Source: an uncultured Clostridia bacterium
GTDB taxonomy: Bacteria; Bacillota; Clostridia; Christensenellales; DTU072
Assembly (NCBI GenBank): GCA_944372095.1
Contig: CALVYG010000002.1
Span: 1 to 64,000 of the forward strand
Direction of reading: 5' to 3'
Length of the DNA: 64,000 nucleotides
In this document: one piece after another, positions 1 to 64,000 of the stretch
Position numbering within the stretch: position 1 is the stretch's first letter
Layout of the letters: the number at the start of each line of letters is the position of its first letter
Notes under the pieces: model-generated
Told to the model about the DNA's origin: nothing
Database searches by the model: none
Seen by the model: only the letters and a program-made list of their open reading frames with translations
Made by a program: the position numbers and the translations under genes

Positions 1-80
1 ACCGATTTTTTCTAAAAGCGGTTTCACCCTCGGATAACCCAATACCCCCAAAAAGCTGAGGTTTTCGGGAAGGGGGAGTT

Positions 81-123
81 CGAGGGGGACAACCGATTTT
101 TTCTAAAAGCGGTTTCCCCCTCG
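81..123. repeat. 43-nt imperfect hairpin (type 1), copy A
   Basis: Outer arms CGAGGGGG and CCCCCTCG, then AACCG with CGGTT, then TTTT with AAAA around a TTCT loop. Only a bulged C and one A/G mismatch interrupt the stem. Hairpins of the same length and plan lie at 28337-28379 and, with different arm bases, at 28564-28606. Confidence 0.75.
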
Positions 124-147
124 GATAACCAATACTCCCAAAAAAAT

Positions 148-186
148 GAGTATGCAGGGGTAGTTTGCTACTACCCCTGCATACTC
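148..186. repeat. 39-nt perfect hairpin (type 2), copy A
   Basis: Perfect 17-bp arms GAGTATGCAGGGGTAGT and ACTACCCCTGCATACTC around a 5-nt loop. The copy at 28275-28312 keeps the outer 10 bp but has a different inner 7 bp that still pairs perfectly. No T-tract follows, so it is unlikely to be a simple terminator. Confidence 0.85.
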
Positions 187-264
187 AAAGCGGTTTCACC
201 CTCGGATAATCAATATAAAATATACGCGCGCGTGCGCGTGTACGTGGGTTACGGCAAAAAACTA

Positions 265-293
265 TTGCGTAAATATTCTTACTTTGGTATAAT
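265..293 (+). promoter_or_regulatory. sigma-A-type promoter, leaderless start of 300-1130
   Basis: TTGCGT at 265-270, a 17-nt spacer, and TATAAT at 288-293. The expected transcription start falls on or next to the A of the ATG at 300, so the message would have no 5' leader. Confidence 0.75.
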
Positions 294-299
294 ATTATT

Positions 300-1130
300 A
301 TGCGATATTTGAAAGACACGTTCTTATATCTATTTGTATACGGCAAAGGCAAGCGTTTTCTGCTTATGTTTTTGTCCACTCTTCTGCCGTCGGCTCTTTT
401 TGCTTACGGTATCAGGGCGGAGCTTTTATTTGTGAATGTTATTTCTCCGCCGGATTATAAGAATTGGGGTGAATTGTGGCTGAGTTATTTTTCTCCCGCT
501 TATTCTTATATCGCCATTATCCTCGGAATTTTTGTTTCCGTCCTTGCTACCGCCTGTATTATGGGCACTACAATCAGGCATTTCAGAGTGGGTACGTCTT
601 CTCCGAAACAATTCTTCCGTTCGTTTAACGATTATGCTTTACCGTCGTTACTTTACAGCGGTATGAATATTTTAATTTATGCGGTTGCTTATACGCTTTA
701 TACTCTGTTTGCGTTTATGTGGTATAACTTTACAAGTCCGATAGCTTATGCGGTTTTATCGTATATTGTATTTTTCGGCCTCGCTATACTTGTGATTTAT
801 ATTATGAGCAGTCTTACTCTTTGGCTGCCATTTATGTGTATTAAGGGAATCTATTCTCATAATGCTCTTTCCACAGCATTTTATCAGTCCCGTTCTAAAC
901 AGAAAATGCTTTTACCGGGACATTTCACCGTTGGGCTTATTTTGCTTGCCACGGCTCTTATTTCCTATCTGGTTTCGAAAATCTGGTATATTGCCTGGAT
1001 TATCGATACCGTAGGTTATTCCGTTGCTTACACCGTTTCGCTGATTTTTATTACTACCGCTTACTTCGGTGAAAACAGCCTTCCACGTGAAGATTTCGGC
1101 GTAAGTCCTTATAAAAAAAGGAGATTTTGA
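300..1130 (+). CDS. polytopic membrane protein, function unknown
   Basis: A 276-residue protein of about six hydrophobic segments (roughly residues 20-42, 60-88, 112-145, 148-178, 205-226 and 228-250) and a short basic C-terminal tail ending KKRRF. It should be an integral cytoplasmic-membrane protein. I do not recognise the family. The ATG at 300 is preceded by a consensus promoter ending only 6 nt upstream, with no Shine-Dalgarno, so the mRNA is probably leaderless. The alternative start at residue 23 would cut off a plausible cytosolic N-terminus and also lacks a clear ribosome site. It is followed within 2 nt by a second membrane protein of similar size, and the two end at a shared terminator, which suggests a heteromeric complex such as a transporter or envelope-assembly pair. 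That role is inference only. Confidence 0.75.
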   Translation: MRYLKDTFLYLFVYGKGKRFLLMFLSTLLPSALFAYGIRAELLFVNVISPPDYKNWGELWLSYFSPAYSYIAIILGIFVSVLATACIMGTTIRHFRVGTSSPKQFFRSFNDYALPSLLYSGMNILIYAVAYTLYTLFAFMWYNFTSPIAYAVLSYIVFFGLAILVIYIMSSLTLWLPFMCIKGIYSHNALSTAFYQSRSKQKMLLPGHFTVGLILLATALISYLVSKIWYIAWIIDTVGYSVAYTVSLIFITTAYFGENSLPREDFGVSPYKKRRF

Positions 1131-1132
1131 TT

Positions 1133-2023
1133 ATGCCTCTTAACCATACATTTTCTCTTACTATGTGCAATACGAAACTTATTATTAAATTAGCTTTGCT
1201 TATTATCGTACTTGCTTTAATTGCACTTGCGGTTCTTTCTTCCGTAATTATGCCGATTATTTCCGATATTGCGGATATTATAAATTCTATTGACGTCACT
1301 CCCGACGAACTTATCAATCACCCGATTATCACCGTCAGAACTGAATTCCTGGACAGAATTATGGATTATCTTAAAGCAAGCGACTGGCGTGAAGTTATAG
1401 GAATTATCGTTGCGGTTTATTTTTGCATAAGGTTTTTTATAACCGTTCCTCAGCTTCCTCTCGCAAAAGTTATTTATAATAAGATGAGCACGGGTTACGA
1501 TATCGGCCTTTTTAACGCTTTTGTTTCTACCGGGTTTCAGAATTTACTTTTATCTCTTATACTTGCGATTGTTACTTCGGCAATAAATATCGGACTTATT
1601 ATCGGTTTCTTTTCTCTTATGAAACTTTGTTTTCAAGGCGGAGCCGCATTTATCGCTGTTCCTTTTATTATTATTGCTTTCATTGCCGCTTATTCGGCTA
1701 AAAGCGCAATATTGTCTCAATGGATGCCGGAAATTTGCGCTTCTCAGACTAAAAATATTTTTATCGGTCTTAAAGTTGCGGTTAAAAGCGCTTTTTCCAG
1801 ATTCCGTAAAAATTTCCTTTGTTTCTTTACTTTGAATATTATTTGGGTCGGAATTTTTGCCGCTACCGCTATCCCCACGCTCGGAGCCATTCCTCTCATA
1901 TGTATTCCGGGCTTCATCGTTATGCGCTCTACTCTTGCGCTTACTTTGAACTTTTCTTATCACCACAAAAAATATTTCATCGATAACGGAACAACGGTCT
2001 ATACGCCCGAAAAACGTTTCTGA
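1133..2023 (+). CDS. polytopic membrane protein, partner of the preceding gene
   Basis: A 296-residue protein with about five or six hydrophobic segments: near residues 15-45, an amphipathic loop, 88-110, 135-165, 172-192, and a long one at 230-268. It has no recognisable catalytic or binding motif. The start is set at the ATG at 1133 because AAGGAG at 1118-1123 sits 9 nt before it. A TTG two codons upstream would be only 3 nt from that site. The ribosome site lies inside the 3' end of the preceding gene, so the two are co-transcribed and probably coupled. The pair ends at the terminator at 2047-2077. Function unknown. Confidence 0.75.
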   Translation: MPLNHTFSLTMCNTKLIIKLALLIIVLALIALAVLSSVIMPIISDIADIINSIDVTPDELINHPIITVRTEFLDRIMDYLKASDWREVIGIIVAVYFCIRFFITVPQLPLAKVIYNKMSTGYDIGLFNAFVSTGFQNLLLSLILAIVTSAINIGLIIGFFSLMKLCFQGGAAFIAVPFIIIAFIAAYSAKSAILSQWMPEICASQTKNIFIGLKVAVKSAFSRFRKNFLCFFTLNIIWVGIFAATAIPTLGAIPLICIPGFIVMRSTLALTLNFSYHHKKYFIDNGTTVYTPEKRF

Positions 2024-2046
2024 TTTATCTGCTATCTTGAAAATTT

Positions 2047-2077
2047 AAGCCGAAGGATTTTCCCCTTCGGCTTTTTT
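2047..2077 (+). terminator. intrinsic terminator of the two-membrane-protein operon
   Basis: 10-bp stem AAGCCGAAGG / CCTTCGGCTT with a 7-nt loop followed by a run of T, 24 nt after the stop codon. Confidence 0.85.
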
Positions 2078-2118
2078 ATTTTCGCGTTACAATTTACCGT
2101 TATTCTCAATTTTCCGAT

Positions 2119-3192
2119 TTAAGAATTTCCCTCCCCCGACTTTGCTTCTGCAATTAAACCTGCCATTCTTGTAGCAATTTTATTCGCCGAAAGCGGGTCG
2201 GTTTCGTCGCTCGCAAGATATACGTCCCCGTCGTTCACTGTCTCCAACGCCGCGTTAAGCTCCGCTCCGTTACGCACTATCAACGCTTTACCTTCCGCAG
2301 CCAGATATTCCGCCTCGGGGATTTTTTCCTCTCCGTCGCATATCAGTATCAACGGTTTATTCAATGCCGCAACCCGTTTTACCGTATGCGGATTGTATCT
2401 TGTCGCCACTGTATCCGCCGCACGGAACAAATCGAGTTCGGTTATTTCCGAATCCGTATGGGAAATATGCAGGTTTTCGCTTTCCGCGGTCACGCCTTCG
2501 CCTGCTCCCGTTATTACAAACTCAGTGCCGCCTGCCGGCGATACCGGCAACTCGAACGGCGCCCCGCCGCAAAGACATACGACACACAGCCTTCTTGTAG
2601 GCTCAAACCCGATTTTCTGTTTTGACGTTCCTATATCTTCCGTTTCAAAATATCCGCTTTCAACAGGCAACGGATTTACGTCGATTGCGGCTGCTGCAAC
2701 TCCTTTTTCTATCAGCTTATCTCGTGCGCCTATATTGTCCACAAAATAATGCACTACGCCGTCGCTTATCAGCGTTTCGTCTATTCCAAGTCCGTCGCTG
2801 AATACATACAGCCTTATATTCATTCCGAGCTTCTTTACTCCTTCCTCTATCGAATTCCTTATCGCTCCGTCGCTTACCACTACCGCGCTCGGCGCATATC
2901 TGAACATCATATTATATAACTTTTTTTTGCTCGAAACATCGTACAATACAGGTTCTTCCGTTACTTTTATTTTCGGTATGATTTTATGTAAAAATTCGCT
3001 TACGGGTCTCTCTATCTTCGTTTTATAGAACCCGTACGGCTTTTCTATGCGCTTTTTCAGCTTTTGTTCAAGCTTTGAGTACGGTATGATTATTCCTAAA
3101 TATCCCGAATTCTTATCCAGCTCTTTTTTCAATAATTCCGCGCTTACGAATTTATCGTCGGCTATAAATAAAACCGTATCTTTTCCTAACAT
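2119..3192 (-). CDS. GT-B glycosyltransferase-like protein, possibly degenerate
   Basis: A 357-residue protein that reads like a two-domain GT-B fold. The N-terminal half has alternating beta/alpha segments (VLFIADDKF near the start, then SAVVVSDGAIR at about 106). A central stretch, HYFVDNIGARDKLIEKGV then INVNPLPV-like residues, resembles the hinge of MGDG-synthase/MurG-type transferases. The C-terminal half has a weak nucleotide-sugar pocket: AADTVATRYNP and KPLILICDGE replace the usual donor-binding glycine/glutamate motif, so activity may be lost. The start has a strong AGGAAGGT site. It is the last gene after rnj-trmR-trhP, 14 nt after trhP. The family assignment is tentative; substrate unknown. 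Confidence 0.5.
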   Translation of the reverse strand: MLGKDTVLFIADDKFVSAELLKKELDKNSGYLGIIIPYSKLEQKLKKRIEKPYGFYKTKIERPVSEFLHKIIPKIKVTEEPVLYDVSSKKKLYNMMFRYAPSAVVVSDGAIRNSIEEGVKKLGMNIRLYVFSDGLGIDETLISDGVVHYFVDNIGARDKLIEKGVAAAAIDVNPLPVESGYFETEDIGTSKQKIGFEPTRRLCVVCLCGGAPFELPVSPAGGTEFVITGAGEGVTAESENLHISHTDSEITELDLFRAADTVATRYNPHTVKRVAALNKPLILICDGEEKIPEAEYLAAEGKALIVRNGAELNAALETVNDGDVYLASDETDPLSANKIATRMAGLIAEAKSGEGNS

Positions 3193-3206
3193 ACCTTCCT
3201 CCGCGT

Positions 3207-4412
3207 TTAATCGACTTTCTTTCTCAGTATATCGTATTTATCGAGACGTATATCCGTTTTCACGAACAGCTTCTGCATAACCAGTTTACAATCCGTTACC
3301 CTTTCGCCTTTTTCGTCGTAAATTTCTTCGGGGCGCAGGGTTTTAACTTCGCGGTTAGTCACTGCTTCGAGTTCGTCCGACGAAAAAAATCTGTTCCTCT
3401 GCACTATTTCAAGCATTCCTCTTTCTTCGTCGTATCCCGTCACGTCCGCACAGTATTTGTAATCGTTCGCAGGTTTGCTCGTTTCGTAACATTGTTCGGC
3501 ATTCCCTATATAAAATCCCGTAGTATACTCCCTGTGCGTTACTTTTTCAAGTTCCGATTCGAGCGTCTTATCATAAGGTTTACCGGCAAAATAATCGTCT
3601 ATACGCTTTCTGTACGCTCTTACTACCGCTCCCGCGTAATAAGCCGATTTCATTCTTCCTTCTATTTTCAAGGACGATACACCCGTTTCTATGATTTTAT
3701 CGAGTATCGGCATTGTGTTCATATCCTTGGAATTCAGTATATAGCTTCCCCTTCGGTCTTCCTGCAACGTAAGTTTACCGTCGCGGTTTTTTTCTCCTAT
3801 TTCGTATTCCCACCTACAAGCCTGTACGCACTCGCCCCTGTTGCTGTCCCTGGGCGTAAGCCATGTACTTAACAGACATCTGCCGCTGTAACTTATGCAC
3901 ATCGCTCCGTGTATGAATACTTCAAGTTCGGCTTTTTCTCCGATATAATCCTTTATTTCTTTTATTTCGTCCAGACTGACTTCTCTTGCAAGCACTATCC
4001 GCTTGACTCCGCATTCCGCCCAGAACCCGGCGGCATATTTATTCAGCGTATTCGCTTGCGTGGATAAATGTATTTCGGTTTTCGGCGAAACTTTTTTTAC
4101 GAAATCTATTACTCCCGCATCGCTGATTATTACTCCGTCCGCGCACGATTTCTCTATTACCTTTACAAATTCTCCGATTTTCCCGAAATCGGCGTTTTTA
4201 GCAAATATATTCAGCGTTACGTATACTTTTTTTCCGCGCTCATGCGAATACCGTACCGCATCGCACAGTTCGGCAAAATCAAAATTTTCGCAAAACGCTC
4301 TCAGTCCGAATTCTTTACCTCCGAGATATACAGCGTCCGCGCCGAAATGAAGCGCATAAGGTAATTTTTCAGGGCTTCCCGCCGGAGCTAATAATTCAGG
4401 AATTTTTTTCAT
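3207..4412 (-). CDS. trhP: U32 peptidase-family protein, TrhP-like tRNA hydroxylation protein
   Basis: A 401-residue U32-family protein. The N-terminal LLAPAGSPEKLPYAL and GADAVYLGG segments are typical of the family barrel. The stretch EVFIHGAMCISYSGRCLLS (about 162-180) fits the U32 family signature with its two cysteines, and further cysteines follow in GECVQACRWEYE. Although named peptidases, U32 proteins of this type (E. coli and B. subtilis TrhP) are needed for prephenate-dependent formation of 5-hydroxyuridine at tRNA position 34. The immediate upstream gene is a TrmR-type methyltransferase, which acts on that same product, and the two ORFs overlap by an ATGA. The context therefore supports the tRNA role over protease or collagenase activity. 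B. subtilis has two U32 genes here (yrrN, yrrO); only one is present in this window. Confidence 0.85.
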   Translation of the reverse strand: MKKIPELLAPAGSPEKLPYALHFGADAVYLGGKEFGLRAFCENFDFAELCDAVRYSHERGKKVYVTLNIFAKNADFGKIGEFVKVIEKSCADGVIISDAGVIDFVKKVSPKTEIHLSTQANTLNKYAAGFWAECGVKRIVLAREVSLDEIKEIKDYIGEKAELEVFIHGAMCISYSGRCLLSTWLTPRDSNRGECVQACRWEYEIGEKNRDGKLTLQEDRRGSYILNSKDMNTMPILDKIIETGVSSLKIEGRMKSAYYAGAVVRAYRKRIDDYFAGKPYDKTLESELEKVTHREYTTGFYIGNAEQCYETSKPANDYKYCADVTGYDEERGMLEIVQRNRFFSSDELEAVTNREVKTLRPEEIYDEKGERVTDCKLVMQKLFVKTDIRLDKYDILRKKVD

Positions 4413-5008
4413 TTTATTTTCTCCGCCACGGCTATGCCGTCTTCCGTTTCGTATATTTTCACTTCCACCCTTTCGTCCGTTTTAAGTCTTTCGAGAAACA
4501 GTCTCATTGCTTTTATTATCGTCCTTTGTTTATGCGGCGCACCCTCAGCCTTTATCATTCCGTGATAATTTATATCGTCTATAAATATTATTCCGCCCTT
4601 TTTCAGCATTCCCATACTCGCTTCGTACTGATACGCAAGGTCTGACTTCGGCCCGTCCAGTATTATCGCTCCGTATTCGTTTCCTTCAAGATACCTCAGC
4701 ACTTCACGGCAATCGCCTTCGATTATTTTTACTCTGTTCCCGAATCCGCATTCGTTAAAATTTTTCCTTGCCTTTTCCGCTCTTTCTCCGTCTATTTCGA
4801 CCGTGGTAAGTTTCTTTCCTCCCGCGGCAAGCACCGTTATTCCGCTTACTCCGATGCACGTTCCGATTTCCAACACTTCTTCGGGTTGTTTTTCCTTTAT
4901 AATTCTTCCGAGTATTTCCGACGTCTCCGTTCTCATCACGGGCAGCCCTTCTTTCAGACTTTTCTCTCTTATCTCAGCGATTTTACCGTGAATATCCTCT
5001 TCCGTCAT
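4409..5008 (-). CDS. trmR: tRNA 5-hydroxyuridine methyltransferase (TrmR/YrrM type)
   Basis: A 199-residue class I SAM methyltransferase of the O-methyltransferase 3 family. It shows motif I VLEIGTCIGVSG (about 60-71), the acidic post-motif TTVEID (about 87-92), the metal/catalytic AIILDGPKS (about 133-141) and FIDDINYHG (about 161-169). Catechol-type family members use Mg2+ at these acidic residues. B. subtilis TrmR (YrrM) converts ho5U34 to mo5U34 in tRNA. The neighbour gene trhP makes the ho5U substrate, so the assignment rests on both family and operon. Start codon overlaps the rnj stop (ATGA), as does its own stop with the next start, indicating translational coupling through the operon. 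Confidence 0.85.
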   Translation of the reverse strand: MTEEDIHGKIAEIREKSLKEGLPVMRTETSEILGRIIKEKQPEEVLEIGTCIGVSGITVLAAGGKKLTTVEIDGERAEKARKNFNECGFGNRVKIIEGDCREVLRYLEGNEYGAIILDGPKSDLAYQYEASMGMLKKGGIIFIDDINYHGMIKAEGAPHKQRTIIKAMRLFLERLKTDERVEVKIYETEDGIAVAEKIK

Positions 5009-6648
5009 ACTTCCGCCACCACCGTTATTATCGGTCTTCTCGACAGACGTTTCTGTAATTTTTTCGCAACGGATTTTTTTATCCTTATCCTTGCTTCCTC
5101 CGCTCCCGCTTCTTCCATATCCCCGCTTGCTATCGTTGACGCTATATCGTTTTTGATTTCTTCGGTCAGTTTTTCTCCGATGTCGATGCCGTGCGATATT
5201 ATTATCGGTTCGGTAACGTATCCGTTCGTAAGCGTTATTTTCGCTATTACGGTAACCGCTCCGTCCGACGCCATTATTTTCCTTTCCTTCATCAGTTCTT
5301 CACAGTCGCCGAGAAGTTTGTTTTTATCCACAAACAGCCTTCCGCTCGGCACTTCCTGCGCTTTCTTTATTCCGCCTTTATCTATTTCTATCGAATTTCC
5401 TATCGCGGGAATGAATATGTTCGCTTCGCCTATTCCCATTTCGAGCGCAAGCTCCTTATGCTGCATAAGGTGCCTGTATTCTCCGTGTATCGGTATAAAA
5501 TATTTCGGTTTAATCAAATTGAACATCAATTTGAGCTCTTCTTTACAGGCGTGCCCCGAAACGTGTATCTCGCTCAGCGCGCTGTACACCACGCTTGCTC
5601 CGTGCAGACACAGTTTGTTTATCACGTTATATATCATTTTTTCGTTCCCGGGTATCGCAGACGAACTGAACAGAACGCAATCGAGTTCGTTTATTTTTAC
5701 TTTCTTGAAATCGTCGTTGCTCATTCTCGTCAGAGCGCTCATCGATTCGCCTTGCGTTCCCGTGCATATTATACAAAGTTTATCGTACGGAATTTTAGAT
5801 GTTTTTTCTATATCCACCACTGCGTCGTCAGGATATTTAAGTTCTCCGAGAGTTTTCGCTATCTCTGCGATTTTTATCATACTTCTTCCCGAAAACGCCA
5901 CTCTGCGCTTATGCGCTATTGCGCAGTTTATTATCTGCTGAACTCTGTGTATATTGCTTGCGAACGTGGCTACTATTATACGTTTGTTTTCGTTAAGCGC
6001 AAACTGCGCGTCCAACGCCCCGAACACGTTTCTTTCGCTCATACTGTATCCGTTTCTTTCGACGTTCGTCGAGTCCATCATAAGTAACAGCACGCCTTTA
6101 TTGCCTATTTCCGCAATTCTCGTCAAATCCGTACATTTCCCGTCTATCGGAGTATGGTCTATTTTAAAATCTCCCGTAATGAAAATCACGCCGCGCGGCG
6201 TACTTACGGACAAAGCGTAACTCCCGGCAATGGAATGAGTAACTCTTACGAATTCCACGCTGAATACCCCCGCTTTTATCACCTGTCTGTCGGTTACGGT
6301 AACGAGCTTTGCGTTTTTTATTTTACTTTCCGCAAGTTTGCTGTCCAATAGTCCCAACGCAAGGTTGCTTCCGTACACAGGCGCCTTAACGTCCTGTAAC
6401 ACATACGGTAGCGCTCCTATATGGTCTTCGTGTCCGTGCGTTATGAATATGCCTTTTATTTTCCCCGCCTTGCTTTTTACATAGCCGTAATCGGGTATAA
6501 CAGATTCCACTCCCGGCGTATCTTCCGTATCGGGAAACGTCAATCCCGCGTCGACGATTATCATATCGTCTCCGTATTCTATTGCCGTCATATTCTTTCC
6601 GACTTCTCCTACGCCGCCGAGAAAAGATATTTTTAATTTTTTTGCCAT
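5005..6648 (-). CDS. rnj: ribonuclease J
   Basis: A 547-residue metallo-beta-lactamase/beta-CASP nuclease. The Zn-binding HGHEDH lies at residues 71-76. Further metal ligands are in VRVTHSIAGS and TGDFKIDHTP, and the beta-CASP part includes FSGRSMIKIAEIAKTLGE, CTGTQGESMSAL and the HVSGHA motif. Full length for the RNase J family (about 555 residues), with the C-terminal domain present. The enzyme does 5'-3' exonucleolytic and endonucleolytic mRNA decay and rRNA/tRNA maturation in the cytoplasm. The start has AAAGGGGAC upstream. It is the first gene of an operon with tRNA-modification genes, read from the promoter at 6753-6781 with a leader of about 98 nt. Only one copy is in the window, so J1 versus J2 cannot be decided. 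Confidence 0.95.
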   Translation of the reverse strand: MAKKLKISFLGGVGEVGKNMTAIEYGDDMIIVDAGLTFPDTEDTPGVESVIPDYGYVKSKAGKIKGIFITHGHEDHIGALPYVLQDVKAPVYGSNLALGLLDSKLAESKIKNAKLVTVTDRQVIKAGVFSVEFVRVTHSIAGSYALSVSTPRGVIFITGDFKIDHTPIDGKCTDLTRIAEIGNKGVLLLMMDSTNVERNGYSMSERNVFGALDAQFALNENKRIIVATFASNIHRVQQIINCAIAHKRRVAFSGRSMIKIAEIAKTLGELKYPDDAVVDIEKTSKIPYDKLCIICTGTQGESMSALTRMSNDDFKKVKINELDCVLFSSSAIPGNEKMIYNVINKLCLHGASVVYSALSEIHVSGHACKEELKLMFNLIKPKYFIPIHGEYRHLMQHKELALEMGIGEANIFIPAIGNSIEIDKGGIKKAQEVPSGRLFVDKNKLLGDCEELMKERKIMASDGAVTVIAKITLTNGYVTEPIIISHGIDIGEKLTEEIKNDIASTIASGDMEEAGAEEARIRIKKSVAKKLQKRLSRRPIITVVAEV

Positions 6649-6752
6649 TTAATGTCCCCTTTCTTTTTTCTTAATCCGTCCTTCTTTTTCCCTGATGCGT
6701 CCTTGACGCTCTATAACCACCGAAATTTCGGATTATAGTTTAATAATAATTT

Positions 6753-6781
6753 ATTATATATTATTTTTACCCCTTTTACAA
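6753..6781 (-). promoter_or_regulatory. promoter of the rnj operon
   Basis: On the minus strand: TTGTAA (6781-6776), a 17-nt spacer, TATAAT (6758-6753). Predicted start near 6746, giving a leader of about 98 nt that contains the 12-bp palindrome CCGAAATTTCGG at 6720-6731. Confidence 0.75.
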
Positions 6782-6834
6782 GCGTTTTGCAATTTTCAAA
6801 GCCTTTTTGCGGATTTTCCCGATAAACATTTTTA

Positions 6835-6863
6835 TTCGGATTTTTTATTGAAAACGGTAATAT
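6835..6863 (+). promoter_or_regulatory. possible weak promoter of the nucleotidyltransferase gene
   Basis: TTCGGA, 17-nt spacer, TAATAT, about 70 nt before the ATG at 6934. The match is poor at the -35 box; it is the best candidate in the gap. Confidence 0.3.
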
Positions 6864-6933
6864 GATTTTCTTTCTCCGCAAAGGGTATAAATTTACGTCC
6901 GTCGGCAATAATCCCGGAATAAGGAGAACTATT

Positions 6934-7644
6934 ATGAAAGCAGTGATTATGGCAGGCGGAAAAGGTACAAGGCTTATGCCTTTGACTCGGAACCTTCCGA
7001 AACCTATGGTAAATCTTATAGACAAACCGGTACTCGAACACGTTATAAATCTTTTACGTAAACACGGCGTTTACGAAATAGCAATCACATTGGGGTATCT
7101 TGCCGACCGCGTTATTTCCTACTTCGGAAACGGTGAAAATCTCGGCGTCAATCTGACTTATTATGTTGAAGAAGTGCCTCTCGGAACGGCGGGCGGCGTA
7201 AAAAAAGCGGCTTCGTTCGTAGGCGAAGACTTTTTTGTTCTTTCAGGCGACGCTTTCAGCGAAATCGACCTTACCAAAGCCGCAGCTTTCCACAGAGAAA
7301 AAAATTCCCTGTTCACGCTCGTCGTGCAACCGCACCCGAATCCTTCCGCTTTCGGCGTTACTCAGATTGATTTCGAAAACCGCGTCACGGGCTTTATCGA
7401 AAAACCGGCGTCGTCTCAGCCTGCTCTCGTCAACACGGGAATTTACGTCATCAATAAAAAAATCCTTTCCCTCATTCCCGACGGATTCTACGATTTCGGA
7501 AAAGACCTCTTACCCCGTCTCGTGCACACGGCTTACGCTTACGTCGATTATTCCTATTGGTCGGATATAGGCACTTTGCCGTCGTATTACGAAACAAATA
7601 AATACCTCGCAGAAAAGCTTGTTAAGGTTCCTCAACAAACGTAA
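6934..7644 (+). CDS. NDP-sugar nucleotidyltransferase
   Basis: A 236-residue nucleotidyltransferase. It opens with the signature MKAVIMAGGKGTRLMPLT followed by LPKPMVNLIDKPVLEHV, the nucleotide- and metal-binding loop of the family. FVLSGDAFSEID (about 100-111) carries the metal-binding acidic residue, and FIEKPASSQPALVNTGIYV is the sugar-phosphate binding region. The enzyme should join a sugar-1-phosphate to a nucleotide with release of pyrophosphate. The length covers only the catalytic domain, without a C-terminal beta-helix. Closest in style to mannose-1-phosphate guanylyltransferase or glucose-1-phosphate thymidylyltransferase; the substrate cannot be fixed by eye. Start chosen at 6934 because AAGGAGA lies 6 nt upstream; longer frames start inside the promoter region. 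It stands alone between divergent rnj and the phage cassette. Confidence 0.85.
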   Translation: MKAVIMAGGKGTRLMPLTRNLPKPMVNLIDKPVLEHVINLLRKHGVYEIAITLGYLADRVISYFGNGENLGVNLTYYVEEVPLGTAGGVKKAASFVGEDFFVLSGDAFSEIDLTKAAAFHREKNSLFTLVVQPHPNPSAFGVTQIDFENRVTGFIEKPASSQPALVNTGIYVINKKILSLIPDGFYDFGKDLLPRLVHTAYAYVDYSYWSDIGTLPSYYETNKYLAEKLVKVPQQT

Positions 7645-7704
7645 TTATATATCTAAATATTTGTTTTCAGTGTTATTTGTTCACCGTTTTTGTTGCCGTA
7701 AGGC

Positions 7705-7738
7705 AAGCAGGGCTGTCCCGAACGGGACAGCCCTGCTT
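7705..7738 (+). terminator. strong hairpin between nucleotidyltransferase gene and phage cassette
   Basis: Perfect 15-bp stem AAGCAGGGCTGTCCC / GGGACAGCCCTGCTT with a GAAC loop. Followed on the plus strand by a moderately T-rich tail (TATAATCTTTT). It probably ends the nucleotidyltransferase transcript. It is also where transcripts of the convergent phage cassette would stop, though the minus side lacks a T-run. Confidence 0.65.
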
Positions 7739-7757
7739 TATAATCTTTTAACTGTTT

Positions 7758-8027
7758 TTACTGATTTTCTTTTGTCGTGTCGGCAGTCTTTTTTTCATCC
7801 GCGCCTGCCGCGTCTTTATTCTCTCCTACATGCAACGCGTTCTTTATATCCGCTATGTCCGAACGGATTTCCGCTATCATTTTGAGTTTGTCCGCAAGCG
7901 CGTCTATCGTTGACTGGTACTTGTCTTCCCTCTCTTTGCTTTCTTTTATCTGTTTATAGAAAAGTACGACAAACAATACCGCCCATATCCCGGACTGCGT
8001 CGCCATGTTCAACAGGTTTTCCCACAT
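7758..8027 (-). CDS. BhlA/UviB-family holin-like protein
   Basis: An 89-residue protein with one N-terminal membrane segment (about residues 10-27, SGIWAVLFVVLFYKQI), followed at once by a charged coiled-coil (KESKEREDKYQSTIDALADKL) and an acidic, alanine-rich tail. This layout, including the W-AVLF core and RE-KY after the membrane helix, is that of BhlA/UviB holin-like peptides found in prophages and bacteriocin loci. Holins form lesions in the membrane that let a muramidase reach the wall; no muramidase is encoded nearby. Strong GGAGGG ribosome site. Last gene of the phage cassette. Confidence 0.75.
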   Translation of the reverse strand: MWENLLNMATQSGIWAVLFVVLFYKQIKESKEREDKYQSTIDALADKLKMIAEIRSDIADIKNALHVGENKDAAGADEKKTADTTKENQ

Positions 8028-8038
8028 CTTCCCTCCGT

Positions 8039-8125
8039 TTACGGATTCGTCATTCCGTCTATCTTTTCCGTCAGTATCAGAATCCGCCTTATGATTTCGT
8101 TAAGTTTATTTTCAATTTGCTCCAT
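8039..8125 (-). CDS. 28-residue micro-ORF before the holin
   Basis: ATG at 8125 preceded by a near-perfect GAGGAGG site with 5 nt spacing. The frame runs 28 codons to a TAA at 8039 and encodes MEQIENKLNEIIRRILILTE followed by eight more residues, an amphipathic helix of heptad character. It starts inside the last 14 nt of the propeller gene and ends 11 nt before the holin start. The spacing, ribosome site and overlap are those of a real phage gene. It recalls XhlA-type small helical partners of holins but is much shorter and has no membrane segment. Confidence 0.55.
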   Translation of the reverse strand: MEQIENKLNEIIRRILILTEKIDGMTNP

Positions 8126-9596
8126 ATTTCCTCCTCTCTACGGTTTCGTATTCTATTTCAAATCCGTCAAGAATAAATTCCGGCGCAAAACTCGTGATTT
8201 TTATTTTTACTCTCTCTCCGCGTGCGTTTACCGCAACCGTTTGCATTCGCGTGCTTCCGCTCAATTCGTATCCGTATTCTTTATCGGACAAAACAACCGT
8301 TAATTTTATGTCGCTTGCCGTCCGTATATTGACTTTTCTCACGGTTACGTCTTCCCCTTTATCTCCGACGGTAATGTCCGGACTTGCCCACCTTATTTCG
8401 GAATATCCGTTATATATCTTTCCGTCATCGGTGAACACTGAAAGGTTCATTTCTCTGTATCCCGGCGTATTTACGAGAAACAGATAGCTTTTTCCGTTAA
8501 TAAAACACGGCACAAAATCGGCTACGTCAACGCCGCGTATAATATCCGCTCCTCCTCCCGTTCCTATCATCATTCCGAGAATACCGTTGTTTTTAATGCA
8601 ATGCGATTCGTCTCCGACGGTTCCTCCGTCCGTGTGTAGCTTTGCGGCGACATAATACGTTCCTCCGTAGCATACTCCCGCCGCATACGCTTTGTTTTCT
8701 ATAAGCGTAAATTCGTCCTGCCATTCCTTGGACACGGTTGTTCCTTTTACCGAATAAAATCCGTCTTCGCTGAGAAAATATATTTTATCGTTCCACATCC
8801 CTATCGTTTTAGGATACAGCGGACTGTGGGAAAAATAAATTCTCGTCAGAGTGTAATCGTTCAAATCTTTATAACCCGTAAGACGGTAAATCGCATAATC
8901 GCGGAATATATACAGCGCGTCGCCGCAGACAAGAGTCTTTCTGAGCGCGCCTCCTTCGTCCGGAAAAACTATACTTCCCGCTCCCGTGGTTATATCCTTC
9001 CAGCCCGTCGGGTCAAGATTGGAACTCCACCGAAGAGTATTCCCCGCACCCTTTTCCGCGCCGTAAATTCTTTCGTTGTATACGCTCGTTCCTATAAGCG
9101 CGGGGCCCGTTGTCGTCGTAACCTCCGTTCCGTCGTAAATTGAAATATTCCCGAGATGGTCGAAAAAAAGCAGTACGTCTTCTCCGTCGTAATGGAAGTT
9201 CATGATTTCCGTCGAATTTGCCGTGGGAACGTTTAATTTATGCATCGTCGTATCCACGCCTATTTTTGCCTCGTATACGTCACCGTTATTGAGATGAAAA
9301 ATCATTCTGTCGTCGTTCGCGTCGGTTTCGTAATTATGTTTTTTGTATACAGTCGCATACCGTATCCCGCTTCCCGCAACGACTCCGGACGGAAGAAGAT
9401 AATCTCCTATTCTTGCTACGCCCACTCCGTACGTCCTCGAAATTCTTCCGTTCAGCAGCCTTATATTACAGCCATATTTGGTGTTTCCCAGTCCGAGCGT
9501 ATCGTCTGCGGAATTCCCGGCAAGATTTGAAAATTTCTTTACCGTATATCTTTTACTTTTTATTTCCGGCAGTTCGTGAATGAATATTTTGTTCAT
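8112..9596 (-). CDS. phage beta-propeller tail-hub/DNA-stabilisation-like protein (gp10-like)
   Basis: A 494-residue protein that is almost wholly beta-strand, with blade-like repeats: strands such as YNERIYGAEKGAGNTLRWSS, DALYIFRDYAIYRLTGY and DKIYFLSEDGFYSVKG recur at roughly 45-60 residue intervals. A final immunoglobulin-like stretch follows (about 415-490). Position and length fit P22 gp10 (packaged-DNA stabilisation/tail hub, a propeller of about 470 residues) lying after coat and gp4. In P22 this protein closes the portal after DNA packaging. Called from architecture and gene order, not from conserved residues. Its start overlaps the preceding gene by 4 nt. Confidence 0.55.
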   Translation of the reverse strand: MNKIFIHELPEIKSKRYTVKKFSNLAGNSADDTLGLGNTKYGCNIRLLNGRISRTYGVGVARIGDYLLPSGVVAGSGIRYATVYKKHNYETDANDDRMIFHLNNGDVYEAKIGVDTTMHKLNVPTANSTEIMNFHYDGEDVLLFFDHLGNISIYDGTEVTTTTGPALIGTSVYNERIYGAEKGAGNTLRWSSNLDPTGWKDITTGAGSIVFPDEGGALRKTLVCGDALYIFRDYAIYRLTGYKDLNDYTLTRIYFSHSPLYPKTIGMWNDKIYFLSEDGFYSVKGTTVSKEWQDEFTLIENKAYAAGVCYGGTYYVAAKLHTDGGTVGDESHCIKNNGILGMMIGTGGGADIIRGVDVADFVPCFINGKSYLFLVNTPGYREMNLSVFTDDGKIYNGYSEIRWASPDITVGDKGEDVTVRKVNIRTASDIKLTVVLSDKEYGYELSGSTRMQTVAVNARGERVKIKITSFAPEFILDGFEIEYETVERRKYGAN

Positions 9597-10117
9597 ATCT
9601 CCACCTTCCGCAAATTAACGCTTCTGACTTCTCGCGTCACATTTTCGACAGCGGACGAAAACCTTTTGTCGTACGTTTCCGCCTCCTTATAAAATCCTTT
9701 ACGGTAACAGTATTCTCCCGCCGTACCGAGCGCCAGCATCGTAACGTTGTATTTAGGCGGCAAATCTATTTCGTCATTCAGATTCGCGGGCGCGGCAAAG
9801 TACGAATACGTCACTTCCGCTTCTCCGTCGAAGTTTACCTTTATCCCGTCGCGTTCTTCGTGAAAAGGCATTTTCTCCTCTTCGTGTACCACCTTGAATA
9901 TGCGTTTGACTTTCCTTGAAAAATCCGAATATACTATTTTCCCGTTTATCGCAACGGCTTTTTCCGCGGTCTTTACATCGGTAAATTCTCCGCACAGACG
10001 CAACAAGGTTTCTTTCCCGCAATCCGTCATCAGACTTTGCTCGTCTCCCGTTACGTCAAAGTCCAGTTCCGTTTTCGTAAACTCCGACGCCTTTTTCAGA
10101 ACATCTTTCAATGTCAT
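9593..10117 (-). CDS. phage head-completion/connector-like protein (gp4 position)
   Basis: A 174-residue protein starting MTLKDVLKKASEFTKTELDF. The N-terminal helices, a beta-rich middle (KIVYSDFSRKVKRIFKV, GEAEVTYSYFAAP) and a helical C-terminus (LALGTAGEYCYRKGFYKEAETYDKRF) resemble gp6/gp4-type head-to-tail adaptors. In many such proteins a helical tail with aligned tyrosines packs under the portal. It sits directly before the propeller gene with a 4-nt overlap, the position of P22 gene 4. No catalytic motif is visible. Confidence 0.5.
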   Translation of the reverse strand: MTLKDVLKKASEFTKTELDFDVTGDEQSLMTDCGKETLLRLCGEFTDVKTAEKAVAINGKIVYSDFSRKVKRIFKVVHEEEKMPFHEERDGIKVNFDGEAEVTYSYFAAPANLNDEIDLPPKYNVTMLALGTAGEYCYRKGFYKEAETYDKRFSSAVENVTREVRSVNLRKVEI

Positions 10118-10129
10118 ATCACACCCCCG

Positions 10130-10450
10130 TCACAGACGGGATAGACGGAGTCTCCGCGAATATTCGTTCTCTATTTCGTCTTTGACTTTTTTATTGCTTT
10201 CGCGCTCTTTCTTCGCATTGTGCCTGTCTATGTCTTCAAGCACTTTTTCTGCGTTTTCAATACGCGTTTCGTAAACGTAATCAAGCGTTCTTACGTCGAG
10301 TTCGTCATACGGTATTACCGATTGATGTACCCCGAAAGCCGTTAAAACGTATTTTTGCAGAACTGTATCGAAGTATATTTCGTAATTTTTGTTTATTTCT
10401 TTTACCCTTTCTGCAATATCGAACAAATCGTGCGTAATTTTAATCTTCAC
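10130..10450 (-). CDS. small phage structural protein, unknown
   Basis: A 106-residue protein: a beta-rich N-terminal part (KIKITHDLFDIAERVKEINKN, YEIYFDTVLQKYVLTAFG) followed by a charged helix rich in E, K and R that ends SRRLRLSRL. It lies between coat and gp4-like genes with gaps of 26 and 12 nt. Phage genomes often place head-fibre, decoration or neck proteins here. I do not recognise a family. Confidence 0.6.
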   Translation of the reverse strand: MKIKITHDLFDIAERVKEINKNYEIYFDTVLQKYVLTAFGVHQSVIPYDELDVRTLDYVYETRIENAEKVLEDIDRHNAKKERESNKKVKDEIENEYSRRLRLSRL

Positions 10451-10476
10451 TCCGCCCTCCCGCGTTATTTGCTTAA

Positions 10477-11643
10477 TCAGCCTTCGCTTGCCGATGCGCT
10501 GTAAGTGAGTTTAGCCTGCGCTTTCGGTCTGCGACAAATCAGGTTGCAATATTTGACGAGAGTCGCAGTGTACGCCGCTTTGCCGTAAATCGGTCGGAGA
10601 ATTTCGTGCGTGCTGCCTTCAACCCAACTCCAATCCGCAAGCTGCGCCATAATAAAGTCTTTCGTGTTAAGGAAGAACATCGTGTTATCTTCGATAAACG
10701 GTTCTGCATAAACGGGAATTCCGTTGAATCCCGGCGCCTTGAAATCTCCGTCGCTGAGGGTTTCGATATTCAGGTGCGCAGTGTTCATAGAATCGATATA
10801 CTTCCTTCTCATCGTGTACGAACCGAGTATCATATCCGGTCTCTCCGCGCCGTTTTCTTCCATTCTGTCCACAACGCTCTGTAAAGTGCTGGAATCAACC
10901 GCGCTTTCCGTATATTCGGACGGCAACGCATATCCTATTACCGAACGCGTATTGCCGTAAAGGTTTATTCCGCCGCCGCTGAAAATATAGGGTATTCCGT
11001 ACAGCTCGCATTTGTAGCTTCCGCTGATAACGAGGTTCGTTCCGCTTGTTACGCTGCTCGCTACGGATTTATCGAGCTTAACGGTGCTGTTCGCTTTGTC
11101 CACGAAAGTGATTCTGCACCCCGTCATTACCGCACTGTTTCCGGACATCAGGTCAACCACCATACCTTCTATTACGTTGCGCGTATGGTCTACTTTTATC
11201 GTCATCGAACTTGTTCCCGCCGCAGTCATACTCGCAAGTATTCCGTCTCCGTTCTGGAATAACATTCTGCGCATATTGTATTTCGCAGAATCGAGCAACG
11301 TATCGATTTCGTAGTTGAGTACGTCGATTGCTCCGCCCGCTCCGTCGTTTACTCTGAGCAATTTGTCGCTGATTTCGAGATTTCCGTAGATGTTTACAAG
11401 GGGCGCTTTGAAATTCAACAAAGTAGGCGCGCTCGTTGCGGGCAGATTTCCCGTTTCTTCCGTACACGCCACGCCGCCGTTTATTCCTATTCGGCAAGGC
11501 GCGATTATGTCCTTTCCGTAGACGTTCGCTCCCGATTTTACTACTTTTTTATAAAACGCACTCGTTTTTTCGTTCAGACTGGACGATACCACGTCAAGAT
11601 ATACCGAACGTAAAACCTTGTCCATATTTATAACGTCAATCAT
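10477..11643 (-). CDS. phage major capsid protein (HK97 fold, P22-like)
   Basis: A 388-residue protein. An N-terminal arm (VLRSVYLDVVSSSLNEKTSAF) precedes a spine-helix region (LNYEIDTLLDSAKYNMRRML, about 110-130). A beta insertion at about 145-225 could be an I-domain-like module. The P-domain to A-domain region contains DRMEENGAERPDMILGSYTMRR, GIPVYAEPF and NTKDFIMAQLADWSW near residue 340. The last of these is a common pattern at the end of HK97-fold coat proteins. It follows a scaffold-like gene, as in P22. Ribosome site AAGGAGAAA before the ATG. Confidence 0.8.
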   Translation of the reverse strand: MIDVINMDKVLRSVYLDVVSSSLNEKTSAFYKKVVKSGANVYGKDIIAPCRIGINGGVACTEETGNLPATSAPTLLNFKAPLVNIYGNLEISDKLLRVNDGAGGAIDVLNYEIDTLLDSAKYNMRRMLFQNGDGILASMTAAGTSSMTIKVDHTRNVIEGMVVDLMSGNSAVMTGCRITFVDKANSTVKLDKSVASSVTSGTNLVISGSYKCELYGIPYIFSGGGINLYGNTRSVIGYALPSEYTESAVDSSTLQSVVDRMEENGAERPDMILGSYTMRRKYIDSMNTAHLNIETLSDGDFKAPGFNGIPVYAEPFIEDNTMFFLNTKDFIMAQLADWSWVEGSTHEILRPIYGKAAYTATLVKYCNLICRRPKAQAKLTYSASASEG

Positions 11644-11664
11644 AATTTTTCTCCTTGTATCAGA

Positions 11665-12213
11665 TTATTTTAGTTTTTCGATAATCGCTTTTGCGATTTC
11701 TCCCGCCTCCGCTACCGTTGAAGGTTTGTAAGGAGGCATTGCCGGGCTTTCTCCGCCCGCCGGGAATACTACCGGTACTTCTACTTTCTTTATCTTCTCT
11801 ATATATCCGTTTATTACCGCTTCCCGGTTCTTTCCGTCGCTTAAAACTCTGTCAACGACTTCGGAATTCTCTGCCATCTGTTCGGGAGTAAGCATTTTTT
11901 CGTTGAGTACGCCTATAAGCGAAAGTTCAATTCTGTTTCCCGTCTCCGTTTCCGCCCTGCGCGCCGCCTCTTCGAGAAGCTCGGGCGCAATGTTGAATTT
12001 ACGCGTCAATTCTTTTTTTTGCTCCTCTATGCTTCTGCCTGTTTCTCCGTACGTCTTTTCGTATTCTCTCAGTCTTTGACTCCTTCTCGTGAACTCGCTT
12101 TCAAGCGCGTTGTACGCTTTAAGCAGTTCCTCCGGTCCGGAAAATTTTCCGTAGGAATTTTCCGCAATTTTTCCTTCTTCTGCGGGATTGACGAAAGTTT
12201 GTTCCTGGTCCAT
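11665..12213 (-). CDS. capsid scaffolding-like protein
   Basis: A 182-residue, strongly helical, charged protein: EELLKAYNALESEFTRRSQRLREYEKTYG, then EEQKKELTRKFNIAPELLEEAARRAETE and a C-terminal SPAMPPYKPSTVAEAGEIAKA segment. It precedes the coat gene by 21 nt, the usual place of the internal scaffold that guides procapsid assembly and leaves before packaging. Assignment rests on position and composition; sequence conservation in scaffolds is low. Confidence 0.65.
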   Translation of the reverse strand: MDQEQTFVNPAEEGKIAENSYGKFSGPEELLKAYNALESEFTRRSQRLREYEKTYGETGRSIEEQKKELTRKFNIAPELLEEAARRAETETGNRIELSLIGVLNEKMLTPEQMAENSEVVDRVLSDGKNREAVINGYIEKIKKVEVPVVFPAGGESPAMPPYKPSTVAEAGEIAKAIIEKLK

Positions 12214-12232
12214 ATTTTATTTTCCTCCGTTT

Positions 12233-14047
12233 TTAAGCGTTGTTTCCCGCAATCATCGCGCGGTGTTCCGCAATATGATTGCCGAGAATTTGTTTTTCAG
12301 TCTCTCCGATTCCCGATGCGTCCGACAACAGATACGCCGTATGCTCGGCAATATGAATTTCGTGGTCGTCGAGATTGTCTGTCTTCAACCGTTCTTTTCC
12401 GACCGATTCGTTCTCTTTTGCCGCCCTGCCGCGGTGTAATTCGTCTGTGTTTCGGGTTGTGGCGAATCCTTCGCATCCGAGTAATTCAAGTAATTTTCTC
12501 TTGGATTCGTCGCTTATGTTCCCGTCTTTGTCCGCAAGCAGGTTCATTTCGCAAATTTCTTTTGCCAATCCGCGTCTGTCCGTGAGCGAATTTATCTGAC
12601 CGTCGTCGAGATTGAAAACTATGTCGTCCGCCGAAATGTCGCTTGCCCTGAACGCCGCGCTTTCTCCGTAAGAAGAATTTTCCACGGCGGCAAGTCTTTC
12701 GTCGGTGGCAAACTGTTTGTAAATGCGCAGAATTTTCGCCGCAACCGCTCGCTCGGCAGTCCTTATGCTCTCGGTTGTGACACAGAGTCTCGCATTGCTC
12801 TGTTCCATAATAATGTTAAGCGCGGCTCCGCTGTAATTAAGCCCCGTAAACGCTCCCGTAACAAGAAAATCGTTTACTCCGCTTACCGTAACGAATTCTT
12901 TGAGCAGCCTGTCCTCTTCTTCGCCGAATTCCTGGGGAACCGAACCGAAATTCACCATTTCGGGCTTTTCGCATCCTTGCCTGTAAATTATAACTTTCCC
13001 CGGCGCTATTCCCTCTTCGTCGAGGTCGTCGACGTCCACGCTTCCGTCTTCCGCCAAAAGCACTCCTGCCGTAAGGCGGTTGAAAAATTCGTGTTTACGG
13101 TTTTTCACCGCGTTATAAGCTTTCTGAATAGGTATCATTCTTTCCACGAGACTTCCGCCGAAAAATGACGCCGGCGCGGGTATGGATACCTGCCTTACAA
13201 ACGGAAATCCCCTCCTTCCGCCGCTCTCCGTTTCGTACGGAAGCGCTCCGTCGTATAACACTTTGTCTGCGGCGACTATAAGCAATCTTCCTTCCGGATA
13301 TTCGGCTGTCGGCAGAGAATACCGCTCTATTACCAATACGAATCCGTCTTTTTCTTTTCCGCAGAACAGATTTTCACCGTCAAAATCCGTTCCCGTTGCT
13401 AAAACGCCCGCTTTAAGAATATCCGTTCTTATTTTCACCCCCCAGCTGTCTTCCACCGTTTTCACGGGATACGCTTTTGCGTGAATAATGCTTCTGCAAT
13501 CCTCTGTCCCCGCGGCAGAAAGGCTGTCGGGATAAATTTCCTGCGGAGGGCATACCGTCACCGTAACGTCTCCTTCCCTGAGTCCGTCTGCCGATACGGG
13601 CCTGCCTTTACTTTTATCCCAGCATATCTTATAAAATGCTGTTCCGCAGATTTCCGCCCAATAAGCGGCTTTCCCCGAAAGCGCGCGGAAATCGTTTTCT
13701 TCCCTCACGCTTCTGATGAGTTTTGTGGCAAATTTCGCGGCCATTCCGTCGCCCGGCGACGAAGACGCCGGCAGACAGCTTATTTCGCTGCTCATTCGGT
13801 TGAACTTTGCAAGCCGCGCTTCTATTATCGGCGCTATATGGTTAAATACCGACGTACTTTGCCACGGATATCTCCTCCCGACAGAACATATCGCTCCCGT
13901 CGGCAGACATTCCGCATACTGATTGCCGTTATAATAATTTAGGTTTATCAGCCACGCCCGTTCAAGCTCTTTCCTCTCCTCCGCACGTCTTGCGAAGTCT
14001 TCGAGAACCTCTTTTACTCTCTCATCGATTTTTTTATCGGAATTCAT
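12233..14047 (-). CDS. phage portal protein (P22-like)
   Basis: A 604-residue protein of the podovirus-type portal family. It begins with a helical stretch (DERVKEVLEDFARRAEERKELERAWLINL), then NYYNGNQY and a wing region with PWQSTSVFNHIAPIIEARLAKF. Later comes PFVRQVSIPAPASFFGGSLVERMIPIQKAYNAVKNRKHEF (about 255-300), the stem/clip pattern of portals, and NYSGAALNIIMEQSNARL at about 400. The C-terminal crown is helical and ends EHRAMIAGNNA. Portals form the 12-mer ring through which TerL pumps DNA. It overlaps the preceding small gene by 4 nt. Full length, no frame damage. Confidence 0.8.
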   Translation of the reverse strand: MNSDKKIDERVKEVLEDFARRAEERKELERAWLINLNYYNGNQYAECLPTGAICSVGRRYPWQSTSVFNHIAPIIEARLAKFNRMSSEISCLPASSSPGDGMAAKFATKLIRSVREENDFRALSGKAAYWAEICGTAFYKICWDKSKGRPVSADGLREGDVTVTVCPPQEIYPDSLSAAGTEDCRSIIHAKAYPVKTVEDSWGVKIRTDILKAGVLATGTDFDGENLFCGKEKDGFVLVIERYSLPTAEYPEGRLLIVAADKVLYDGALPYETESGGRRGFPFVRQVSIPAPASFFGGSLVERMIPIQKAYNAVKNRKHEFFNRLTAGVLLAEDGSVDVDDLDEEGIAPGKVIIYRQGCEKPEMVNFGSVPQEFGEEEDRLLKEFVTVSGVNDFLVTGAFTGLNYSGAALNIIMEQSNARLCVTTESIRTAERAVAAKILRIYKQFATDERLAAVENSSYGESAAFRASDISADDIVFNLDDGQINSLTDRRGLAKEICEMNLLADKDGNISDESKRKLLELLGCEGFATTRNTDELHRGRAAKENESVGKERLKTDNLDDHEIHIAEHTAYLLSDASGIGETEKQILGNHIAEHRAMIAGNNA

Positions 14048-14313
14048 TGATTTTTCTTTTCCCCTTCCTTTGATTTTTTCAATTCTTTCAAAAGTCTTTT
14101 TTTCTCTTTTTCGAGTTCTTCGTTACTCATTTTTGTCAGTTCGGAATCCTTTAATTCCATATAGGCTTTAAGCGCGGACAAGTCAGGCGGTATATGTCTT
14201 ACCGACGTTTTTTCCTTTATAAGGCGTTTTGTCCCGTCATCGTCGTAAACGTATTCGCGGTTTATTTCCTCCACGTCGTAGCCTTTCGCTTTCTTGTACA
14301 GAACTTCTATCAT
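14044..14313 (-). CDS. small phage protein between terminase and portal, unknown
   Basis: An 89-residue protein with a short beta-rich N-terminus (MIEVLYKKAKGYDVEE, NREYVYDDDGTKRL) and a very charged C-terminal helix rich in lysine and glutamate. It overlaps TerL by 1 nt and the portal by 4 nt, so it is made as part of the packaging module. Not obviously a small terminase: no helix-turn-helix is visible. Function unknown. Confidence 0.65.
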   Translation of the reverse strand: MIEVLYKKAKGYDVEEINREYVYDDDGTKRLIKEKTSVRHIPPDLSALKAYMELKDSELTKMSNEELEKEKKRLLKELKKSKEGEKKNQ

Positions 14314-15800
14314 TATTTCCCTCCACGTTTAGCCGCGGCGGCAAGTTTACGGTAATTCTTTTCTATTTCGTCAAGTTCTTTTTTTACGAACGGATTGCGT
14401 GCGCGGCTCATAACGTAATACCTGAGTTCGTCCATTGCGTGGTCGTCCTTTTTTATCGGAAGGTCGCTGTTCCCCCAATAATACCCTTTTATTTCCCTTA
14501 TCATATTCACGCAATTCTTGAAAATAAAAATCTTTGCGGGCCGAGCCGCAAACAGAGATTTTACTCTGTTTATACCGCTGAACATATCCTTGTTTACGCG
14601 GCAATCGGCTTTTATTCCGCGTTCGTAAAAAAGTTCCGCAACGCTTTTTACCGAACTCAGCGTCCGTTGCGTCGCCGCGCTGTCCATAAGTACTTCCAGA
14701 AACCCTTCTCCGTTTCTTCTCCACCCGAGCCTGTCCGCCGTTTCCTTTATTTTCTCCGCGTGATAATCGATATCTTTTCCCGCGGCGTAATGCTCTCCGA
14801 CGACATAAATATTTCCGTCGTTGTCCGAGCAGTAAAAATGCGCGCTGAGCGGATTTCTCAGTCCCGGGTCGATACTTATCGTATCCTGCCACTCGAACGG
14901 CACGTCAAACGGCTCTATAACGTGTATATCCGGTGAAAATTCGGGATACACCAATCCGCCGAACGTACGGAAATTCCCGTATCTTCTGCTGTCAAGCGCG
15001 TCCTCGGAAAGGCTTTTTGTCATTTCCTCCACTTCTTCTTTGTCGAGAAAAGGATTGTCCGCCCATTCCATTTTGACATAAAAAACTTCTTTCGACTGTC
15101 TTCGATTAAGATAGATTTCATCGTAAACCCACGTAAGCCCTTTAAGAGGAGTCATCGTGCCGAACAAGTCGCCTTTTTTGTCAAGGACTCTCATCCGGCA
15201 CTCCTCATATATATCCTGAGGCGGTTCTTCGTCAAACCATACGAAATCAAGACTCGCACCCTGAAATTTTTCTCTGCCCTGGTCTGCCGATTTGAACCCG
15301 ATTCTGGACAAACCTCCGAATACGTTTCTGACTACGACGGTATCAATGATTCCGACCGACGGATTTCCTTTCGCGCCCGTATGCATAATCACGTCCTCTA
15401 TCCACTCCGGATTAAGATATCGGAGAATTTTACATTGTGCGACGTCTCTTTGGACTTCGTAACTGACGCTGACGACCCACCCGAAAACGTTGTCTTTATT
15501 CTGTCTGTAAGGATGAATCCCCCTTGCAAGCCATACGGTTTCCACTGCTCCGCATTCGGTCTTCCCGCTGCGGTTACCGCCGAAAACCCACCTGTTACGT
15601 TTGGGACTTTTATGGAATTCCATTTGTTTAAGGTGCACTTTATCGCCCGTATTGTAACGTGACAGCGCGTCGTATTTTTCGCGCGTTTCAAGGAGTTTTT
15701 CGATTTTTCTTATGCGGTAAATCAATTCTCTGTCTTCGTCCACCGGTATTCCGCCTCCGCCGCATATATTAAACCCGTTAATTTGCGTTTGTCGGCGCAT
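14313..15800 (-). CDS. phage terminase large subunit
   Basis: A 495-residue packaging motor. Walker A GGNRSGKT is at residues 74-81; Walker B FVWFDEEPP lies near 188; the coupling motif TMTPLKG is near 217. The C-terminal RNase H-like nuclease keeps its acidic positions in ISIDPGLRNPLS (about 307), VLMDSAATQ (about 371) and KKDDHAMDELRY (about 451). Both ATPase and nuclease therefore look intact. The ATG at 15800 has no clear ribosome site. A GTG at 15743 has GGAGG 10 nt upstream and may be the true start (19 residues shorter), leaving all motifs in place. No small terminase is found upstream; the next gene is divergent birA. Confidence 0.85.
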   Translation of the reverse strand: MRRQTQINGFNICGGGGIPVDEDRELIYRIRKIEKLLETREKYDALSRYNTGDKVHLKQMEFHKSPKRNRWVFGGNRSGKTECGAVETVWLARGIHPYRQNKDNVFGWVVSVSYEVQRDVAQCKILRYLNPEWIEDVIMHTGAKGNPSVGIIDTVVVRNVFGGLSRIGFKSADQGREKFQGASLDFVWFDEEPPQDIYEECRMRVLDKKGDLFGTMTPLKGLTWVYDEIYLNRRQSKEVFYVKMEWADNPFLDKEEVEEMTKSLSEDALDSRRYGNFRTFGGLVYPEFSPDIHVIEPFDVPFEWQDTISIDPGLRNPLSAHFYCSDNDGNIYVVGEHYAAGKDIDYHAEKIKETADRLGWRRNGEGFLEVLMDSAATQRTLSSVKSVAELFYERGIKADCRVNKDMFSGINRVKSLFAARPAKIFIFKNCVNMIREIKGYYWGNSDLPIKKDDHAMDELRYYVMSRARNPFVKKELDEIEKNYRKLAAAAKRGGK

Positions 15801-15920
15801 TCCGGCTTTTTTCGGTTTTATTCGGCCTTCTTTTTCCCGCCGTTTTTCCCAAAGTATTATCTAACCGCAATTTGTTTCTTTCGATGACATCAAAGCCGTT
15901 AAACACCGATATTCAAACGC

Positions 15921-15949
15921 TTGCTTCAATCTTGTTTTTATCATATAAT
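15921..15949 (+). promoter_or_regulatory. promoter of the biotin ligase gene
   Basis: TTGCTT at 15921-15926, 17-nt spacer, TATAAT at 15944-15949. Start expected near 15956, giving a leader of about 19 nt to the ATG at 15975. The box excludes translation from the TTG at 15921. Confidence 0.8.
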
Positions 15950-15974
15950 TTCAAATAATCTGAGAAAATTGAAA

Positions 15975-16697
15975 ATGAAAAAAAATATCGTCTTCCTGAA
16001 AGAAACAGACAGCACAAACAGCTTCCTTAAACGCAATTACCGTAATTACGACAGCGGCACCGTTGTCGTAGCGGAAAAACAACTCTCGGGTAAAGGCTCT
16101 TCGGGCAGAATTTTTTATTCCGATATTGGCGGTCTTTACGTCAGTTTCCTTCTTAAACCGCCTTATACCTTTCCCGTAAATATGCTTACTCCCCTTGCCG
16201 CCGTCGCCGCGTTCAGAACTCTCGCCCTTTTCGGCTGCCCTTCTCTTTCCGTTAAATGGGTAAACGATATTTATTCTTTCCGTAAAAAAATATGCGGTAT
16301 TCTTACCGAAAGCGTTGTTTCTCAAAATTCGTTCGATTGCGTTATCGTCGGTATAGGAATTAACGTCTGTACCCCAGAAAACAATTTCAATCCCGCAATT
16401 TCCGATATCGCATGCTCACTGTTCAAATATTCGGACAAAAATGCCGTAAAACGCGTCCTTTGCGCCCTTATCGACCAATTTTTTTCACTATACGAGAGTG
16501 CTTCCGTAAACGAAATTGCCGATTTTTATGCGGAACACTCCTTGCTTAAAGGCAAATTCGTCACCGTCAAATCCGGCAATTCCGTCGTATCGGGTATTTG
16601 CAAAGGGTTTAATTCCGATTGCAACATTATTATCGCTTCGCAAGACGGCGAAAAAATTATTTCTTCCGGCTCCGTTATAAATTTTGCCGACGTGTGA
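15975..16697 (+). CDS. birA: biotin--[acetyl-CoA-carboxylase] ligase, monofunctional
   Basis: A 240-residue biotin protein ligase. ETDSTNSFLKRN lies near residue 10, KGSSGRIFYSD is the biotinyl-AMP loop variant of GRGRRGR, VKWVNDIY with KICGILTES contains the catalytic lysine pair, and GIGINV closes the core domain. It activates biotin with ATP and attaches it to carrier lysines of carboxylases. There is no N-terminal winged helix, so this form cannot act as the BirA repressor. The ATG at 15975 is chosen because the promoter lies just upstream. Ribosome site is weak (GAGAAAATTGA). It diverges from the phage terminase gene. Confidence 0.9.
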   Translation: MKKNIVFLKETDSTNSFLKRNYRNYDSGTVVVAEKQLSGKGSSGRIFYSDIGGLYVSFLLKPPYTFPVNMLTPLAAVAAFRTLALFGCPSLSVKWVNDIYSFRKKICGILTESVVSQNSFDCVIVGIGINVCTPENNFNPAISDIACSLFKYSDKNAVKRVLCALIDQFFSLYESASVNEIADFYAEHSLLKGKFVTVKSGNSVVSGICKGFNSDCNIIIASQDGEKIISSGSVINFADV

Positions 16698-16724
16698 TTT
16701 TTGCCTTTCTCATCGGATTTTCCG

Positions 16725-16753
16725 TTGACTATTTCTTTTTTCGGTTCTAAAAT
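16725..16753 (+). promoter_or_regulatory. promoter of the CDF transporter gene
   Basis: TTGACT at 16725-16730, 17-nt spacer, TAAAAT at 16748-16753; leader of about 47 nt to the ATG at 16807. Confidence 0.7.
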
Positions 16754-16806
16754 ATTATTTATTCTTATTCAAAAATTCATAAACGACAGGAACACGGTAT
16801 TTAATT

Positions 16807-17982
16807 ATGATTACTCTGCTTTCTAAAATTTTTATAAAAAACAGAAACGATACGTCCGACGTTAAAGTCCGTGAAAAATACGGTATGCTCTGCGGAACGG
16901 TAGGTATATTTCTGAACGCGCTGCTTTCCGTGGCTAAAATAATAACGGGAACTTTAACCGGCGCTATTTCCATAGTAGCCGACGGCGTAAACAACGTAAC
17001 CGACGCCGGCAGTTCGGTAATTACCCTTTTCGGGTTCAGGCTTGCCTCGAAACCCACCGACCCGAAACATCCTTTCGGACACGGCAGAATAGAATACATC
17101 AGCGGACTTATAGTCGCCGTACTTATAATTGTCGTAGGCGCGGAACTTGCCGTAAGCTCGATTGAAACTCTTATCAATCCCGAAAAAATAGAAATAAATA
17201 TCGCCGCTATGATTATTCTCGGCGTTTCGGTAGCGGTTAAACTTTATATGGCTTTTTACAATTATGCCGTCGCTAAAAAAATATCTTCCGCCGCAATGAA
17301 AGCTACCGGCGCAGACAGCATTTCCGATTCGGTAAGCACTCTCGCAGTTCTCGTTTGCGCCATAGTTGCCTATTTTACGGATTTGTCTCTCGACGGATAC
17401 GTCGGCCTGCTCGTTTCGGTATTTATTATTTTCTCGGGAATAAAAAGCATGATTGAAATCGTAAACCTGCTTATCGGTACCGCACCCGACCCTGCGCTGA
17501 TAAAAGAAATTGCCGAATTCGTAAAACAATACCCTGCCGTACGCGGCATTCACGACCTTGTCGTTCACAGTTACGGCGTAGGCAGAACCATGATTACTCT
17601 TCACGCCGAAGTAGACGCAAAAAGCAATATTATGGAAGCTCACGACTGCATAGATAATATCGAACACGATTTAGCAGAAAAATTCAGATGTTCCGCCGTT
17701 ATTCACCTTGACCCCGTAGTTACGGACGACCCTAAACTCAATCTTATTCGCGATTGTTCGCAAAACATCGTTAAATCTATAAATCCCGAATTTTCAATAC
17801 ACGATTTCCGTATGAATGAAGGACCTACTCATACAAACGTGATTTTCGACCTCGTCCTTACTCACGACGCCATTAAAAACGAGAAAGAAATAGTGAAAAT
17901 CGTCTCCGACGGCATTACAAACCTGGACCCGTCTTACCGTTGCGTCATTAACGTCGACATTCCTTATGCATCCGATAAATAA
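16807..17982 (+). CDS. cation diffusion facilitator (CDF) metal transporter
   Basis: A 391-residue CDF protein with about six membrane helices in the first 210 residues and a cytosolic C-terminal domain. The metal-site region GAISIVADGVNNVTDAGSS carries the conserved aspartate pair of helix II. HPFGHGRIEY is the family motif after helix III, and SISDSVSTLAVL is the helix V site. In the tail, HDLVVHSYGVGRTMITLHAEVD and HDCIDNIEH carry the histidines of the dimeric metal sensor domain. A further segment (about 300-391) makes it longer than the roughly 300-residue norm and resembles a second copy of the CTD. It should export Zn2+, Mn2+ or Fe2+ by proton antiport; the metal cannot be named. Confidence 0.9.
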   Translation: MITLLSKIFIKNRNDTSDVKVREKYGMLCGTVGIFLNALLSVAKIITGTLTGAISIVADGVNNVTDAGSSVITLFGFRLASKPTDPKHPFGHGRIEYISGLIVAVLIIVVGAELAVSSIETLINPEKIEINIAAMIILGVSVAVKLYMAFYNYAVAKKISSAAMKATGADSISDSVSTLAVLVCAIVAYFTDLSLDGYVGLLVSVFIIFSGIKSMIEIVNLLIGTAPDPALIKEIAEFVKQYPAVRGIHDLVVHSYGVGRTMITLHAEVDAKSNIMEAHDCIDNIEHDLAEKFRCSAVIHLDPVVTDDPKLNLIRDCSQNIVKSINPEFSIHDFRMNEGPTHTNVIFDLVLTHDAIKNEKEIVKIVSDGITNLDPSYRCVINVDIPYASDK

Positions 17983-18028
17983 TCATACTCATTCCGAGGT
18001 TTTTCTTTTTATTTTCGCTTAAACGCTA

Positions 18029-18057
18029 TTGCAAAATTTTTTAAAATAATGTAGTAT
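18029..18057 (+). promoter_or_regulatory. promoter of the surface-protein gene at 18096
   Basis: TTGCAA at 18029-18034, 17-nt spacer, TAGTAT at 18052-18057; start near 18064 and leader of about 32 nt. Confidence 0.7.
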
Positions 18058-18095
18058 TAAGAGAATATGTTTTTATACCTGTACGGGAGAAATAA

Positions 18096-19313
18096 ATGAA
18101 AAAGAAATTTGCATTTATATTGATTTTATCCGGTGTCATCGTTGCAATTTTCTGCTCTCCTTTTTCTTCCTACGCTTTTGCCGCGGAAACGGATGAATGC
18201 ACCCTTTCCTATTTTACCGACCGCGGAGATATAACCGTTTCCGTTATAACCAAAGGAACGGTAATTGAAAATTTCGTCGGTTATTCCGCTCTTCTTTATT
18301 CGGGACTTTATACCCAATCGGACATACTCGGGAAAACCCTTAAATATACGGTAGGCGAAACCGGAGAAGAAATTTCCGCGCCTTTTACGGTTAACGACGA
18401 CATTTCCGTTAAAATTTCCCTCGAACAATCGGAAAAAACCGTTACTTATACCTACGCTTACGGATTAAACGGAAAAGAAGAAATCGAATATAAAATCGGA
18501 GAACTTGCGGAAATACCCACATACGTGAACGGCATAAAAATTAAAAACGGTCTGCTTTATTCGGACGAAACCTTTACAGAATATGCCGAATTCAAAGAGT
18601 ATGCGGAAAAAGACGTCACTTACTACCCTTTGCTTTCTAAAACCATAATAATAACGTTTAACGGAAAATCATATTCGTGCAGCTACGGTTCGGATATAAA
18701 AGAAACACTGAAAACAGGAACGCACGCCGTAAAAACGCTTTATACCGACGAAGACAAAACCGTAATTTACGACAAAAAAGCGCTTGACGACATGACGCTG
18801 TACGGCGATTATGTCCGCACGCATTATTCCGTGACGTTTGTAAACGGAACGACCTCTCACATATCTTACGTCCCGATAGAAAACCCTGTTGTGACGGAAG
18901 AGATTTTCCCCAAAAACATGGGAACGGTAGAATGGCGTTTTGACGAAACGCAGAAACTGGACTTTCCCATCACGATAGACGACGATATAGTTCTGTATTC
19001 GTCAAACGGACTCAACAACCCGATAACGAAAAGCGACAGAATCATCCTCTACTCGTTAGGAAGCGTCCTTCTGCTTATGATTATTTGGGGCACGCTTTAC
19101 GAATACCGTAAATCAAAGAAAAAACAAAAAACGGAAGAACAGGTTATGTCAAGCGTCGGAAACACCGATAAATCTATTGAAAATATTCCGTCGCAAAACA
19201 CGTCTGAAATCAGAGGAACGGAAAATAGTTCATCGGGTAATACCGATTCCGGAATTACCGATAACGATTCCGCGGCACAACCCCAATCCCCTGAAAACGA
19301 AGACGGGAAATAA
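18096..19313 (+). CDS. membrane-anchored surface protein with InlB-like repeats
   Basis: A 405-residue protein. The signal peptide (KKKFAFILILSGVIVAIF, cleavage likely after YAFA) is followed by an extracellular part of about 290 residues. Near residue 330 there is a single membrane helix (LYSLGSVLLLMIIWGTLYEY), then a basic stop-transfer stretch and a polar S/T/N-rich cytoplasmic tail. The ectodomain has degenerate beta-grasp repeats of the InlB/Listeria-Bacteroides type: TIIITFNGKSYSCSYG ... TLYTDEDKTVIYDKKALDDMTLYGDY is the best. It has its own promoter and a GGGAGAAA ribosome site. Likely a wall- or matrix-facing protein; ligand unknown. No LPXTG is present. Confidence 0.75.
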   Translation: MKKKFAFILILSGVIVAIFCSPFSSYAFAAETDECTLSYFTDRGDITVSVITKGTVIENFVGYSALLYSGLYTQSDILGKTLKYTVGETGEEISAPFTVNDDISVKISLEQSEKTVTYTYAYGLNGKEEIEYKIGELAEIPTYVNGIKIKNGLLYSDETFTEYAEFKEYAEKDVTYYPLLSKTIIITFNGKSYSCSYGSDIKETLKTGTHAVKTLYTDEDKTVIYDKKALDDMTLYGDYVRTHYSVTFVNGTTSHISYVPIENPVVTEEIFPKNMGTVEWRFDETQKLDFPITIDDDIVLYSSNGLNNPITKSDRIILYSLGSVLLLMIIWGTLYEYRKSKKKQKTEEQVMSSVGNTDKSIENIPSQNTSEIRGTENSSSGNTDSGITDNDSAAQPQSPENEDGK

Positions 19314-19526
19314 TTTCTGTCCGCTAAATCCTAAAACTTTAATCCCTTAATACGGGTATCTTTTCTTCCGATTAAGGCTGCCGTAATTTATTATTTATAT
19401 TTTTATATGCTATAAAAAGATATCGACCGTTTATTTTTTGTCAACCGTCAAAAACATTTTCGTTTACGGTCCGCAGATATTATCGGTTTACTTATTATTC
19501 ATATTATATATATCTATCCTTATAAC
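19314..19526. other. AT-rich intergenic region with one bulged hairpin
   Basis: The 307-nt gap between the surface-protein gene and the Ldh2 gene holds a 10-bp hairpin at 19345-19377 (CCTTAAT, bulged A, CGG / CCG, ATTAAGG) without a T-run, and further on a consensus promoter at 19527-19556. No ORF with a ribosome site was seen. The hairpin may end the upstream transcript, but the missing T-tract leaves this open. Confidence 0.5.
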
Positions 19527-19556
19527 TTGACAAATGCCCTTAAAAGGTGCTATCAT
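19527..19556 (+). promoter_or_regulatory. promoter of the Ldh2-malic enzyme-WG operon
   Basis: Consensus TTGACA at 19527-19532, 18-nt spacer, TATCAT at 19551-19556. Predicted start near 19563; leader of about 58 nt ending in an AAGGAG site before the ATG at 19621. Confidence 0.8.
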
Positions 19557-19620
19557 TTCCAATGATACCGGATTTTTCCGGAGCATATTTTGAATTTTTT
19601 TTACACAAGGAGTTTTTATT

Positions 19621-20733
19621 ATGCCAAAAATGATACTTGACTGGAAAACCGCCAACGATTTTATTACCGATGCGTTCGTGGGCGCAGGCGTACCGCGCGA
19701 GGACGCTCTTATCTGCACAGACGTATTGCTCGAAAGCGACAGACGCGGTATTGAAAGTCACGGTTGCAACCGCTTCAAACCTATCTATATCGACAGAATC
19801 ATTGCCGGTATTCAGAATCCCGTAACCAATTACGAAATCGTCAAAGAAACCCCCACCACGGCAGTTGTGGACGGTCATGACGGCATGGGACAGGTAATAG
19901 GTTATAAATCCATGTCTCTCGCTATCGAAAAAGCCAAAAAATACGGTCTCGGTATGGTAGTCGTACGTAATTCCTGCCATTACGGTATTGCAGGTTATTA
20001 TGCGACTATGGCTTGTAAAAAAGGTTGCATAGGTATCACGGGAACAAACGCGCGTCCTTCCGTCGCTCCCACTTTCGGCGTGGAAGGTATGTTCGGAACA
20101 AATCCCCTCACCGTAGGTATTCCTTCGGACGAAGAATTCGATTTCGTTATAGACTGCGCCACTTCTATTACTCAGAACGGCAAAGTCGAATATTACGAAA
20201 GAATAGGCGAACCCGTTCATCCCGGTACGATTATAGATATAGACGGTAATCCCGTTTCCGGCGACGCGGGAGTAGCTCTTAAAAAAATACGTCAGGGAAC
20301 CGCCGCTCTCACCACACTCGGCGGCATAGGCGAAGCGCTCGGCGGTTACAAAGGCTACGGCTATGCTATGATTGTCGAACTTCTCAGCGCCGTTCTCCAA
20401 GACGGAGCTTACGGTAAAGACCTCAACGGCGTCGATAAAGACGGCAAAAAATCTCCTTACCACCTCGGTCATTTCTTTATCGCAATCGATACCGACCATT
20501 TCCTCGGCGAAGAACTTTGCAGAAAGAAAACCGGCGATATTATCCGCGCTATCCGCGCTTCCAAAAAAGCTCCCGGCTGCGACCATATCTACTCAGCCGG
20601 CGAAAAGGAATACCTCGTTTGGCAGCAGAGAAAAGACAGCGGCGTTCCGATTAACGAAGCCGTTCAGAAAGAAATGAGCAAAGTCCGCGACGAATACGGT
20701 CTTACCAAATACGTATTCCCTTGGGAAAAATAA
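19621..20733 (+). CDS. malate/L-lactate dehydrogenase, Ldh2 family
   Basis: A 370-residue NAD(P)-dependent 2-hydroxyacid oxidoreductase of the Ldh2/MDH2 family, a fold unrelated to classic lactate dehydrogenase. ESHGCNRF near residue 44 and RNSCHYGIAGYYATMA near 118 contain the conserved histidines of the active site. GITGTNARPSVAPTFG and GTNPLTVGIP (about 140-165) are the cofactor-binding signature, and GGIGEALGGYKGYGYAMIVELLS is the dimer/active-site end. Members oxidise malate, lactate, sulfolactate or ureidoglycolate. A malic enzyme follows by 73 nt, so malate is the most economical guess. The pair would interconvert malate with oxaloacetate and pyruvate. Confidence 0.88.
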   Translation: MPKMILDWKTANDFITDAFVGAGVPREDALICTDVLLESDRRGIESHGCNRFKPIYIDRIIAGIQNPVTNYEIVKETPTTAVVDGHDGMGQVIGYKSMSLAIEKAKKYGLGMVVVRNSCHYGIAGYYATMACKKGCIGITGTNARPSVAPTFGVEGMFGTNPLTVGIPSDEEFDFVIDCATSITQNGKVEYYERIGEPVHPGTIIDIDGNPVSGDAGVALKKIRQGTAALTTLGGIGEALGGYKGYGYAMIVELLSAVLQDGAYGKDLNGVDKDGKKSPYHLGHFFIAIDTDHFLGEELCRKKTGDIIRAIRASKKAPGCDHIYSAGEKEYLVWQQRKDSGVPINEAVQKEMSKVRDEYGLTKYVFPWEK

Positions 20734-20806
20734 TAAATAATATATTTAACCATCAGTAATATATTTAACCGCTAAAATAATATTTTCTAAACGGAGATTA
20801 TGAATT

Positions 20807-21979
20807 ATGAATTATGCAGAAGAATCGTTAAAACTTCATTATCAATGGAAAGGAAAAGTCGAAGTCGTACCCCGTGCTTCCGTTTCCAATAAAGAAGAAC
20901 TCAGTCTGGCTTATACCCCCGGCGTGGCTCAGCCCTGTCTCGAAATCCAGAAAGACATCGACAAAAGTTACGAACTTACGCGCAGATGGAATCTCGTCGC
21001 GGTAGTCACGGACGGTACGGCCGTACTCGGCTTGGGCGACATCGGTCCGGAAGCGGGTATGCCCGTTATGGAAGGTAAATGCGTTCTCTTCAAAGCTTTC
21101 GGCGACGTGGACGCTTTCCCTCTTTGCATAAAAAGTAAAGACGTTGACGAAATTGTCCGTACCGTTCAGCTTATAAGCGGAAGTTTCGGCGGAGTTAACC
21201 TTGAAGATATCTCGGCTCCCAGATGTTTTGAAATCGAACGTAAATTAAAAGAATGTACGGATATTCCTATCTTCCACGACGACCAGCACGGTACTGCCGT
21301 AGTATGCCTCGCCGCTATCATTAACGCTCTTAAAGTAGTCGGGAAAAAACTTTCCGATTGTACCGCAGCGTTTTCGGGAGCGGGCGCAGCGGGCGTCGCT
21401 ATCGCAAAACTCCTCATCGCTATGGGTATTAAGGACGTTATTATGTGCGACAGAAAAGGTATTATCTGCGAGAAATCAGATAACCTTTCTCCCGCAAAAG
21501 CCGAAATTGCCTCGTTCACAAACCGCACTTTCAAAACGGGTTCTCTCGCAGACGCTATGAATGGCGCCGATATATTTATCGGAGTTTCGGCACCCAACGT
21601 CGTTACGAAAGAAATGGTTAAAAGTATGAATAAAGGCGCAATCGTTATGGCTATGGCAAATCCCGTTCCGGAAATCATGCCCGACCTCGCCCTCGAAGCG
21701 GGCGCGGCTGTTGTCGGTACCGGAAGAAGCGATTTTCCCAACCAGATTAACAACGTTCTCGCTTTCCCCGGTATTTTCCGCGGAGCGCTTGACGTACGCG
21801 CGAAAGACATCAACGAAGAAATGAAAATCGCCGCCGCAAAAGCAATCGCCTCTCTCGTTTCGGACGAGGAACTTTCACCCGACTATATCATTCCGAAAGC
21901 CTTTGACAAACGTGTCGGTAAAACCGTAGCGGCTGCCGTCGCTCAGGCGGCAAGAGACAGCGGAGTGGCCAGATTATAA
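20807..21979 (+). CDS. NAD(P)-dependent malic enzyme
   Basis: A 390-residue short-form bacterial malic enzyme. AYTPGVAQPC (about 31-40) is the catalytic tyrosine region. GLGDIGPEAGMPVMEGKCVLFKAFGD is the family signature, IFHDDQHGTAVV binds metal and substrate, GAGAAGVAIAKLL is the Rossmann loop, and AMANPVPEIMP is the nicotinamide side. It decarboxylates malate to pyruvate with reduction of NAD(P)+. The C-terminal phosphotransacetylase-like domain of long forms is absent. Three ATGs lie close together; the one at 20807 is in frame and 10 nt after GGAG. The stop TAA shares its last A with the ATG of the next gene. Confidence 0.93.
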   Translation: MNYAEESLKLHYQWKGKVEVVPRASVSNKEELSLAYTPGVAQPCLEIQKDIDKSYELTRRWNLVAVVTDGTAVLGLGDIGPEAGMPVMEGKCVLFKAFGDVDAFPLCIKSKDVDEIVRTVQLISGSFGGVNLEDISAPRCFEIERKLKECTDIPIFHDDQHGTAVVCLAAIINALKVVGKKLSDCTAAFSGAGAAGVAIAKLLIAMGIKDVIMCDRKGIICEKSDNLSPAKAEIASFTNRTFKTGSLADAMNGADIFIGVSAPNVVTKEMVKSMNKGAIVMAMANPVPEIMPDLALEAGAAVVGTGRSDFPNQINNVLAFPGIFRGALDVRAKDINEEMKIAAAKAIASLVSDEELSPDYIIPKAFDKRVGKTVAAAVAQAARDSGVARL

Positions 21980-22911
21980 TGGATAAACGGCGTTTTCGCA
22001 ATAAAAATTCACATAAGTCGGACAACTATAAACCTCCTTTCCCGGACAACGTTCTATCCGAGCCCGTTACCAATCTCAGTTTAAGAGAAGAAACCTCTTC
22101 TCTCCTGCTCGGCGCGAACGTTTCCACCGTAGGCGACGTGTTGAAACGGACCGAAACGGATTTTTATAAAATCTGTAAATTCAACAAAAAAAATCTGCTC
22201 GACGTAAAAGCCGCGGTAAAGAAAAGAAATCTTTTCCTTAAACCCCTGCCGCAGAAAGAAAGTTCCGACGACGGAAAGGGCAATTCCGACAAGCGGGTTT
22301 CGACAGCCGCTCAGGGAAACAAACAGCCCTCAAAATCCGAACAAGCGTCAAAACCCATACGGGAAGACAGACAGTCCAAAACTCAGTCTGAAAAATCTGT
22401 TTCTTCCGGCGGCGGAAAAGAAAAGAAAAACAAATCCGACCGCGAAACGCCTTACGTAATGACGACCTTGCCCGAAAAACCCCCTCGCCCGACTAAAACG
22501 GTTATAAAAGACGAACCTGACCGCTATGTCAAAATAAATAAAAACGGTTTATGGGGATTCCGCGACAGAAATTCAAAAGATATGGCTGTTCCTGCCGTTT
22601 ACGACGAAGTATTCTCTTTCAAGGAAGACCTTTGCTGTGTCCAGAAAGACGAAAAATTCGGCTTTATAAACCGTCAGGGAGAAGAAATAATTCCGCTTAT
22701 TTACGACTGCGCAACGTCGTTCAGCGAAGGCGTCGCGTGCGTATTCAAGGGTGATTCCTGCGGATATATCGATACTAACGGCGAAACCGTCGTTGACTTC
22801 AAATACGACGCGGGTACGCCCGTTTCAAACGGCGAATGCAGAGTCAAGAAAAACGGTAAATGGGGCGAACTCCATATCGACAACCCCGACGACGTTCGTT
22901 GGATTATTTAG
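21979..22911 (+). CDS. alphaCTD-like helix-hairpin-helix domain fused to WG repeats
   Basis: A 310-residue protein in three parts. Residues about 28-85 (EPVTNLSLREETSSLLLGAN, VSTVGDVLKRTETDFYKICK, then FNKKNLLDVKAAV) match the C-terminal domain of RNA polymerase alpha closely in pattern: the leucine ladder, the TVGDVL turn and the final helix. Residues about 86-175 are a disordered S/K/Q-rich linker. Residues about 180-310 carry three WG (beta-strand) repeats, e.g. KNGLWGFRDR and YDEVFSFKEDLCCVQKDEKFGFI. WG repeats occur in secreted and cytosolic binding proteins; no signal peptide is present here. The ATG overlaps the malic enzyme stop (TAATG), so translation is coupled. Function unknown; an RNA-polymerase or DNA contact through the first domain is inference. 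Confidence 0.7.
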   Translation: MDKRRFRNKNSHKSDNYKPPFPDNVLSEPVTNLSLREETSSLLLGANVSTVGDVLKRTETDFYKICKFNKKNLLDVKAAVKKRNLFLKPLPQKESSDDGKGNSDKRVSTAAQGNKQPSKSEQASKPIREDRQSKTQSEKSVSSGGGKEKKNKSDRETPYVMTTLPEKPPRPTKTVIKDEPDRYVKINKNGLWGFRDRNSKDMAVPAVYDEVFSFKEDLCCVQKDEKFGFINRQGEEIIPLIYDCATSFSEGVACVFKGDSCGYIDTNGETVVDFKYDAGTPVSNGECRVKKNGKWGELHIDNPDDVRWII

Positions 22912-22927
22912 TTTTCGTTAAATAATT

Positions 22928-22960
22928 AAAACCGCCGCATAATACAAATGCGGCGGTTTT
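22928..22960. terminator. bidirectional intrinsic terminator
   Basis: 13-bp stem AAAACCGCCGCAT / ATGCGGCGGTTTT with a 7-nt loop, followed by more T on the plus strand; on the minus strand the stem itself gives four T. It ends the Ldh2-malic enzyme-WG operon and can serve the convergent methyltransferase gene. Confidence 0.85.
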
Positions 22961-22979
22961 TGTTTTCTTTTTTTATCTT

Positions 22980-23600
22980 TTATTTCGTTCCTATCGCGTA
23001 TATCCTTTTCCCCTCTTTTATTACTTCGGTTTTTGCAAACCCGGCCGACTTGAAAATGTTTTCGAGTTCTTCGGGCGTATTGAAATCTATTTTTATTTCT
23101 CGCTTGATTTCTTCGTTGTCTCCGCTCCCGTCTTCGTAAGCGTCAAGCATTACGATAAACTTTCCTCCGTCTTTAAGCACTTCTTTTATGTTTTTTACGC
23201 ACTGTACCTTATTGTCCCAAAAATAAAAAGTTTCTACCGCAGTCACCGTGTCAAAAGTATTCTCGGGAAACGGCAATGCAAGCGCGCTGCCTTTTTTTAC
23301 GGAAATCAATCCTTTTCTTACCGCCGCCGCGTTATAGAGTTTTGCACATTTTACGGCGGTTCCGCTTATGTCTACTCCGTATATTTTTCCTTGCGGCGCG
23401 AGATTTGACAGTCTTGCGAGTGTCCGTCCTCCGCCGCAACCTATATCAAGACATACCGCGTCTTTTTTTATTTCTATCTTTTTCAGTCCTTCGTCGGTTA
23501 GTTCCGCGTGGTCGTCGTTCATATTCGCAAGCGTCACGACTCCCCAGAATCCTTTCGGGTCTCCCGCATTTGTTATCCGCTTCCTTTTAAGCCAGTTCAT
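22980..23600 (-). CDS. class I SAM-dependent methyltransferase
   Basis: A 206-residue methyltransferase of the UbiE/Methyltransf_11 style. Motif I is VCLDIGCGGGRTLARL (about 50-65), the acidic residue after strand 2 is in IYGVDISGTAV, LPFPENTFDTVTAVETFYFW is motif II/III, and LKDGGKFIVML is motif IV. The short N-terminal segment contains FWGVVTLANMNDDHAELTD, a pattern seen in uncharacterised clostridial methyltransferases. Substrate cannot be deduced. GGAGGG ribosome site. Last gene of the minus-strand group yjbQ, M29 peptidase, acyltransferase, methyltransferase. Confidence 0.8.
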   Translation of the reverse strand: MNWLKRKRITNAGDPKGFWGVVTLANMNDDHAELTDEGLKKIEIKKDAVCLDIGCGGGRTLARLSNLAPQGKIYGVDISGTAVKCAKLYNAAAVRKGLISVKKGSALALPFPENTFDTVTAVETFYFWDNKVQCVKNIKEVLKDGGKFIVMLDAYEDGSGDNEEIKREIKIDFNTPEELENIFKSAGFAKTEVIKEGKRIYAIGTK

Positions 23601-23643
23601 TCAACCCTCCGTTTGCCGACGCTGTTTACTTCCCAAACGCGCC

Positions 23644-24879
23644 TTATCCGTTCTCGGTAAGCTTCAATCCGTTCCTTTCCGCAAACAGTGTCTCTACTAT
23701 TATGCAGTATTTTACCGAATATTTATGCTCCTTGAATAAAAATCTGTAAGTTTTATTATCGATAATAAGGTCTATCCCTTCCGAATTTTTAGTAACAACC
23801 GTAGGCATTGTCGCAAGCGGCAATTCCGCACGCCATTCGGCGCCGTTTTTTGTCCCTACGTATCCGATTACCTTTTTGTCGATAAAAAGCTCGCCTTCGC
23901 CCTGTTTGACATAATCGTGCTTTTTGTCGTCTCTTATATACATATCCACGGATTTTTCAATCCTGTATCCGTCATCTTTTATCTCCTCGGCAACGCTTTC
24001 TCTTTCATAGTCCATCCATAAATCTATTCTGTCTATGCTTACGCTGTCGCCTACCGGTATAAGATGTCCGTCGGAAGTATATTTTACGGTGTTTCCGCAT
24101 TCGGTGCATTTCAGTTCGTCTCCGCTCGCTTCCGTTTTGTATTCCGCTCCGCAACGAGGACATTTATATAATATGTAATTCAGATTGCTTGCAAGTTCTT
24201 TTGCCTTGAACCTTACCTTGTTTTCCTGCTGCCAGATATTGTCGTTAAACATAAGACTATCTTTTATTTTTTCGTATACTTCGGCAGGTTTTAACGCTTT
24301 AACCTCTTCCGCAGTCATCAGAACTTTCGCTTTACTCGTCATCTTCCCGCGGCGGAATCCTTTTATGTACCTCGGTTTAGTCGCATATACCCCGTGCGTT
24401 TCCAGCGATACTACCGTGCATCCTAAAAACTTTACGAGTTTCCCGATAGACGGATTGAGATAATACATCTGTCTTCCGTCAAGACTTGTTCTTCCCTCGG
24501 GGAAAATCAGTAAATCCCTTCCCTGTTCGCTTGCTGCTTTCATAAGTTTTATACTCGCAAGGTCCATTCCGCATTGGTTCATCGGTATTGCTCCGAAACG
24601 GTATATGAAAGGCTTTAACTGCTTCCAGGTAAACAAATCCTTTGCAGCAACGATATTTATTCTTCTCGGCAGCATCGTACAAACCGCAGGCACGATATCG
24701 AGCGTGCTTGCGTGCGGCGCAACTACAAGTATCGGACTTTTTATTCCTCTTATTTCACGGTTGTCCGTTTTCATCCGCCAGTATATTTTCGCCATAAATT
24801 TTACTATATACGCGGGTATCGTATATATAAACAGCGACGGTTTACGGATTTTTACTTCGTTGGTGTTTTTATTTTTCAT
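23644..24879 (-). CDS. PlsC-type acyltransferase with C-terminal zinc ribbon
   Basis: A 411-residue protein. The N-terminal 220 residues form a lysophospholipid acyltransferase domain with H-X4-D motif APHASTLD (about 53-60), FGAIPMN as the glycerophosphate region and FPEGRTS (about 126-132). It begins with a hydrophobic segment (SLFIYTIPAYIVKFMAKIYW) that would dock it on the membrane. From about 238 a zinc ribbon follows (CPRCGAEYKTEASGDELKCT ECG), then about 150 residues of beta-rich sequence with no match I know. The first domain should acylate lysophosphatidic acid or a related lipid. Classic PlsC proteins are about 240 residues and lack the ribbon. Ribosome site AGGAGAAA. Confidence 0.8.
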   Translation of the reverse strand: MKNKNTNEVKIRKPSLFIYTIPAYIVKFMAKIYWRMKTDNREIRGIKSPILVVAPHASTLDIVPAVCTMLPRRINIVAAKDLFTWKQLKPFIYRFGAIPMNQCGMDLASIKLMKAASEQGRDLLIFPEGRTSLDGRQMYYLNPSIGKLVKFLGCTVVSLETHGVYATKPRYIKGFRRGKMTSKAKVLMTAEEVKALKPAEVYEKIKDSLMFNDNIWQQENKVRFKAKELASNLNYILYKCPRCGAEYKTEASGDELKCTECGNTVKYTSDGHLIPVGDSVSIDRIDLWMDYERESVAEEIKDDGYRIEKSVDMYIRDDKKHDYVKQGEGELFIDKKVIGYVGTKNGAEWRAELPLATMPTVVTKNSEGIDLIIDNKTYRFLFKEHKYSVKYCIIVETLFAERNGLKLTENG

Positions 24880-24904
24880 AATTTCTCCTGCCGTTATACT
24901 TTTT

Positions 24905-26020
24905 TCATACGAGATTTTCGGGGTTCAGACATTCGAGCTGCGGAAGAACGAACCTTCCGTCCTTTCTGATAAGCACCCCGTCAAAATAAATTTCCCCTCC
25001 GCCGTACTCGGGCGTTTGTACTAAAACAAGGTCCCAATGTACCGCACTTTGGTTACCGTTATCGCAATCTTCGTAACAGCACCCCGGAGTAAAATGTATC
25101 GAACCGCTTATTTTTTCATCGAACAGTATATCGCCGATAGCTTTGTTTATAAACGGATTTACTCCGAAAGAAAATTCTCCGACGTATCTTGCCCCTTCGT
25201 CCGTATCGAAAATTCTGTTTGCCGCGGCGGTATCGTTTGCCGTTGCCTCGATTATCTTCCCGTCCTTGAATACTAGTCTTACGTCCTTGAATTCTATTCC
25301 GTTTTCTATGCTGGGCGCATTATAATGAATCACTCCGTTAACGCTGTTTTTAACGGGCGCGGTATATATTTCACCGTCGGGAATATTCCGTTCTCCGCTG
25401 CATTTCTGAAATCCTATTCCTTTAATGCTGAACGTAAGGTCGGTATCGGGCGAAACTATGCGTACCTTATCGGTTTTTTCCATCAACGCCCCCAATGCGT
25501 CCATAGCTTTATCCATTTTACCGTAATCGAGATTGCATACTTTGAAATACAAATCCTCGAAAGCTTCGGTACTCATTTTTGCCAGCTGGCTCATTCCCTC
25601 CGTCGGCCACCGCAATATAACCCATTTCGTCTTGCCTACTCTCAGTTCGTGATGAACGGGATGCGAATACAGTCTCGAATACGCGCTCATTCTGTCTTCG
25701 GGTACGTCGCTCAGTTCCAGACTGTTGTTTCCTCCTCTGATTCCGATATAGGCGTCCATTTCTTTCATTCTGTAAGCGTCGAAATCCGCCCACGCTTTCA
25801 GCATTTCGTCCGTCGCGCCGTTAAGCAGCTCACGTTTTACTTTATTATCGGAAATTTCTACAAACGGCATTCCTCCGACAGAATATACTTCTTTTACGAT
25901 TTCGGTTATCATCTCGGAAGGAATTCCCGACGCCTCTATCAGTATTTTTTCTCCTTTTTTAAGATTGCACGAATACCTTACCAATATTTTCGCAAGTTTC
26001 TGCATTCTGGGGTCAATCAT
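24905..26020 (-). CDS. M29-family aminopeptidase
   Basis: A 371-residue metallopeptidase of the thermophilic aminopeptidase (M29, AmpS/PepS) family. The N-terminal domain MQKLAKILVRYSCNLKKGEK is typical. In the catalytic half, metal ligands appear in ERNIPDGEIYTAP, YVGEFSFGVNPF, GSIHFTPG and HWDLVLVQTPEYGGGEIYFDG, i.e. the E...E...H...H-x-D set of the family. These enzymes are cytosolic dimers that cut N-terminal residues with Zn/Co. Length is slightly shorter than the usual 400-413. It follows yjbQ by 14 nt and precedes the acyltransferase by 25 nt, so all are on one transcript. Confidence 0.88.
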   Translation of the reverse strand: MIDPRMQKLAKILVRYSCNLKKGEKILIEASGIPSEMITEIVKEVYSVGGMPFVEISDNKVKRELLNGATDEMLKAWADFDAYRMKEMDAYIGIRGGNNSLELSDVPEDRMSAYSRLYSHPVHHELRVGKTKWVILRWPTEGMSQLAKMSTEAFEDLYFKVCNLDYGKMDKAMDALGALMEKTDKVRIVSPDTDLTFSIKGIGFQKCSGERNIPDGEIYTAPVKNSVNGVIHYNAPSIENGIEFKDVRLVFKDGKIIEATANDTAAANRIFDTDEGARYVGEFSFGVNPFINKAIGDILFDEKISGSIHFTPGCCYEDCDNGNQSAVHWDLVLVQTPEYGGGEIYFDGVLIRKDGRFVLPQLECLNPENLV

Positions 26021-26034
26021 TTTTAATCACCTGC

Positions 26035-26427
26035 CTATCCCTGAATAACTTTTATGTAAAAATTCCTTGTTCTCGGCGGGTCGAATTCCGCAAAGTATAC
26101 GTCCTGCCAGCGACCGAGTACGGGCTTTCCGTCTTCTACGATAAGCGTTTCGCTTGCGCCTATCACACTGCTTTTGACGTGTCCGTCGGAATTTCCCTCG
26201 TCGTGACGGAATTCCGGAAATCTCGGAAACACTTTTTTCAACGCGAAAATCACGTCTCTCTGAACGTCGTCGTCGGCATTTTCGTTAATGGTTATACCTG
26301 CCGTCGTATGCGGACAGAACACAACGCATATTCCGTTTTTTACGCCGCTGAGTTTTATTGCTTCCTCGACATAAGGCGTTATGTTATATAACCCCTCTTT
26401 TTCAGTTTTGATTTCTTTTTTGTACAA
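26035..26427 (-). CDS. YjbQ/UPF0047 family protein
   Basis: A 130-residue protein of the YjbQ family (secondary thiamine-phosphate synthase-like). VVFCPHTTAGITINENADDD (about 35-54), the second histidine motif HDEGNSDGHVKSSVIG and the end LGRWQDVYFAEFDPPRTRNF are all present, giving the conserved metal-binding histidines. Family members can form thiamine phosphate in vitro when overproduced, but the true role is unsettled. Starts with TTG, 5 nt after a strong GGAGGG. First gene of a four-gene operon read from the promoter at 26529-26557. Confidence 0.88.
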   Translation of the reverse strand: MYKKEIKTEKEGLYNITPYVEEAIKLSGVKNGICVVFCPHTTAGITINENADDDVQRDVIFALKKVFPRFPEFRHDEGNSDGHVKSSVIGASETLIVEDGKPVLGRWQDVYFAEFDPPRTRNFYIKVIQG

Positions 26428-26528
26428 ATTACCCTCCGCGTGAGTTCCGATACGCCGTACGGCATTAAAATTTTTCTTTCCGCCGTTATTTCATAGCATT
26501 ACGGAACATAAGCTAATAAATATATTTT

Positions 26529-26557
26529 ATTATAAATAATTATAGCCCAAAAAACAA
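26529..26557 (-). promoter_or_regulatory. promoter of the yjbQ operon, overlapping the upstream terminator
   Basis: Minus strand: TTGTTT (26557-26552), 17-nt spacer, TATAAT (26534-26529). The -35 box is made from the T-tract of the terminator that ends the vWA gene, so termination and re-initiation signals are overlaid. Confidence 0.65.
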
Positions 26558-26576
26558 GCGCTTTTGCTTGTTTTTT
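26549..26576. terminator. intrinsic terminator of the vWA lipoprotein gene
   Basis: 11-bp stem AAAAAACAAGC / GCTTGTTTTTT with a 6-nt loop; works in both directions, T-run on the minus strand follows the vWA gene by about 77 nt. Confidence 0.8.
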
Positions 26577-26653
26577 GCCATTTAGAATTTTATATCCGTT
26601 TCGTCTGAATTTTAACCTGCGCCTTGCGCTTCGAACTTATTTCAGGGTTTTCC

Positions 26654-28138
26654 CTATCCGTAAATTTCCGACGCTTTACCGACTATCGTAACGAATTCGT
26701 TTTTATATAAATCTCCGCCTATATATTCCGTCAGACTTTGCAGTCTTTTCATAATCTCGCTTAATGACGCGCTCCCTTTATAATCGGAATCTCTCAATAT
26801 AAGACCGAATTCCGCAACGCAGGAAATAAATTCAAGGTCATCGCACGATTGCGTTTCTTTCGTTATTTCACTTTTTACGCTCTTATCTTCTTCTCCGCCC
26901 GTAAGAACGTCTTTATACTTTATTTCTATATCCGCAAGCTTCTTTTCTTCACTGTCCGAAAGTTTTATTTCGTACAGCGCCACTACGCTTAAATTACTTC
27001 CTATCTCTCCCGTATCCGCTTCCGTGTTATTAAAGTCATCCTCGGAAATCAACTTCGTATCGTACCCTATCAATCTGTATTTTTCAACGGCACTTGTGAA
27101 CGTAACTCCGGCTTTGGCGTCCTTTGCTACCGTTTTCAGTGTCCCGTTAAGCTCATCACAGAATACTTTTTTCGCTTCCGTTTCGCTGTCAAGATACGCA
27201 TAATTCCCGTTCCCGCTTAACGCAAGTGTCTGCAACATATCGTCGCGCGTGTTGCCCATTCCGACGCCCAGTACCGATAAGTAAATTTTACTTTTCGCTT
27301 TATCCTGTATAAATTCTTTCAAGTCGTCCGTATTGTTTATTCCTACGTTGAAATCGCCGTCTGATATTATTATTACGCGGTTGTTTCCGTTTTCTATATA
27401 ATGCTTCCCGGCAATATCATAAGCCGTTTCCAGTCCACCCTCTCCGCTCGTAGAACCGCTTGCCGTGAGCCTCGCTACGCTTTTCTTTATCTTGTTTCTC
27501 CCGTCTTCGGTACATTCAACTCCATCCAGAACCGTATTGACTCCGCTTGCGTACGTTACAAGTGACACGACGTCTTTCTCTCCCATCGAATCGGTAAGCA
27601 TTTTTATTCCGCTTTTCGCCAAATCAATCCTGTCAACTCCTGCCATCGACCCGGATACGTCGATAAGAAATACATAATTCGCGTTTTCGCTTTGAATTTC
27701 GTACTCCGCGGTTTTTAGTCCGACCATCATAAGTTTGTTTTCCGCGTTCCAAGGACATTCGGATAAATATCCGCTTACCGCCACAGCTCCGCTTTCGGGC
27801 GCGGGAAACGAATAATCAAAATAATTTATAAACTCTTCTATTCTTACGGAATCCGCCTCAACTTTGTCGCCGTTGTTTATTATTCTTCTCATATAACCGT
27901 ACGACGAAGTATTTCTGTCAAGAGAAAAATATGAGGAAGGTTCTTCACTTACGGAAACAAACCCTTTTTCAACCACACTGTCGTGAATATAATCCTTTTC
28001 CGGAACAACCTCCGTTTCTCCCTGAACGGGATAATTATAAAACGCGTCGTTTTTTCCGTCACCCGTACAACCCGTAAGTAAAAAAATTATTACTACGCTC
28101 AAAAATACCGTAAAAAAATATTTCGTTTTTTTTGTCAT
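26654..28138 (-). CDS. von Willebrand factor A domain lipoprotein (YfbK-like)
   Basis: A 494-residue exported lipoprotein. The signal segment YFFTVFLSVVIIFLLTGC ends in a lipobox. An N-terminal YfbK-type region (SSYGYMRRIINNGDKVEADS, VRIEEFINYFDYSFPAP) precedes the vWA domain (about 160-340) with the MIDAS motif DVSGSMAG and the later threonine/aspartate positions in TSGEGGLETAYDIAG and IIISDGDFNVG. A C-terminal domain follows, ending in a helical repeat. Such proteins bind divalent cations and mediate extracellular contacts; the role is unknown. Start set at 28138 because AAAGGAGGT lies 9-15 nt upstream; a longer frame would start before that site. Promoter at 28180-28209. Confidence 0.85.
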   Translation of the reverse strand: MTKKTKYFFTVFLSVVIIFLLTGCTGDGKNDAFYNYPVQGETEVVPEKDYIHDSVVEKGFVSVSEEPSSYFSLDRNTSSYGYMRRIINNGDKVEADSVRIEEFINYFDYSFPAPESGAVAVSGYLSECPWNAENKLMMVGLKTAEYEIQSENANYVFLIDVSGSMAGVDRIDLAKSGIKMLTDSMGEKDVVSLVTYASGVNTVLDGVECTEDGRNKIKKSVARLTASGSTSGEGGLETAYDIAGKHYIENGNNRVIIISDGDFNVGINNTDDLKEFIQDKAKSKIYLSVLGVGMGNTRDDMLQTLALSGNGNYAYLDSETEAKKVFCDELNGTLKTVAKDAKAGVTFTSAVEKYRLIGYDTKLISEDDFNNTEADTGEIGSNLSVVALYEIKLSDSEEKKLADIEIKYKDVLTGGEEDKSVKSEITKETQSCDDLEFISCVAEFGLILRDSDYKGSASLSEIMKRLQSLTEYIGGDLYKNEFVTIVGKASEIYG

Positions 28139-28179
28139 AACCTTCTTACCTCCTTTTTTTCTCATTCCCTTCTTATTTT

Positions 28180-28209
28180 ATTATAACCATATACCAACTT
28201 ACACGTCAA
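28180..28209 (-). promoter_or_regulatory. promoter of the vWA lipoprotein gene
   Basis: Minus strand: TTGACG (28209-28204), 18-nt spacer, TATAAT (28185-28180); leader of about 35 nt to the ATG at 28138. Confidence 0.75.
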
Positions 28210-28274
28210 TATCATAAAATCTCCGAAAATCTCAGCTTTTTGGGGATTTGGTTATCCGAGGGGGAAACCGCTTT

Positions 28275-28312
28275 GAGTATGCAGAGGGAACATCAGTTCC
28301 CTCTGCATACTC
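28275..28312. repeat. 38-nt perfect hairpin (type 2), copy B
   Basis: 17-bp arms GAGTATGCAGAGGGAAC / GTTCCCTCTGCATACTC, 4-nt loop. The outer ten bases equal copy A at 148-186; the inner seven differ but remain perfectly paired. Confidence 0.85.
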
Positions 28313-28336
28313 ATTTTTTGGAAAGATTGGGTTATC

Positions 28337-28379
28337 CGAGGGGGAAACCGCTTTTGGAAAAAATCGGTTGTCCCCCTCG
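28337..28379. repeat. 43-nt imperfect hairpin (type 1), copy B
   Basis: Reverse complement of the hairpin at 81-123 with one loop substitution. Outer arms are CGAGGGGG / CCCCCTCG. Confidence 0.75.
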
Positions 28380-28563
28380 GACTCCCCCTTCCCGAAAATC
28401 TCTGCTTTTTATTATATTGTTTTATCCGCTTATTCAGGTTTATACTGACAATAAAGTTATTGATAAGGATAAAATATCCATATAACTCACCATATTCAAA
28501 GAACGCGAAAAGAAAAAGCGGTTATATATAAATATAATTATGAAGTTTTGGGGAAAGGAGAGC

Positions 28564-28606
28564 GCGAGAGGGAGAACAGATTTTACAAAATCGGTTTCCC
28601 TCTCGC
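28564..28606. repeat. 43-nt hairpin (type 1), diverged copy C
   Basis: Same 43-nt length and plan as 81-123: outer arms GCGAGAGGGA / TCCCTCTCGC, then GAAC with GTTT, one A/G mismatch, and GATTTT / AAAATC around an AC loop. Arm bases differ from copies A and B but pairing is kept. It is a lone hairpin without the 25-bp units. Confidence 0.65.
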
Positions 28607-28627
28607 AGAAAAAAAAAGTAAACCCTC

Positions 28628-28659
28628 AAAAAAAAAAGCGCGAGGGGTGTCCCTCGCGC
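28628..28659 (-). terminator. intrinsic terminator of uvrA
   Basis: 9-bp G+C-rich stem GCGCGAGGG / CCCTCGCGC with a 4-nt loop and ten T on the minus strand, starting 3 nt after the uvrA stop. Confidence 0.92.
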
Positions 28660-28661
28660 AG

Positions 28662-31475
28662 TTATTTTACGGGAATATAAATAGAAGTATAACCTTTTCC
28701 CGAATCGGCAACTTCTTCGGGAGTACCTGCTACAACTATTCTTCCCCCGCCGTCGCCTCCTTCGGGTCCTAAATCTATTATGTGGTCCGCCTGTCTGATT
28801 ACGTCGAGGTTATGTTCTATGACTATTACCGTATTTCCTCCGTCGGTAAATTTATTCAGTATTCCGATAAGTTTTTCAACGTCCGCAACGTGCAAGCCGG
28901 TAGTCGGTTCGTCAAGTATATATACCGTTTTTCCCGTTGACCTTTTACTCAGTTCCGTCGCAAGTTTTATTCTCTGCGCTTCCCCTCCGCTGAACGTCGT
29001 GGCAGGCTGTCCGAGTTTTATATATCCAAGCCCTACGTCTCTCAGCGTTTTGACTTTACCGTATATTCTCGGTATAGGTTCGAAAAATTCGCACGCTTCG
29101 TCCACCGACATTTCCAGAACGTCGTATATGCTTTTACCTTTGTACTTTACTTCGAGCGTTTCTCTGTTGTACCTTTTTCCTCCGCATACTTCGCAGGGAA
29201 CGTATACGTCGGGCAGAAAATGCATTTCTATTTTCAGTATTCCGTCGCCCGAACAGTTTTCACACCGTCCGCCTTTTACGTTGAACGAAAATCTTCCGCT
29301 TCCGTACCCCCTCGCCTGGGCGTCGGCGGTTTTTGCAAAAAGTTCTCTTATATAAGTGAACACGCCGGTGTAGGTTGCAGGGTTACTCCTCGGCGTACGT
29401 CCTATCGGACTTTGGTCTATCGCTATAACTTTATCTACGTTTTCAAGTCCTGTTATTTCGTCGAATTTTCCCTGCGGCAAATGCGCAGAATTCAATTTGT
29501 TTGCAAGATACGGATACAATATCCCGTTTATAAGACTCGATTTCCCGCTTCCGCTGACTCCCGTTACGGCTATGAATTTCCCGAGCGGAAAATCCACGTT
29601 GATATTTTTAAGATTGTTCTGTTTTGCTCCGTAAACGCTTATGAATTCTCCGCTTCCCGCTCTTCTGCGGCAAGGGATTTCTATTTTACGTGTTCCCGCA
29701 AGAAAATCTCCCGTAATCGAGTTCGGATTGCTTATAATATCGTTCACCGTTCCTGCCGCCACGAGCCTTCCGCCGTTTATTCCCGCTCCCGGTCCTATAT
29801 CGACAATATAATCCGCGCTTCTTATCGTATCTTCGTCGTGTTCGACTACTATAAGCGTATTCCCCAAATCTCTCAGCCGTTTCAGCGTCTTTATCAGTCT
29901 GTCGTTATCCCTTTGATGCAATCCGATACTCGGTTCGTCTAAAATATAAAGCACGCCCGTAAGTCCGCTTCCTATCTGCGTCGCAAGACGTATTCTCTGC
30001 GCTTCTCCTCCGCTCAGTGTTCCGCTCGAACGCGATAAATTAAGATAGTTCAACCCTACGTCTACGAGAAATTTCACCCTTTCGTTGATTTCTTTCAGTA
30101 TCGGCGCGGCTACCGTTTGTTCGCGCAAGGATAAATTAAGCGAATCGAAAAACGCTTGAAGTCTGTCCACCGGCATATCGCATATATCGCTGATGTTCCG
30201 CCCTCCCACTGTTATCGAAAGCACGCTTTTTTTAAGCCGTTTCCCTCCGCACGCTTCGCACGGTCTTGCCGTCATGAGTTTTTCTATATCCGCTCTCGCC
30301 GCTTCCGAAGAACTCTCCTTGTATCTTCTCGTTAAATTGTTTACCACTCCTTCGTAATACCCGTCGTAACGCATGGAAAAATTTCGCGTATTAGCTTCGA
30401 ATTCTATTGTCTCGCCGTGTGTTCCGTATAAAAGTATATCCTTTATTTTTTCGGGAAGTTTTTCGTAAGGCGTACTGAGAGAAAATCCGTACCTGCGCGA
30501 AAGCGCGCGGAATTTCATTTGCACCATTTTCCCTGCGTCGAGATTCCAACCCGTACATTTTATCGCTCCGTCTTCCAGCGATACGCTTTTATCGGGAATA
30601 AGTTTATCTATGTCTATCTCGCTTTTGAACCCCAATCCCGTACATTCGGGACATGCACCCGCAGGCGCGTTGAAACTGAACATCCTCGGCGTTATTTCTC
30701 CTATGCTTATTCCGCATTCCGGACAGGAATTGTTTGTCGAAAACAATTCTTCTTCGCCGTTTTCCGCATTTTCAATTATCACAAGTCCGTCGGCAAGTTT
30801 CAACGCGTTTTCCACGCTGTCGGTCAGTCTCCGTCTTATGTCGTCTTTTATTACGAGTCTGTCCACTATCACCGATATATTGTGTTTACGGTTTTTGTCC
30901 AGTTTTATCTCTTCGTCCAATGACTTTATTTCGCCGTCAATCTTTACACGCGCGTATCCGCTTTTTTTCAGATTTTCAAGCTGCTTTACATACTCTCCTT
31001 TACGGTCTCTCACTATCGGCGCAAGAACCATAAATTTCGTTCTGTCTTCCATCAGCATCACTTTATCCACTATCTGGTCTATGCTGATACTCTTTATCTC
31101 CCTACCGCATTGCGGACAATGCGGTATTCCTATCCTCGCATACAGAAGTCTCAGGTAATCGTATATTTCCGTCACCGTTCCCACCGTTGAACGCGGATTC
31201 TGCGACGTCGTTTTCTGGTCTATGCTTATCGCGGGACTTAATCCTTCTATACTCTCCACGTCGGGCTTGTCCATTTGTCCCAAAAACTGTCTTGCATAAC
31301 TCGAAAGACTTTCCACATACCGCCTCTGCCCTTCCGCAAATATCGTGTCGAATGCAAGACTCGATTTCCCGCTTCCGCTCAGTCCCGTAAATACTATCAG
31401 CTTTTCTCTGGGCAGCGTCAAATCGATGTTTTTCAGATTATTCTGCTTTGCGCCTTTTATGATTATGTCGTTCAT
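28662..31475 (-). CDS. uvrA: excinuclease ABC subunit A
   Basis: A 937-residue UvrA. The N-terminal ABC half has Walker [16 protein letters not shown] (about 30-44) and signature [21 protein letters not shown]. The second half has [15 protein letters not shown] and [15 protein letters not shown] with [10 protein letters not shown]. Zinc-finger cysteines are seen in [18 protein letters not shown] and CENCSGDG ... CEVCGGKRY. It is the damage-scanning ATPase dimer of nucleotide excision repair that loads UvrB. Normal full length. It lies 25 nt downstream of uvrB and the terminator follows directly. Confidence 0.98.
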
Positions 31476-31500
31476 AACTTATATTTTTTCCTTTGAAAAA

Positions 31501-33459
31501 TTATTTTTTCAATAATTGTTTAAGTTCGTTTATTCTGTCCCTCAGCGTTATACAGGTCTCAAAATCCAGCTGCGCGCTCGCCGCTTTCATCAGTCCTTTA
31601 AGCCGTTCAATTTCCTTTCCGACTTCGCTTACCGTCATCTTTTTCTTCTCCAAAGACGCTTTTTCGGTTATCAGAATACTGTTTTTGATTTCCTTAATTA
31701 CCGTTTTCGGAACTATACCGTGCGCTTTGTTATAATCCGTCTGATATTTCCGTCTTCTGTCGGTTTCTTCTATCGCGCTCTTCATACTCTGCGTCATCAC
31801 GTCGGCGTACAGTATCACCCTCGCTTCGGCGTTTCTCGCCGCTCTGCCGACGGTTTGGATTATTGACGAACGCGAGCGCAGAAATCCTTCCTTGTCCGCG
31901 TCAAGTATCGCTACAAGCATTACTTCGGGTATATCCAACCCTTCTCTTAAAAGATTTATTCCCACAATTACGTCCGTATCTCCGCGGCGGAGCGCGTTTA
32001 TTATGCTTATTCTTTCCAGCGACTCTATTTCGCTGTGCATATACGTCGCTTTTATTCCGTGTTCCGTTAAATACGCCGTAAGGCTTTCGGACATCTTTTT
32101 CGTGAGCGTGGTAACCAATACCCTTCCGCCTTTTTTTACGGTATTGTCTATTTCTCCGAGTAAATCGTCTATCTGTCCTTCCGTTTTTCTGATTTCTATC
32201 GGCGGGTCCACAAGTCCTGTCGGACGTAACAGCTGTTCTACGACCTGCCCCTGTTCTCTCATTTCGTATTCTCCCGGCGTCGCGCTTACGCATATCAGCT
32301 GTGAAAACCTGTTGTTGAACTCTTCAAACGACAACGGTCTGTTATCAAACGCCGCCCTCAGCCTGAATCCGTAATTTACGAGATTCGTTTTCCTCGCTAT
32401 GTCTCCTGCGTACATCGCTCTGAGCTGCGGAAGCGTCATATGGCTTTCGTCTATGAACATTATAAAATCGTCGGGAAAATAATCCATAAGCGTAAACGGC
32501 GGCTCTCCCGGCGAACGCCCGTCAAAATACCTCGAATAGTTTTCTATCCCGGAACAATACCCTATTTCACGTATCATTTCCATATCGTAGCAAACGCGTT
32601 CTCGCAGCCTTTGTTCTTCTATAAACTTGTTGTTTGCCTTAAAATCCGCACACTCGCTTATCATATCGGCTTTTATTCTCGCAAGAGTGTCTTCAACCTT
32701 TTCGTCGCCTATAACATAGTGCGTTGCGGGAAATATCGCCGCGTGCGAAAGTTTACCCGTGATTTTTCCCGTTGCAGCGTCCTCTTCGTATATACCGTCT
32801 ATTTCGTCTCCGAAAAATTCTATCCTTATTGCCGTATTCGAATTGTTACTCGGAAACACTTCGAGTACGTCTCCTCTTACTCTGAAAGTCGAACGCTCGA
32901 AATCGTATTCTGCACGTTTATATTGAAGTTTCACAAGTTTATCGATAACCTTGTCTCTGTCCGCCGTCATACCGGGTCTGAGGGATATCATCTGATTGAA
33001 ATATTCCTGCGGCGCGCCCAATCCGTATATGCACGATACGGAAGCCACGACTATAACGTCCCGTCTTTCGCCGAGTGACGCGGTGGCGGAATGCCTCAGT
33101 TTATCTATTTCGTCGTTGGTACTCATATCTTTTTCGATATAAGTATCCGTCGACGGTATATATGCTTCGGGACGGTAATAATCGTAATACGAAACAAAAT
33201 ATTCAACGCGGTTATGCGGAAAAAACTCCTTGAACTCGTTACAAAGCTGCGCCGCAAGCGTTTTATTATGCGCTATAACAAGCGCAGGGCGGTTAAGCCT
33301 CGCTATCACGTTCGCCATCGTAAAAGTTTTTCCGCTTCCCGTTACGCCTAAAAGCACCTGCGTTCTTAACCCGTCATTTACCCCTTCGCAAAGCTTGTCT
33401 ATTGCCTGCTGCTGGTCTCCGCAGGGTTTATATTCGCTTACAAGTTCAAATTTTTCCAT
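31501..33459 (-). CDS. uvrB: excinuclease ABC subunit B
   Basis: A 652-residue UvrB. Walker A is VLLGVTGSGKTFTMA (about 37-51), the DNA-inserting beta-hairpin YFVSYYDYYRPEAYIPSTDTY lies near 90-112 with its stacked tyrosines, FIDESH is motif II, and VTTLTKKMSE, INLLREGLDIPE and QTVGRAARNAEA are the helicase C motifs. The C-terminal UVR domain (RLKGLMKAASAQLDFETC) binds UvrC. It forms the UvrA2B loading complex. No clear Shine-Dalgarno precedes the ATG; instead two interleaved short stems that could form a pseudoknot lie at 33464-33499. A LexA-type box was not found. Confidence 0.98.
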   Translation of the reverse strand: MEKFELVSEYKPCGDQQQAIDKLCEGVNDGLRTQVLLGVTGSGKTFTMANVIARLNRPALVIAHNKTLAAQLCNEFKEFFPHNRVEYFVSYYDYYRPEAYIPSTDTYIEKDMSTNDEIDKLRHSATASLGERRDVIVVASVSCIYGLGAPQEYFNQMISLRPGMTADRDKVIDKLVKLQYKRAEYDFERSTFRVRGDVLEVFPSNNSNTAIRIEFFGDEIDGIYEEDAATGKITGKLSHAAIFPATHYVIGDEKVEDTLARIKADMISECADFKANNKFIEEQRLRERVCYDMEMIREIGYCSGIENYSRYFDGRSPGEPPFTLMDYFPDDFIMFIDESHMTLPQLRAMYAGDIARKTNLVNYGFRLRAAFDNRPLSFEEFNNRFSQLICVSATPGEYEMREQGQVVEQLLRPTGLVDPPIEIRKTEGQIDDLLGEIDNTVKKGGRVLVTTLTKKMSESLTAYLTEHGIKATYMHSEIESLERISIINALRRGDTDVIVGINLLREGLDIPEVMLVAILDADKEGFLRSRSSIIQTVGRAARNAEARVILYADVMTQSMKSAIEETDRRRKYQTDYNKAHGIVPKTVIKEIKNSILITEKASLEKKKMTVSEVGKEIERLKGLMKAASAQLDFETCITLRDRINELKQLLKK

Positions 33460-33463
33460 ACAT

Positions 33464-33499
33464 CCGAAAATTCCGTAACCTCTTCTTTCGGCGGTTACG
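33464..33499 (-). other. possible H-type pseudoknot at the uvrB translation start
   Basis: In the mRNA sense (minus strand) CGTAACC (33499-33493) pairs with GGTTACG (33480-33474), and CCGAAA (33491-33486) in its loop pairs with TTTCGG (33469-33464). The two stems interleave as in an H-type pseudoknot with loops of 1, 5 and 4 nt. It ends 4 nt before the uvrB ATG. Could be chance. Confidence 0.35.
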
Positions 33500-33546
33500 T
33501 CAATTTATAAATTTTTGACTTTTTTTAATTTTTTATATGCTGACTT

Positions 33547-33918
33547 TTATCCGAATATCGCTTCAAGTATAAATTTGATAGAAAACGATAATGCCGCTAT
33601 CGCTATCGTTAAAGCAATTCTTATTATCAGTTTACGCCTCGATACCTCTTTATCCCTCAGATAACTTATTCCGTTGTCTTTCAGCGTTATGACGTACATC
33701 AAATCGCCGTTGAGTTTCTTTGCTTTTTCGTAAACGAAATAATTGTCGAGCATAAGTTTATTAAGCGTCTCTTCGAGGTCACCTTCTCTGAAATCCACGC
33801 TGTAAGAAATTCTTGACAGCAGTTCAACGGGAGAAATAAGACACTGTCCGCCCGGCGACCCGCTCGCCGCGGCGTATACCACGTTCATCAATACTTTTTC
33901 TTTTTTTCCGAGTACCAT
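33547..33918 (-). CDS. small winged-helix-like protein with C-terminal membrane anchor
   Basis: A 123-residue protein. Residues about 5-90 look like a winged helix: a helix (KEKVLMNVVYAAA), CLISPVELLSRISY, a helix with DLEETLNKLMLDNYFVYEK, then a two-strand wing DLMYVITLKDNGISYL. A basic stretch (SRRKLIIR) is followed by one membrane helix (IALTIAIAALSFSIKFILEAI) at the very C-terminus. This is tail-anchored topology with the domain in the cytoplasm. It lies 6 nt after a second protein of the same layout and 87 nt before uvrB. Function unknown. Confidence 0.6.
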   Translation of the reverse strand: MVLGKKEKVLMNVVYAAASGSPGGQCLISPVELLSRISYSVDFREGDLEETLNKLMLDNYFVYEKAKKLNGDLMYVITLKDNGISYLRDKEVSRRKLIIRIALTIAIAALSFSIKFILEAIFG

Positions 33919-33924
33919 TTTATT

Positions 33925-34485
33925 TTATCCTACCTTGGACAATATTATAATCAGCGTTAATATTCCTGCAAAAAACGCTCCTAAAAACGCGCTTAACCCG
34001 CATATGATTGCGGCTTTTTTATAATTGAACTGCATAACGGAACTTTCCGTACTCTGTGCTTTTTCGACGGATTTTTCCTTTTCGGCTTCGGAATTCACGT
34101 CATCCGTATCTGCGTCGAGTTCGTTTGCCGGGTCGGTTTTCGCCTCCGCCGCCGCTGCTTCGGCGGCGGCTATTGCGGCTTTCCTTTCGTTTTCCGCCGC
34201 TATCAGCGCTTCCTTCCGCCTTTGTTCTTCTCTTTGCTCTTCACGTCTTTCGTCTTCTCTTATCCCTTTCGGCAATACCGTAAGACAATACACTTCGCTG
34301 TCCGCGTATCTTATCTGCACGAGTTCGTTCATTTGTAAAGCGTTCATCGACGCGTCGATTTCACTCTGCGTAAGCGCTCCGTCCAACGCTTCTCTTACGT
34401 CGCTTTTGGGCACTACCACATACTCGCCTGCCGACAGATATTTCATCACCGCGTCAAATACGCTCATTATTTTTTCGTTAAGCAT
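33925..34485 (-). CDS. tail-anchored protein with winged-helix-like N-terminus and coiled linker
   Basis: A 186-residue protein. The N-terminal 75 residues resemble a winged helix (MSVFDAVMKYLSAGEYVV, TQSEIDASMNALQMNELVQI, YADSEVYCLTVLPKG). A long E/R/A-rich helix (about 76-115) and an acidic linker follow, and the C-terminal segment AAIICGLSAFLGAFFAGILTLII is a membrane helix. The topology places the N-terminal domain inside the cell. It shares architecture with the next gene, so they may form a pair. Not a known family. It follows the GH2 gene by 40 nt. Confidence 0.6.
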   Translation of the reverse strand: MLNEKIMSVFDAVMKYLSAGEYVVVPKSDVREALDGALTQSEIDASMNALQMNELVQIRYADSEVYCLTVLPKGIREDERREEQREEQRRKEALIAAENERKAAIAAAEAAAAEAKTDPANELDADTDDVNSEAEKEKSVEKAQSTESSVMQFNYKKAAIICGLSAFLGAFFAGILTLIIILSKVG

Positions 34486-34525
34486 TCTTTATTCCCGTCC
34501 TGCCGCTTTTTTTCGGCTTCCTTTT

Positions 34526-36289
34526 TTACAATTTTATTTCTTCGTTTATTTTCCTTATTTTTTCTATGTCTGTTTTAACTATTCTCCTGTCATAGCTCAA
34601 CAATCCGTTGCATTCGTCTTCCACGTCGCTTACTTCGGTATATACCGTCGCGGACAATCCTTTTTTGATTGCTTTCTTTATTTTAACGCCCAAAAGACGG
34701 AATAACGCGTCATTGAACTTTTCCTGTTCGTAATACTTTCTGTATCCGAAAAACTTTTCTTTGTTGAACATATGACCCGGAACTTTCAGACTGAATCCGC
34801 CGTATTCGCTTAAAATTATCGGTCTGTCGTCGTTTTTATCGCGCTTCGGGAAAACAAGCGGAGTAAAATAAATATGGAAACTGTTGAAATCTCCCGCTCC
34901 CTGGTCGTGCCAGCCGCTTGCGTGGTCTATGCTTCTCGTCGGGTCGAGTTTTCGATAAAATTCGTATGCCTTAACCGAATCGAACTGTCCCCAGCCTTCG
35001 TTGAACGGCACCCACACCGCCAGGCTCACTACGTTATACAGTCCTTCCACAAGTCTTACGGAATCTTCGTAATACTCTTTTCTTCCCTCTTCGTCCTCTC
35101 TTGAAAAGAATTTATAATTCTTTTCGGTATCGTTTTTCATAAACGCTTTCGTTCCGAACGCCATATTGAATGCAGGTACGACAATCGTTGCCGCAGAATT
35201 ATATATTCCTCCTCCGCTTATCATATCCTGCCATACGAGCATTCCCAGCCTGTCACAATGATAATACCATCTGAGCGGCTCAATCTTTATATGCTTTCTC
35301 AGCATATTGAACCCCATCTTTTTCATTGTTTCTATATCGTATATGAGCGCTTCGTCGCTCGGCGCAGTGTACAGTCCGTCGCTCCAATACCCTTGGTCTA
35401 GCAGTCCGTTATGAAAATACGGCTTGTTGTTCAGCATAAGTCTCGATATTCCCTTTTCGTCTTTTCCCACCCCGAACTTTCTCATTCCGAAATAGGATTT
35501 TACTTCGTCTTTTTCCGTTTTTATGACAAGGTCGTACAGCTTGGGATTTTCCGGACTCCAAAGTTCGTAACTGTCCAGTTTTATCGCAATTCTGCCGTTT
35601 TCGCAATATACCGAATTTATTTTCTTTTCCCCGTCGTATACCGTAACTTCCGCGCCCGCGGTTTCTTTGTTGAAAAACAATTCAACGCTTATTTCGTCAT
35701 TATCTATATCGGGCGTCAGTTTGATTCTTTCGATATTGTTTTCCGGCACTTGCTCTATCCATACGGTCTGCCATATACCCGATTGCGGAGTATACCATAT
35801 TCCGCCTCGTTTTGTCGTCTGTTTTCCGCGTGCCTGCGTTCCTTTTTCCGTCGGGTCGGTTACTTCTACTTCTATCTCGTTTTCTCCTTCTTTTACGCTT
35901 TCCGTTATATCGAACGTAAACGGATAATATCCTCCGCGGTTTTTCCCGACGATGTTCCCGTTTATTTTTACTTCGCATTTGTAATCTACTGCCCCGAAAT
36001 GCAATAATACTCTTTCGTTTTCTTTATTGAAATTGAATTTCCTGTAATAATACAGTTTATCGTTGTCCGTAACCGTCCTCTCCACGCCCGAAAGTACGGA
36101 TTCGGGGCTGAACGGTACGATTATTTCTCCCTGATACCCCCCGAACGCTTCGTCCTTGCGGTATATCGCGTATTTCCATTTCCCGTTAAGGTTCTGAAAA
36201 CTATTTCTCGCAAACTGCGGCCTGGGATATTCGTTAAGCGGTAATTCCTTATTGAGCTTTTCTCCGAAGGGCGTAATTAATCTTTCCAT
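34526..36289 (-). CDS. glycoside hydrolase family 2 protein
   Basis: A 587-residue GH2 enzyme: sugar-binding jelly-roll (about 40-180, with YYRKFNFNKENERVLLHFGAVD), immunoglobulin-like middle (about 185-275) and a TIM barrel. The acid/base glutamate is in VWVPFNEGWGQF (about residue 427) and the nucleophile is in ILSEYGGFS (about 494). HLKYFG-type FGMRKFGVG and NMLRKHIKIEPLRWYYHCD are the barrel-start motifs. No signal peptide, so it acts on imported oligosaccharides. It could be a beta-galactosidase, glucuronidase or mannosidase; the substrate is not evident. GGAGAG ribosome site; 48 nt downstream of the LRR lipoprotein gene. Confidence 0.88.
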   Translation of the reverse strand: MERLITPFGEKLNKELPLNEYPRPQFARNSFQNLNGKWKYAIYRKDEAFGGYQGEIIVPFSPESVLSGVERTVTDNDKLYYYRKFNFNKENERVLLHFGAVDYKCEVKINGNIVGKNRGGYYPFTFDITESVKEGENEIEVEVTDPTEKGTQARGKQTTKRGGIWYTPQSGIWQTVWIEQVPENNIERIKLTPDIDNDEISVELFFNKETAGAEVTVYDGEKKINSVYCENGRIAIKLDSYELWSPENPKLYDLVIKTEKDEVKSYFGMRKFGVGKDEKGISRLMLNNKPYFHNGLLDQGYWSDGLYTAPSDEALIYDIETMKKMGFNMLRKHIKIEPLRWYYHCDRLGMLVWQDMISGGGIYNSAATIVVPAFNMAFGTKAFMKNDTEKNYKFFSREDEEGRKEYYEDSVRLVEGLYNVVSLAVWVPFNEGWGQFDSVKAYEFYRKLDPTRSIDHASGWHDQGAGDFNSFHIYFTPLVFPKRDKNDDRPIILSEYGGFSLKVPGHMFNKEKFFGYRKYYEQEKFNDALFRLLGVKIKKAIKKGLSATVYTEVSDVEDECNGLLSYDRRIVKTDIEKIRKINEEIKL

Positions 36290-36337
36290 TTTGTCTCTCC
36301 TTTTCCTTTTCTGTTGTCTTTTTGTTGTATTAAAATC

Positions 36338-39300
36338 CTATTCCGGTCTCTGCGTGTTCTCAGGCGCAATCGTTCCGTATCCGACGAGGTTTCCGTTGTC
36401 GTCCTGCCTTTCCGCGCCCAAATCGAGAATTGCGTTATGCTGCGTTGCCGCTGACGCGTCGACAAGTATATGCAGTTGATGCAGTATCGACGGGTCGTAT
36501 ACCGTCGTCGGCTGTCCGTATTGGTAGAACGCGTTGTCGTTCGTCGCGGATGTATTGGTGTCTATATCGCTTCCCAAAGTAGGAATAATTACCGTATGTA
36601 AATTTTTACAATTCGTAAAAGTATCCGTCGTTATCTGTTGCACTTTCGGAAGATATATCCATTCGAGCGATGAACAGCCCTTGAACGCTCCGTATCCTAA
36701 ACAGTTACGGTAATCCGTTTCGTTATCTTCAAGTTCATACTCATACTTGTACTGGTCGCGCAATTTCGTGCCTCCGTCTTTTTTATTGATTATCGGGGAA
36801 TTTCTCAAATCAACCCATTTCAATGCCAGGCATCTCTGGAATGCGTATTGTCCTATTACCGCAAGATTGGTTCCTCCGACGAAACTCTTTATTCCCGTTC
36901 CGAAAAACGCATAATCTCCGATATATTCGAGCGTATCGATGTTTTCAAACTCAACCGAAGTCAAAGATGTACAGCTGTTAAACGCGTCGTGGTCAATTCT
37001 CTTATACTCTGCCGGTATATAAACTCTCGTTATACTTGTCGGTAACGCGTAATGTGCTATTTCTATAATCGGCTTTCCTCCGGGGAGGTTCAGTTCGTCG
37101 CTTGTCGGAAGTTTGATATATTTACTTCTTTCCGACCAATATACCAAAGAATATCCTATTACGTTGGTAGACGCCTGTCCCGCATTTGCCGAATAGACTT
37201 CCTGCACCGCTACTTTTACCGTAACTTCTTTACTGTCTTCGCCGATATATGTGTATTCTTTAAGATTTTCGATACTGTGGACGAATACGGAACTGTTATA
37301 AGCGCTTGTTCCCGTACCCACGTCGCCTGCCTGCATTTCTTTTCCCGCTTTCATTTCTTCCTCAAATCCTTCGAGAAGATTTGCCGGGCAGAAAATTCTC
37401 AGCGGCGACGAATACGTTTTAGCTTCGTCGTTACCGTCTCCTTCGTTCACCGATTCCTTGTTTCCCGCTTCTCCCGTAGCAAACAGAAAATCTGCCTGTA
37501 TATGCCCGACGACTACTTCGAGGTCGTTTCCTTCCGCGTCCAGTCTTTCGCCTTTAAGATAACCTACGGGAACTATTTCCGCGTTATCGAATATGACGCA
37601 TTTCATTCTGTCGCATCCGCGGAAAACTCCCGAGCCGTATTTTTCGAATATCGGACTCGAAATGGTGCAGGAATCGAGATTAAGCAAGTTTCCGAACGCA
37701 GCGCTGTGAAGTATTCTCAGTCTGCTTTCGTCTCCTCCGAAATCGAGACTCAGCACCGATTCGTTTTCGTAAAACGCAAAGCGATCCACTTCTTCAAGGC
37801 TCTTCGGAAAGTTCAATGCGGGTATTTTTTTCTGATAATAGAATGCGTATTGCCCTATATACGTAAGCCCTTCCGAGAAAAATACGTTCTGAATATAAGA
37901 TATTTTCGATTCGTCATTCTCATATTTATTCGAATCGAAACAGTAGTCGGGAATTATGTTCAGCGCGTTATTCTGTCCTTCGTCCGAATAAAAATTCACC
38001 CGCGTAAGTTTAAGACAGCTTGCAAAAAGTCTCGCGCCGATTAAATTCTGCCCGAGCTGAATGGTTCTGTTCCCTTCCTTACTTTCAATCGACTTTCCCG
38101 TAGCGTCGTCTATCTGTCCTTCAAAATAACAACCCGGTTCAAAAGTCACCTGCGTGAACTTGGTGTTCATAAAACACTTATATCCGATATACTTCCAATT
38201 CTTTTTAACCGTAAGAGTACTTGTTCCGCCGCCGGTTCCGCTGCCGCTCGGAACAAACGTCCATCCGCTGTCACGGAATGCGAGGTTTCCGAGGTATTCC
38301 ACCGTATCGGGAAGTCCGAACGGCGTTGTAAGACCCAATTCTTTCGTGTTTCTGAATGCGTAATCCCCTATATATTTGAGCGTTGAGCCTTCCGAAAAGC
38401 TGAACCTGTTTATTTTCGTGCATTCCCAGAACGCTCCGTACCCTATTTCTTCTACAAATTTCCCGATTGAAGCGGTCGTTATCGTATTGAATCCTTTGAA
38501 TGCGAGATTGTCTATTTTTATTACCGGATATTCGGTGTACGATACTTTCGGCGTATATACGGGTATTCCGAAATTTCCTTCCGTTTCCGTATATGTAATT
38601 TCTTCTATCACCACGGTATCGGGAATTTCCAAAGTCGGAAAATGAGTAAGTTCGTATTCTCTGAAATCACGGTTCTTGACAATTACCCCCGAATTGAACG
38701 TATGCGTACGGTTTGGGCCGTAAGTATAAGTTATAGGAGTTGACAAACTTACCACTTCCAGTTCGTACATTCTTTCAAAATGCGCATACAGCGTCATATC
38801 GCACCAGAAATAATATTTATCGTCGGCTTTAACCATTTCTCCCTCGCCGTTAGGTTTTGTAAACCACCCTGCAAACACCCAGCCGCCGTTTTTAATTGCG
38901 CCCTGCGCCGTTTCTCCGGTATAATCGGGCGTAACTATTCCGGCATACGACATTTCGCTTCCGTAATATACGCTGTTCGGAGTTGAAGAGAATACTTCTT
39001 TTTCGTCGTTTGCACGGTTTTCGTTCGCCATTCGGTAATCCACGTTCATCATATTAAGCGTAAGATTGAACTGCGGTCTTATTGAAACGCTTATTGTATT
39101 TTCCACGTTCTCCGCCCAACGCATTTTCGTCGTTTCCGTTCCGTTTATGAACATTACGTTGTTTATGACGTATTCTCTTATTTCGGTAGGCGCGGTGTCT
39201 TCCACGTCATAACGGATTTTTGTCTGATTGTAATCCGAACCTTCCGCAAATTTCGTGCTGTCTATTTTCGTTCCGTTTATTTTTACCGAACTTACCGAAA

Positions 39301-39574
39301 GTTTATCGGGATTATTGTATGTAAGTACTATATAAAAACTTTCCGCATCGTTGAGCGCCATAGGATTTGTGCAGTCTTTATTAAACAGATATTCTTTGCT
39401 TGTAAGATATCCGCTGTCCGTTTTTATCGTTGAAAGCGAAGTTATCTCGGGTATTTGTACGTCGGAATCCTTTTTCCCGAGCAATCCGTTAATAAATTCA
39501 CACGACGCAAACGCCGTTATTATGACCGCAAGCAAACTCATCGTCATAACTATCAAAAAAATCTTTTTCTTCAT
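36338..39574 (-). CDS. BspA-type leucine-rich-repeat lipoprotein
   Basis: A 1078-residue exported protein. The signal segment KKKIFLIVMTMSLLAVIITA ends in an FASC lipobox-like site. After a beta-rich region (about 40-205) there is one InlB/Listeria-Bacteroides repeat (GWVFAGWFTKPNGEG ... MTLYAHF, about 225-270). Then come many BspA-type LRR units (LRR_5) such as IGDYAFRNTKELGLT, IGQYAFYYQKKIPALNFPKS and IDHDAFNSCTSLTSVEF up to about residue 1040. These repeats occur in adhesins of gut and oral bacteria and bind host or bacterial surface proteins. The start at 39574 has AAAGGAGAG 9 nt upstream; a 10-residue longer frame lacks one. It lies 48 nt after the MBG adhesin gene. Confidence 0.85.
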   Translation of the reverse strand: MKKKIFLIVMTMSLLAVIITAFASCEFINGLLGKKDSDVQIPEITSLSTIKTDSGYLTSKEYLFNKDCTNPMALNDAESFYIVLTYNNPDKLSVSSVKINGTKIDSTKFAEGSDYNQTKIRYDVEDTAPTEIREYVINNVMFINGTETTKMRWAENVENTISVSIRPQFNLTLNMMNVDYRMANENRANDEKEVFSSTPNSVYYGSEMSYAGIVTPDYTGETAQGAIKNGGWVFAGWFTKPNGEGEMVKADDKYYFWCDMTLYAHFERMYELEVVSLSTPITYTYGPNRTHTFNSGVIVKNRDFREYELTHFPTLEIPDTVVIEEITYTETEGNFGIPVYTPKVSYTEYPVIKIDNLAFKGFNTITTASIGKFVEEIGYGAFWECTKINRFSFSEGSTLKYIGDYAFRNTKELGLTTPFGLPDTVEYLGNLAFRDSGWTFVPSGSGTGGGTSTLTVKKNWKYIGYKCFMNTKFTQVTFEPGCYFEGQIDDATGKSIESKEGNRTIQLGQNLIGARLFASCLKLTRVNFYSDEGQNNALNIIPDYCFDSNKYENDESKISYIQNVFFSEGLTYIGQYAFYYQKKIPALNFPKSLEEVDRFAFYENESVLSLDFGGDESRLRILHSAAFGNLLNLDSCTISSPIFEKYGSGVFRGCDRMKCVIFDNAEIVPVGYLKGERLDAEGNDLEVVVGHIQADFLFATGEAGNKESVNEGDGNDEAKTYSSPLRIFCPANLLEGFEEEMKAGKEMQAGDVGTGTSAYNSSVFVHSIENLKEYTYIGEDSKEVTVKVAVQEVYSANAGQASTNVIGYSLVYWSERSKYIKLPTSDELNLPGGKPIIEIAHYALPTSITRVYIPAEYKRIDHDAFNSCTSLTSVEFENIDTLEYIGDYAFFGTGIKSFVGGTNLAVIGQYAFQRCLALKWVDLRNSPIINKKDGGTKLRDQYKYEYELEDNETDYRNCLGYGAFKGCSSLEWIYLPKVQQITTDTFTNCKNLHTVIIPTLGSDIDTNTSATNDNAFYQYGQPTTVYDPSILHQLHILVDASAATQHNAILDLGAERQDDNGNLVGYGTIAPENTQRPE

Positions 39575-39622
39575 ACAATTTCTCTCCTTTACGCTCTTAT
39601 TCAATGCGAAAAATCTTTCCGT

Positions 39623-42600
39623 TTACCGTTTCAGTTTTAATATTAAAAGTACTACTCCTATTATAACAATAACTCCCGCCGCGGCAATAATATAATAGTA
39701 ATATGTTTTGAATTCCGTTTCTCCTGCCGTTTCTCCCGTCGAAGGAGGCTGAGTTTCCGGATTTTCTTCCGTCGTAACGGCGGTTATCTGCGTATAAAGA
39801 CTGACGCCCAGAGTCTTGCTCCTTATGCTGATTGTTATTTCTTTCATACTCGGCGTTACGGCATACGTTCCCGCAACTATCCCTCCGTTTACGTACAACG
39901 CAAACTTGTCTTTATACTTCTCTTTCATACTTATGTATCCCGTCTCTCCGACAAGATATATCGTTTCTCCGTCTGACGAAAATGTCAGATTCTGCGTATC
40001 GAGAAGTTTCGGACTTACCTCGATTGTTTCCTCTTCGGCGGTTTGTTCTCCGTATACGACGTCCATATTCAAGGTATAAACCGTTTCCGTTCCGTAACGT
40101 ATCTCTATAACTTCTTTCGCCGTTCTGCTAAGCGTCGCTTTCGATACGAGCATTCCGTTGAAATAAAGCGACACGCTGTCCGCTACTTCCGGAAATCCGC
40201 TTTTATCGAGCGTTATTTCCATCGGCTCTTTGAGATAAACTTTTTCATTCTCGTCAACGGTATAATTCTGATGACTGAATTTAAGCGCGGTGGAAGTTAT
40301 TTCGTACAGCGTTATGTTTTTCGTGAACGACACCGAATTATAATTCCTCGTATCGTCAGGGGTAAACACTACGCTTATCAAATTCCTTCCTCTCGTTACT
40401 TTCGACGAACCGTTAAACGTAAACGTTCCCGGTATGTTCTGTATATTCTGATTAAGATACGCTTTTGCGTTAAGAGCGGAAACCGTAAGGGTATATTCGC
40501 CCGTGAATACTCCGTAATCGGCAGGACAATCTATTACGGGCGTGGCTTTAAGTATGGTAAGCGTTGCGGTAAGCCCTTCCGTTCTTCCCGTCGGATATAT
40601 CACTCTTGCGCTCACGTCGTATCTTCCGACTTCCGTCTGAACGTTGTTATAATATTCTATCACGACGCCTTCTTCTACGTCGCTTATTTCGATTTTCCTT
40701 TCGCTTCCGTTATATATGTATGCCAGACTCGGCAGAACGTATTTTTTATAACCTTTTACCACCGTATATGTTCCCGGCGCAATATTTTCCTGCGCTATCG
40801 TATAATCGGAAAAAGTAAACGTGCCGCTTACCTTATACGTTCCGCCGACGGCGGCGGTAAGCGGATTGTACGAAGAAACCGCCTTGAAAGAGTATCCGCT
40901 TAATTCGTACGGATTTTTCCCTGCGTCATCCCCTCTCAGTCCGCTTATCGTAATTTGCGGCGACGGCAGATTTTCATACTGCATAACTTCTCCGTCAAGT
41001 ATAACTATTGACGTAAGGGCGGCTTTCGTGACGGTCACGGTCAGCGTTGCCGCTCCTCCCTGTATCTCGTAATACTGCGCGTTCGTTAGCGTAAGCGTAA
41101 CGGTATAATTCCCCGCGCCTTTAAGCTCTGCAATATTCCCGTCCCGCGTTATTTTCGTAACCGCGTTCACCGACGATTCGTTTTCTCCCGCGGCAAATCC
41201 GTCAAAACGGTATCCTATTCTCGAAGACTGTTCTTTCCCAGCATACGTAAAAGAAACGCTGTTTGTCTGAACGTCTTTCCCGTCAAATGTCCATTTTACG
41301 TTCAATATCCGCTTCGTTACGCTAACTATAAACGGCTCGCTCAGCGTAAAACGGTAATTTTTCGGCTGCACTATCAGAGAATCGCTTACGGTATATTCTC
41401 CTATCGGAAAATACGCCGTTCCCGTCGGTAAATCTTTTTCCCCCAACCTGAACGTGAAATTTATATAACTTTCGGTTTCTTCTATAAAATAGTTAATAAC
41501 ATCGATTTCGTTGGTTTTTACGTTAATTTCCGTTCCGTCGGAAAAATACTGACCTTGCGTTCCGTATTCGAAAGCAATATCTTTTTGCATTAACGTAACC
41601 GACAAGGGTTCAACGGTTATCGAAAACGTATCGGAAATAAGCGTATAATCGGAATTAAGGCTCACCGCCTTGACCGTATATTGCCCTGCTTCCGCCACCG
41701 AACTGAACTGCGCTCCGTTTTTATCGGTATAAGAGAATTTCAGTTCTTCAAACGTAAGAAATCCCGTTATTTCTCCGTCGTAAGATATCGTCACTTGCGG
41801 AACGACGGTTTTCCCCGAATAAACGTAGGTTCCCTCAATCCCGAGAACGGCAGGCAATTTCTCGATAACCACGGAAGCGGAAGCTCTCGCGTCCGCAAGG
41901 TTTCCGTTGCCGTAAAATTCAGCCGCAACCGTGTAATTCCCTGAATGTACTATCTCGCTTACCCGCGTATTCCCCTGCATAAAGTAAATCTTTATTTCGC
42001 TTCCTTCGGGTATATTTGTCGTGGTATAAAGGTAATTTTCCGCGGTGGCATGATTCGTTCCGTCAAAAGTAAAGACATACTCGCTCTTTTCAAAAGTTAT
42101 CGACGTTTTCACGAGCGTGACGGTTACTTTTTTCGTATATACGGTTTCGACGTATTTCGTTGCGTCGTCGCCTTGCGGCGTTACGGTGGCGGTTACGATA
42201 TATTCGCCTACTTCCACTATTCCGTTCTCTGTCTCGACGTTTTCCGAATTTTTTATGACATAGCCGATAATTACGTCCATACCGGCAAACGCGTCTGCGG
42301 AAAATTCGGTATCGACTTTACTGCCGTCGTATTCGGTAACGAGAGGCGTTTCGTAATTTTCTCTCGGATACACGGACGTAAGAGACGCTTTTTCTATCGT
42401 GAGAACGCCTTTTTTATAAACGGTGAAAGTATAGTTATCCGCTTCCCCCGTAACGGTTATTCCTACCCGATAATCCCCCGGCACAAGGTCGGCTGCGCCT
42501 TCTTCGAGCGTTAAATCGAAAGTGACGTTCTGCGTAATGAGATTATAATCGTCCCCTTCGTAAGGGTCGGTATGGGTATACGAAAAATCTTTCGTATCGA

Positions 42601-45600
42601 ATACATACCCGTAATACTTCACGGCGTCAGATACGCTCAGGTTTATAACGGCTTTATTTATTTTTAACTCCGCCTCGGATGTAAACGTAACGTAATTCTT
42701 ATGCGTAACCGTTACTTTTACCGTATACGTTCCCGCGTCGGTATGCGCGTTGTTTTCATAAACGACGGCAGCCCCCTGCGGCGCGTTTTCGACGGCAAGA
42801 CTCTTTTCCGTTTTATCGTACGTGAATTCTCCGTCCGAAAATACACATCCCGATTCGGCAGGCTCTACCGTAATCGCTCCTTCCGTCACGGTAAAATAAT
42901 AATTCTTCGTTCCTGTAAGGGTGTAAGTCAAACCGTATTCCCCGACGTCGTTTCCCGCAACGTATGCGGTCGAAAAATAATCGGTAAAAACATATCCGCT
43001 TTCTTCTATTACCTCTTTTACCGTTTTATTTTTGTCATCTCCCGGCATTCCGTCCTCTCCTACCGTTCCGTCCTCTCCTATCGTTCCGATTACGGTAAGC
43101 TGCGCCTCGGTAAATTCCGATACGTCAACCGCGTCGCCGTAAGTAACGGATATATCCCCTACGGTCAGTTGAAGTCCGATTCTTTCTACCGTTATTTTTC
43201 TCGTCATCGTAAGGGTATTGTAGTTAAGCGAATCCGCCGCCATAACCGTCTGAATATATTCGCCGCAGTCTTTTACAACCGTTTCCGTATTATTCAGCGT
43301 CGTGACGTAAGATACCTTGAACCCGGCGGCTGTCAGGTCAGTTTCATTACTCGGCGCAGGTTCGTCCGTTATTTCCTTTCCGGTATAACTATGCGTTGCA
43401 TCGCCGAAAGGGTTGCCGGGAGAGAATTCAATTCCTCCGCTGTAATCGGCTTTTATGACGGTAATCGTTTCGGGCCCGAAATCTTCGGTAAAATAGTTAT
43501 CTCCGTAAACCCTTACGGTAACTTTATATTCGCCGGCATTGAGAACTTTGAGGCCGCCTGTGGCCTTCAACGGCTCGCCGTTATAAGTCCAGTAAAATTC
43601 CGCGCTTATTCCGTCTGTTAATTCGCATAAATCTCTTTCTATTGTACTCGTCGGAATGCCTTCGGAATTATATTCGAGCTTTGCGTACCCTATTTCCGAC
43701 GGTTTATAAACGGTTACGTATCCGACAGGCGAAATACGGTACCGCCCGTCTTTAACTCTTATTACGGGAGATTCCTCGTCCTCTCCCGCGGGATACCCGA
43801 AAACGCCGTCGGTATCAAACCCGTTTGCTTTAAGCGTTTCGTTATCGCTTCCCGTTCCCGTTTTTCCGTTGCCGTCAACGAATTTTCCGTCCGTGTATCC
43901 GTTCTCAGTTTTTTCCCTGCCTATTACCGAATACGTTATACTGCCGCTTCCGCTCGCAAAAAATTCAGTTGCTTCTCCTGTCGAAGAACAGTTGTTTATA
44001 TTTCCGTTATTTTCATTACAGAAAGCGTTTTGAGCTTTCAAACCGTTATGACAGCGTTCCAAAGTTCCGTCAAGCGTTCCGGTCAATCCAGAAGTAAAAA
44101 CGGAAGTAACGTTTTCTGCCTTCGGCGCAGTCAGCACCGTTACGTTTTTTACGCTTCCCGATACCGAAGAACACAATCCGTAAGAAAAATCGGTAACGTT
44201 TTTGTCTTCGGTAACGCTTTTGTCTTTCGGCGAAAGTAAAAGCGTAAGATTTCTTATCTCTCCCGTAACCTTCCCCAGCGGTGCGGAATAAGCGTTTACG
44301 AGTTTATTTCCGAGAAAATCGATAACGAGTTTAATCTCCGTGTTTTCAACGTTCAGCGTTTTATTTCCCGACTTGGGACCGTTTACAATAATATCGCTTA
44401 CGACCACGGCGTACTTTTCTGCCGCGTTTTTTTCTTCGTCGGTAATAACGCCGACAAGGGTAGCCGCGTCGGTAATAACGTACGGATTATATGCGGTGCC
44501 GTCGCCCTCGGGCGCAGCGGAAACAACAGAAACGATTTCGTCTGATTGATTGAATCCATCATTGAAATTTTCATCTTCGTAGCTTGCAAAATAAGAATAA
44601 TCTCCTGTGATATTCCCCCCCGCGCACGGGTCGCCGTCCGCCAGAGCGAAAACGTATTCTCCGCCGTTTACCGTTCCTTTTACCGTTCCGAACGAATATT
44701 CTTTAATTGCGGCAACGGTCCCGTTGCAGAAAATATCGTTTCCGAGTTTTGCGACGAACCCCGTCGCGCTTTCGCTTGTCGAAACGACAAATGTCAGCTT
44801 ATTTACGTCGTTCATATCGGAAAGTATGATTTCTCCCGTATCCACGTCAAACCCGAATAAAGATTTTTGGTAAGGGAATCCGTCCGTAGGCTTAACGAAA
44901 TCGTTCAATACCGAATAATCGGTTCCCTGTGTTCCGTCGGTTCCGTAGACGGTACTTACTTCCGTAACGGTTTCTTCAAAAGAAGTATAGATATAAGAAT
45001 CTTTAATTGTAAGCCTGTTTTCTGAATCTATCGCAATATTGCCCGAAATCTCGATAACCGCACTGCTTCCGCTTACGGGAATCGGATATTCCGAAGCGTC
45101 GGGAATTATCACTTCTCCCGAACCTCCTGTTCCGCTGCCCGTGCCTGTATCACTGCCCGTGCCCGTTTCACCATCCGTGCCTGTCTCACTGCCCGAACCT
45201 GTTGCGGGCGGAATTACTGTCACGCCCGCAATCGAAACGCCGAACGGATAAAGTTTTACTTGCGTTCCCGATTGCGTTTGCACTTTCCCGACAAATCCGC
45301 TGTTTATAATCGAAGCGCCGGTATTTTGCGTATATGCGAATATTCCGAAATTCGTTCTCTCCGACGGAATCGTCATCGTTCCCGAAACAAAACACGAATC
45401 TATTGTTCCTCTGTTACTGTAAGTAAAAGCCGCGTAACCGTTTATATCGAGAAAAGACACGATGTCCGAAAGAGTGCCGTAATTATTTTTAACCACTCCG
45501 TAATTTCCGCCGTTTCCGTAAAGCGTAATATCGGACAGCGTTCCGTAATTGAAATCCGCAATCGCGCTTCCCGAAACGACGTTCACTCCGGTTAACGTAA

Positions 45601-45973
45601 ATCCCCCCGCCTTACCGTTTTCTCTCAACTCTCCGAAAAGCGCGGAAGTAAGACCTTTAATCTTAAAGCCGTTGCCTATGAACGTGCCGTTAAAATAAGA
45701 AAACACCGTCCCCTGCGGCGCGGTAACGTCGGAAAGAAGCAGGACCGTTTTACCCGAAAAATCGTTTGCCGAAGAAGACAGCGCGCCGAGAGCGGCAAGG
45801 TCGGAAGACGTGCGTATTTCGAAACAACCGGCATTGTAATCGACGGCAGCCGACACCGTCGTGTCGGAAGAATTGTCTTTCACGCACGAAAAAACAACCG
45901 CCAAAGCAGTAAACACGATTATAAAAAAGAATATTATCGCAATCTGCGCCTTTGTTTTTCTTACGTTGTACAC
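39623..45973 (-). CDS. giant MBG-repeat surface adhesin
   Basis: A 2116-residue protein. An N-terminal hydrophobic helix (IAIIFFFIIVFTALAVVF, about 11-30) is followed by SC, so a signal anchor or lipobox. Next is a GLUG-like beta-helix region (about 45-250: GFKIKGLTSALFG, NYGTLSDIVSF, NRGTIDSCFVSG). A Gly/Ser/Thr spacer follows, coded by 18-bp repeats, then a second beta-helix-like stretch (about 430-720). About twelve MBG/YDG-type domains fill residues about 740-1900, each ending in a pattern like AGTYTVKVTVTHKNY. The C-terminus has a membrane helix (YYIIAAAGVIVIIGVVLLIL) and the basic end KLKR. It should be a long stalk on the cell surface. GTG start, 5 nt after GAGGAG; promoter at 46012-46041. 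Confidence 0.85.
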   Translation of the reverse strand: MYNVRKTKAQIAIIFFFIIVFTALAVVFSCVKDNSSDTTVSAAVDYNAGCFEIRTSSDLAALGALSSSANDFSGKTVLLLSDVTAPQGTVFSYFNGTFIGNGFKIKGLTSALFGELRENGKAGGFTLTGVNVVSGSAIADFNYGTLSDITLYGNGGNYGVVKNNYGTLSDIVSFLDINGYAAFTYSNRGTIDSCFVSGTMTIPSERTNFGIFAYTQNTGASIINSGFVGKVQTQSGTQVKLYPFGVSIAGVTVIPPATGSGSETGTDGETGTGSDTGTGSGTGGSGEVIIPDASEYPIPVSGSSAVIEISGNIAIDSENRLTIKDSYIYTSFEETVTEVSTVYGTDGTQGTDYSVLNDFVKPTDGFPYQKSLFGFDVDTGEIILSDMNDVNKLTFVVSTSESATGFVAKLGNDIFCNGTVAAIKEYSFGTVKGTVNGGEYVFALADGDPCAGGNITGDYSYFASYEDENFNDGFNQSDEIVSVVSAAPEGDGTAYNPYVITDAATLVGVITDEEKNAAEKYAVVVSDIIVNGPKSGNKTLNVENTEIKLVIDFLGNKLVNAYSAPLGKVTGEIRNLTLLLSPKDKSVTEDKNVTDFSYGLCSSVSGSVKNVTVLTAPKAENVTSVFTSGLTGTLDGTLERCHNGLKAQNAFCNENNGNINNCSSTGEATEFFASGSGSITYSVIGREKTENGYTDGKFVDGNGKTGTGSDNETLKANGFDTDGVFGYPAGEDEESPVIRVKDGRYRISPVGYVTVYKPSEIGYAKLEYNSEGIPTSTIERDLCELTDGISAEFYWTYNGEPLKATGGLKVLNAGEYKVTVRVYGDNYFTEDFGPETITVIKADYSGGIEFSPGNPFGDATHSYTGKEITDEPAPSNETDLTAAGFKVSYVTTLNNTETVVKDCGEYIQTVMAADSLNYNTLTMTRKITVERIGLQLTVGDISVTYGDAVDVSEFTEAQLTVIGTIGEDGTVGEDGMPGDDKNKTVKEVIEESGYVFTDYFSTAYVAGNDVGEYGLTYTLTGTKNYYFTVTEGAITVEPAESGCVFSDGEFTYDKTEKSLAVENAPQGAAVVYENNAHTDAGTYTVKVTVTHKNYVTFTSEAELKINKAVINLSVSDAVKYYGYVFDTKDFSYTHTDPYEGDDYNLITQNVTFDLTLEEGAADLVPGDYRVGITVTGEADNYTFTVYKKGVLTIEKASLTSVYPRENYETPLVTEYDGSKVDTEFSADAFAGMDVIIGYVIKNSENVETENGIVEVGEYIVTATVTPQGDDATKYVETVYTKKVTVTLVKTSITFEKSEYVFTFDGTNHATAENYLYTTTNIPEGSEIKIYFMQGNTRVSEIVHSGNYTVAAEFYGNGNLADARASASVVIEKLPAVLGIEGTYVYSGKTVVPQVTISYDGEITGFLTFEELKFSYTDKNGAQFSSVAEAGQYTVKAVSLNSDYTLISDTFSITVEPLSVTLMQKDIAFEYGTQGQYFSDGTEINVKTNEIDVINYFIEETESYINFTFRLGEKDLPTGTAYFPIGEYTVSDSLIVQPKNYRFTLSEPFIVSVTKRILNVKWTFDGKDVQTNSVSFTYAGKEQSSRIGYRFDGFAAGENESSVNAVTKITRDGNIAELKGAGNYTVTLTLTNAQYYEIQGGAATLTVTVTKAALTSIVILDGEVMQYENLPSPQITISGLRGDDAGKNPYELSGYSFKAVSSYNPLTAAVGGTYKVSGTFTFSDYTIAQENIAPGTYTVVKGYKKYVLPSLAYIYNGSERKIEISDVEEGVVIEYYNNVQTEVGRYDVSARVIYPTGRTEGLTATLTILKATPVIDCPADYGVFTGEYTLTVSALNAKAYLNQNIQNIPGTFTFNGSSKVTRGRNLISVVFTPDDTRNYNSVSFTKNITLYEITSTALKFSHQNYTVDENEKVYLKEPMEITLDKSGFPEVADSVSLYFNGMLVSKATLSRTAKEVIEIRYGTETVYTLNMDVVYGEQTAEEETIEVSPKLLDTQNLTFSSDGETIYLVGETGYISMKEKYKDKFALYVNGGIVAGTYAVTPSMKEITISIRSKTLGVSLYTQITAVTTEENPETQPPSTGETAGETEFKTYYYYIIAAAGVIVIIGVVLLILKLKR
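45135..45206. repeat. four tandem 18-bp repeats in the adhesin gene
   Basis: Copies at 45135-45152, 45153-45170, 45171-45188 and 45189-45206, consensus CTGCCCGTGCCTGTMTCA with 1-4 substitutions each. They encode the Gly/Ser/Thr/Asp spacer at about residues 256-279. The period is a multiple of three, so changes in copy number keep the frame. Confidence 0.85.
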
Positions 45974-46011
45974 GCACGCTCCTCTAATTACGGTTATTAT
46001 ATTATAGCAGT

Positions 46012-46041
46012 ATTATAACACACCCACGCGCGCATTTGCAA
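46012..46041 (-). promoter_or_regulatory. promoter of the MBG adhesin gene (and probably LRR, GH2)
   Basis: Minus strand: TTGCAA (46041-46036), 18-nt spacer, TATAAT (46017-46012). A second TATAAT lies 13 nt downstream with a poor -35. Confidence 0.7.
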
Positions 46042-46139
46042 CACCCGCCGACAATTTACCGCATTGCGTTAAGAATACTTTAAGAGGTTTTACCAAAACA
46101 CGAACCGAAAAAAATAAATATGGAAAATTTTAATAAAAA

Positions 46140-47444
46140 CTACGATTCCTTTTTAATTTTAATAATCGCTTTTACCGACCCTGCCGTCTGCATTATAAAC
46201 CCGATAAACACGGGAATATAAAAAACCGCTATACGCCAGAACAGCACCGCCCAGAAAAGCAGTCCGCCCTCGATATGCGAAGCGAATATGGCGTAAAAAC
46301 TGAGTTCCGCAATCCCCGCTCCGCCGGGAGTGGGCGCGAAACTCGAAGCGTAATTTACAAACAGACACAGCACAAGGGTTTCCCAATACTGCACGTCGGG
46401 CACCCCTAACGCCTTCATTACAAAATACGGAACGGAATTGTTTATAAACATCTCCGCCAGGGCGCAGATTGCGAGAACGATTATGACGCCCTTGTTTACG
46501 CTGAGATATTTTACCCCCGAAAGAAACTGTTCCACGCTTTCGTGAACTTTCGTCGCCGCTTTTTCACGGTTTTTGACGATTTTTATTTTATGCAAAAAAC
46601 CTATAACGCCGTCGGAAATTTTTCTGCCTATTTTCGGTCTGAATGCGCATATAAGCATAAATACCGGTACGACCAATCCTCCGAGTACGCTTACGATTGC
46701 GGCAATCATAACGTAAATGTTCGTCACTATTCCGCTTGACGCGAGTATAGCGATAACGGCTATCGCAACCGAAAAAAATCTTATTATGTGCCTGCTCATC
46801 GTCACTGCGCAGCTGTCGCCGGAATTTAACCCTGCTTTGTGCAGATACAACACCTGAAACGGTTCCCCTCCCGTTGCCCACGGCGTTACTCTGTCGAAAT
46901 ACCGTCCGAGGAACGATACCGATACGCACGTCGAAAGAGAACAGCCCGTTTTCAGTTTTGAAGTGAGAACTCTGAAAGCAATTATGTCCGTAAGCACGAT
47001 TATAAAAAAAGACACGAACGCAAGAAACGTATACAATGGATTCTGCCCCAAAAGAATAAACGCTTCTTTCCCCGATACAGGGTCTCCCGACCTGTCTTCG
47101 AACAGAATCATCGCAAGTATTACCGCCGCGCTTATTCCGACAAACAGAATGTACCCTAGTATTTTGTTTCTCGTTTTTTTCTTCTTCTCTTTTTCGGTTA
47201 AAACTTTCTCTCCGCCTTTATCCGTCGGATTGTCCGTTTCCTTTACGTCGGTATTCTCTACGGCCGTATTTCCGCCGTCGCCGTCAATATTCCTGCCCTC
47301 TCCGCCGCTTTCCGCGTAAGAAAAAACGTCGCTTTTCACGGCGTCTGTTTTTTCACTGCGCAACCCTTCCTCCGACGTTATTTCTTCTCCGACGGATTTT
47401 ACGGCCTCTTCTGTTTCCTTTTCGCGGATTTCTTTTTCGGACAT
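46140..47444 (-). CDS. LPG-synthase TM-family (UPF0104) membrane protein
   Basis: A 434-residue protein. The first 95 residues are a disordered, very acidic cytosolic tail. The rest has about eight membrane helices with the family motifs FLGRYFDRVTPWATGGEPFQ (about 170-190), LYLHKAGL and TPGGAGIAELSFYAIF (about 370-385). This is the flippase-like domain that MprF and related aminoacyl-phospholipid proteins share; the soluble aminoacyltransferase half is missing. It may flip a lipid or lipid-linked sugar. The start at 47444 is chosen because a consensus promoter ends 7 nt before it. The frame upstream (to 47480) lies within that promoter and cannot be translated from it. No Shine-Dalgarno: leaderless. 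Confidence 0.82.
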   Translation of the reverse strand: MSEKEIREKETEEAVKSVGEEITSEEGLRSEKTDAVKSDVFSYAESGGEGRNIDGDGGNTAVENTDVKETDNPTDKGGEKVLTEKEKKKKTRNKILGYILFVGISAAVILAMILFEDRSGDPVSGKEAFILLGQNPLYTFLAFVSFFIIVLTDIIAFRVLTSKLKTGCSLSTCVSVSFLGRYFDRVTPWATGGEPFQVLYLHKAGLNSGDSCAVTMSRHIIRFFSVAIAVIAILASSGIVTNIYVMIAAIVSVLGGLVVPVFMLICAFRPKIGRKISDGVIGFLHKIKIVKNREKAATKVHESVEQFLSGVKYLSVNKGVIIVLAICALAEMFINNSVPYFVMKALGVPDVQYWETLVLCLFVNYASSFAPTPGGAGIAELSFYAIFASHIEGGLLFWAVLFWRIAVFYIPVFIGFIMQTAGSVKAIIKIKKES

Positions 47445-47451
47445 AAAAGAA

Positions 47452-47480
47452 ATTATAAACAAAAAATTTTTTTTTAGCAA
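47452..47480 (-). promoter_or_regulatory. promoter, leaderless start of 46140-47444
   Basis: Minus strand: TTGCTA (47480-47475), 17-nt A/T-tract spacer, TATAAT (47457-47452). Seven nucleotides then separate the -10 box from the ATG at 47444. Confidence 0.8.
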
Positions 47481-47565
47481 GTTTTTTTATTCGCCTGCCC
47501 TTTTTCCCTCCCCGTCCGATAAATTTATAAACGAATAAATACGGTTCGTAAATCCGAATAAAAAA

Positions 47566-49116
47566 CTATCCCTCCGCGCCTGCGAGAACTCCGCGTATAC
47601 CGTCTGCCGCCGCGCTCGTTATTCCGCCCGCATACCCCGCTCCCTCGCCGAGAGGATAAAGTCCTTCCGTACTCGACATACATTTTTCGTCGCGAAGTAT
47701 TCTTACGGGTGAACTGCTCCTTGCCTCTATCGCCGTAAGCACCGCCTGCGGCGAATCGAAATTTTTAAGCGCTTTTCCGATTAACGGTATTCCTTTCCTC
47801 AGCCCTCTCACAACTTTATCCGGCAGACATTCTTCCAGATTCCCCTTAATAAATCTCGTCCCCACGCTCGGCAGAACGCTTCCGAAATTCCCCCCTGTTT
47901 TTCCTCCGTTTGCGAAATCCCCGTACGTCTGTACCACAGGCTTATACGAATTGCCGAATGCGAAAACTTTTCTTTCGTATTCGCGCTGATACTCCACGCC
48001 TGCAAGCGGATGGTCGCTTTGCCAATCCTTTTCCCCCACGTTTATAAGCAGTGCCGAATTTGAATTTTTACCGTTCCGCGAATGAAAACTCATTCCGTTC
48101 ACGCACACGCCTCCGCTTTCGGACGACGCGTTAATCACTTTCCCTCCCGGACACATACAGAACGTGTAAAGCTTTCCTTCCTCCCCTACGTTTACCGCCG
48201 CTTTATAATCCGCCGCAGGCAGCACAGGGCTTGCCGCGCCGTATTGAGAACGGTTTATTTCGTCACTCAAATGTTCGATACGGACTCCCATACTGAATTC
48301 TTTCGATACCATTTTTATCGATTTATTAAACAGCATTTCAAATGTGTCCCTCGCGGAATGTCCTATTGCGAGGTATATTCTGTCGCACGGGATTCTGCCT
48401 TTATCGGTAATTGCCGCATTTACTTTTCCGCAGACCGTTTCTATATCGGTAAGCTTTGTGCGGAAGCGGAATTCTCCGCCGTAAGAGATAATCTTTTTTC
48501 TGAGATTTTTTACTACCTCCGCGAGTTTATCCGTTCCTATATGAGGTTTCGCCTCGTATGCCGTTTCCTCCGGCGCGCCGCATTGAACAAACTCGTTTAT
48601 TACCGCTCTGACGTATTCGTTGTTTACCCCCGTATTGAGTTTTCCGTCGCTGAACGTTCCCGCTCCGCCCTCTCCGAACTGCACGTTGCTTTCGGTATCG
48701 AGTATAAGGTTCTTTTCGAAAATTTCCGTTTTCCTTATCCTTTCGTCCACGTCGTCGCCGCGCTCGATGACTATCGGGTTTGTTTTTAGGTATGCAAGCG
48801 TGAGGGCGGCGAAAAGTCCGCACGGCCCGCTTCCGACCACTACCGGACGGCATACGAGTTTTTTACCTTCGGTCATACGCTCAACCGTCGGTATGTTCAT
48901 TTGATAATATGATACTTCTTTATTTATGTACCTATGTTCGTTCTTCGTTTCGACCGCTACTTTATAAACGTATGAAATTCTGTCCTTTCTTCTTGCGTCC
49001 AGGCTTTTTCTCAGAATAACGCATTTGTCCACTTCGGTTAATCCGAGTTTCCCGGCGGCAAGAACGGGCAGGGGCGTTTTATCGTACACCGATACCGTCA
49101 GATTAAACGTCAGCAT
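47566..49116 (-). CDS. uncharacterised FAD-dependent oxidoreductase (COG2509 type)
   Basis: A 516-residue flavoprotein. The N-terminal 75 residues form a small alpha/beta domain seen in this group (LTFNLTVSVYDKTPLPVLA, ILRKSLDARRKDRISYVYKV). The FAD-binding Rossmann motif is VVVGSGPCGLFAALTLA (about 90-106). EGGAGTFSDGKLNTG, GHSARDTFEML and the C-terminal GEGAGYAGGITSAAADG are hallmarks of the family. The substrate is unknown. Start set at 49116, with GGGAG upstream inside the 3' end of the previous gene; the two genes overlap by 7 nt. Confidence 0.85.
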   Translation of the reverse strand: MLTFNLTVSVYDKTPLPVLAAGKLGLTEVDKCVILRKSLDARRKDRISYVYKVAVETKNEHRYINKEVSYYQMNIPTVERMTEGKKLVCRPVVVGSGPCGLFAALTLAYLKTNPIVIERGDDVDERIRKTEIFEKNLILDTESNVQFGEGGAGTFSDGKLNTGVNNEYVRAVINEFVQCGAPEETAYEAKPHIGTDKLAEVVKNLRKKIISYGGEFRFRTKLTDIETVCGKVNAAITDKGRIPCDRIYLAIGHSARDTFEMLFNKSIKMVSKEFSMGVRIEHLSDEINRSQYGAASPVLPAADYKAAVNVGEEGKLYTFCMCPGGKVINASSESGGVCVNGMSFHSRNGKNSNSALLINVGEKDWQSDHPLAGVEYQREYERKVFAFGNSYKPVVQTYGDFANGGKTGGNFGSVLPSVGTRFIKGNLEECLPDKVVRGLRKGIPLIGKALKNFDSPQAVLTAIEARSSSPVRILRDEKCMSSTEGLYPLGEGAGYAGGITSAAADGIRGVLAGAEG

Positions 49117-50204
49117 ATGCTTTCTCCCGCCCTTATACCGCTTGCAAACGCAAAATGCAGATTGTATCCGCCGCATTCGCCGTCAACGTCCAGCACTTCG
49201 CCGCAGGCATACAGTCCCTTTTTCAGTTTACTTTGCATATTTTCGTCGAAATCGCTTACGTCAAGCCCTCCGCACGCGACCTGTGCCTGTTTCATATCTC
49301 CGCATTCCGCGTCTTTAATTATAAAACTCTTCACCGCTTCTGAAACGGAAATTCCCCTCGCTTTCGCCTGTTTTTCAACGCTTTGCGCGACGCTTTTCTG
49401 TAAAAAACTCTCCGCGCCGTATTTTTCGGTGAAAAATGCGACTTCACGTTCGGTTTTATCGGGAGCAAAATCTATTTTTAAGTCGTATTTTCCCTTCTTT
49501 CTCGCAATAAACGTTGATATACTCATTGAAACTATTCCGCTCACTCCGTTTTCACGGAACAACAGTTCTCCTTCTCTCGATACTCTTTCCTTTCCGTCCG
49601 ATATAAGCGTAACCGAACATTTCGCCCTTATCCCGGACAAACCTTTTATAAAAGCGGTATCGGTTTTAAGGGGAACGAGAGAGGGAGTGAATTTCTTTAT
49701 TTTATGTCCGAATTTTGCGTAAAGAAATGCGCTTTCCGTTCCTTTCGTCGCTGCGCTTCCCGTCGCAAGCAGCACGTTTCTTCCTGTCACTCCTCCGCAT
49801 ATGTACATATCTCCGTATTCGCATATTTCATCGACTTCCCTTTCCGTATACGCTTCCTGCGTATAATTCTTCCTTAATGCGTTAACAACAGTAAGCGCGC
49901 TTTCCGAGTACGGATACACTCTTCCGTCGGTTTCCCTGGTCGCTATTCCCAGTGTAGCGAAAAATCCTCTTACGTCGGTTTTTATCACGTCTTTGACAAA
50001 TTCGGTATTATACCTTTCAACGCTCATTACCGTATTGCCGAGATTGCATTTCCCGTTCCCGCTCATAAGTATCTTTTTGCAGAATTTATCCTCTTTTTCG
50101 AGAACAATTACTTTTTTGCCTCTGCGTGAAGCGGTAATTGCCGCGGCAAATCCGCCCGCTCCGCCGCCGATTACTATAAGGTCATATATCTTTTCATTTT
50201 CCAT
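49110..50204 (-). CDS. HI0933/BaiN-like flavoprotein
   Basis: A 364-residue FAD-dependent oxidoreductase of the HI0933 family. IVIGGGAGGFAAAITASRRG (about 10-29) is the dinucleotide-binding motif. KILMSGNGKCNLGN (about 45-58) is the family signature, LLATGSAATKGTES is the second FAD contact, and CGEVLDVDGECGGYNLHFAFASG closes the protein. Some relatives (BaiN) reduce bile-acid intermediates, but most are of unknown function. It begins at 50204 directly after a consensus promoter with 7 nt spacing, so it should be translated from a leaderless mRNA. Overlaps the next flavoprotein by 7 nt. Confidence 0.87.
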   Translation of the reverse strand: MENEKIYDLIVIGGGAGGFAAAITASRRGKKVIVLEKEDKFCKKILMSGNGKCNLGNTVMSVERYNTEFVKDVIKTDVRGFFATLGIATRETDGRVYPYSESALTVVNALRKNYTQEAYTEREVDEICEYGDMYICGGVTGRNVLLATGSAATKGTESAFLYAKFGHKIKKFTPSLVPLKTDTAFIKGLSGIRAKCSVTLISDGKERVSREGELLFRENGVSGIVSMSISTFIARKKGKYDLKIDFAPDKTEREVAFFTEKYGAESFLQKSVAQSVEKQAKARGISVSEAVKSFIIKDAECGDMKQAQVACGGLDVSDFDENMQSKLKKGLYACGEVLDVDGECGGYNLHFAFASGIRAGESIC

Positions 50205-50211
50205 AAAAGAG

Positions 50212-50240
50212 AGTATAACCCATCTCTTTCTTTTTTGCAA
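50212..50240 (-). promoter_or_regulatory. promoter, leaderless start of the flavoprotein pair
   Basis: Minus strand: TTGCAA (50240-50235), 17-nt spacer, TATACT (50217-50212); the ATG at 50204 follows 7 nt later. Confidence 0.8.
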
Positions 50241-50371
50241 TATTATACCGTCTTTTGTTCATAAGCTCCGATGTACTTTATCGCATTTTTACATTTGTCG
50301 GTTTTTACATATGAAAATATTTTTATATGACGTTTTTAAGAATAATATGGCTTTTTGTGTGTACAATACGT

Positions 50372-50401
50372 TTGAATTATTCCCCTCGCGTATGTTATAC
50401 T
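50372..50401 (+). promoter_or_regulatory. promoter of the release-factor-like/helicase operon
   Basis: TTGAAT at 50372-50377, 18-nt spacer, TATACT at 50396-50401. Seven nucleotides later comes an ATG (50409) of an 8-codon ORF. Confidence 0.75.
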
Positions 50402-50408
50402 TATAATT

Positions 50409-50435
50409 ATGGAAACGCGGGGTAAAAAGGTATGA
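50409..50435 (+). CDS. 8-codon leaderless leader ORF overlapping the release-factor-like start
   Basis: ATG at 50409 lies 7 nt after the -10 box, the same spacing as in three leaderless genes of this window. It reads METRGKKV and stops at UGA 50433-50435, which overlaps the ATG at 50432 (ATGA). No other good ribosome site for the next gene is seen (AAAAAGG is only 1 nt from the ATG), so termination-reinitiation could deliver ribosomes to it. The peptide itself is probably not functional. Confidence 0.5.
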
Positions 50436-51457
50436 ACGGTATTTTCGACGGTATAATCGCCGCTTCCGAAAAAACTCTCGAACATTTCTATTCGCTAGAA
50501 GAAATGCTCGAATATCCGGAAGTTCAGGCGGATAAGGCTTACTATTTATCCCTGCTTGCGCAGTACGATAAATTGAAATCCGTTCATATGAAACTATGCG
50601 AACTTAAAAAGACGCTTAAAGAAGAACAAGCCGTTTTAACGCTCGTCTCCCCTTCCGCAACCGAAGAAGAAAATAAACTTTACTCGGAAGAAGCGGCGGA
50701 GTTACGGCAAAAAGCCGAATCGGCGGGAAGAGAGCTTGCCTCTTTGCTCGGCGGAGAAAACGTAAAGGAATTTGCATTCTGCCGTATACGGTTTACGGGC
50801 GAAACCGCCGCAAAAACGGGACAGAAGTTTTATGTCTGCACGGAAAATTACCTTTCCTCACACGGCGTAACGGTAAAAGACGTAAAAAAGATTTTTGCGA
50901 AAAACAACGCGTTTATTCGTGAAATTTCGTTCAAGGCGGAAGGAGCAGACGCGCTTTTGATTTTAAAAACGCTTTGCGGCGCGCATAAAGTAATCGTCCC
51001 GAACGCCCCGTCGGAAGAAATTCTTTTTGCCGCAACGGCGGCGGAACGCCTTTTTTCCCCGCCTGCGGACAGCGAACTGAAAACGGATTTGTTCCATTCC
51101 GGCGGCGCGGGCGGTCAAAATATAAATAAAGTCGAAACCGCAGTAAGAATCACTCATATTCCCTCGGGAATCGTAGTCACCTGTCAGGACGAACGCTCGC
51201 AGCTTAAAAACAAACGCCGCGCTTTGGAAAATCTTACCGCCAAACTCGCGGAAAAACACTACGAAACCGAAAAAATAAGAATCGAAGCGGATTTCAAAAG
51301 ACAATTCTCGTCACACCGTTCGCCTCTTTCGTTCGATACGGCAAACGCAACAATGACCGATACGAGACTTACCTCGGGAAACGAAAAACTTCCGTTCCCT
51401 CCCGACGATAAAACTTTCGCTTCATACATAACGAATCTGATTGCTTTAAGGAAATAA
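50432..51457 (+). CDS. divergent class-I peptide chain release factor homologue
   Basis: A 341-residue RF1/RF2-type protein. Residues 1-110 are helical like RF domain 1. Domain 2/4 follows, and the catalytic loop [11 protein letters not shown] carries GGQ at 227-229, followed by [32 protein letters not shown], the conserved end of the RF-1 domain. The stop-codon reading region is altered. Where RF1 has GVHRVQRVPxTE then GRIHTS, this protein has [14 protein letters not shown] with a shortened loop; neither PxT, SPF nor the IHTS residues remain. It should hydrolyse peptidyl-tRNA on the ribosome but not read stop codons normally, so a rescue role is plausible. Length matches RFs. First main gene of the four-gene operon. 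Confidence 0.8.
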
Positions 51458-51460
51458 ACC

Positions 51461-53875
51461 GTGGAAAAATTTACGCAGCAAGTCACCGTAAATACCGAAA
51501 AAATTATACTGTCGGGCACCCGATGCGTTTATAAAACGGAAAATCTGATTTCGATGACGAGAAAAATTCCGTCAATCGACGATTTTATTTCACGCACCGC
51601 CGAAGCGTTTTTTTCGCTGAACCCGAAATCATCGGACCAAAACGGAAAATATTTCGCCGCGGAAACGGAAAACAAAAAATTTACGTTGTTTTTCCGCCTC
51701 GGCGGACATAACGACAGCCGTCTTACGCGCGACGATATTGTCTTTTATAAATTCATCTCGGCAAACGGCGAAGAAAGCGGCACGGACAGGAGTCTGTCAG
51801 AATATCTCTTGTCAAATCCCGTATTCGTGCTTACGCTTACCGAGCAATCGGACAAGCCCGACGAAAGGGATTTTTCAAAACTCTATCTCGTAAGCGGCGG
51901 AGACGGCGTTAATTTCCCTCTTTTAAGCCCCGTTCAACGCAAAATAGTTGAAACCGAAAACGCAAATATGCTCGTTCAGGGCGTTGCGGGCAGCGGAAAA
52001 ACCAACGTCTGCGTCGAAAAAATCGTCTACTGCGCTTGCCGCAGATACAGAGGTAAAATTTTATATACCACCTTTTCACGCGCTCTGATTACCGAAACGA
52101 AAAAACGCGTATCCCTTTTCCTTAAAAACATTGAGAATTTTACCGAAAAATTCAGAAAAGGCAACGTAGTTTTTCTCGACGATAACCATAAAAAAGCCAT
52201 TGAAAACAAATTGGGTATTGTATTCGATACGGACAGCGACGAAAAAATAGCCGAATCCCTTGAAAATATCGCTTATTTCCTTAAAAACAAAGTCGATTAT
52301 AAACTTATTGAAGACATATACGCCGATAAATTCGACAAAAAACGCACGGCAAACGAATCGTTTTTCATTAACGAATACGTCGGAGAAAGAAAAAATTACC
52401 GTCTGTCCGGCGCGCTTGACAAAATAAAAAATCTTTCGCTCGAAATTATTTATAAAGAAATTTACGGAATGATTTTCGGAAAATACGAGTTGGATTCTCC
52501 GTCCGATATGATGACGCGCGAAGAATACGCGGAAGCCAGAAAAGACAGTTTTTCGCGTAACGAATGCGACGTCATTTACTCCGTCGCGCTCGATTACGCC
52601 GCGTTTCTCGGGAAAAATTCAATTACCGACAACAATGCTATGAGCAGAGAACTTCTTTCTGCCGTTTCTTCGCCGCAGTATTCCGTGGGAATAATCGACG
52701 AAGCGCAGGATTTTACTCAGGTTAATCTCTGTCTTATCAAAAAACTCTGTATAAAACTTTTCTGCGTCGGAGACGCTTTACAAATGATAAATCCGTCCTA
52801 TTTCGGCTTCGGATATCTTAAACGGCTTATGTACGGGGACGTAACCGGTGTCACCGAACTTAAACACAACTACCGCAGCTCGGAAAAAATTGAAAAAATA
52901 GCGGAAAAACTCGGCGAATTGAACGTAAAAAGGTTCGGAACGCACAGTTTCGTTCTGAAAGGAGAAAGCGTGGACTCGGGGACGCCCACCGCCGCCGTAT
53001 TCGTTCACGACAAGGATTTCGCCTCTTCTCTTAAAGACAAGCGTTTTGAAAACGTCACCGTAATCGTCGCTTCGCAGAAGAAAAAAGAGTATCTGCGCTC
53101 CAAACTCGCAAAAACGGAAATTCTTACCGTAGCGGAAGCCAAAGGTCTCGAACGCAACACCGTTATTCTGGCGGACGTATTAAGCGACAACGCCGACAAA
53201 TGGCATTATCTCCAAAATATGTCTTTGAACAGAAAAACCGCTGACGAAAATTCCGTCTTCCGTTATTATTTCAATCTGTTTTACGTCGGAATTTCACGCG
53301 CAAAACAATATTTATTCGTATCGGAATCGAATTATCCTCCGATTTTCGAAAATTTGTTTTCCGAATGTTTTGAAAAAAAATCAAAGTCGGAAGCTGTCGG
53401 ATTTTTATCGGAAGTCGCTGGAAAAATAGAACTTGACGACGAAGAACTTATCGAAAGAATAAGAAAATTCTGCGAACTCGAACAGTACGAAAACGCGCTG
53501 TTTACCGCAGACAGACTGTCTGACGACAAACTCCGCGAGGAAGAACGAAACCGTATCTATATAAGCGAACGCTATCTGCGTTACGGAAACGACCGCGAAG
53601 CGGGTATAGAATATTGGAAACGCGGAATGGAACGGGACGCACGCGAAGCGTTTATCCGCTCGGGCGACGAAAAACTCCTTCCGTTAATGGACGCCTGCTC
53701 GGGCGGCGGAGGCGGAACGCTCGACGTCGATATCGTACGTTTCTTCCCTCTCGTCTCAGACAACGACATCGCGAAAAAACTTATCATTGACACAGTTAAA
53801 AACGATTATAACACAATTATGGGTATCCAAAAATCATTAAACGATTCCCTTAAACCCAAAAGGAGAAAACAATGA
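51461..53875 (+). CDS. UvrD/Rep-like SF1 helicase with extra N- and C-terminal regions
   Basis: An 804-residue superfamily 1A helicase. After a 150-residue N-terminal region without a known match come the Q-motif LLSPVQRKIV (about 154-163), Walker A QGVAGSGKTN (about 173-182), motif Ia TTFSRAL, Walker B IIDEAQDFT (about 409-417), motif III GDALQMI, motif IV ELKHNYRSSEKI (about 465), motif V TVAEAKGLERNTV and motif VI YVGISRAKQYLFV (about 608-620). Inserts between Ia and II are helical. The last 180 residues form a helical repeat-like tail. It should translocate on single-stranded nucleic acid with ATP. GTG start after AAGGAA, 3 nt past the release-factor-like stop; its stop overlaps the next gene by 4 nt. 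Confidence 0.85.
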   Translation: MEKFTQQVTVNTEKIILSGTRCVYKTENLISMTRKIPSIDDFISRTAEAFFSLNPKSSDQNGKYFAAETENKKFTLFFRLGGHNDSRLTRDDIVFYKFISANGEESGTDRSLSEYLLSNPVFVLTLTEQSDKPDERDFSKLYLVSGGDGVNFPLLSPVQRKIVETENANMLVQGVAGSGKTNVCVEKIVYCACRRYRGKILYTTFSRALITETKKRVSLFLKNIENFTEKFRKGNVVFLDDNHKKAIENKLGIVFDTDSDEKIAESLENIAYFLKNKVDYKLIEDIYADKFDKKRTANESFFINEYVGERKNYRLSGALDKIKNLSLEIIYKEIYGMIFGKYELDSPSDMMTREEYAEARKDSFSRNECDVIYSVALDYAAFLGKNSITDNNAMSRELLSAVSSPQYSVGIIDEAQDFTQVNLCLIKKLCIKLFCVGDALQMINPSYFGFGYLKRLMYGDVTGVTELKHNYRSSEKIEKIAEKLGELNVKRFGTHSFVLKGESVDSGTPTAAVFVHDKDFASSLKDKRFENVTVIVASQKKKEYLRSKLAKTEILTVAEAKGLERNTVILADVLSDNADKWHYLQNMSLNRKTADENSVFRYYFNLFYVGISRAKQYLFVSESNYPPIFENLFSECFEKKSKSEAVGFLSEVAGKIELDDEELIERIRKFCELEQYENALFTADRLSDDKLREEERNRIYISERYLRYGNDREAGIEYWKRGMERDAREAFIRSGDEKLLPLMDACSGGGGGTLDVDIVRFFPLVSDNDIAKKLIIDTVKNDYNTIMGIQKSLNDSLKPKRRKQ

Positions 53876-54591
53876 GCGACATCAGCGAACTTAAAGAACT
53901 TATCGACAGTTTCGTTGCCTACCGCAACGTTCTGGTTCCTCTGCAAGAAAGTCTCAAATCCATATCCGATACTTTTTTTTCCATACGCGACGACCTTGAC
54001 GGAATGAATAAAGCGTTTTCGGGAAACGCCGGCGCACAGCTCGAAAAAATTCATTCCACTCTTAACGCTCAGGCTGACAGCGGACGGGAACTCACAAGAA
54101 AAATCGAAGAGTTTTCCGTTTCCGGTGAAAAATATGCGCGCTCGGTCGATGAAATGCTGAAAAAATTCGACGAGGTCGGCAAACGCCTCGCAACGGTAAA
54201 CGAACTTGAAAAAAACGCGGAAAATATTCTTTCGCGTCTTGAAACGGTTATCGCGGAAAAACGCGCTTCATACAACCTTAAAGATTTACAGAAATCTCTC
54301 GATTCCTATAATATGAACGTTGAAAAAATAAGTGATTTCATAAATAAAGACGTCGCTTCTGTTTTACAGGAAAACGCCAAAAAAATCGAACAGATAAAAA
54401 AGGAAAACGAATTGCTTTCCGCCGCCGTCAACGAACAGAACAAAACGGTTGCGGAACTTACTCTGACTTTCCGCGAAACGTCTTCCCTGCTTAAAAAAGC
54501 CGCCGAAAGCGGCACCGTTAACGAAGAGTATCTCTTCGACGCCTTCGACAAATGGGCGGCTGACAGAAAAGTTAAAATAAAGAAAAAATAA
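53872..54591 (+). CDS. coiled-coil protein of the helicase operon
   Basis: A 239-residue protein that is almost all helix: SDISELKELIDSFVAYRNVL, LQESLKSISDTFFSIRDDLD, then several heptad stretches and a basic end (KWAADRKVKIKKK). No membrane segment, no signal, no enzyme motif. The start overlaps the helicase stop (ATGA) with AAGGAG upstream, so its amount is tied to the helicase. It may scaffold the helicase or link it to the membrane protein encoded 4 nt downstream; this is inference. Confidence 0.7.
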   Translation: MSDISELKELIDSFVAYRNVLVPLQESLKSISDTFFSIRDDLDGMNKAFSGNAGAQLEKIHSTLNAQADSGRELTRKIEEFSVSGEKYARSVDEMLKKFDEVGKRLATVNELEKNAENILSRLETVIAEKRASYNLKDLQKSLDSYNMNVEKISDFINKDVASVLQENAKKIEQIKKENELLSAAVNEQNKTVAELTLTFRETSSLLKKAAESGTVNEEYLFDAFDKWAADRKVKIKKK

Positions 54592-54594
54592 ATT

Positions 54595-56988
54595 ATGAAC
54601 GAACTACTTGCGAAAAAACTGTTCGACAGCATAAAAAAAGACGACCTCAAATCGTTTGACGAATGTATGGAGGAATTTCCGTGCGGAACCTTGCGTTTCG
54701 GACGTTTTCCCGTTTTATCGCTTTTATATTTGTTCTCCGCAAAGAAAATTACCGCCGCATACGAGGAAAAGTTTCTGAAAACCAACTCGTGGCAGGAACT
54801 TGACGAACCTCAGTTCGTTTCGGTTTTGTTCCGTAAAAAAGCGGGCAAATGCTTACGCTTATATCTCGACGAGGTTGTTTCTCCTCTCGAAATGCTTCTA
54901 ATACTTGACAAAACGTCAAAACTTAAACGCGTTTATCCTCTTTCCCGTCCGTCGTCTGCCGTAAAACAGCGTCTTAAAGAAATTTATTTCGTCAAATACG
55001 CTCTGAACGTAAGCTACGAGGGAGACAATATCGTTCTCGACAGACGTCCGTTGAAAAAATCGGAAAAACGCCGTATACTCATTGCCGCAGTAAGCTCGGT
55101 TCTTTGTATTGCGATTGCGGTCGGAACTCCGTTCGTTGTCAACGCTTTCGTGCCGTTTATCGGAATTTCCGACGACAATCCGTCAACGCCCGACAATCCC
55201 TCGGACGGCGGAAATACCGATAATCCCGATAATCCTTCCGACGATACGGAGAAAAAATATTATAACGTTTCGTCTTTCGAAGAAATAGATTTTGCTTCGC
55301 AAAACGTCTATACCCTCACCGCCGATATTACGGTTCCGAACGGTTTTTACGCCGAACAACTGAACTGTGAGCTTAACGGCGGCGGCAAAACCGTAACCGT
55401 TTCGGATAATAATCCTTTGTTCGGCGTAGTTACAGGTACGGTAAGAGATATTGTTTTCAGTTTTTCGGGCGATATTTCCGTTTCGGAAAATTTCGCGTTC
55501 GTTACGCTGTTAAACCTCGGAACGATTAAAAACGTCACTTTGAACGTAAGCGGAAAACTTACGGCAACCCTCGGAGAACAATCGACCGACGGCGGAATAA
55601 CCGTCGCCGGAATAGCCGTCGCGAACGGACCGTCAAGTTCAATATTTACCTACGGTCAAATCGATTCCTGTACGGTTAATTACAATGATTTCAATATTGT
55701 CGGAAACGTATACGCAAACGCAACTTACGGCGGAATAGCGGGCACGAATTACGCTTATCTCAGAAACTGCACCGTTTCGGGGAAAATCACTTCCGATACG
55801 CTCGACATTGCGGGAATATGCGTCACGAACAATTATTCTCTTTCGTCTTGCACCAACCGTGCGTCCCTTACCCAGAAATCCTCTTCCCCCGATTGGAACC
55901 CGATTGTTGCGGGAATCGTTACGACAAATTCGCGCTCTCTTACTTCCTGCGTAAATTACGGTGAAATATCCGCTCAATCGGAAAATACCGACACCGCGCA
56001 CGAAGAAAACACCGACCCGTCCGTTTCCGCAGCGGGAATTGCTTACCTTAACAGAGGCACGTTTCCCGCTCTGATAATAAGCCAAAGCATAAATTACGGT
56101 AAAATTTCCGCTTCATCGAAAGACAGAACTTCCTATGCGGCGGGGATATGTATATCGTCGTCAGGCGGAATACGCGAGTGTCTTAACGAGCGCGGCGCCG
56201 ACGTTGTGTCTGAAAACCGTTCGGATTTTTCTTCGTACGGAGGAGGTATTTCCGTATACGCTTACGGCTATGTGTACGGTTCGGTAAATAAAGGCGACGT
56301 TACCGTATCGTCTGCCGAAGGCAACGCTTATTCGGGCGGAATTACGGCTTATTCTTACGTGGAAATATCGCTGTCTCTTTCCTCGGGCAACGTATCTTCG
56401 TCGGGTGCTTCCGCTTACTCCGGCGGAATACTCGCCTATTCGTCCGTTACGTCGAGCGGGAATTTCGTTTACTTCGGTACGGTTACCCAATGTGTATTCA
56501 ACGGTACATTGTCTTCTGTTGCGGAATCGGAAAGTTTTGCCGGAGGCATTGTCGGGTTCGTTGAAGAAAAACTTTTTAACGAAGGCAAGGATTCCGAAAC
56601 CTATTTCGGAGGCGGAGTCACGGAATCGTATTTCACGGGCTCGTTTTCGGGTTCTTCTTCCGCAAGCCGTAACGGAGGCATTGCCGCCGCCTGCGGAAAA
56701 AACATTCACGACAGTAACGCCTATTCGGACAGCGGCGGCAACGTCCACAACAATTTCAAAGACAATTATTTTGTTCCCTCCCTCGACTCTCTGCTTGCCG
56801 TAGGTTTCGTCACGGCGGACGGAACGGCTTTCTCTTCCGGAAGCAACGTCGGCGCTTCTTCCGTTACGATTGACGTCATAAATAATTCGGAAACTTACAA
56901 AAAAATTCTTTCGGCTTTGTCGTCTTTAACCGGTAATACAGGAAATTCCTCCGAGGACACAAACGGCAACGGTGCGGTATCGGTTTGA
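54595..56988 (+). CDS. type-II membrane protein with extracellular beta-helix
   Basis: A 797-residue protein without a signal peptide. Residues 1-158 are a cytoplasmic helical domain (ELLAKKLFDSIKKDDLKSFD, RFGRFPVLSLLYLFSAKK). Residues about 160-188 (RRILIAAVSSVLCIAIAVGT) are the one membrane helix. A linker with repeated DNPSD units (about 193-222) and a long beta-helix of GLUG-like repeats (about 225-790) follow, e.g. NATYGGIAGTNYAYLRNCTV, YAAGICISSSGGIRECLN and AYSGGITAYSYVEISLSL. The basic side before the helix puts the N-terminus inside and the beta-helix outside. It could sense or bind outside and signal inward through the N-terminal domain. Last gene of the operon; followed by a terminator. 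Confidence 0.75.
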   Translation: MNELLAKKLFDSIKKDDLKSFDECMEEFPCGTLRFGRFPVLSLLYLFSAKKITAAYEEKFLKTNSWQELDEPQFVSVLFRKKAGKCLRLYLDEVVSPLEMLLILDKTSKLKRVYPLSRPSSAVKQRLKEIYFVKYALNVSYEGDNIVLDRRPLKKSEKRRILIAAVSSVLCIAIAVGTPFVVNAFVPFIGISDDNPSTPDNPSDGGNTDNPDNPSDDTEKKYYNVSSFEEIDFASQNVYTLTADITVPNGFYAEQLNCELNGGGKTVTVSDNNPLFGVVTGTVRDIVFSFSGDISVSENFAFVTLLNLGTIKNVTLNVSGKLTATLGEQSTDGGITVAGIAVANGPSSSIFTYGQIDSCTVNYNDFNIVGNVYANATYGGIAGTNYAYLRNCTVSGKITSDTLDIAGICVTNNYSLSSCTNRASLTQKSSSPDWNPIVAGIVTTNSRSLTSCVNYGEISAQSENTDTAHEENTDPSVSAAGIAYLNRGTFPALIISQSINYGKISASSKDRTSYAAGICISSSGGIRECLNERGADVVSENRSDFSSYGGGISVYAYGYVYGSVNKGDVTVSSAEGNAYSGGITAYSYVEISLSLSSGNVSSSGASAYSGGILAYSSVTSSGNFVYFGTVTQCVFNGTLSSVAESESFAGGIVGFVEEKLFNEGKDSETYFGGGVTESYFTGSFSGSSSASRNGGIAAACGKNIHDSNAYSDSGGNVHNNFKDNYFVPSLDSLLAVGFVTADGTAFSSGSNVGASSVTIDVINNSETYKKILSALSSLTGNTGNSSEDTNGNGAVSV

Positions 56989-57007
56989 TTCCGTTTCAAA
57001 AAAACAG

Positions 57008-57033
57008 ACAGCCGCGGAATTTCCCGCGGCTGT
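57008..57033. terminator. bidirectional terminator between convergent operons
   Basis: 10-bp stem ACAGCCGCGG / CCGCGGCTGT, 6-nt loop; T-rich on the plus side, seven T on the minus side. Confidence 0.85.
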
Positions 57034-57062
57034 TATTTTATGTTTTACTTTTCATCCGAACT

Positions 57063-58928
57063 CTATTCTTCGCCCTTACCGTCCGACGGCTCTTCCTCGG
57101 CATTATCGGAAGAACAGGTTTGCGTTTCGTCCGCTTCGTCTGCCGCGGCTTCCGCGAATTCGGGAGTCTGTTCAATTACGGCTTGTCCGTTTTCAACTTC
57201 TGCCGCCGCAAGCTGCATTTCGGCGTTGTTCTTTGCGAGAATGGATGCGATTTTTTCTTTATCGAGTTTCAGTCCGGCAAAAATCAGTATACCTGCGCCC
57301 ACGAAAACAATGACGCCTACGCACAGAATCCAACCTATTCCGTCCGCGGCTTCAACGCTCTGTTCCGCAGCTCCGCTCACAAATCCGACGGCTGTAAGAA
57401 GCGACGTGGACACCGCTGTGACTATTCCCTGTCCTGCCTTATAACAGAAAGTCATAACGCCGGCATACGTTCCGGTTTTATCTTCTCCCGTCTTGTCTTT
57501 TTCTATGACCACAACGTCGCCGACGAGCGCGAGAGGCATCGAATAAAGTACGCCCGTACCTGCTCCCGCAATCATAAGCGACGGAGCAAGCGCCAATACT
57601 CCCAGCCAGCTGTTATCTCCTCTGAGTATCTCGTTTATAGACCCTCTGCAAAGGAACGCGATGAACAACAAAACGCAGCCGATAAAGCTGATTATCAATC
57701 CCGTAAACATAGAGAACTGTTTGCTCTTTTTCTTGGCAAGTTTTGCCCAGACAGGCTGACAGCCTATCGTCATAACGAGCAGGGCTCCCATAAGAACGTA
57801 CATCTGAATAGTTGCGAGGTCGAACGTAAACGTAAACACGTTAAACCCTAGCGAAATAATCAATGTCGCGCTCATCATTGCCACAACGTAGCCGATTGCG
57901 ATAGTCCGCATTTCCTTTACCTTGAACGTGCCGAAGAAATTTCTGAGCACCGCGCCAAGCGTAATCTGCCCTGCCTCTGCGCGTTTATGACGTAGTCTTT
58001 GTCTTACTGTTATACTCGTAAGTTTTCCCTGATACCCTTCGTCGATAAGTTCCTGACGGCATTGCGCCATCGTAAATTTCGGCTTCGGCGCATTGAGGTC
58101 TATGCCTTTTTCCGCCGCTTCCTTTTCGTCGCGTACGCGGAGTATTTTTACATATCGGCGCGTTGCAAGCAATAAAAATCCGCTCGTTATTACGCATACT
58201 GCCGTCGCTACCCACGAAAAATCTATATATCCTTGCGCTACCTGCTGACCTTTTCTGAATTCGAGTCCCACAAGATTTTTCGCTATCAGTTCCGCTTCGG
58301 ATAAAGCTTCTTTACATTGATAAATAAGTTCTCCTCCGTCATAGTACCCCGCATACTTATTCTGGAACGTTCCCATAATAACTACCGGCAAAAGCATTCC
58401 TACGATATAGAAAACCGACCTTACCGCCTGGATAGTCGTTCTTTCGTTATAATCCGTACTCATTTCGACGCTGAACGCTCCGACAGGCGTGTAGTACATC
58501 GTGTTGAACGTCCTCAGAAGAACAAGGAATACCGTAAACCAGACAAACGTTCCGACAGTTCCGAGCGTTTGGTAAGGAACATACCATACGGCTATTGCCG
58601 TCGCCATCATTCCGAGCAGTCCGATAAGCATGAACAAATGCCTTTTCCCGAAAATTTTACTGTTGAAATTGTCGGAAATGTATCCCATAATAGGGTCGCT
58701 TATCGCATCGCAGATAACGGCTATTCCTACCGCTATTCCCATAAGAGTGGCAAAACTCGCCCCCATCCCGGGAAGAGCCATTGTTCCGAACGAAACTATA
58801 TACGTAGCTACGGTACAGCTTACGAGACTGTAACCGAGGTCGCCCAGCCCGAGTGCTATCATATCGAGCTTGCTGACCTTTGCTCCGTCGCTCCGTCCGG
58901 CACGTTTACCTGTCAGTTTCTGTGCCAT
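57063..58928 (-). CDS. GPH-family (MFS) sugar:cation symporter
   Basis: A 621-residue transporter with 12 predicted membrane helices. AICDAISDPIMGYISDNFNSKIFGKRH (about 75-100) is the glycoside-pentoside-hexuronide family motif, with RTFNTMYYTPVGAF and MSTDYNERTTIQAVRS close behind. A long cytosolic loop (about 245-320) holds basic, Q-rich sequence. The C-terminal 70 residues are acidic and disordered, longer than in MelB or XynT. It should import an oligosaccharide or glycoside with Na+ or H+. The window also has a cytosolic GH2 enzyme, but 20 kb away. Own promoter at 58983-59011 and GGAGGT ribosome site. Confidence 0.88.
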   Translation of the reverse strand: MAQKLTGKRAGRSDGAKVSKLDMIALGLGDLGYSLVSCTVATYIVSFGTMALPGMGASFATLMGIAVGIAVICDAISDPIMGYISDNFNSKIFGKRHLFMLIGLLGMMATAIAVWYVPYQTLGTVGTFVWFTVFLVLLRTFNTMYYTPVGAFSVEMSTDYNERTTIQAVRSVFYIVGMLLPVVIMGTFQNKYAGYYDGGELIYQCKEALSEAELIAKNLVGLEFRKGQQVAQGYIDFSWVATAVCVITSGFLLLATRRYVKILRVRDEKEAAEKGIDLNAPKPKFTMAQCRQELIDEGYQGKLTSITVRQRLRHKRAEAGQITLGAVLRNFFGTFKVKEMRTIAIGYVVAMMSATLIISLGFNVFTFTFDLATIQMYVLMGALLVMTIGCQPVWAKLAKKKSKQFSMFTGLIISFIGCVLLFIAFLCRGSINEILRGDNSWLGVLALAPSLMIAGAGTGVLYSMPLALVGDVVVIEKDKTGEDKTGTYAGVMTFCYKAGQGIVTAVSTSLLTAVGFVSGAAEQSVEAADGIGWILCVGVIVFVGAGILIFAGLKLDKEKIASILAKNNAEMQLAAAEVENGQAVIEQTPEFAEAAADEADETQTCSSDNAEEEPSDGKGEE

Positions 58929-58982
58929 TTTTACCTCCGTCTATCTGGTTTATTCAGAATTTTTACACCAAATATCCTAAAA

Positions 58983-59011
58983 AGTATACCATACCTCTTT
59001 TTTTTTGTAAA
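58983..59011 (-). promoter_or_regulatory. promoter of the GPH symporter gene
   Basis: Minus strand: TTTACA (59011-59006), 17-nt spacer, TATACT (58988-58983). Confidence 0.7.
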
Positions 59012-59079
59012 TACCCCCGATTCTCCGCGCTTATCTCCCACCATTACGACGGCAACTTCCTTCCCTCTTAAAATGCTTC

Positions 59080-59108
59080 TTGACACTTATTGTCGATTAT
59101 ATTAAAAT
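59080..59108 (+). promoter_or_regulatory. promoter of the secreted hypothetical gene
   Basis: TTGACA at 59080-59085, 17-nt spacer, TAAAAT at 59103-59108; leader of about 70 nt to the ATG at 59185. Confidence 0.78.
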
Positions 59109-59184
59109 ATATATGTGCCTATACGGGCCGGATGTAAAATCATCGGTTTTGCATTAATTTTCTGTATCTGACGGTGGATTGATA

Positions 59185-60216
59185 ATGAAAGCAGTTCAAA
59201 TAGTTTTTAAAGTTTTACTGATTCTCGCTCTTATAGCAATGTGTCTTGTTATAATTTTTGTCACACCAAAACCGGTTGTTCCCGATTTGAACTCCGGAAT
59301 ACAAGTCATTCCTGAAAAAGATTCGACTCTTGTCAACGCTAACAACTCATTACTGATTTCCCCGGACTCGATTCCGGAAACCGATTCGGAAGATGCAATT
59401 AATCTTGCATACAAAATGTATCTGATTGCAAACGAAAATATGAAAAAAACCGATAAATGGACAACTCTCGTTGATTGCAGCACTACTATGTACATTGGCA
59501 GTCTTTTCGAAATACCCGTCGTCGGACGAAGATATTATCTTAAAAACGGTACGGAATATTATTATACGGAATACCAGGTCCCCGGCGGCGGTGCTGGCGG
59601 ATTGGCCGGTATGGCCGCTCCGGAAAATTCCGATTTCGCCATGCGCAGCTACACCGATATTTCTTCTATGGATTTTATTTACAGGGAAAAAACTCTTTCC
59701 CCGGAATTTATTGACGGCGGCGACAGTTCAAATCTCGTTTCGTGCGATTGGTCGGAACTCGTGGACGAAAACAAATTTTCCAAAAAATCTTCTCTGCCGG
59801 TTTTCCATTCTTCGCAGAAATCCGATTATACGCAAACCGACCAGACCATAAATCTGAATACCATTAAAAACGCAAAAATCGAATACATCGAAGAAAAGAC
59901 GGGAAACTTTTACAGACTTACCCTCGTGCTCGATACTTCCGTTCCCGAAACTACCGAAAAGACTCTGCCAAACCTCAGACAAAGTTCGGGATATAAAAAC
60001 GCGGCGTACGACAGTATGGTGGAAACCGTCGAAATATGGGAAAACGGTTATTACAAATATTTCCGCAGCGTTGACGAATGGAGCGCGGGTTCAATCAGTT
60101 CCGTTATAGATTACCGTTCATATTTTTATTACGACGATAAAAACACCAACCCCGATAATTATCAGAATTTCAACGATATAAAGCAAATTGCTCTTTCCTA
60201 TAACAAACAAAAATAA
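59185..60216 (+). CDS. signal-anchored extracellular protein, unknown
   Basis: A 343-residue protein with an N-terminal helix (VFKVLLILALIAMCLVIIFV, about 6-28) that anchors it in the membrane. The rest is outside and mixes helix and strand. It has an unusual Gly/Ala patch (GGGAGGLAGMAAP, near residue 135) and a C-terminal beta-rich half with many tyrosines (YKYFRSVDEW, DYRSYFYYDDKN). I do not recognise the family. The ATG at 59185 is preferred over a TTG six nt upstream because GGTGG is better spaced from it. It has its own promoter and terminator, so it is a single-gene unit. Confidence 0.75.
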   Translation: MKAVQIVFKVLLILALIAMCLVIIFVTPKPVVPDLNSGIQVIPEKDSTLVNANNSLLISPDSIPETDSEDAINLAYKMYLIANENMKKTDKWTTLVDCSTTMYIGSLFEIPVVGRRYYLKNGTEYYYTEYQVPGGGAGGLAGMAAPENSDFAMRSYTDISSMDFIYREKTLSPEFIDGGDSSNLVSCDWSELVDENKFSKKSSLPVFHSSQKSDYTQTDQTINLNTIKNAKIEYIEEKTGNFYRLTLVLDTSVPETTEKTLPNLRQSSGYKNAAYDSMVETVEIWENGYYKYFRSVDEWSAGSISSVIDYRSYFYYDDKNTNPDNYQNFNDIKQIALSYNKQK

Positions 60217-60246
60217 GCTTGATTAACGTTATTTACAGATTATCCG

Positions 60247-60280
60247 CCCCCTACGCTCTTTCGCGTTCGGGGTTTCTTTT
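60247..60280 (+). terminator. terminator of the signal-anchored protein gene
   Basis: CCCC / GGGG and ACGC / GCGT stems separated by a 2x2 internal loop, then TTTCTTTT. Confidence 0.7.
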
Positions 60281-60321
60281 AGGCATTGAAAAATTAAATC
60301 GTTGATTTTCGTCGTTTTTGA

Positions 60322-60350
60322 TTGCAATATCGGAAAATAAATTTTATAAT
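60322..60350 (+). promoter_or_regulatory. promoter of the tyrS operon
   Basis: TTGCAA at 60322-60327, 17-nt spacer, TATAAT at 60345-60350. The leader is about 120 nt and shows no T-box landmarks. Confidence 0.78.
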
Positions 60351-60476
60351 ATAAAAATATATGCTAACCATGTTAATATTGCATATGCGTCGGATATAAA
60401 CCGATTCCGGTTTAACGAAATTCTACGGAAAACGACAAAATCAAACTCGGCTTAACCCCGAAAACGGAGCGGAAAA

Positions 60477-61694
60477 ATGAACGGAAAAAGAAATGTAATG
60501 GATGTATTACGCGAAAGAGGTTTCATCAAACAAACGGTATACGAGGAAGACCTGTATAAATTACTCGATACGCAATCGGTGCCGTTTTATATCGGATTCG
60601 ACCCGACTGCGGACAGCCTTCACGTAGGACATTTTCTCGCATTGATGGCAATGAGCCATATGCAACGCGCCGGACATAAACCGATAGTATTAATCGGCGG
60701 AGGGACCGCAATGGTCGGCGACCCGTCGGGGAGAACTGATATGCGCAGTATGATGACCAAAGAAACAATCGCTCATAACTGCGAATGTTTCCGCACGCAG
60801 ATGAGTAAATTTTTCTCGTTCGAAGGCGAAAACGCCGCCGTTATGGTAAATAACGCAGACTGGCTCCTCGACCTCAATTATGTCGATTTTCTCCGCGAAA
60901 TAGGCTCGATGTTCTCGGTAAACCGTATGCTTACAGCAGAATGCTTCAAACAACGTTTAGAACGCGGATTGTCATTCCTCGAATTCAACTATATGCTTAT
61001 GCAAAGCTACGATTTTCTCGTACTTTACCGTAAATACGGGTGTTTGCTCGAATGCGGCGGAGACGACCAATGGTCGAATATTCTCGGCGGAGCGGACCTT
61101 ATAAGAAGAAAAGAAGGCAAAGCCGCTTACGCAATGACGTTCGAACTCCTCACAACCAGCGAAGGTAAGAAAATGGGTAAAACTCAAAAAGGCGCCGTAT
61201 GGCTCGACCCGAAAAAAACCTCGCCTTACGAGTTTTTCCAATATTTCCGCAACGTAGACGACGCAGACGTAAATAAATGTATGCGCTTCCTTACGTTCCT
61301 CGATATGGACGAAATAAACGCTCTCACCGCATATAAAGACGAACGTATGAACGCGGCAAAAGAACGTCTTGCCTACGAAGTAACCAAAATCGTCCACGGC
61401 AAAGAAGAGGCCGATAAAGCGCTCGCTCAGGCGAAAGGCGCGTTCGGCGGAAATTCGGAAGATATGCCTTCCGTTACGATTTCCCCCGAATCCCGTTCGA
61501 TTATTGACATCCTCGTTTCGACGGGCGTCGCTAAAAGCAAGGGCGAAGCAAGAAGACTTATCGACGGAAAAGGCGTTAAAATCGACGAAGCCGTTGTAGA
61601 AAGTTACGACAGAGAACTTTCTGACAGCGAATTCAATAACGGATTTATTCTCCATAAAGGGAAAAAAGTCCATATAAAAGTCCAAATAAAATAA
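60477..61694 (+). CDS. tyrS: tyrosyl-tRNA synthetase
   Basis: A 405-residue class I synthetase. [16 protein letters not shown] (about 41-56) holds the HIGH motif as HVGH. The tyrosine pocket is in [11 protein letters not shown] and [13 protein letters not shown] (about 196-208). The KMSKS equivalent reads KKMGKTQKG (about 233-241). The C-terminal S4-like domain ([20 protein letters not shown]) binds tRNA. Normal length. The ATG is 9 nt after GGAGCGG. The stop shares an A with the start of yigZ (TAATG). No T-box precedes it although many Bacillota tyrS genes have one. Confidence 0.96.
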
Positions 61695-62311
61695 TGAATA
61701 AATTTCTTACGGTTGACGGCACGTCGACAGCCGTATACGAGATAAAGCACTCCGTATTCTACGCTTCGCTAAAAGGAATAACCGATTTCGAAGACGGTCT
61801 CGGATTCGTAAAAAGCATAGCTAAAAAATACGGCGACGCAACGCATAACTGTTACGCGATAATCTGCCGTAACGGCGAACAGAAATTTTCCGACGACGGG
61901 GAACCGTCGGGAACTGCCGGTATTCCGATATTGCAGGTCATAAAAAACAACAACTTAAACGATACAGCCTGTGTTATTACCCGTTACTTCGGCGGAATAA
62001 AACTCGGAGCGGGAGGACTCGTTTCCGCCTATACGAAAGCGGCTTCATCGGCTGTCAGCGCCGCGAAAATTATGTTGAAAACGGAAAGCTCGGTTTACTC
62101 CCTCACCGTTCCCTACGCTGATTACGAACGTTCGTTGCACATAGTTTCATCGGTGTCGGGGAAAATAAAATCCGTGGATTATCAGGATTCCGTCAATATG
62201 GAAATTGCGGTGCCGAACGAAAAAACGGATGAATTCAATTTTAAAATCGCGGAAACGTTCGCCGCAAAAACGGTTCCCGTTCTGCTTTATACGGGATATG
62301 AAAACTATTGA
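61694..62311 (+). CDS. YigZ/IMPACT family protein
   Basis: A 205-residue protein of the UPF0029/YigZ family. FSDDGEPSGTAGIPILQVI (about 71-89) and the signature CVITRYFGGIKLGAGGLVSAY (about 95-115) are both present, with a C-terminal ferredoxin-like domain. Eukaryotic IMPACT relatives control GCN2 kinase; the bacterial role is not settled. The start overlaps the tyrS stop, so the two are translationally coupled. Confidence 0.9.
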   Translation: MNKFLTVDGTSTAVYEIKHSVFYASLKGITDFEDGLGFVKSIAKKYGDATHNCYAIICRNGEQKFSDDGEPSGTAGIPILQVIKNNNLNDTACVITRYFGGIKLGAGGLVSAYTKAASSAVSAAKIMLKTESSVYSLTVPYADYERSLHIVSSVSGKIKSVDYQDSVNMEIAVPNEKTDEFNFKIAETFAAKTVPVLLYTGYENY

Positions 62312-62336
62312 AAATATATTATTAAGAGGTATATAT

Positions 62337-63392
62337 ATGAAAATTACGCTTACGAAGAACAAAAAGACGAAACCCGACTTTTCCAATCTCGGCTTCGGCA
62401 AGTATTTCACCGACCATATGTTGGTAATGTATTATTCGGACAACGCATGGACGGAACCGGAAATCGTTCCCTATTCGGCGTTTGAACTCGACCCCAGCAC
62501 AAACGTATTGCATTACGGACAGGGAATTTTCGACGGATTAAAAGCATATAAAAACAAATCCGGCAAAATTACGATGTTCCGCGCCTACGATAATCTCAAC
62601 CGAATCAATAAATCGGCGGAAAGACTGTGCATGCCGACAATAGACGTTGAAAAAGTTATGGCGGGGCTTAAAGAACTGCTTATCCTCGAACAGGATTGGA
62701 TACCTACCGCCCCCGGAACCGCGCTTTACATCCGCCCCACGATGATAGCAAACGACAAAGCGCTCGGCGTTCACGCTGCGCATAATTATATTTTCTACAT
62801 AATTCTCAGCCCGGTCGGAAGTTATTACGCCCACGGACTCGCGCCCACAAAAATTATTATCGAAGAAGAATACGTCCGCGCGCCTATCGGCGGTACGGGC
62901 GAAGCTAAATGTATGGGAAACTATGCAGCGAGCCTTCTCGCCGGCGAAATTGCCAATAAAAAAGGTTACGACCAGGTTCTCTGGCTTGACGGAAAAGAAC
63001 ATAAATACGTCGAAGAAGTCGGCGCAATGAATATCTTTTTCGTTATCGACGGCGTGGTTATTACCCCGGCTCTCGTGGGGTCCATTCTCCACGGCGTTAC
63101 CAGAAGAAGCGTTATCGAAGTGCTTCAAAAAGACGGTTACAAAGTCGAAGAACGCCGTATAAGTATCGACGAAGTTATTAAGGCTCAGCGCGAAGGCAGA
63201 CTTAACGAGGTATTCGGTTCGGGTACCGCCGCAGTTATTTCCCCTGTCGGTATTCTCAATTTCCGCGGCGAAGACCTTGTTATAAACAATAACGAAATGG
63301 GTGAAATCACCCGCCATGCGTATGCTCGCATTACGGGTATACAAAACGGTACCGCCCCCGACGAATTCGGGTGGATTGTTCACGTTAACTGA
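62337..63392 (+). CDS. ilvE: branched-chain amino-acid aminotransferase
   Basis: A 351-residue fold-type IV PLP enzyme. YGQGIFDGLKAYKNKSGKI (about 63-81) and RPTMIAND lead to the PLP-lysine stretch EHKYVEEVGAMNIFFV, where the N-terminal lysine of this motif forms the Schiff base in the family. LNEVFGSGTAAVISPVG (about 291-307) binds the phosphate. It transfers amino groups between Leu/Ile/Val and 2-oxoglutarate. The start at 62337 is set by AAGAGG 8 nt upstream and by the family N-terminus; a longer frame would run inside yigZ. Confidence 0.93.
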   Translation: MKITLTKNKKTKPDFSNLGFGKYFTDHMLVMYYSDNAWTEPEIVPYSAFELDPSTNVLHYGQGIFDGLKAYKNKSGKITMFRAYDNLNRINKSAERLCMPTIDVEKVMAGLKELLILEQDWIPTAPGTALYIRPTMIANDKALGVHAAHNYIFYIILSPVGSYYAHGLAPTKIIIEEEYVRAPIGGTGEAKCMGNYAASLLAGEIANKKGYDQVLWLDGKEHKYVEEVGAMNIFFVIDGVVITPALVGSILHGVTRRSVIEVLQKDGYKVEERRISIDEVIKAQREGRLNEVFGSGTAAVISPVGILNFRGEDLVINNNEMGEITRHAYARITGIQNGTAPDEFGWIVHVN

Positions 63393-63398
63393 TTTACC

Positions 63399-64000
63399 AT
63401 GAATTGTAAAAATATTCTTATAGTTTCCAAAAATTCCGCCGCCGCGCTTCCTTTTATCAAGGAAGCGGCGGCTTATCTTGCGTCAAGGGATATAAATACT
63501 TACTGCGTTCCCGAAAAAAGCAAATTTTTCGAAGGTACGGGTGTAATTCCGTTACCTTGCGACGAACTCCATAAAGCAAACGCCGCTCTCGTGTTCGGCG
63601 GCGACGGAACTATTCTGAAAGCCGCGGGACTTCTTATAGATTACGGCACACCCGTTCTCGGCATAAACATGGGTACAGTCGGTTACCTTGCGGATTCCGA
63701 ACCGTGCGAAGTCGTTAAAGCTCTGAAAAAATTTCTGAGCGGAGATTATAAAATCGAAAAACGCAGCACTCTTAAAGTTTCAACGGAAGGTAAATCCTAT
63801 ATAGGAATAAACGAAGCGGTCGTTTACCGCGGCGCTCTCGGACATATTCTTACGCTTAACGTAAAAATCGACGGCCAGGATATAGAAACAATCCGCGCCG
63901 ACGGAATTATCGTTTCCACTCCGACAGGGTCAACGGCATATAATCTGTCGGCAGGCGGACCGATTATTTCACCGCTGTCGCATACCTTCGTTCTCACGCC
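63399..64000 (+). CDS. nadK: NAD kinase, 5' part (cut by window end)
   Basis: An open frame from ATG 63399 to the window end, at least 200 residues. VFGGDGTILKAAG (about 66-78) is the ATP-NAD kinase GGDG motif, GINMGTVGYLADSE (about 91-104) and INEAVVYRG (about 139-147) follow, and STPTGSTAYNLSAGGPII near 179-196 is the NAD-binding signature. It makes NADP from NAD with ATP. In many Bacillota the next gene after nadK is argR or recN, which lies outside the window. No Shine-Dalgarno is visible in the 6-nt gap after ilvE; start by coupling is likely. Confidence 0.93.
   Translation, partial: MNCKNILIVSKNSAAALPFIKEAAAYLASRDINTYCVPEKSKFFEGTGVIPLPCDELHKANAALVFGGDGTILKAAGLLIDYGTPVLGINMGTVGYLADSEPCEVVKALKKFLSGDYKIEKRSTLKVSTEGKSYIGINEAVVYRGALGHILTLNVKIDGQDIETIRADGIIVSTPTGSTAYNLSAGGPIISPLSHTFVLT

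Follow-up and report, generated by a model that had tools for sequence, protein, structure and literature searches.

Gene content of the locus

The window, a stretch of 64,000 nucleotides from an uncultured Clostridia bacterium of the order Christensenellales, carries at 7758-15800 on the minus strand nine intact open reading frames whose starts and stops overlap or adjoin one another. As an earlier note on this DNA had described, the cassette lies between two housekeeping genes: a nucleotidyltransferase gene on the left (6862-7644, plus strand), convergent with the cassette operon, and a biotin ligase gene on the right (15921-16697, plus strand). The features of the locus are listed below.

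7705..7738, no strand assigned: hairpin of 15 pairs, 10 of them G-C, between the operon and the nucleotidyltransferase gene
7758..8027, minus strand: BhlA-type holin-like protein, 89 aa (PF10960, 3.9e-16)
8112..9596, minus strand: predicted tail nozzle, 494 aa, P22 gp10 / Sf6 gp8-like beta-propeller
9593..10117, minus strand: probable gp4-like portal-nozzle adaptor, 174 aa, positioned between coat/o106 and nozzle
10130..10450, minus strand: small head protein o106, 106 aa, GTG start, conserved position after the coat gene
10477..11643, minus strand: major capsid (coat) protein, 388 aa, HK97 fold (phrog_14242, 2.6e-30)
11665..12213, minus strand: probable scaffolding protein, 182 aa, charged, positioned between portal and coat
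12233..14047, minus strand: P22-like portal, 604 aa (PF16510, 3.7e-19; phrog_156, 7.8e-35)
14044..14313, minus strand: small terminase candidate, 89 aa, without an N-terminal helix-turn-helix (HTH), overlapping the TerL stop by 1 nt
14313..15800, minus strand: large terminase TerL, 495 aa (PF03237, Terminase_6N, 1.3e-13; phrog_2, 5.9e-30)

The P22-like head gene order in full open frames, also reported earlier, is borne out by the family matches of the portal, TerL and head proteins, and one cassette product matched phrog_3287, a virion structural protein, in the PHROGs search. Overlaps of 1-4 nt join TerL to the 89-aa gene that follows it, this gene to the portal gene, and the 174-aa to the 494-aa frame, an arrangement that resembles a coupled operon. 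The hairpin, which no other terminator-like site of the region approaches in strength, is probably the terminator that closes the operon. Promoters in the cassette region showed no excess over shuffles.

The TerL active sites, described in the earlier note as intact, have their Walker A, Walker B and RuvC-like acidic residues in place in the window, and these are at least 99% conserved in 201 relatives. The AlphaFold model of the coat protein (pLDDT 84) matches HK97-type capsids, encapsulins and the RcGTA capsid 6tb9. The 182-aa product has no specific family match; its gene has a fixed place between those of portal and coat in almost every locus and evolves fast (dN/dS ~0.24), and we regard the product as the probable scaffolding protein. 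The o106 gene directly follows the coat gene in many loci and in related prophages. The 174-aa protein, for which no family match was found, is probably the gp4-like adaptor by analogy with the P22 gene order. In a sequence-only search of a library of solved structures, the cassette gave a weak coat match, one portal match and nothing more.

The description of the cassette as head-only does not hold for the 494-aa product, whose AlphaFold model (pLDDT 87) has podovirus tail nozzles as its best Foldseek matches (Pa223, 3e-22; VP1; P22 gp10, 2.7e-13; Sf6 gp8). The model identifies this protein as a gp10-like tail nozzle, and the cassette is therefore predicted to encode a stub tail. We recognised no integrase, repressor, replication genes, needle, ejection proteins, spike, fibre or endolysin in the window cassette, in agreement with the absences noted earlier (integrase near the cassette; repressor, tail fibre, ejection and lysin genes at the locus). 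The holin gene noted earlier is present, as its PF10960 match attests, and a holin-like gene occupies the same position in many loci.

A small terminase candidate without the DNA-binding domain

The cassette had been described as having no small terminase (TerS). However, 16 of 18 members of the 89-aa family encoded next to TerL match phrog_309, the terminase small subunit (best E 1.3e-7), and the small terminase was therefore missed in the earlier note. The family has the consensus KKAxGY...KxVPPDxxAxKxxLE. The window copy searched alone gave no significant match and takes its identity from family membership.

Eight members searched singly have a phrog_309 match that starts at position 195-205 of the 319 profile positions, and members found in a whole-genome search with looser frames start at 176-202. 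A prophage TerS of the same order (G062, L380) covers phrog_309 positions 129-255 and has Pfam helix-turn-helix domains at residues ~20-58, the part that is missing from the 89-aa family. When the family profile was aligned directly with one prophage TerS, no signal appeared. Taken together, the gene is most likely a small terminase minus its N-terminal DNA-binding domain, its similarity to known families being weak. The absence of this domain has been proposed as a defining character of GTA-type TerS (GTA, gene transfer agent) and offered as an explanation of random packaging (PMC6854486); TerS of FpGTA, the GTA of Faecalibacterium, is likewise without an obvious DNA-binding domain (PMC12946183). 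C5/C7, also considered as small terminase, was ruled out, as it is the phage-type late regulator.

Gene order and split loci in related genomes

We mapped ~120 loci with profiles derived from the loci themselves and found a nearly fixed gene order: regulator, divergent C1, TerL, 89-aa gene, small zinc-finger gene, portal, scaffold, coat, o106, 174-aa gene, nozzle, c2 (coiled coil) and holin. Four of these are missing from the window locus, namely the regulator, C1, the zinc-finger gene and c2. In one subclade of the window family, the 89-aa gene and o106 are placed upstream of TerL. An extra gene of ~120-370 aa stands between nozzle and c2 in f6, f17 and a number of further families, and its product is a possible receptor-binding or tail protein. 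Five loci (L084, L095, L104, L220, L358) carry two complete coat genes in tandem in one cassette, each encoding ~390-407 aa, an arrangement suggestive of a second capsid subunit. Frame damage is rare, with a split portal gene in L091 and a broken coat gene in L081. The flanking chromosome genes vary between families and are often common within genera; a congener of the window organism (G005) has the same U32, OMT, RNase J and NTP genes on the left.

Most families have the fast-evolving regulator upstream of TerL (e.g., L074:8503-9213 and L126:8453-9028). Among those sampled, 15 of 16 match phrog_36, by which the regulator beside the cassette is identified as a dedicated phage-type late regulator; no clear copy was found in the window genus. 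C1 adjoins TerL in most families. It was left out of the system because its copy in the window genome is found away from the cassette, next to an RNase G-like gene and guaA, and because relatives without the cassette also keep it.

In G000 one cassette locus is known. Several reduced genomes have TerL and the head operon at separate, intact loci. TerL stands without adjacent head genes in G081, G099 and G312, with the portal ~45 kb, ~40 kb and ~20 kb away, respectively, and in G209 the portal is on another contig; in all four the head operon is intact at its separate locus. Six further loci (L086, L101, L107, L125, L132, L134) have TerL and C1, mostly with the regulator, and no head genes in the next 8-10 kb; their head operon may lie elsewhere, as in G081. 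Related dispersed head genes are also present in a second order, in which four genomes of family f69 have TerL, the portal and a scaffold-to-nozzle block apart from one another. In three of the four, the three blocks are on three contigs and TerL is 53-54% identical to that of the window. In one f69 genome (G497, L368:9216-11084), a lone P22-like portal gene lies downstream of the spoIIIAE-AH sporulation operon, with TerL and coat on other contigs. In G687 (L348:11511-13550), coat and scaffold-like genes stand alone near the glycolysis genes gap, pgk, tpi and pgm, and the portal is 53 kb away.

Distribution in the order

TerL was searched against 396 genomes of the host order with completeness of at least 85%. 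By our own count of rows by E-value, the 317 matches comprise 245 strong ones (E ~3e-97 or lower) and 72 weak ones (E 4e-70 or higher), the latter being other terminases or distant relatives. The ortholog is mostly single copy, with 57-76% identity in most loci listed. Strong matches span ~17 families and include genomes of 0.8-1.2 Mb; those relatives that have names are uncultured Clostridia under labels such as Christensenella, Borkfalkia, Gallimonas and Stercoripulliclostridium. Family f27 has at least 36 genomes with a strong match, most of them of 0.8-1.4 Mb.

Families f4, f11, f18, f22, f24 and f30 gave no strong TerL match in this search. Within the window's own family, G011, G018, G020 and G021 (91-96% complete) are without TerL and portal, and G010 is also among the losses. 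The cassette is thus dispensable, since it is absent from some families and from some members of the window's family.

Phage and prophage relatives

The best TerL match among GenBank phages has ~30% identity, and the coat protein has no match there. In IMG/VR, 36 contigs carry TerL at 51% identity or more, after which identity drops to 35% or less except for one short fragment. Two of the longer high-identity contigs, L168 and L181, were considered as free phages and ruled out on their chromosome-type flanks; in L168 the cassette breaks off after the coat gene, and genes for a WYL-type regulator and a DNA methyltransferase come next.

True phages at 28-35% TerL identity share the gene order and have additional genes lying between TerL, portal and coat. 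P22/Sf6-like podoviruses share with the cassette the order TerL, portal, scaffold, coat, gp4-like and gp10-like genes, the portal family and the nozzle fold; relative to them, the window cassette has a shortened TerS and no integrase, repressor, replication, ejection, spike or endolysin genes. Temperate prophages with the same head gene order are found elsewhere in the class (G763, L345/L346). Those in G763, present in two copies, have portal, scaffold, coat and o106 in common with the cassette and carry tail genes downstream, and related Clostridia prophages share the small zinc-finger gene together with o106. The cassette therefore descends from a podovirus lineage that still exists. None of the loci read contained a whole prophage carrying the cassette TerL, and none of the order genomes examined had a full prophage at the cassette, the case that would have told against the domesticated package suggested in the earlier note.

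Inheritance and selection

RpoB was found in 30 genomes, 29 of which were used for tree comparison. Out of 26 bipartitions, TerL has 17, portal 18 and coat 19 in common with RpoB, compared with 0.2 on average and a maximum of 3 for shuffled labels. The TerL tree recovers families as groups and requires close to the minimum number of changes. Mantel correlations with RpoB distances are weak (rho 0.24 for TerL, 0.28 for portal and 0.06 for coat), perhaps as a result of uneven rates, and topology was therefore used. We conclude that the cassette is vertically inherited with its host. Between the loci L069 and L073, identity is 96-97% for TerL and portal and 42-54% for coat, 174-aa protein and nozzle, a pattern that reflects exchange of the coat-to-nozzle module. 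In 28 genomes the nearest integrase on the same contig is at least 38 kb from the cassette, and none was recognised in recurrent neighbour gene clusters.

The dN/dS values, taken from those close pairs of relatives (the window itself excluded) for which they were computable, many other pairs being left out for saturation and other errors, are 0.03-0.09 for TerL, 0.05-0.15 for portal and 0.02-0.10 for coat. This check, proposed together with the earlier note, thus gave 0.02-0.15 over the three genes, which are under strong purifying selection; of the frameshifts and relaxed selection that could have spoken against domestication, we found rare frame damage and no relaxation in the head genes. 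Purifying selection is expected in an active phage too; the dN/dS values therefore count against decay, and the trees count against a phage.

Interpretation

The cassette is a nine-gene remnant of a short-tailed phage, kept intact in most families of an order of mostly uncultured gut bacteria. GTAs enclose random fragments of a bacterium's own DNA in phage-like particles. We consider it probable that the cassette represents a podovirus-type GTA-like system, derived from a P22-like phage, domesticated and vertically inherited, which would form particles, package random DNA, and release and transfer it. Domestication is proposed to have taken place at or before the base of most families of the order. 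The suggestion of a domesticated, GTA-like package is strongly supported. Among the features by which GTAs are recognised, the genes are phage-derived with intact capsid, portal and terminase, there is no integrase, inheritance is vertical, selection is purifying, the small terminase candidate is short and HTH-less, and in some genomes the genes are dispersed over several loci; for release, a BhlA-like holin gene is present and no endolysin is encoded in the cassette. The GTA reading is weakened by the lack of a clear regulator in the window genus and of c2, endolysin, spike and fibre in the window cassette, by the losses of the cassette in some families and family members, and by the weak similarity behind the TerS assignment.

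In the mechanism that we propose, coat and scaffold would form an HK97-fold procapsid, a small shell, with a P22-like portal. The small terminase, without a sequence-specific DNA-binding domain, would recruit TerL, and packaging would start at random on chromosomal DNA instead of at a pac site and presumably proceed by headful. The adaptor and the gp10-like nozzle would then close the portal as a stub tail, and the BhlA-like holin may contribute to release, possibly with a chromosomal lysin. Transfer of the packaged DNA to other cells would follow.

Of the other explanations, a domesticated particle with a different role, such as PBSX-like killing without DNA delivery or a decoy, in which packaging is incidental, is unlikely but survives best. 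The BhlA-type holin matches PHROGs annotated as bacteriocin-related, the window cassette has no receptor-binding spike, other families have possible receptor-binding proteins between nozzle and c2, and the coat-nozzle module was swapped between L069 and L073, all of which would suit such a particle. However, the ATPase and nuclease sites of TerL are among the best conserved parts, the HTH-less TerS is retained, and we saw neither a toxin gene nor a tail lysozyme gene in the cassette.

An ordinary temperate or satellite element, whose repeated infection and decay left the head block, is very improbable. Head genes in the same order do exist in class prophages (G763, L345/L346), and the coat-nozzle module is exchangeable, but the trees agree with RpoB and no host-incongruent cassette tree was found, the copy number is nearly always one, there is no integrase, no locus read holds a whole prophage with the cassette TerL, damage is rare, and the best TerL match in phage genomes is at ~30% identity. 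Nor is the cassette the head block left over from a recent prophage. The satellite-like package that the earlier note also allowed for is not supported either, as there is no integrase and inheritance is vertical over many families; a capsid-forming satellite (cf-PICI) is a mobile island with an integrase and its own regulation, and the cassette has no integrase and host-congruent trees. A functionless selfish remnant retained by chance, to which the losses in G020, G010, G011, G018 and G021 and the rare broken copies (L081 coat, L091 portal) might point, is scarcely credible given the purifying selection seen in the dN/dS values and the retention in genomes of 0.8-1.2 Mb.

Comparison with known systems

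To our knowledge, few GTAs are known outside Alphaproteobacteria. RcGTA of Rhodobacter capsulatus has a long tail and dedicated lysis and regulatory loci. Like the cassette, it is domesticated and vertically inherited and has an HK97-fold capsid and a small HTH-less TerS (107 aa in RcGTA, 89 aa in the cassette), but it is siphovirus-like, whereas the cassette encodes a podovirus portal and a predicted nozzle. PBSX of Bacillus subtilis has a contractile tail. It shares with the cassette the nature of a domesticated particle and differs in its morphology and killing role; PBSX packages host chromosome fragments (PMC12946183).

The closest comparison, made by description, is with FpGTA, a podovirus-type GTA with a proven particle, published in 2026, whose particles of ~40 nm contain 8.4-8.9 kb of random DNA (PMC12946183). 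Both have a compact operon of TerS without an obvious DNA-binding domain, TerL, portal, scaffold and capsid, together with short-tail proteins, a gut Clostridia host and no integration or replication genes. In contrast, FpGTA is near-ubiquitous in one genus and the cassette is found in most families of an order; TerS follows TerL in most cassette loci, unlike in FpGTA; and FpGTA has a second operon (baseplate, fibre, holin, endolysin), of which no counterpart was seen within the flanks read.

GTA-like packaging has been observed in the Christensenellaceae genera HGM11616 and QANA01, with no gene cluster given (PMC12946183). Our literature search, which excluded preprints and most subscription papers, found no Christensenellales GTA cluster besides that report. 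The cassette could be the gene cluster behind the packaging reported in gut Christensenellaceae.

Since a podovirus-type GTA was published before, the kind is already known. What is new is that the distribution is ancient and order-wide, that reduced genomes retain the cassette, that its loci can be split, and that a candidate cluster is assigned to a lineage in which GTA-like packaging has been reported. With a named cluster, the link to Christensenellaceae becomes testable by mapping existing virus-particle reads, and the IMG/VR contigs illustrate that sequences binned as viral can be chromosome fragments with such cassettes. The chances seem to us evenly balanced that the cassette is an ancient GTA dating back at least to the divergence of ~17 families of the order, that it serves as a DNA-exchange organ of its hosts, including those with genomes of 0.8-1.2 Mb, and that the unassigned packaged Christensenellaceae DNA in human gut viromes comes from it. 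That some of the smallest genomes of the order retain the cassette would suggest that DNA exchange by way of capsids pays even where most other genes have been lost.

Follow-up and report, generated by a model that had tools for sequence, protein, structure and literature searches.

The AUGA tetranucleotide, in which a stop codon and a start codon overlap, is the classical overlap for translational coupling, and in the autoregulatory frameshift of RF2 (prfB) a UGA codon lies early in the message of a gene of the release-factor (RF) family. Some E. coli mRNAs carry an AUG at their 5' end (5'-uAUG), followed by a short upstream frame (uORF). As described in the part of Beck et al. 2016 (PMC4965119) dealing with these genes, rhaB has an 8-aa 5'-uORF with an ATGA overlap and mutation of the uAUG changed nothing, while the expression of ptrB depends on the 5' AUG, mutation of which leaves less than 8%. 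Of the S. pyogenes mRNAs 8.6% are leaderless, as are the messages of roughly one in three D. radiodurans genes, according to portions of PMC6431027, PMC12340547 and PMC3160421. With regard to the factors themselves, section 2.4 of PMC6514570 lists RF1, RF2, ArfB and prfH, and in the relevant portion of PMC11633108 no third RF was found either. No description of the operon presented below, or of a leaderless release factor, was found in the open-access literature.

The window analysed here is a stretch of 64,000 nucleotides from an uncultured Clostridia bacterium. An earlier note on this DNA had pointed to a -10 box followed, after 7 nt, by an 8-codon frame whose UGA overlaps the ATG of a release-factor-like gene, and had proposed that translation of this gene may need ribosomes terminating at that UGA. 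The features of the locus, read like all that follows from sequence, are given below.

50372..50401, plus strand: predicted promoter, from sequence and promoter scan; -35 TTGAAT 50372-50377, 18 nt spacer, extended -10 TGT-TATACT 50393-50401
50402..50407, plus strand: alternative -10 box, exact match to TATAAT, without TG extension
50409..50435, plus strand: predicted 8-codon 5'-terminal uORF METRGKKV* (ATG GAA ACG CGG GGT AAA AAG GTA TGA)
50419..50423, plus strand: Shine-Dalgarno-like GGGGU within the uORF, 8 nt 5' of the ATG at 50432; -6.4 kcal/mol
50432..51457, plus strand: third RF1-like factor, 341 aa, with GGQ kept and GAGGxEA and the PxT/HTS segment lost (domains, alignments, tree)
51461..53875, plus strand: SF1 (UvrD/HelD-like) helicase of 804 aa, starting with GTG 3 nt downstream of the RF stop
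53872..54591, plus strand: conserved coiled-coil protein of 239 aa whose start overlaps the helicase stop as ATGA
54595..56988, plus strand: 797 aa protein with a conserved N-terminus, a hydrophobic stretch and a long repetitive C-terminal part

The anatomy set out by the earlier note is borne out except in what it says of the Shine-Dalgarno: TATACT at 50396-50401 is followed by 7 nt and by the uORF ATG at 50409, and the uORF UGA at 50433-50435 overlaps the ATG of the RF gene at 50432 as AUGA.

A third release-factor-like protein and its gene cluster

The frame at 50432-51457 matches the RF-1 and PCRF domains, the former with 96.6 bits against 35, and the GGQ-bearing RF-1 domain together with the RF fold places the product in the class-I release factor superfamily. 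Its AF2 model (pLDDT 87.8, pTM 0.62) has its best fold matches in RF1 and RF2 on ribosomes, with an E value of 1.4e-19 to RF1. Identity with canonical RF1 was rejected, as the protein scores 126.5 and 122.8 bits with prfA equivalog models whose cut-offs are 400 and 423.25, lacks GAGGxEA and the PxT/HTS segment, and coexists with genuine RF1 and RF2 encoded on other contigs of the same genome. PrfH/RFH was discarded as well (72.9 against 166.65 bits, with the N-terminal helical part present), and so was ArfB (43.3 against 100 bits). A quick tree built on 48 rows unites the 29 rows of third RFs in one long-branched clade (SH-aLRT 100), which groups with RF1 and not with RF2; the window protein and that of G004, two long branches, pair within it, the pairing being unsure. 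The third RFs evolve fast (mean column identity 41%). GGQ is invariant in 23/23 aligned members; compared with RF1/RF2 of the same lineage, GAGGxEA and RVPxTESQGRxHTS, the latter present in the RF1 of the window genome, are missing from them. The PxT segment is the stop-codon reader of RF1, and UGA is read by RF2. By its sequence, then, the gene downstream of the uORF is an RF1-derived paralog, neither RF1 nor RF2. Because the decoding segment is lost and GGQ is kept, and by analogy with PrfH and ArfB, the product is most likely a codon-independent factor that would release or rescue ribosomes without a proper stop codon. Membership of the release-factor family, as first proposed, is retained; the product cannot be expected to read UGA, the stop-codon-reading segment having been lost. 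The RF2 of the window genome (L002) is encoded in one uninterrupted frame of 371 aa, so that the prfB frameshift seems absent from this genome.

The third RF is accompanied by the same genes in most loci. Among 30 third-RF neighbourhoods, some of them cut by contig ends, blast clusters place the SF1 helicase in 23, the coiled coil in 21 and the membrane protein in 20, and the usual order is RF, helicase, coiled coil, membrane protein. Mean column identity is 55% for the helicase and 58% for the coiled coil, against 41% for the RF. The hydrophobic stretch of the 797 aa protein was read by eye as one transmembrane helix, and a GLUG match is confined to its homolog in G008; the helicase carries extra N- and C-terminal parts. 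The libraries searched gave no specific name for any of the three proteins encoded at 51461-56988, and RtcB is not among the typed neighbours in the window (flavoprotein, helicase, coiled coil, membrane protein, transporter).

Co-occurrence extends beyond adjacency. Within the family, 26 of 40 genomes have the coiled coil, 25 with a clear third RF and one (G016) with a doubtful RF-like fragment, and in the other 14 the coiled coil was not found. Included are genomes in which RF and coiled coil lie apart (G007, G001, G028 and G017, the locus of the last ending at a contig end). An order-wide draw yielded the coiled coil in 65 of 396 genomes, and all 24 genomes outside the family that have a second RF1-like match at 1e-70 carry it (24/24). 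In the reverse direction, 40 coiled-coil loci (39 from other families and that of G016) showed an RF nearby in 27 cases and none in 13, of which 11 belong to genus g51 and the others are cut by contig ends. In g51, a genus of family f17, helicase and coiled coil occur without an adjoining RF (L167-L169, L173-L179, L200), and one of its genomes, G082, has an RF-like gene on another contig (L136). In G007 (L078) and G001 (L080), of one genus, two other genes, of 546/549 and 223 aa, stand behind the third RF in place of the helicase operon, and the coiled coil is on a contig other than that of the third RF.

Several identities for the cluster were considered and dropped. The helicase resembles GajB (69.3 bits), but the PADLOC match of the RF reaches just 17 bits, which does not make a known defence system; in the same search the membrane protein had no match and the coiled coil matched other coiled coils weakly. 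A mobile element was discarded with the helicase not seen in phages and the coiled coil seen neither in plasmids nor in viral contigs; RF-like matches do occur in viral contigs. A RelE-like N-terminus of the helicase, guessed from strand order, did not appear in the fold search. Both tmRNA (130.2 bits) and SmpB are present in the window genome, and in the family 24/40 genomes pass the tmRNA cut-off and 33/40 have SmpB, so that a simple replacement of trans-translation is not indicated.

Promoter spacing at the orthologous starts

The 57 third-RF genes taken had their starts set by profile alignment and the nearest ATG, which placed 56; G016 (the doubtful fragment), G016b (an RF2), G035b (a 3' fragment) and G336 (start cut off) had been left out before the count. 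The start that the script did not place, G082x, reads by eye TGGTAATAT, 6 nt, ATG. A TGnTAnnnT box ends 5-8 nt 5' of the ATG at 26 of the 56 starts, and at exactly 6 nt in 22 of them, a distance at which the usual -10 spacing would make the A of the AUG the first transcribed base. These 26 span 7 genera and 5 families, one of them (G096) with a weak box; genus g44 supplies 8, and a full TTGACA with a 17-nt spacer is present in 6. The very box of the window, TGTTATACT, stands at a distance of 6-7 nt from the start in G026, G257, G320, G376 and G384. At a further 9/56 starts a -10-like box stands 9-11 nt away, and 3/56 have a box at 5-8 nt without the TG; G401, G138 and G034, with a -10-like box at 6 nt that has no TG, were excluded from the 26. 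In 18/56 orthologs there is no -10 close to the start, and several of these genes lie inside operons.

In 500 shuffles of the 56 starts the mean was 0.56 and the maximum 4, against 26 observed, and background genes from the same stretches gave 12/715, or 12/411 when restricted to free upstream sequence (Fisher values 6e-24 and 2.6e-18, which ignore shared ancestry). An earlier count with a stricter box and a 5-10 nt window found 5/488 background genes, and at the RF1/RF2 loci compared the strict box at 5-10 nt occurs in none. Judged by this spacing, the RF mRNA is probably leaderless in many relatives, and the leaderless -10/ATG geometry to which the earlier note had drawn attention in the window recurs, with the same kind of box, at 26/56 orthologous starts.

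Among the background genes, too, extended -10 boxes peak slightly at 6 nt 5' of the ATG (7 of the hits), which may mean that this order has a small but genuine class of leaderless genes. A further leaderless candidate of the window genome, on the minus strand of L103 (position 10991 of the reverse complement), has TGATATAAT 8 nt 5' of the ATG of a putative dnaA gene.

The leader in the window and its possible readings

The window departs from this pattern. Its box TGTTATACT ends 7 nt 5' of the uAUG and 30 nt 5' of the RF ATG, so that the leaderless spacing is found for the former and not for the latter; the uAUG at 50409 occupies the place taken in many orthologs by the leaderless start codon, and about 23 nt separate it from the RF AUG. 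The RF start codes for MNGIF and those of the f3/f6 orthologs for MYGIY, with the DNA pattern ATG-xxC-GGT-ATT-Txx common to both, which identifies 50432 as the homologous start. In the intervening leader lies GGGGU, and the claim that the gene has no well-spaced Shine-Dalgarno (SD) has to be given up: at 8 nt spacing, its pairing energy of -6.4 kcal/mol is the median of 179 called starts of the window genome, and it is matched or beaten at 10.7% of 2000 random positions. The usual anti-SD was assumed, since no 16S rRNA gene was found in the window assembly. No structure occluding the RF start was detected beyond the level of shuffles (z 0.17). Across the orthologs SD strength goes with the leader: the five starts with a leader (distances 20-31, window included) have an SD of -6.4 kcal/mol or stronger in 5/5, and the leaderless-type starts one of -5.6 or weaker in 26/26 (Mann-Whitney p 0.00026).

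The uORF is of another kind. None of the other four leadered orthologs has an AUG where the nearer -10 box would put the 5' end (in G373 a second, farther box has an AUG 4 nt on), and with an SD wherever there is a leader and a 5' AUG in the window only, the uORF falls outside the pattern. It was seen in the window genome alone among the genomes compared. Exact AUGA overlaps at other third-RF orthologs are limited to G028, where the upstream ATG overlaps a -10-like box and would hence not be transcribed, and G004, where the overlap is formed with an ordinary upstream gene and not with a uORF. That upstream gene (L077, 4105-4670), which by eye resembles a TetR-type regulator, ends in the UGA that forms the AUGA with the RF ATG. 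The conservation of ATG, UGA and overlap on which the earlier note made its proposal depend is thus not found among orthologs that are at most about 38% identical. The nearest of these are 32-38% identical, so that the leader comparison lacks close relatives and the uORF could be conserved in closer species; a scan of genome contigs for such relatives returned one locus, 34% identical and with the form of an ordinary RF1.

Chance rates bear differently on the parts of the arrangement. A uORF started by ATG within 60 nt forms the exact AUGA overlap at 141/6447 ATG triplets (2.2%), at 141/1794 ATGA (7.9%) and at 5 of the 72 called ATG genes of the window genome whose upstream sequence is free. 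An extended -10 ending 5-8 nt 5' of an ATG is found at 23/6479 triplets (0.35%), and in its strict form at 5/6479. At these rates the overlap has nothing unusual about it, and what carries information is the spacing between promoter and ATG. The promoter match at the window is not significant by itself, the scan giving 2 sites of the TTGAAT/18/TATACT kind against 1.4 +- 1.2 in shuffles, and an AUG follows 5-8 nt downstream at 5/73 strict extended -10 sites of the window genome, so that the 5' AUG could be a matter of chance.

The account that we favour, with roughly an even chance of being right, is that the third RF heads a conserved operon, leaderless in many relatives, which in the window has an SD-led leader with a lineage-specific uORF as by-product. 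In many relatives the promoter would stand 6 nt from the gene, the mRNA would begin at the RF AUG and translation would be leaderless. In the window the 23 nt or so between the two AUG positions would give a short leader with GGGGU, from which 30S subunits would most likely initiate the RF gene. The AUG at the predicted 5' end would open the 8-codon frame, the overlap of its UGA with the RF AUG being fortuitous; expression may gain from 70S ribosomes loading at the 5' AUG and from re-initiation, neither of which would be required, and the uORF would be a by-product of the lineage rather than a sensor of termination. Against this account stand the perfect TATAAT at 50402-50407, which could start the transcript near 50414 and drop the uAUG, and the distribution of the boxes, 18/56 orthologs having no -10 near the start and g44 alone giving 8 of the 26.

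Taken as the true -10 box, TATAAT at 50402 would leave the AUG at 50409 outside the transcript and the uORF untranslated, with an ordinary leader of about 18 nt containing the SD. The hexamer is exact and the SD is at its usual spacing, but TATAAT has no TG extension, the scan gives it no -35 partner, and the orthologs show TGTTATACT at 6-7 nt instead; we hold this reading to be rather doubtful. Re-initiation coupled to termination, in which a 70S ribosome would load at the 5' AUG, translate 8 codons, terminate at UGA and begin again at the overlapping AUG, so that RF translation depends on the uORF, agrees with the leaderless position of the uAUG, with the coupling overlap and with the ptrB result, where loss of the uAUG cut downstream expression to under 8% (PMC4965119, in the part cited). 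In rhaB, of the same anatomy, the mutation was without effect (same part of PMC4965119), and here the SD is of median strength, no structure hides the start and the uORF is absent from orthologs. We regard the dependence of RF translation on ribosomes ending at the UGA, as originally suggested, as unlikely. The leaderless AUG might alternatively be the true start, with a -1 shift on A-AAG, or an error in the length of the run of five A, joining METRGKK to the RF frame. The two frames are one base apart and an A run does lie between the two AUGs, but the M at 50432 aligns with the ortholog starts, also at the DNA level, so that no N-terminal addition is expected, and no canonical slippery heptamer is present; this is very improbable. 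Least credible of all is a direct feedback on termination, also put forward in the earlier note, by which the RF-like product would set release at the uORF UGA and hence its own synthesis. A UGA does overlap the start of a release-factor family gene, but with the PxT/HTS segment absent and UGA belonging to RF2 the product's own activity should not set termination there; the uORF is not conserved, nor was any conserved stop-codon element found upstream of the RF start among the orthologs compared.

A bolder extension of the favoured account is tentative and, in our estimate, rather doubtful: a codon-blind peptidyl-tRNA hydrolase derived from RF1, an SF1 helicase, a coiled coil and a membrane protein would form an undescribed ribosome-release system whose first gene is leaderless for translation by 70S ribosomes, and the split-off 5' AUG of the window would still load ribosomes. 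Leaderlessness would let 70S ribosomes translate the RF when canonical initiation or rescue fails, and would on that ground have been kept in several families of one order. If true, many bacteria of the order would carry a third class-I RF unable to recognise stop codons, linked to a helicase operon by co-occurring with it, and with a message kept leaderless while some 2-3% of the sampled genes look leaderless. This would offer a natural test case for why some genes stay leaderless (70S translation in stressed cells) and would point towards a new pathway of ribosome release. Little would then hang on the uORF itself, and of the two it is the third-RF operon, conserved and leaderless, that holds the greater interest.

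Comparison with described systems

The window needs no frameshift, its element is not conserved and its product is not RF2, in all of which it differs from prfB. The E. coli 5'-uAUG mRNAs are a direct precedent, and with them the window shares an AUG at or near the (here predicted) 5' end, a short out-of-frame uORF and an SD in the leader. In E. coli, however, the 5' ends are known and constructs were tested, the 5' end in the window being a prediction, and in the relatives of the window the position of the 5' AUG is that of the gene's own start. Streptococcal and Deinococcus leaderless genes likewise have an extended or TANNNT -10 a few nt 5' of the ATG and are conserved between species, as far as the relevant parts of PMC6431027, PMC12340547 and PMC3160421 go; unlike there, the feature is found here in 12/715 background genes and in 26/56 members of one gene family. 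PrfH/RFH, too, is a third class-I RF; its decoding part is altered and it belongs to a conserved gene pair with RtcB, in the portions of PMC1586002 and PMC6514570 that concern it. By the same portions RFH is without domain 1, whereas the third RF keeps its N-terminal helical domain and loses the decoding segment, and in place of the RtcB of PrfH it is accompanied by an SF1 helicase, a coiled-coil protein and a membrane protein.

Follow-up and report, generated by a model that had tools for sequence, protein, structure and literature searches.

Four genes that lie between positions 50,432 and 56,988 of the window, by which we mean the whole 64,000-nucleotide stretch of DNA from an uncultured Clostridia bacterium that was analysed, form a real unit that is co-inherited, a conclusion that is well supported. 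The unit encodes a class-I release-factor paralogue (RF), a helicase (HEL), a coiled-coil protein (CC) and a predicted membrane protein (TM), and it corresponds in full to no known system.

Conservation and mobility of the four-gene unit

All four genes are on the plus strand, as are the features within them described below. RF (50,432–51,457) encodes 341 amino acids with PCRF and RF-1 domains, and by its alignments has lost the stop-codon recognition loop of class-I release factors; HEL starts with GTG at 51,461 and runs to 53,875, encoding an 804-residue UvrD-like SF1 helicase; CC (53,872–54,591) encodes a coiled-coil protein of 239 residues and TM (54,595–56,988) a predicted type II membrane protein of 797 residues. 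The first-pass annotation had placed the four reading frames at these coordinates and on this strand, which proved right to the base, and its spacings of +3 nt for RF-HEL, -4 nt for HEL-CC and +3 nt for CC-TM were found unchanged. It had further proposed one promoter and one terminator. The terminator stands, being a strong bidirectional hairpin (57,007–57,034; 11 bp, 8 of them G-C) that separates TM from the convergent gene after it; the promoter is left as a candidate, a single 5' sigma-70-like site on the plus strand (50,372–50,401; TTGAAT-18-TATACT with TG before the -10) found by consensus scan only, in a region where 13 matches of this type were found against 9.7 expected, barely more than chance.

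Whether the four genes stay adjacent in relatives was checked as follows. With HEL as the query, 21 of 58 related genomes gave orthologues, either full length or split between contigs, and a collection search gave 114 loci with a HEL relative, the best 80 of which were taken; these 80 all come from uncultured Clostridia, Christensenella-type MAGs and similar genomes. Combined with the loci of the relatives, they made 87 non-redundant loci, which were read with profiles of all four proteins. The order RF, HEL, CC, TM was kept in 73 of the 87, down to a helicase identity of about 40%, and one further locus beyond these (L062) has the same four genes plus an ordinary RF1 nearby. The spacing is tight, the estimated gaps falling between -60 and +100 nt for the great majority of gene pairs (76/79, 84/86 and 78/81). 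Nearly all exceptions to the order are contig ends, nine loci stopping at a contig edge; RF is missing from its usual place in L035, L036 and L039 and in L037, HEL is divided between contigs in G028 with RF on a third contig, and one case is rearranged, CC being directed away from HEL in G016 (L053). Thus, the genes do stay together as the genuine conserved operon that had been proposed, rather than being scattered as homologues in related genomes. The first-pass annotation had also allowed that the set might be linked only by chance, and this is contradicted by a conserved order within non-conserved flanks. Adjacency by chance, with no functional link among the genes, is indeed extremely improbable, as the kept order, the tight spacing, the co-inheritance and the non-conserved flanks all speak against it and no point in its favour was found.

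The release factor and the helicase are inherited together. Among the 58 genomes an extra release factor was present in all 21 that bear the helicase and in none of the 37 that do not, counts which are not independent because the genomes share ancestry. Helicase-bearing relatives have three RF-type genes and the other 37 at most two; in G023, a genome 79% complete, the single RF-type gene seen is the operon RF. The same held in 14 of 14 further genomes from two other families, each with the operon RF and ordinary RF genes, three matches apiece. Four genomes (G001, G007, G017 and G028) carry an extra release factor that is unlinked to the operon yet is a member of the same loop-less family; in a fifth (G008) it is encoded on the other strand, immediately 3' of the operon, and in G016 it is a divergent member interrupted by a contig end. 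That RF is kept even where it is unlinked is strong evidence for a functional link, and its position in the four genomes and the fifth indicates that the four proteins need not form a fixed complex.

Of 396 genomes in the order, 64, about one in six, have an orthologue of HEL, and these are spread patchily over nine or more families, while 398 genomes of the wider phylum held none, only distant SF1 helicases. The cassette is patchy even inside a genus, being absent from G002, G003, G005 and G009. Within two genera its flanks had 7% and 3% of ORFs in common, with zero sharing in 13/15 and 19/21 pairs, whereas control flanks around the canonical RF1 and RF2 genes had 39–52% in common and never zero; across all loci the flanks are almost never conserved, even at HEL identities above 80%. 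Since close relatives keep the cassette while its flanks differ to this extent from the controls, we conclude that the cassette moves as a unit. Its proteins have also changed faster than RF1 when the same pairs of genomes are compared, one example being HEL 84%, RF 71% and TM 62% against 97% for RF1, and the most divergent part is the surface beta-helix of TM. Searches of the IMG/VR and INPHARED phage collections returned no cassette relative, and plasmids gave only remote UvrD-like matches, below 60% identity and none covering 80%, so that a phage- or plasmid-borne cassette was rejected. The immediate neighbours are mixed and mostly metabolic with a few Thoeris- or Abi-like genes, counts that carry no background rate, and a defence island was likewise set aside.

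The release-factor paralogue and the helicase

RF matches the RF-1 (1.2e-27) and PCRF (4.7e-9) domains. Its GGQ catalytic motif (codons 51,110–51,118; residues 227–229) is kept in 84 of 84 family members. Where RF1 has its recognition loop, the alignments show a stretch of RF (codons 50,984–51,022; RVPETESQGRVH) that is shortened and without PxT or SPF; the loop is shortened in all 84 members, none of which has the PxT stop-codon tripeptide, SPF is not listed in the loop, and the alpha-5 GGxE is found in 1/84. A tree of 45 family and 22 canonical sequences split the family cleanly from RF1 and RF2 with a support of 0.99. Against the equivalog models RF reached 126 bits for RF1 and 117 for RF2, where the cut-offs are 400 and 370, 72.9 bits for the NCBIfam PrfH model (cut-off 166.65) and 43 bits for ArfB (cut-off 100); a 17-bit match to AbiEi was taken as a family-level cross-match. 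Two more RF genes elsewhere in the genome are read as RF1 and RF2. RF thus shares with the canonical factors (prfA/prfB) the PCRF and RF-1 architecture and the GGQ, but differs in the absent PxT/SPF, the lost alpha-5 GGxE and its separate clade and, as judged from sequence, is a new, monophyletic class-I release-factor paralogue. Because the GGQ is intact and the recognition tripeptide is lost, RF should, by the established release-factor mechanism, hydrolyse peptidyl-tRNA and not read stop codons, which would fit its earlier description as peptidyl-tRNA hydrolase-like. The stop-codon-independent hydrolysis expected of RF would be like that of ArfB/ICT1 and mtRF-R; rescue factors of this type are short and single-domain, whereas RF is full length and not a stand-alone GGQ domain.

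HEL matches the Pfam UvrD-helicase (7.7e-15) and UvrD_C families. In the alignments its Walker A, GVAGSGKTN (51,980–52,006; residues 174–182), is invariant, with V175 nearly so, and in its Walker B, DEAQD (52,697–52,711; residues 413–417), DExQD is invariant; SF1 motifs I, II, III, V and VI show no or almost no variation among 43 sequences. The AF2 model (mean pLDDT 84) matched best the folds of Rep, UvrD and PcrA, then HelD, with Z scores of 19–23 over residues 147–648. We therefore assign HEL, at the superfamily level and from these predicted features, to the UvrD-like SF1 helicases; against the UvrD, PcrA, Rep and HelD equivalogs it reached 32–43 bits where the cut-offs are 419–1144. HEL has the SF1 core and all motifs in common with these helicases and with GajB of Gabija, but its N- and C-terminal regions are distinct. 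The N-terminal domain (51,461–51,910; residues 1–150) is modelled as beta-alpha-alpha-beta-beta-beta-alpha-beta and had no family match, and the whole-model fold search barely covers it. Visual comparison with distant SF1 helicases (L055–057, L153–157) hinted that the N-terminus may be RelE-like, and the secondary-structure order is compatible; Pfam and PDB profile searches gave no support for a RelE/ParE likeness, hhalign of the N-terminus with ParE sequences of the same order did no better than controls, and N-terminal profiles of near and distant helicases matched weakly, at 15% probability. The C-terminal region (53,393–53,872; residues 645–804) is all-helical in the model. The C-terminus of distant HEL relatives bears ankyrin or TPR repeats, and some of these relatives have a coiled-coil gene adjoining.

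The helicase brings up the possibility that HEL, CC and TM are a DNA-handling unit, serving uptake, restriction of incoming DNA or attachment of the chromosome to the membrane, with RF a separate rescue factor that travels along. Such a unit would suit the closest solved folds of HEL, which are the DNA helicases Rep, UvrD and PcrA, its weak PADLOC matches to GajB, and the fact that HEL, CC and TM are still adjacent where RF has moved off. It has to contend with RF never being absent, either in the 21 helicase-bearing relatives or in the 14 further genomes, and we give it a small chance, the smallest of the functional readings considered here. With regard to Gabija itself, none of the four proteins matched the OLD nuclease GajA, so that HEL has no GajA beside it, and HEL reached only 69 bits against GajB in PADLOC; the GajB matches were read as family-level cross-matches.

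The coiled-coil and membrane proteins

CC had no domain match and is conserved at its ends, with YR..L.P at the N-terminus and VNExYxFDxxDKWAxxRKVKxKK at the C-terminus. The Zorya system, with its ZorA/ZorB proton channel, was rejected, the only match being a 27-bit coiled-coil match of CC to the ZorA tail.

For TM of the window, Pfam gave no domain match; of 38 TM relatives, 13 have GLUG motifs. The AF2 model has a mean pLDDT of 90, with the membrane helix and the beta-helix at high confidence, and predicts a single membrane helix between a cytosolic domain and a beta-helix ectodomain. The cytosolic helical domain (54,595–55,044; residues 1–150; pLDDT 83–98) has an invariant GRF and an invariant R88 and may be ankyrin-like: Foldseek matched TM weakly to ankyrin/DARPin chains (E about 0.5–2) in an output that gives no aligned range, and we read these matches as possibly those of this domain. 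The membrane helix spans residues 158–184 (55,066–55,146), or 155–184 in the model, and the KR-rich flank on its N-terminal side argues for an N-in orientation. In the ectodomain (55,258–56,934; residues 222–780) N344, N385, N412 and N445 are invariant, W434 and Q427 are kept in at least 90% and P436 in 91% of a wider set, and Foldseek weakly matched it to the beta-helices of IgA1 protease and tailspikes (E 0.02 and weaker).

Relation to known systems and a possible mechanism

The nearest precedent is PrfH-RtcB. PrfH is without domain 1, keeps the recognition tripeptide and is partnered by an RNA ligase (PMC1586002, PMC6514570, PMC9223846); RtcB2-PrfH shields E. coli from colicin E3 (PMC9223846), and conflict rescue based on release factors has been argued (PMC6514570). 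The module resembles it in having an extra class-I release factor with an intact GGQ in a small operon that is sporadic and mobile, and PrfH-RtcB is thought to free the peptide from damaged ribosomes, in which the module may, by analogy, be like it. It is nevertheless not that system, since RF keeps domain 1 and has lost the tripeptide loop, and it is partnered by HEL, CC and TM, none of which is RtcB. No PADLOC model fits the four-gene set, and in the open-access literature we found no account of a release factor with a helicase and a membrane protein; as far as that literature and the model searches reach, the view that the set is not a described system holds.

What the module does can be proposed with some reserve. 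We tentatively favour a mobile module that couples a cell-envelope event to stop-codon-independent release of nascent chains, although we hold this at somewhat below even chances. In it, TM would sit in the membrane with its helical domain inside and its beta-helix outside, where it would sense or bind something, and would recruit a HEL-CC complex in the cytosol. HEL would translocate along single-stranded nucleic acid, the likeliest substrate being mRNA on ribosomes that have stalled or been damaged, and the stop-codon-blind RF with its intact GGQ would enter the A site and hydrolyse peptidyl-tRNA. Action on translation is probable and rests on RF; that HEL and CC form a complex, that HEL works on RNA and that TM is a sensor we infer, as we do the physiological role. 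Against an RNA substrate, the nearest solved relatives of HEL are DNA helicases. Further points that weigh against the proposal are the mainly metabolic neighbours, the displaced RF of five genomes, the general rescue systems that are also present and the absence of the cassette from the phage collections. Mobility, patchiness and rate of change indirectly support a conflict or stress module, in line with the stress or defence response of the first-pass annotation. Between rescue of ribosomes jammed under attack by phage, by toxins or on the envelope and a deliberate shut-off of translation, we lean somewhat towards rescue, as a freely active codon-blind release factor would be lethal and PrfH-RtcB is protective.

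Alternatively, the module might act in abortive infection, with TM sensing phage at the surface and RF serving as a toxic effector by terminating translation at whatever codon the ribosome has reached. The mobility and the fast, patchy evolution are compatible with this, as are the surface beta-helix being the most divergent part and a putatively codon-blind RF, whereas the lack of a defence-island context and of a fitting PADLOC model is not, and we consider abortive infection unlikely.

The bacterium's own genome and most helicase-bearing relatives have tmRNA/SmpB and RqcH. Replacement of tmRNA or RqcH by the module was rejected on the presence of SmpB and RqcH alongside it, and since basic rescue is thereby already covered, the module adds to it. 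The rescue systems present are general rather than membrane-specific, which would leave room for quality control of membrane and secreted protein synthesis, a matter of physiology rather than conflict: TM would mark translocon-engaged ribosomes, HEL and CC would clear the mRNA and RF would free the chains stuck in the translocon. The predicted membrane anchoring of the set by TM and the co-inheritance of RF and helicase are in keeping with such a role, but a core quality-control system would not be expected to be patchy within a genus, to change its position or to evolve fast, and we judge it about as improbable as abortive infection.

The module could also represent an undescribed class of bacterial system. 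A membrane protein sensing the outside of the cell would then control a cytosolic helicase and a dedicated release factor blind to stop codons, and what happens beyond the membrane would directly terminate or rescue translation within; this we put forward as a doubtful possibility. To our knowledge, few release factors are unable to read stop codons, those described serve in rescue or conflict, and no described system is known to link the cell surface to translation termination. If true, the proposal would add a class-I release-factor family that is absent from the 2019 release-factor survey (PMC6514570). The module would then link the cell surface to translation termination, in a mobile cassette carried by about one in six sampled genomes of one order of uncultured gut Clostridia.

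Cassette loci and a rearranged relative

The membrane protein encoded in the window lacks the short YW(E/G) motif that is conserved at the C-terminus of this protein in many relatives. In one relative (L062), a gene for canonical RF1, which is separate from the release-factor paralogue of the cassette, lies at 1087-2178, about 5 kb upstream of the cassette. Among the loci compared, the sole rearranged cassette was that of genome G016 (L053, 6733-9092), where the genes for the coiled-coil protein and the UvrD-like SF1 helicase are on opposite strands, about 0.5 kb apart, and the helicase is truncated by the contig end.

Distant helicases in other Bacillota

Other Bacillota encode distant SF1 helicases (L153-L157), some with C-terminal repeats (TPR in L153, ankyrin in L154 and L155); in L156 a gene for a 234-aa helical protein lies immediately 3' of the helicase.

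Helicase loci of genus g3

Three loci of genus g3 (L055, L056 and L057) encode a distant SF1 helicase, matching the cassette helicase profile at 1e-41 to 1e-44, with a small coiled-coil gene 3' of it, which in L056 matches the profile of the cassette coiled-coil protein (2.4e-7). A giant lipoprotein gene follows on the same strand in L056 and L057, its product containing List-Bact and LRR repeats in L057. These g3 loci possibly represent a sister system to the cassette.

Follow-up and report, generated by a model that had tools for sequence, protein, structure and literature searches.

The open reading frame (ORF) at positions 50432..51457 on the forward (+) strand of the window, the whole 64,000-nucleotide stretch of DNA that was analysed, encodes a codon-blind class-I release factor (RF) paralogue of 341 aa, which has domains 1-4 and keeps the GGQ motif. 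The gene belongs to a conserved cassette of four genes, a point absent from the sequence-only reading of this DNA, and is followed by genes for a UvrD/Rep-type SF1 helicase (H), a coiled-coil protein (C) and a single-pass membrane protein (M). The RF family and its association with the cassette are well supported, and the mechanism is what we infer.

Identity of the release factor paralogue

The ORF matched Pfam PCRF at residues 17-188 (36.8 bits, cut-off 24) and Pfam RF-1 (PF00472) with 96.6 bits (cut-off 35). None of the NCBIfam RF models scored claimed it. It reached 126.5 bits with prfA (NF001859), which is under one third of the 400 needed, 116.7 of 370 bits with prfB, 72.9 of 166.65 with prfH (TIGR03072), and 43.3 of 100 with ArfB. 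In the AF2 model (pLDDT 87.8, input alignment of 20 sequences), domain 1 was predicted as helical residues 2-106 and domain 2 was partly retained. The best RF1 match of this model was 7m5d_A (Z 19.0, rmsd 9.1, 330 aligned). BrfA-bound RF2, 6szs_z, gave Z 18.1 (rmsd 5.6, 334 aligned), and the two PrfH structures 9mor_A and 7sa4_8 both gave Z 12.4, with 194 and 189 aligned residues, respectively. A full domain 1 had been claimed from the sequence, as had a distinction from ArfB/ICT1-type rescue factors, and both claims hold given the PCRF match, the helical residues, the length with domains 1-2, and the low ArfB score. With its GGQ RF-1 domain within an RF fold, the window RF belongs to the class-I RF superfamily (bRF-PH), and it does not show the features tested as defining RF1, RF2, PrfH, and ArfB. 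No basic tail of its own was seen on it.

The host genome also encodes canonical RF1 (L001), marked by PETESQGRVHTS, and canonical RF2 (L002), marked by SPFDANKRRHTS. The window RF was therefore rejected as a stand-in for an absent RF1 or RF2, and the lack of another RF1, which the sequence-only reading had named as evidence against itself, does not apply. A scan of genome contigs for the window RF returned one locus, which was canonical RF1.

Relatives were looked for by profile searches of 40 family genomes and 396 order genomes, of which 40 of the 396 were followed up, plus fetched stretches. After canonical RF1 and RF2 had been removed by motif, 63 further codon-blind RF ORFs were found. 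A tree of RF paralogues with 71 rows, drawn without ArfB and without 24 third RFs that were near-copies or fragments, separated 29 canonical RF1 and RF2 sequences from all 41 codon-blind members, with support of 100/100. E. coli PrfH, whose branch is very long, grouped with the latter, and its placement is unsure. The new family may therefore be remotely related to PrfH.

Much shortened codon-blind RFs of 208-284 aa, with domains 1 and 2 reduced, were observed at L135:6012-6638 (G378), L116, L121 and L122 (f17 g50). In G067, an RF2-type protein (L119:7024-8127) and a codon-blind RF (L120:5577-6410) share a Gly/Ser/Lys-rich insertion at the junction of domain 2 and the GGQ domain. An RF2-type ORF of 388 aa with SPF (L115:2115-3281, G214) could be either contamination or a second copy of RF2.

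Loss of codon-reading elements and retention of GGQ

The shortened tip of domain 2, at the former place of PxT/SPF and HTS, lies at 50978..51040 (+) and starts at residue 183, and the GGQ catalytic loop (residues 223-233) lies at 51098..51130 (+). Both sequences quoted by the sequence-only reading are present in the translation, from nt 50978 and at nt 51098-51130. For comparison with canonical factors, we used an alignment of 63 family sequences, 20 RF1s (E. coli RF1 and 19 RF1s from other genomes), 9 RF2s, and E. coli PrfH. The 63 family rows were the window RF, 61 of the 63 further ORFs, and the 208-aa copy from G378, which was retained while two third RFs of at most 240 aa were left out.

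GGQ was present in all 63 aligned family members. The PxT proline (P188) was identical in 2 of 63, and the PxT threonine (T190) in 1 of 63, compared to 20 of 20 RF1s for each, while the HTS histidine (H197) was identical in none of the family and in 19 of 20 RF1s. SPF before GGQ was found in 0 of the 63 aligned members. The helix-5 tip (GxGGxEA in RF1/RF2), which we take to be the reader of the first stop base, is eroded as well, with G120 and E123 each identical in 3 of 63 members and in 20 of 20 RF1s. PxT-like tripeptides occurred elsewhere in the tip region in 11 of 63 members, none of them at the reading position. The string VPNA in the window RF may be a relic of VPxT with P kept and T lost, and most of its relatives do not have even that P. 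The span from GxH to GGQ was 42 residues in the window RF and 29-63 residues across the new family, compared to 50-51 in RF1. Thus, the alignment recovered neither PxT nor SPF, and the claim of an RF homologue that lost its stop-codon readers and kept GGQ was confirmed. As each of the 63 aligned members shows the loss and each keeps GGQ, chance is not the cause, and an alignment artefact was rejected on the basis of the same 63 sequences.

Conservation, calculated from the 52 alignment rows of at least 300 aa, differed strongly along the protein. Domain 3 had a mean modal frequency of 0.79, compared to 0.39 for the tip, 0.37-0.44 for domains 1, 2, and the C-terminal parts, and 0.59 for the 13 columns immediately before GGQ.

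The cassette, its proteins and its spread

An all-against-all comparison of neighbours at the 54 indexable loci showed three families after the RF in the same order and on the same strand, at 44, 42, and 41 of the 54 loci, and the next commonest neighbour family occurred at only 7. By profiles, H directly followed the RF on the same strand at 52 of 63 loci, with an exact 4-nt overlap in 18 and a spacing within 20 nt in 33. C was present at 51 and M at 49 of these 52 loci, the missing cases being at contig ends. The other 11 of the 63 loci included L052, where the cassette is convergent beside the RF, and L126 and L130, where the RFs are at contig ends. Eight of the 63 loci had no H inside the fetched stretch. 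Where H was elsewhere in the genome, C and M were still downstream of it unless the contig ended.

In the window, H (804 aa, GTG start; 51461..53875, +) begins 3 nt past the RF stop codon. It matched Pfam UvrD-helicase (7.7e-15) and shows the features of an SF1 protein, with a UvrD/PcrA/Rep fold and intact Walker motifs. Walker A (G174-T181; 51980..52003, +) has 7 of 8 columns invariant among 29 aligned H sequences, and Walker B (DEAQD, 413-417; 52697..52711, +) has D413, E414, Q416, and D417 invariant in the same set. The fold of H matched Rep 1uaa_B (Z 26.1, rmsd 3.8, 397 aligned), HelD 8q3i_H (Z 22.4, rmsd 4.0, 329 aligned) and 6wvk_H (Z 21.3, rmsd 4.3, 383 aligned), and SLFN11 (Z 18.3, rmsd 4.1, 280 aligned), and these matches barely test its extra N-terminal part (about 1-150) and helical C-terminal part (about 645-804). 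H scored below every NCBIfam cut-off, with 42.6 of 911 bits for pcrA, 32.2 of 1144 for uvrD, 38.7 of 951 for rep, and 31.5 of 419 for HelD.

C (239 aa; 53872..54591, +) overlaps H by 4 nt and is a helical coiled coil ending in a basic C-terminal tail, DKWAADRKVKIKKK (54547..54588, +). Among 42 C sequences, the last tenth was the most conserved part (modal frequency 0.75), and the net charge averaged +4.7 in the last 12 residues compared to -0.5 per 12 residues elsewhere. M (797 aa; 54595..56988, +) follows after a 3-nt gap and is predicted to have a conserved N-terminal domain (about 1-160), a transmembrane (TM) segment at 161-179, and a Gly-rich repeat ectodomain. One TM segment was predicted in 40 of 43 sequences of the M family, with a median start at 163. 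The charge flanking it (+3.6 before, -0.8 after) suggests that the N-terminal domain is probably in the cytosol and the Gly-rich repeats outside. Pfam and PADLOC searches of M and C gave nothing specific. PADLOC on the cassette as a whole gave partial GajB-like and coiled-coil matches and none for M, which does not correspond to a single anti-phage system. A weak match to the M profile (56 bits) came from a 902-aa ORF at L098, which lies about 8 kb upstream of the cassette, and M-like surface proteins may exist beyond the cassette.

Between M and a convergent transporter-like gene there is a candidate terminator at 57007..57034, a hairpin of 11 pairs with T tracts on each strand, found by consensus match only. 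It is possibly a bidirectional terminator that ends the cassette transcript. The scan found 19 terminator-like sites where 14.0 were expected by shuffling, and the 10 promoters found against 7.5 expected were not clearly beyond chance.

Of the 396 genomes of the order, 58 had H, which was surveyed outside G001, G016, and G062. The RF was present in 57 of these 58, 56 by the first surveys and one more in G378, where a 208-aa copy directly upstream of H was the third match with a wider profile. The remaining genome, G172, is fragmented and had H, C, and M with no RF at E 1e-10. Among the 338 genomes of the order without H, the RF was confirmed in none. G140, which lacks H, gave a weak third RF match, and third matches in G128, G214, and G310 were rejected as members of the new family after inspection, being canonical RF1/RF2 pieces or copies. 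The co-occurrence of RF and H gave a Fisher p of 1.4e-68, which has no correction for kinship, the 58 genomes representing 16 of 138 genera. The two genes were on different contigs in G007, G017, G028, G081, G099, and G150, although the RF of G017 is 0.3 kb from a contig end, so that the contig split there may not mean distance from H. Since these six genomes keep both genes on different contigs, simple hitch-hiking explains the link between RF and H poorly.

Sequence identities departed from taxonomy. The window RF was 46-49% identical to the RFs of L089 and L096, which belong to other families, compared to 25-31% within its own genus, and the window H showed the same pattern (66-67% versus 47-53%). 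RF1 behaved as expected, with 81-83% within the genus and 63% to the family of L089. In the H tree, built by a quick method with SH-aLRT support only, the starred branches can only be explained by 3 or more changes of the family label for f1 and 4 or more for f3. Across 42 loci the distances of RF, H, and C were correlated (Spearman 0.69-0.74); for RF and H the value was 0.69, and 0 of 500 permutations were as high. The cassette thus moves horizontally. In g1, the genus of the window (L036:7346-8290, L052), two or more distant lineages of the RF and H are represented and some species do not have them, so the cassette seems to turn over quickly.

In a draw from the class, H was found in 1 of 392 genomes, namely the host genome; this draw includes genomes of the host order, so absence beyond the order is only sampled, and the searches for the RF itself were mainly within that order. 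H had no match in phage records, only distant UvrD-like matches in plasmids, and two weak and distant matches in viral contigs. A phage or plasmid origin was rejected on the phage and plasmid results.

Values of dN/dS from 12 close pairs were 0.06-0.24 for the RF, 0.03-0.17 for H, and 0.01-0.09 for C, and those of the 11 pairs having M were 0.09-0.37 for M, which had the highest dN of the cassette proteins in 10 of 11 pairs. Purifying selection acts on all four cassette genes, and a pseudogene status of the RF was rejected by its dN/dS.

Proposed role and comparison with known systems

Of the two roles that the sequence-only reading had suggested, ribosome rescue is the one we infer to be most likely. 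Because GGQ and its neighbourhood are kept while the decoding elements are lost, codon-independent peptide release is indicated, and the RF would carry it out in a helicase-coupled, probably membrane-tethered rescue. In part of PMC6881298, rescue by BrfA and RF2 in B. subtilis is described as requiring GGQ and not SPF, so that the loss of decoding motifs is compatible with rescue. Chances appear about even that the four genes form a ribosome-rescue system that has spread horizontally, with the RF as its subunit for peptide release.

In such a system, the RF would enter the A site with no need to read a codon and would hydrolyse peptidyl-tRNA on stalled ribosomes, with specificity supplied by its partners. 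Since the RF has no tail, unlike ArfB, the choice of substrate probably comes from those partners. UvrD-type helicases have 3'-to-5' polarity, and H would pull or clear mRNA from the entry side, giving an empty decoding centre. C would link the parts, and its basic tail could perhaps probe the empty mRNA channel like the tails of ArfB or BrfA; Burroughs and Aravind proposed that charged helical proteins near PrfH might serve as such tails (PMC6514570). M would anchor the assembly in the membrane, possibly where ribosomes are coupled to secretion, or act as a sensor. That H acts on RNA and that the four proteins form one complex are presumed in this proposal. With tmRNA (130 bits), SmpB, and a protein of the NFACT_N (RqcH-type) kind all present in the host genome, there is no evident gap among its rescue pathways. 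The proposed system would be an addition to these, and compensation for an absent tmRNA was rejected. SmpB was found in 48 of 58 relatives; the others were 5 of the 21 that have the RF and 5 of the 37 that do not. SmpB was not found in the cassette-bearing G012, G022, and G031, which are nearly complete (93-99%), nor in a few cassette-free genomes.

More tentatively, the cassette might be a bacterial analogue of Pelota-SKI, ATP-driven and membrane-tethered, in which the helicase strips mRNA, the codon-blind RF hydrolyses, and the tail of C senses in trans. We regard this specific form as possible and rather doubtful.

Somewhat unlikely is a conflict or immunity system, in which M would sense an envelope attack, H would recognise nucleic acid that is damaged or foreign, and the codon-blind RF would free ribosomes with a damaged decoding centre or stuck on cut mRNA. 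The patchy spread with transfer between families, the fast divergence of M, and the weak matches of H to GajB-type helicase profiles agree with it, and a precedent exists in PrfH-RtcB2, which acts after colicin E3 according to part of PMC9223846. However, RtcB had no match in the host genome (G000) and was found in 1 of 21 RF-positive genomes (G049) among the 58 relatives, no RNA-repair enzyme or toxin recurs near the cassette, H lacks phage matches and has only the distant plasmid ones, and whole genera carry the cassette. The identification of the RF locus as PrfH-RtcB was rejected because of the missing RtcB, the presence of domain 1, and the neighbours H, C, and M.

Against the rescue reading, H could also act on DNA or RNA polymerase, as the folds that it matches best belong to DNA helicases (Rep, UvrD) and HelD. 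Clearance of coupled transcription and translation, in which a HelD-like H would clear R-loops or a stalled RNA polymerase and leave release of the coupled ribosome to the RF, draws on the HelD matches being nearly as good as those to Rep/UvrD. We consider it unlikely, as H is far under the HelD cut-off and a membrane anchor would be unexpected. It is improbable, too, that the RF is an A-site plug or regulator that binds the ribosome without hydrolysing peptidyl-tRNA; the fast divergence of domains 1 and 2 would suit such a role, but GGQ and the adjoining residues are nearly invariant.

The other role of the sequence-only reading, at a special stop, is disfavoured. An RF whose new tip reads a non-standard signal (a sense codon or a modified stop) would account for the partly retained domain 2, yet the tip is short, variable in length, and poorly conserved, unlike a new codon reader, and the genome has both RF1 and RF2, which makes this very improbable. 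That the RF adjoins the cassette without a functional link fits its being less conserved than H and C, but is hardly credible given the near-strict co-occurrence even when the genes are unlinked.

Compared to RF1 (PrfA) and RF2 (PrfB), the new RF shares fold, domain 1, GGQ domain, and ancestry, whereas it lacks PxT/SPF, HTS, and the helix-5 tip and stands on a 100/100 branch apart. ArfB/ICT1 uses a GGQ domain independently of codons, as the new RF presumably does, but ArfB consists only of an RF-1 domain and a basic tail, and the new RF is full length and tailless. PrfH (RF-H) with RtcB2 is likewise a third RF paralogue with altered codon readers, in an operon with a nucleic-acid enzyme and of sporadic spread. 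PrfH, however, has no domain 1 and is paired with the RNA ligase RtcB, which was not found in the host genome, whereas the partners of the new RF are H, C, and M. ArfA-RF2 and BrfA-RF2 resemble the proposed rescue system in using a full-length RF in a partner-dependent, codon-independent way, and the tail of C may act like that of BrfA; there a normal RF2 is borrowed, and here a dedicated paralogue comes with an ATPase. HelD, UvrD/Rep, and Schlafen helicases share the SF1 core with H, which differs from them by its own N- and C-terminal parts and its sub-cut-off NCBIfam scores.

Pelota is an eRF1 paralogue lacking its decoding domain. Eukaryotic Pelota/Dom34-SKI thus has a formal resemblance to the cassette, as an RF paralogue without its decoding part in functional pairing with a helicase. 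The systems are not homologous, the new RF keeps GGQ, and the cassette has a membrane anchor. SKI238 is able to extract mRNA from ribosomes, as stated in part of PMC11540850, and Dom34 has no catalytic glutamine, as stated in part of PMC6514570.

Section 2.4 of the survey in PMC6514570 names only RF1, RF2, ArfB, and PrfH as bacterial release-factor families and gives ArfB as absent from firmicutes. We found no report of a similar RF-helicase operon in the open-licence literature, represented mostly by titles and abstract starts. A full-length, codon-blind, GGQ-positive RF that occurs almost one-to-one with H, C, and M is a further family. The novel part is the cassette, ribosome rescue or release itself being of a known kind. 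No bacterial rescue route known to us couples a dedicated RF to an ATP-driven, membrane-located motor. If the RF does rescue ribosomes, it would be the first such bacterial route, and the cassette would make testable the activation of an RF without any decoding contacts as well as the roles of three uncharacterised partner families.
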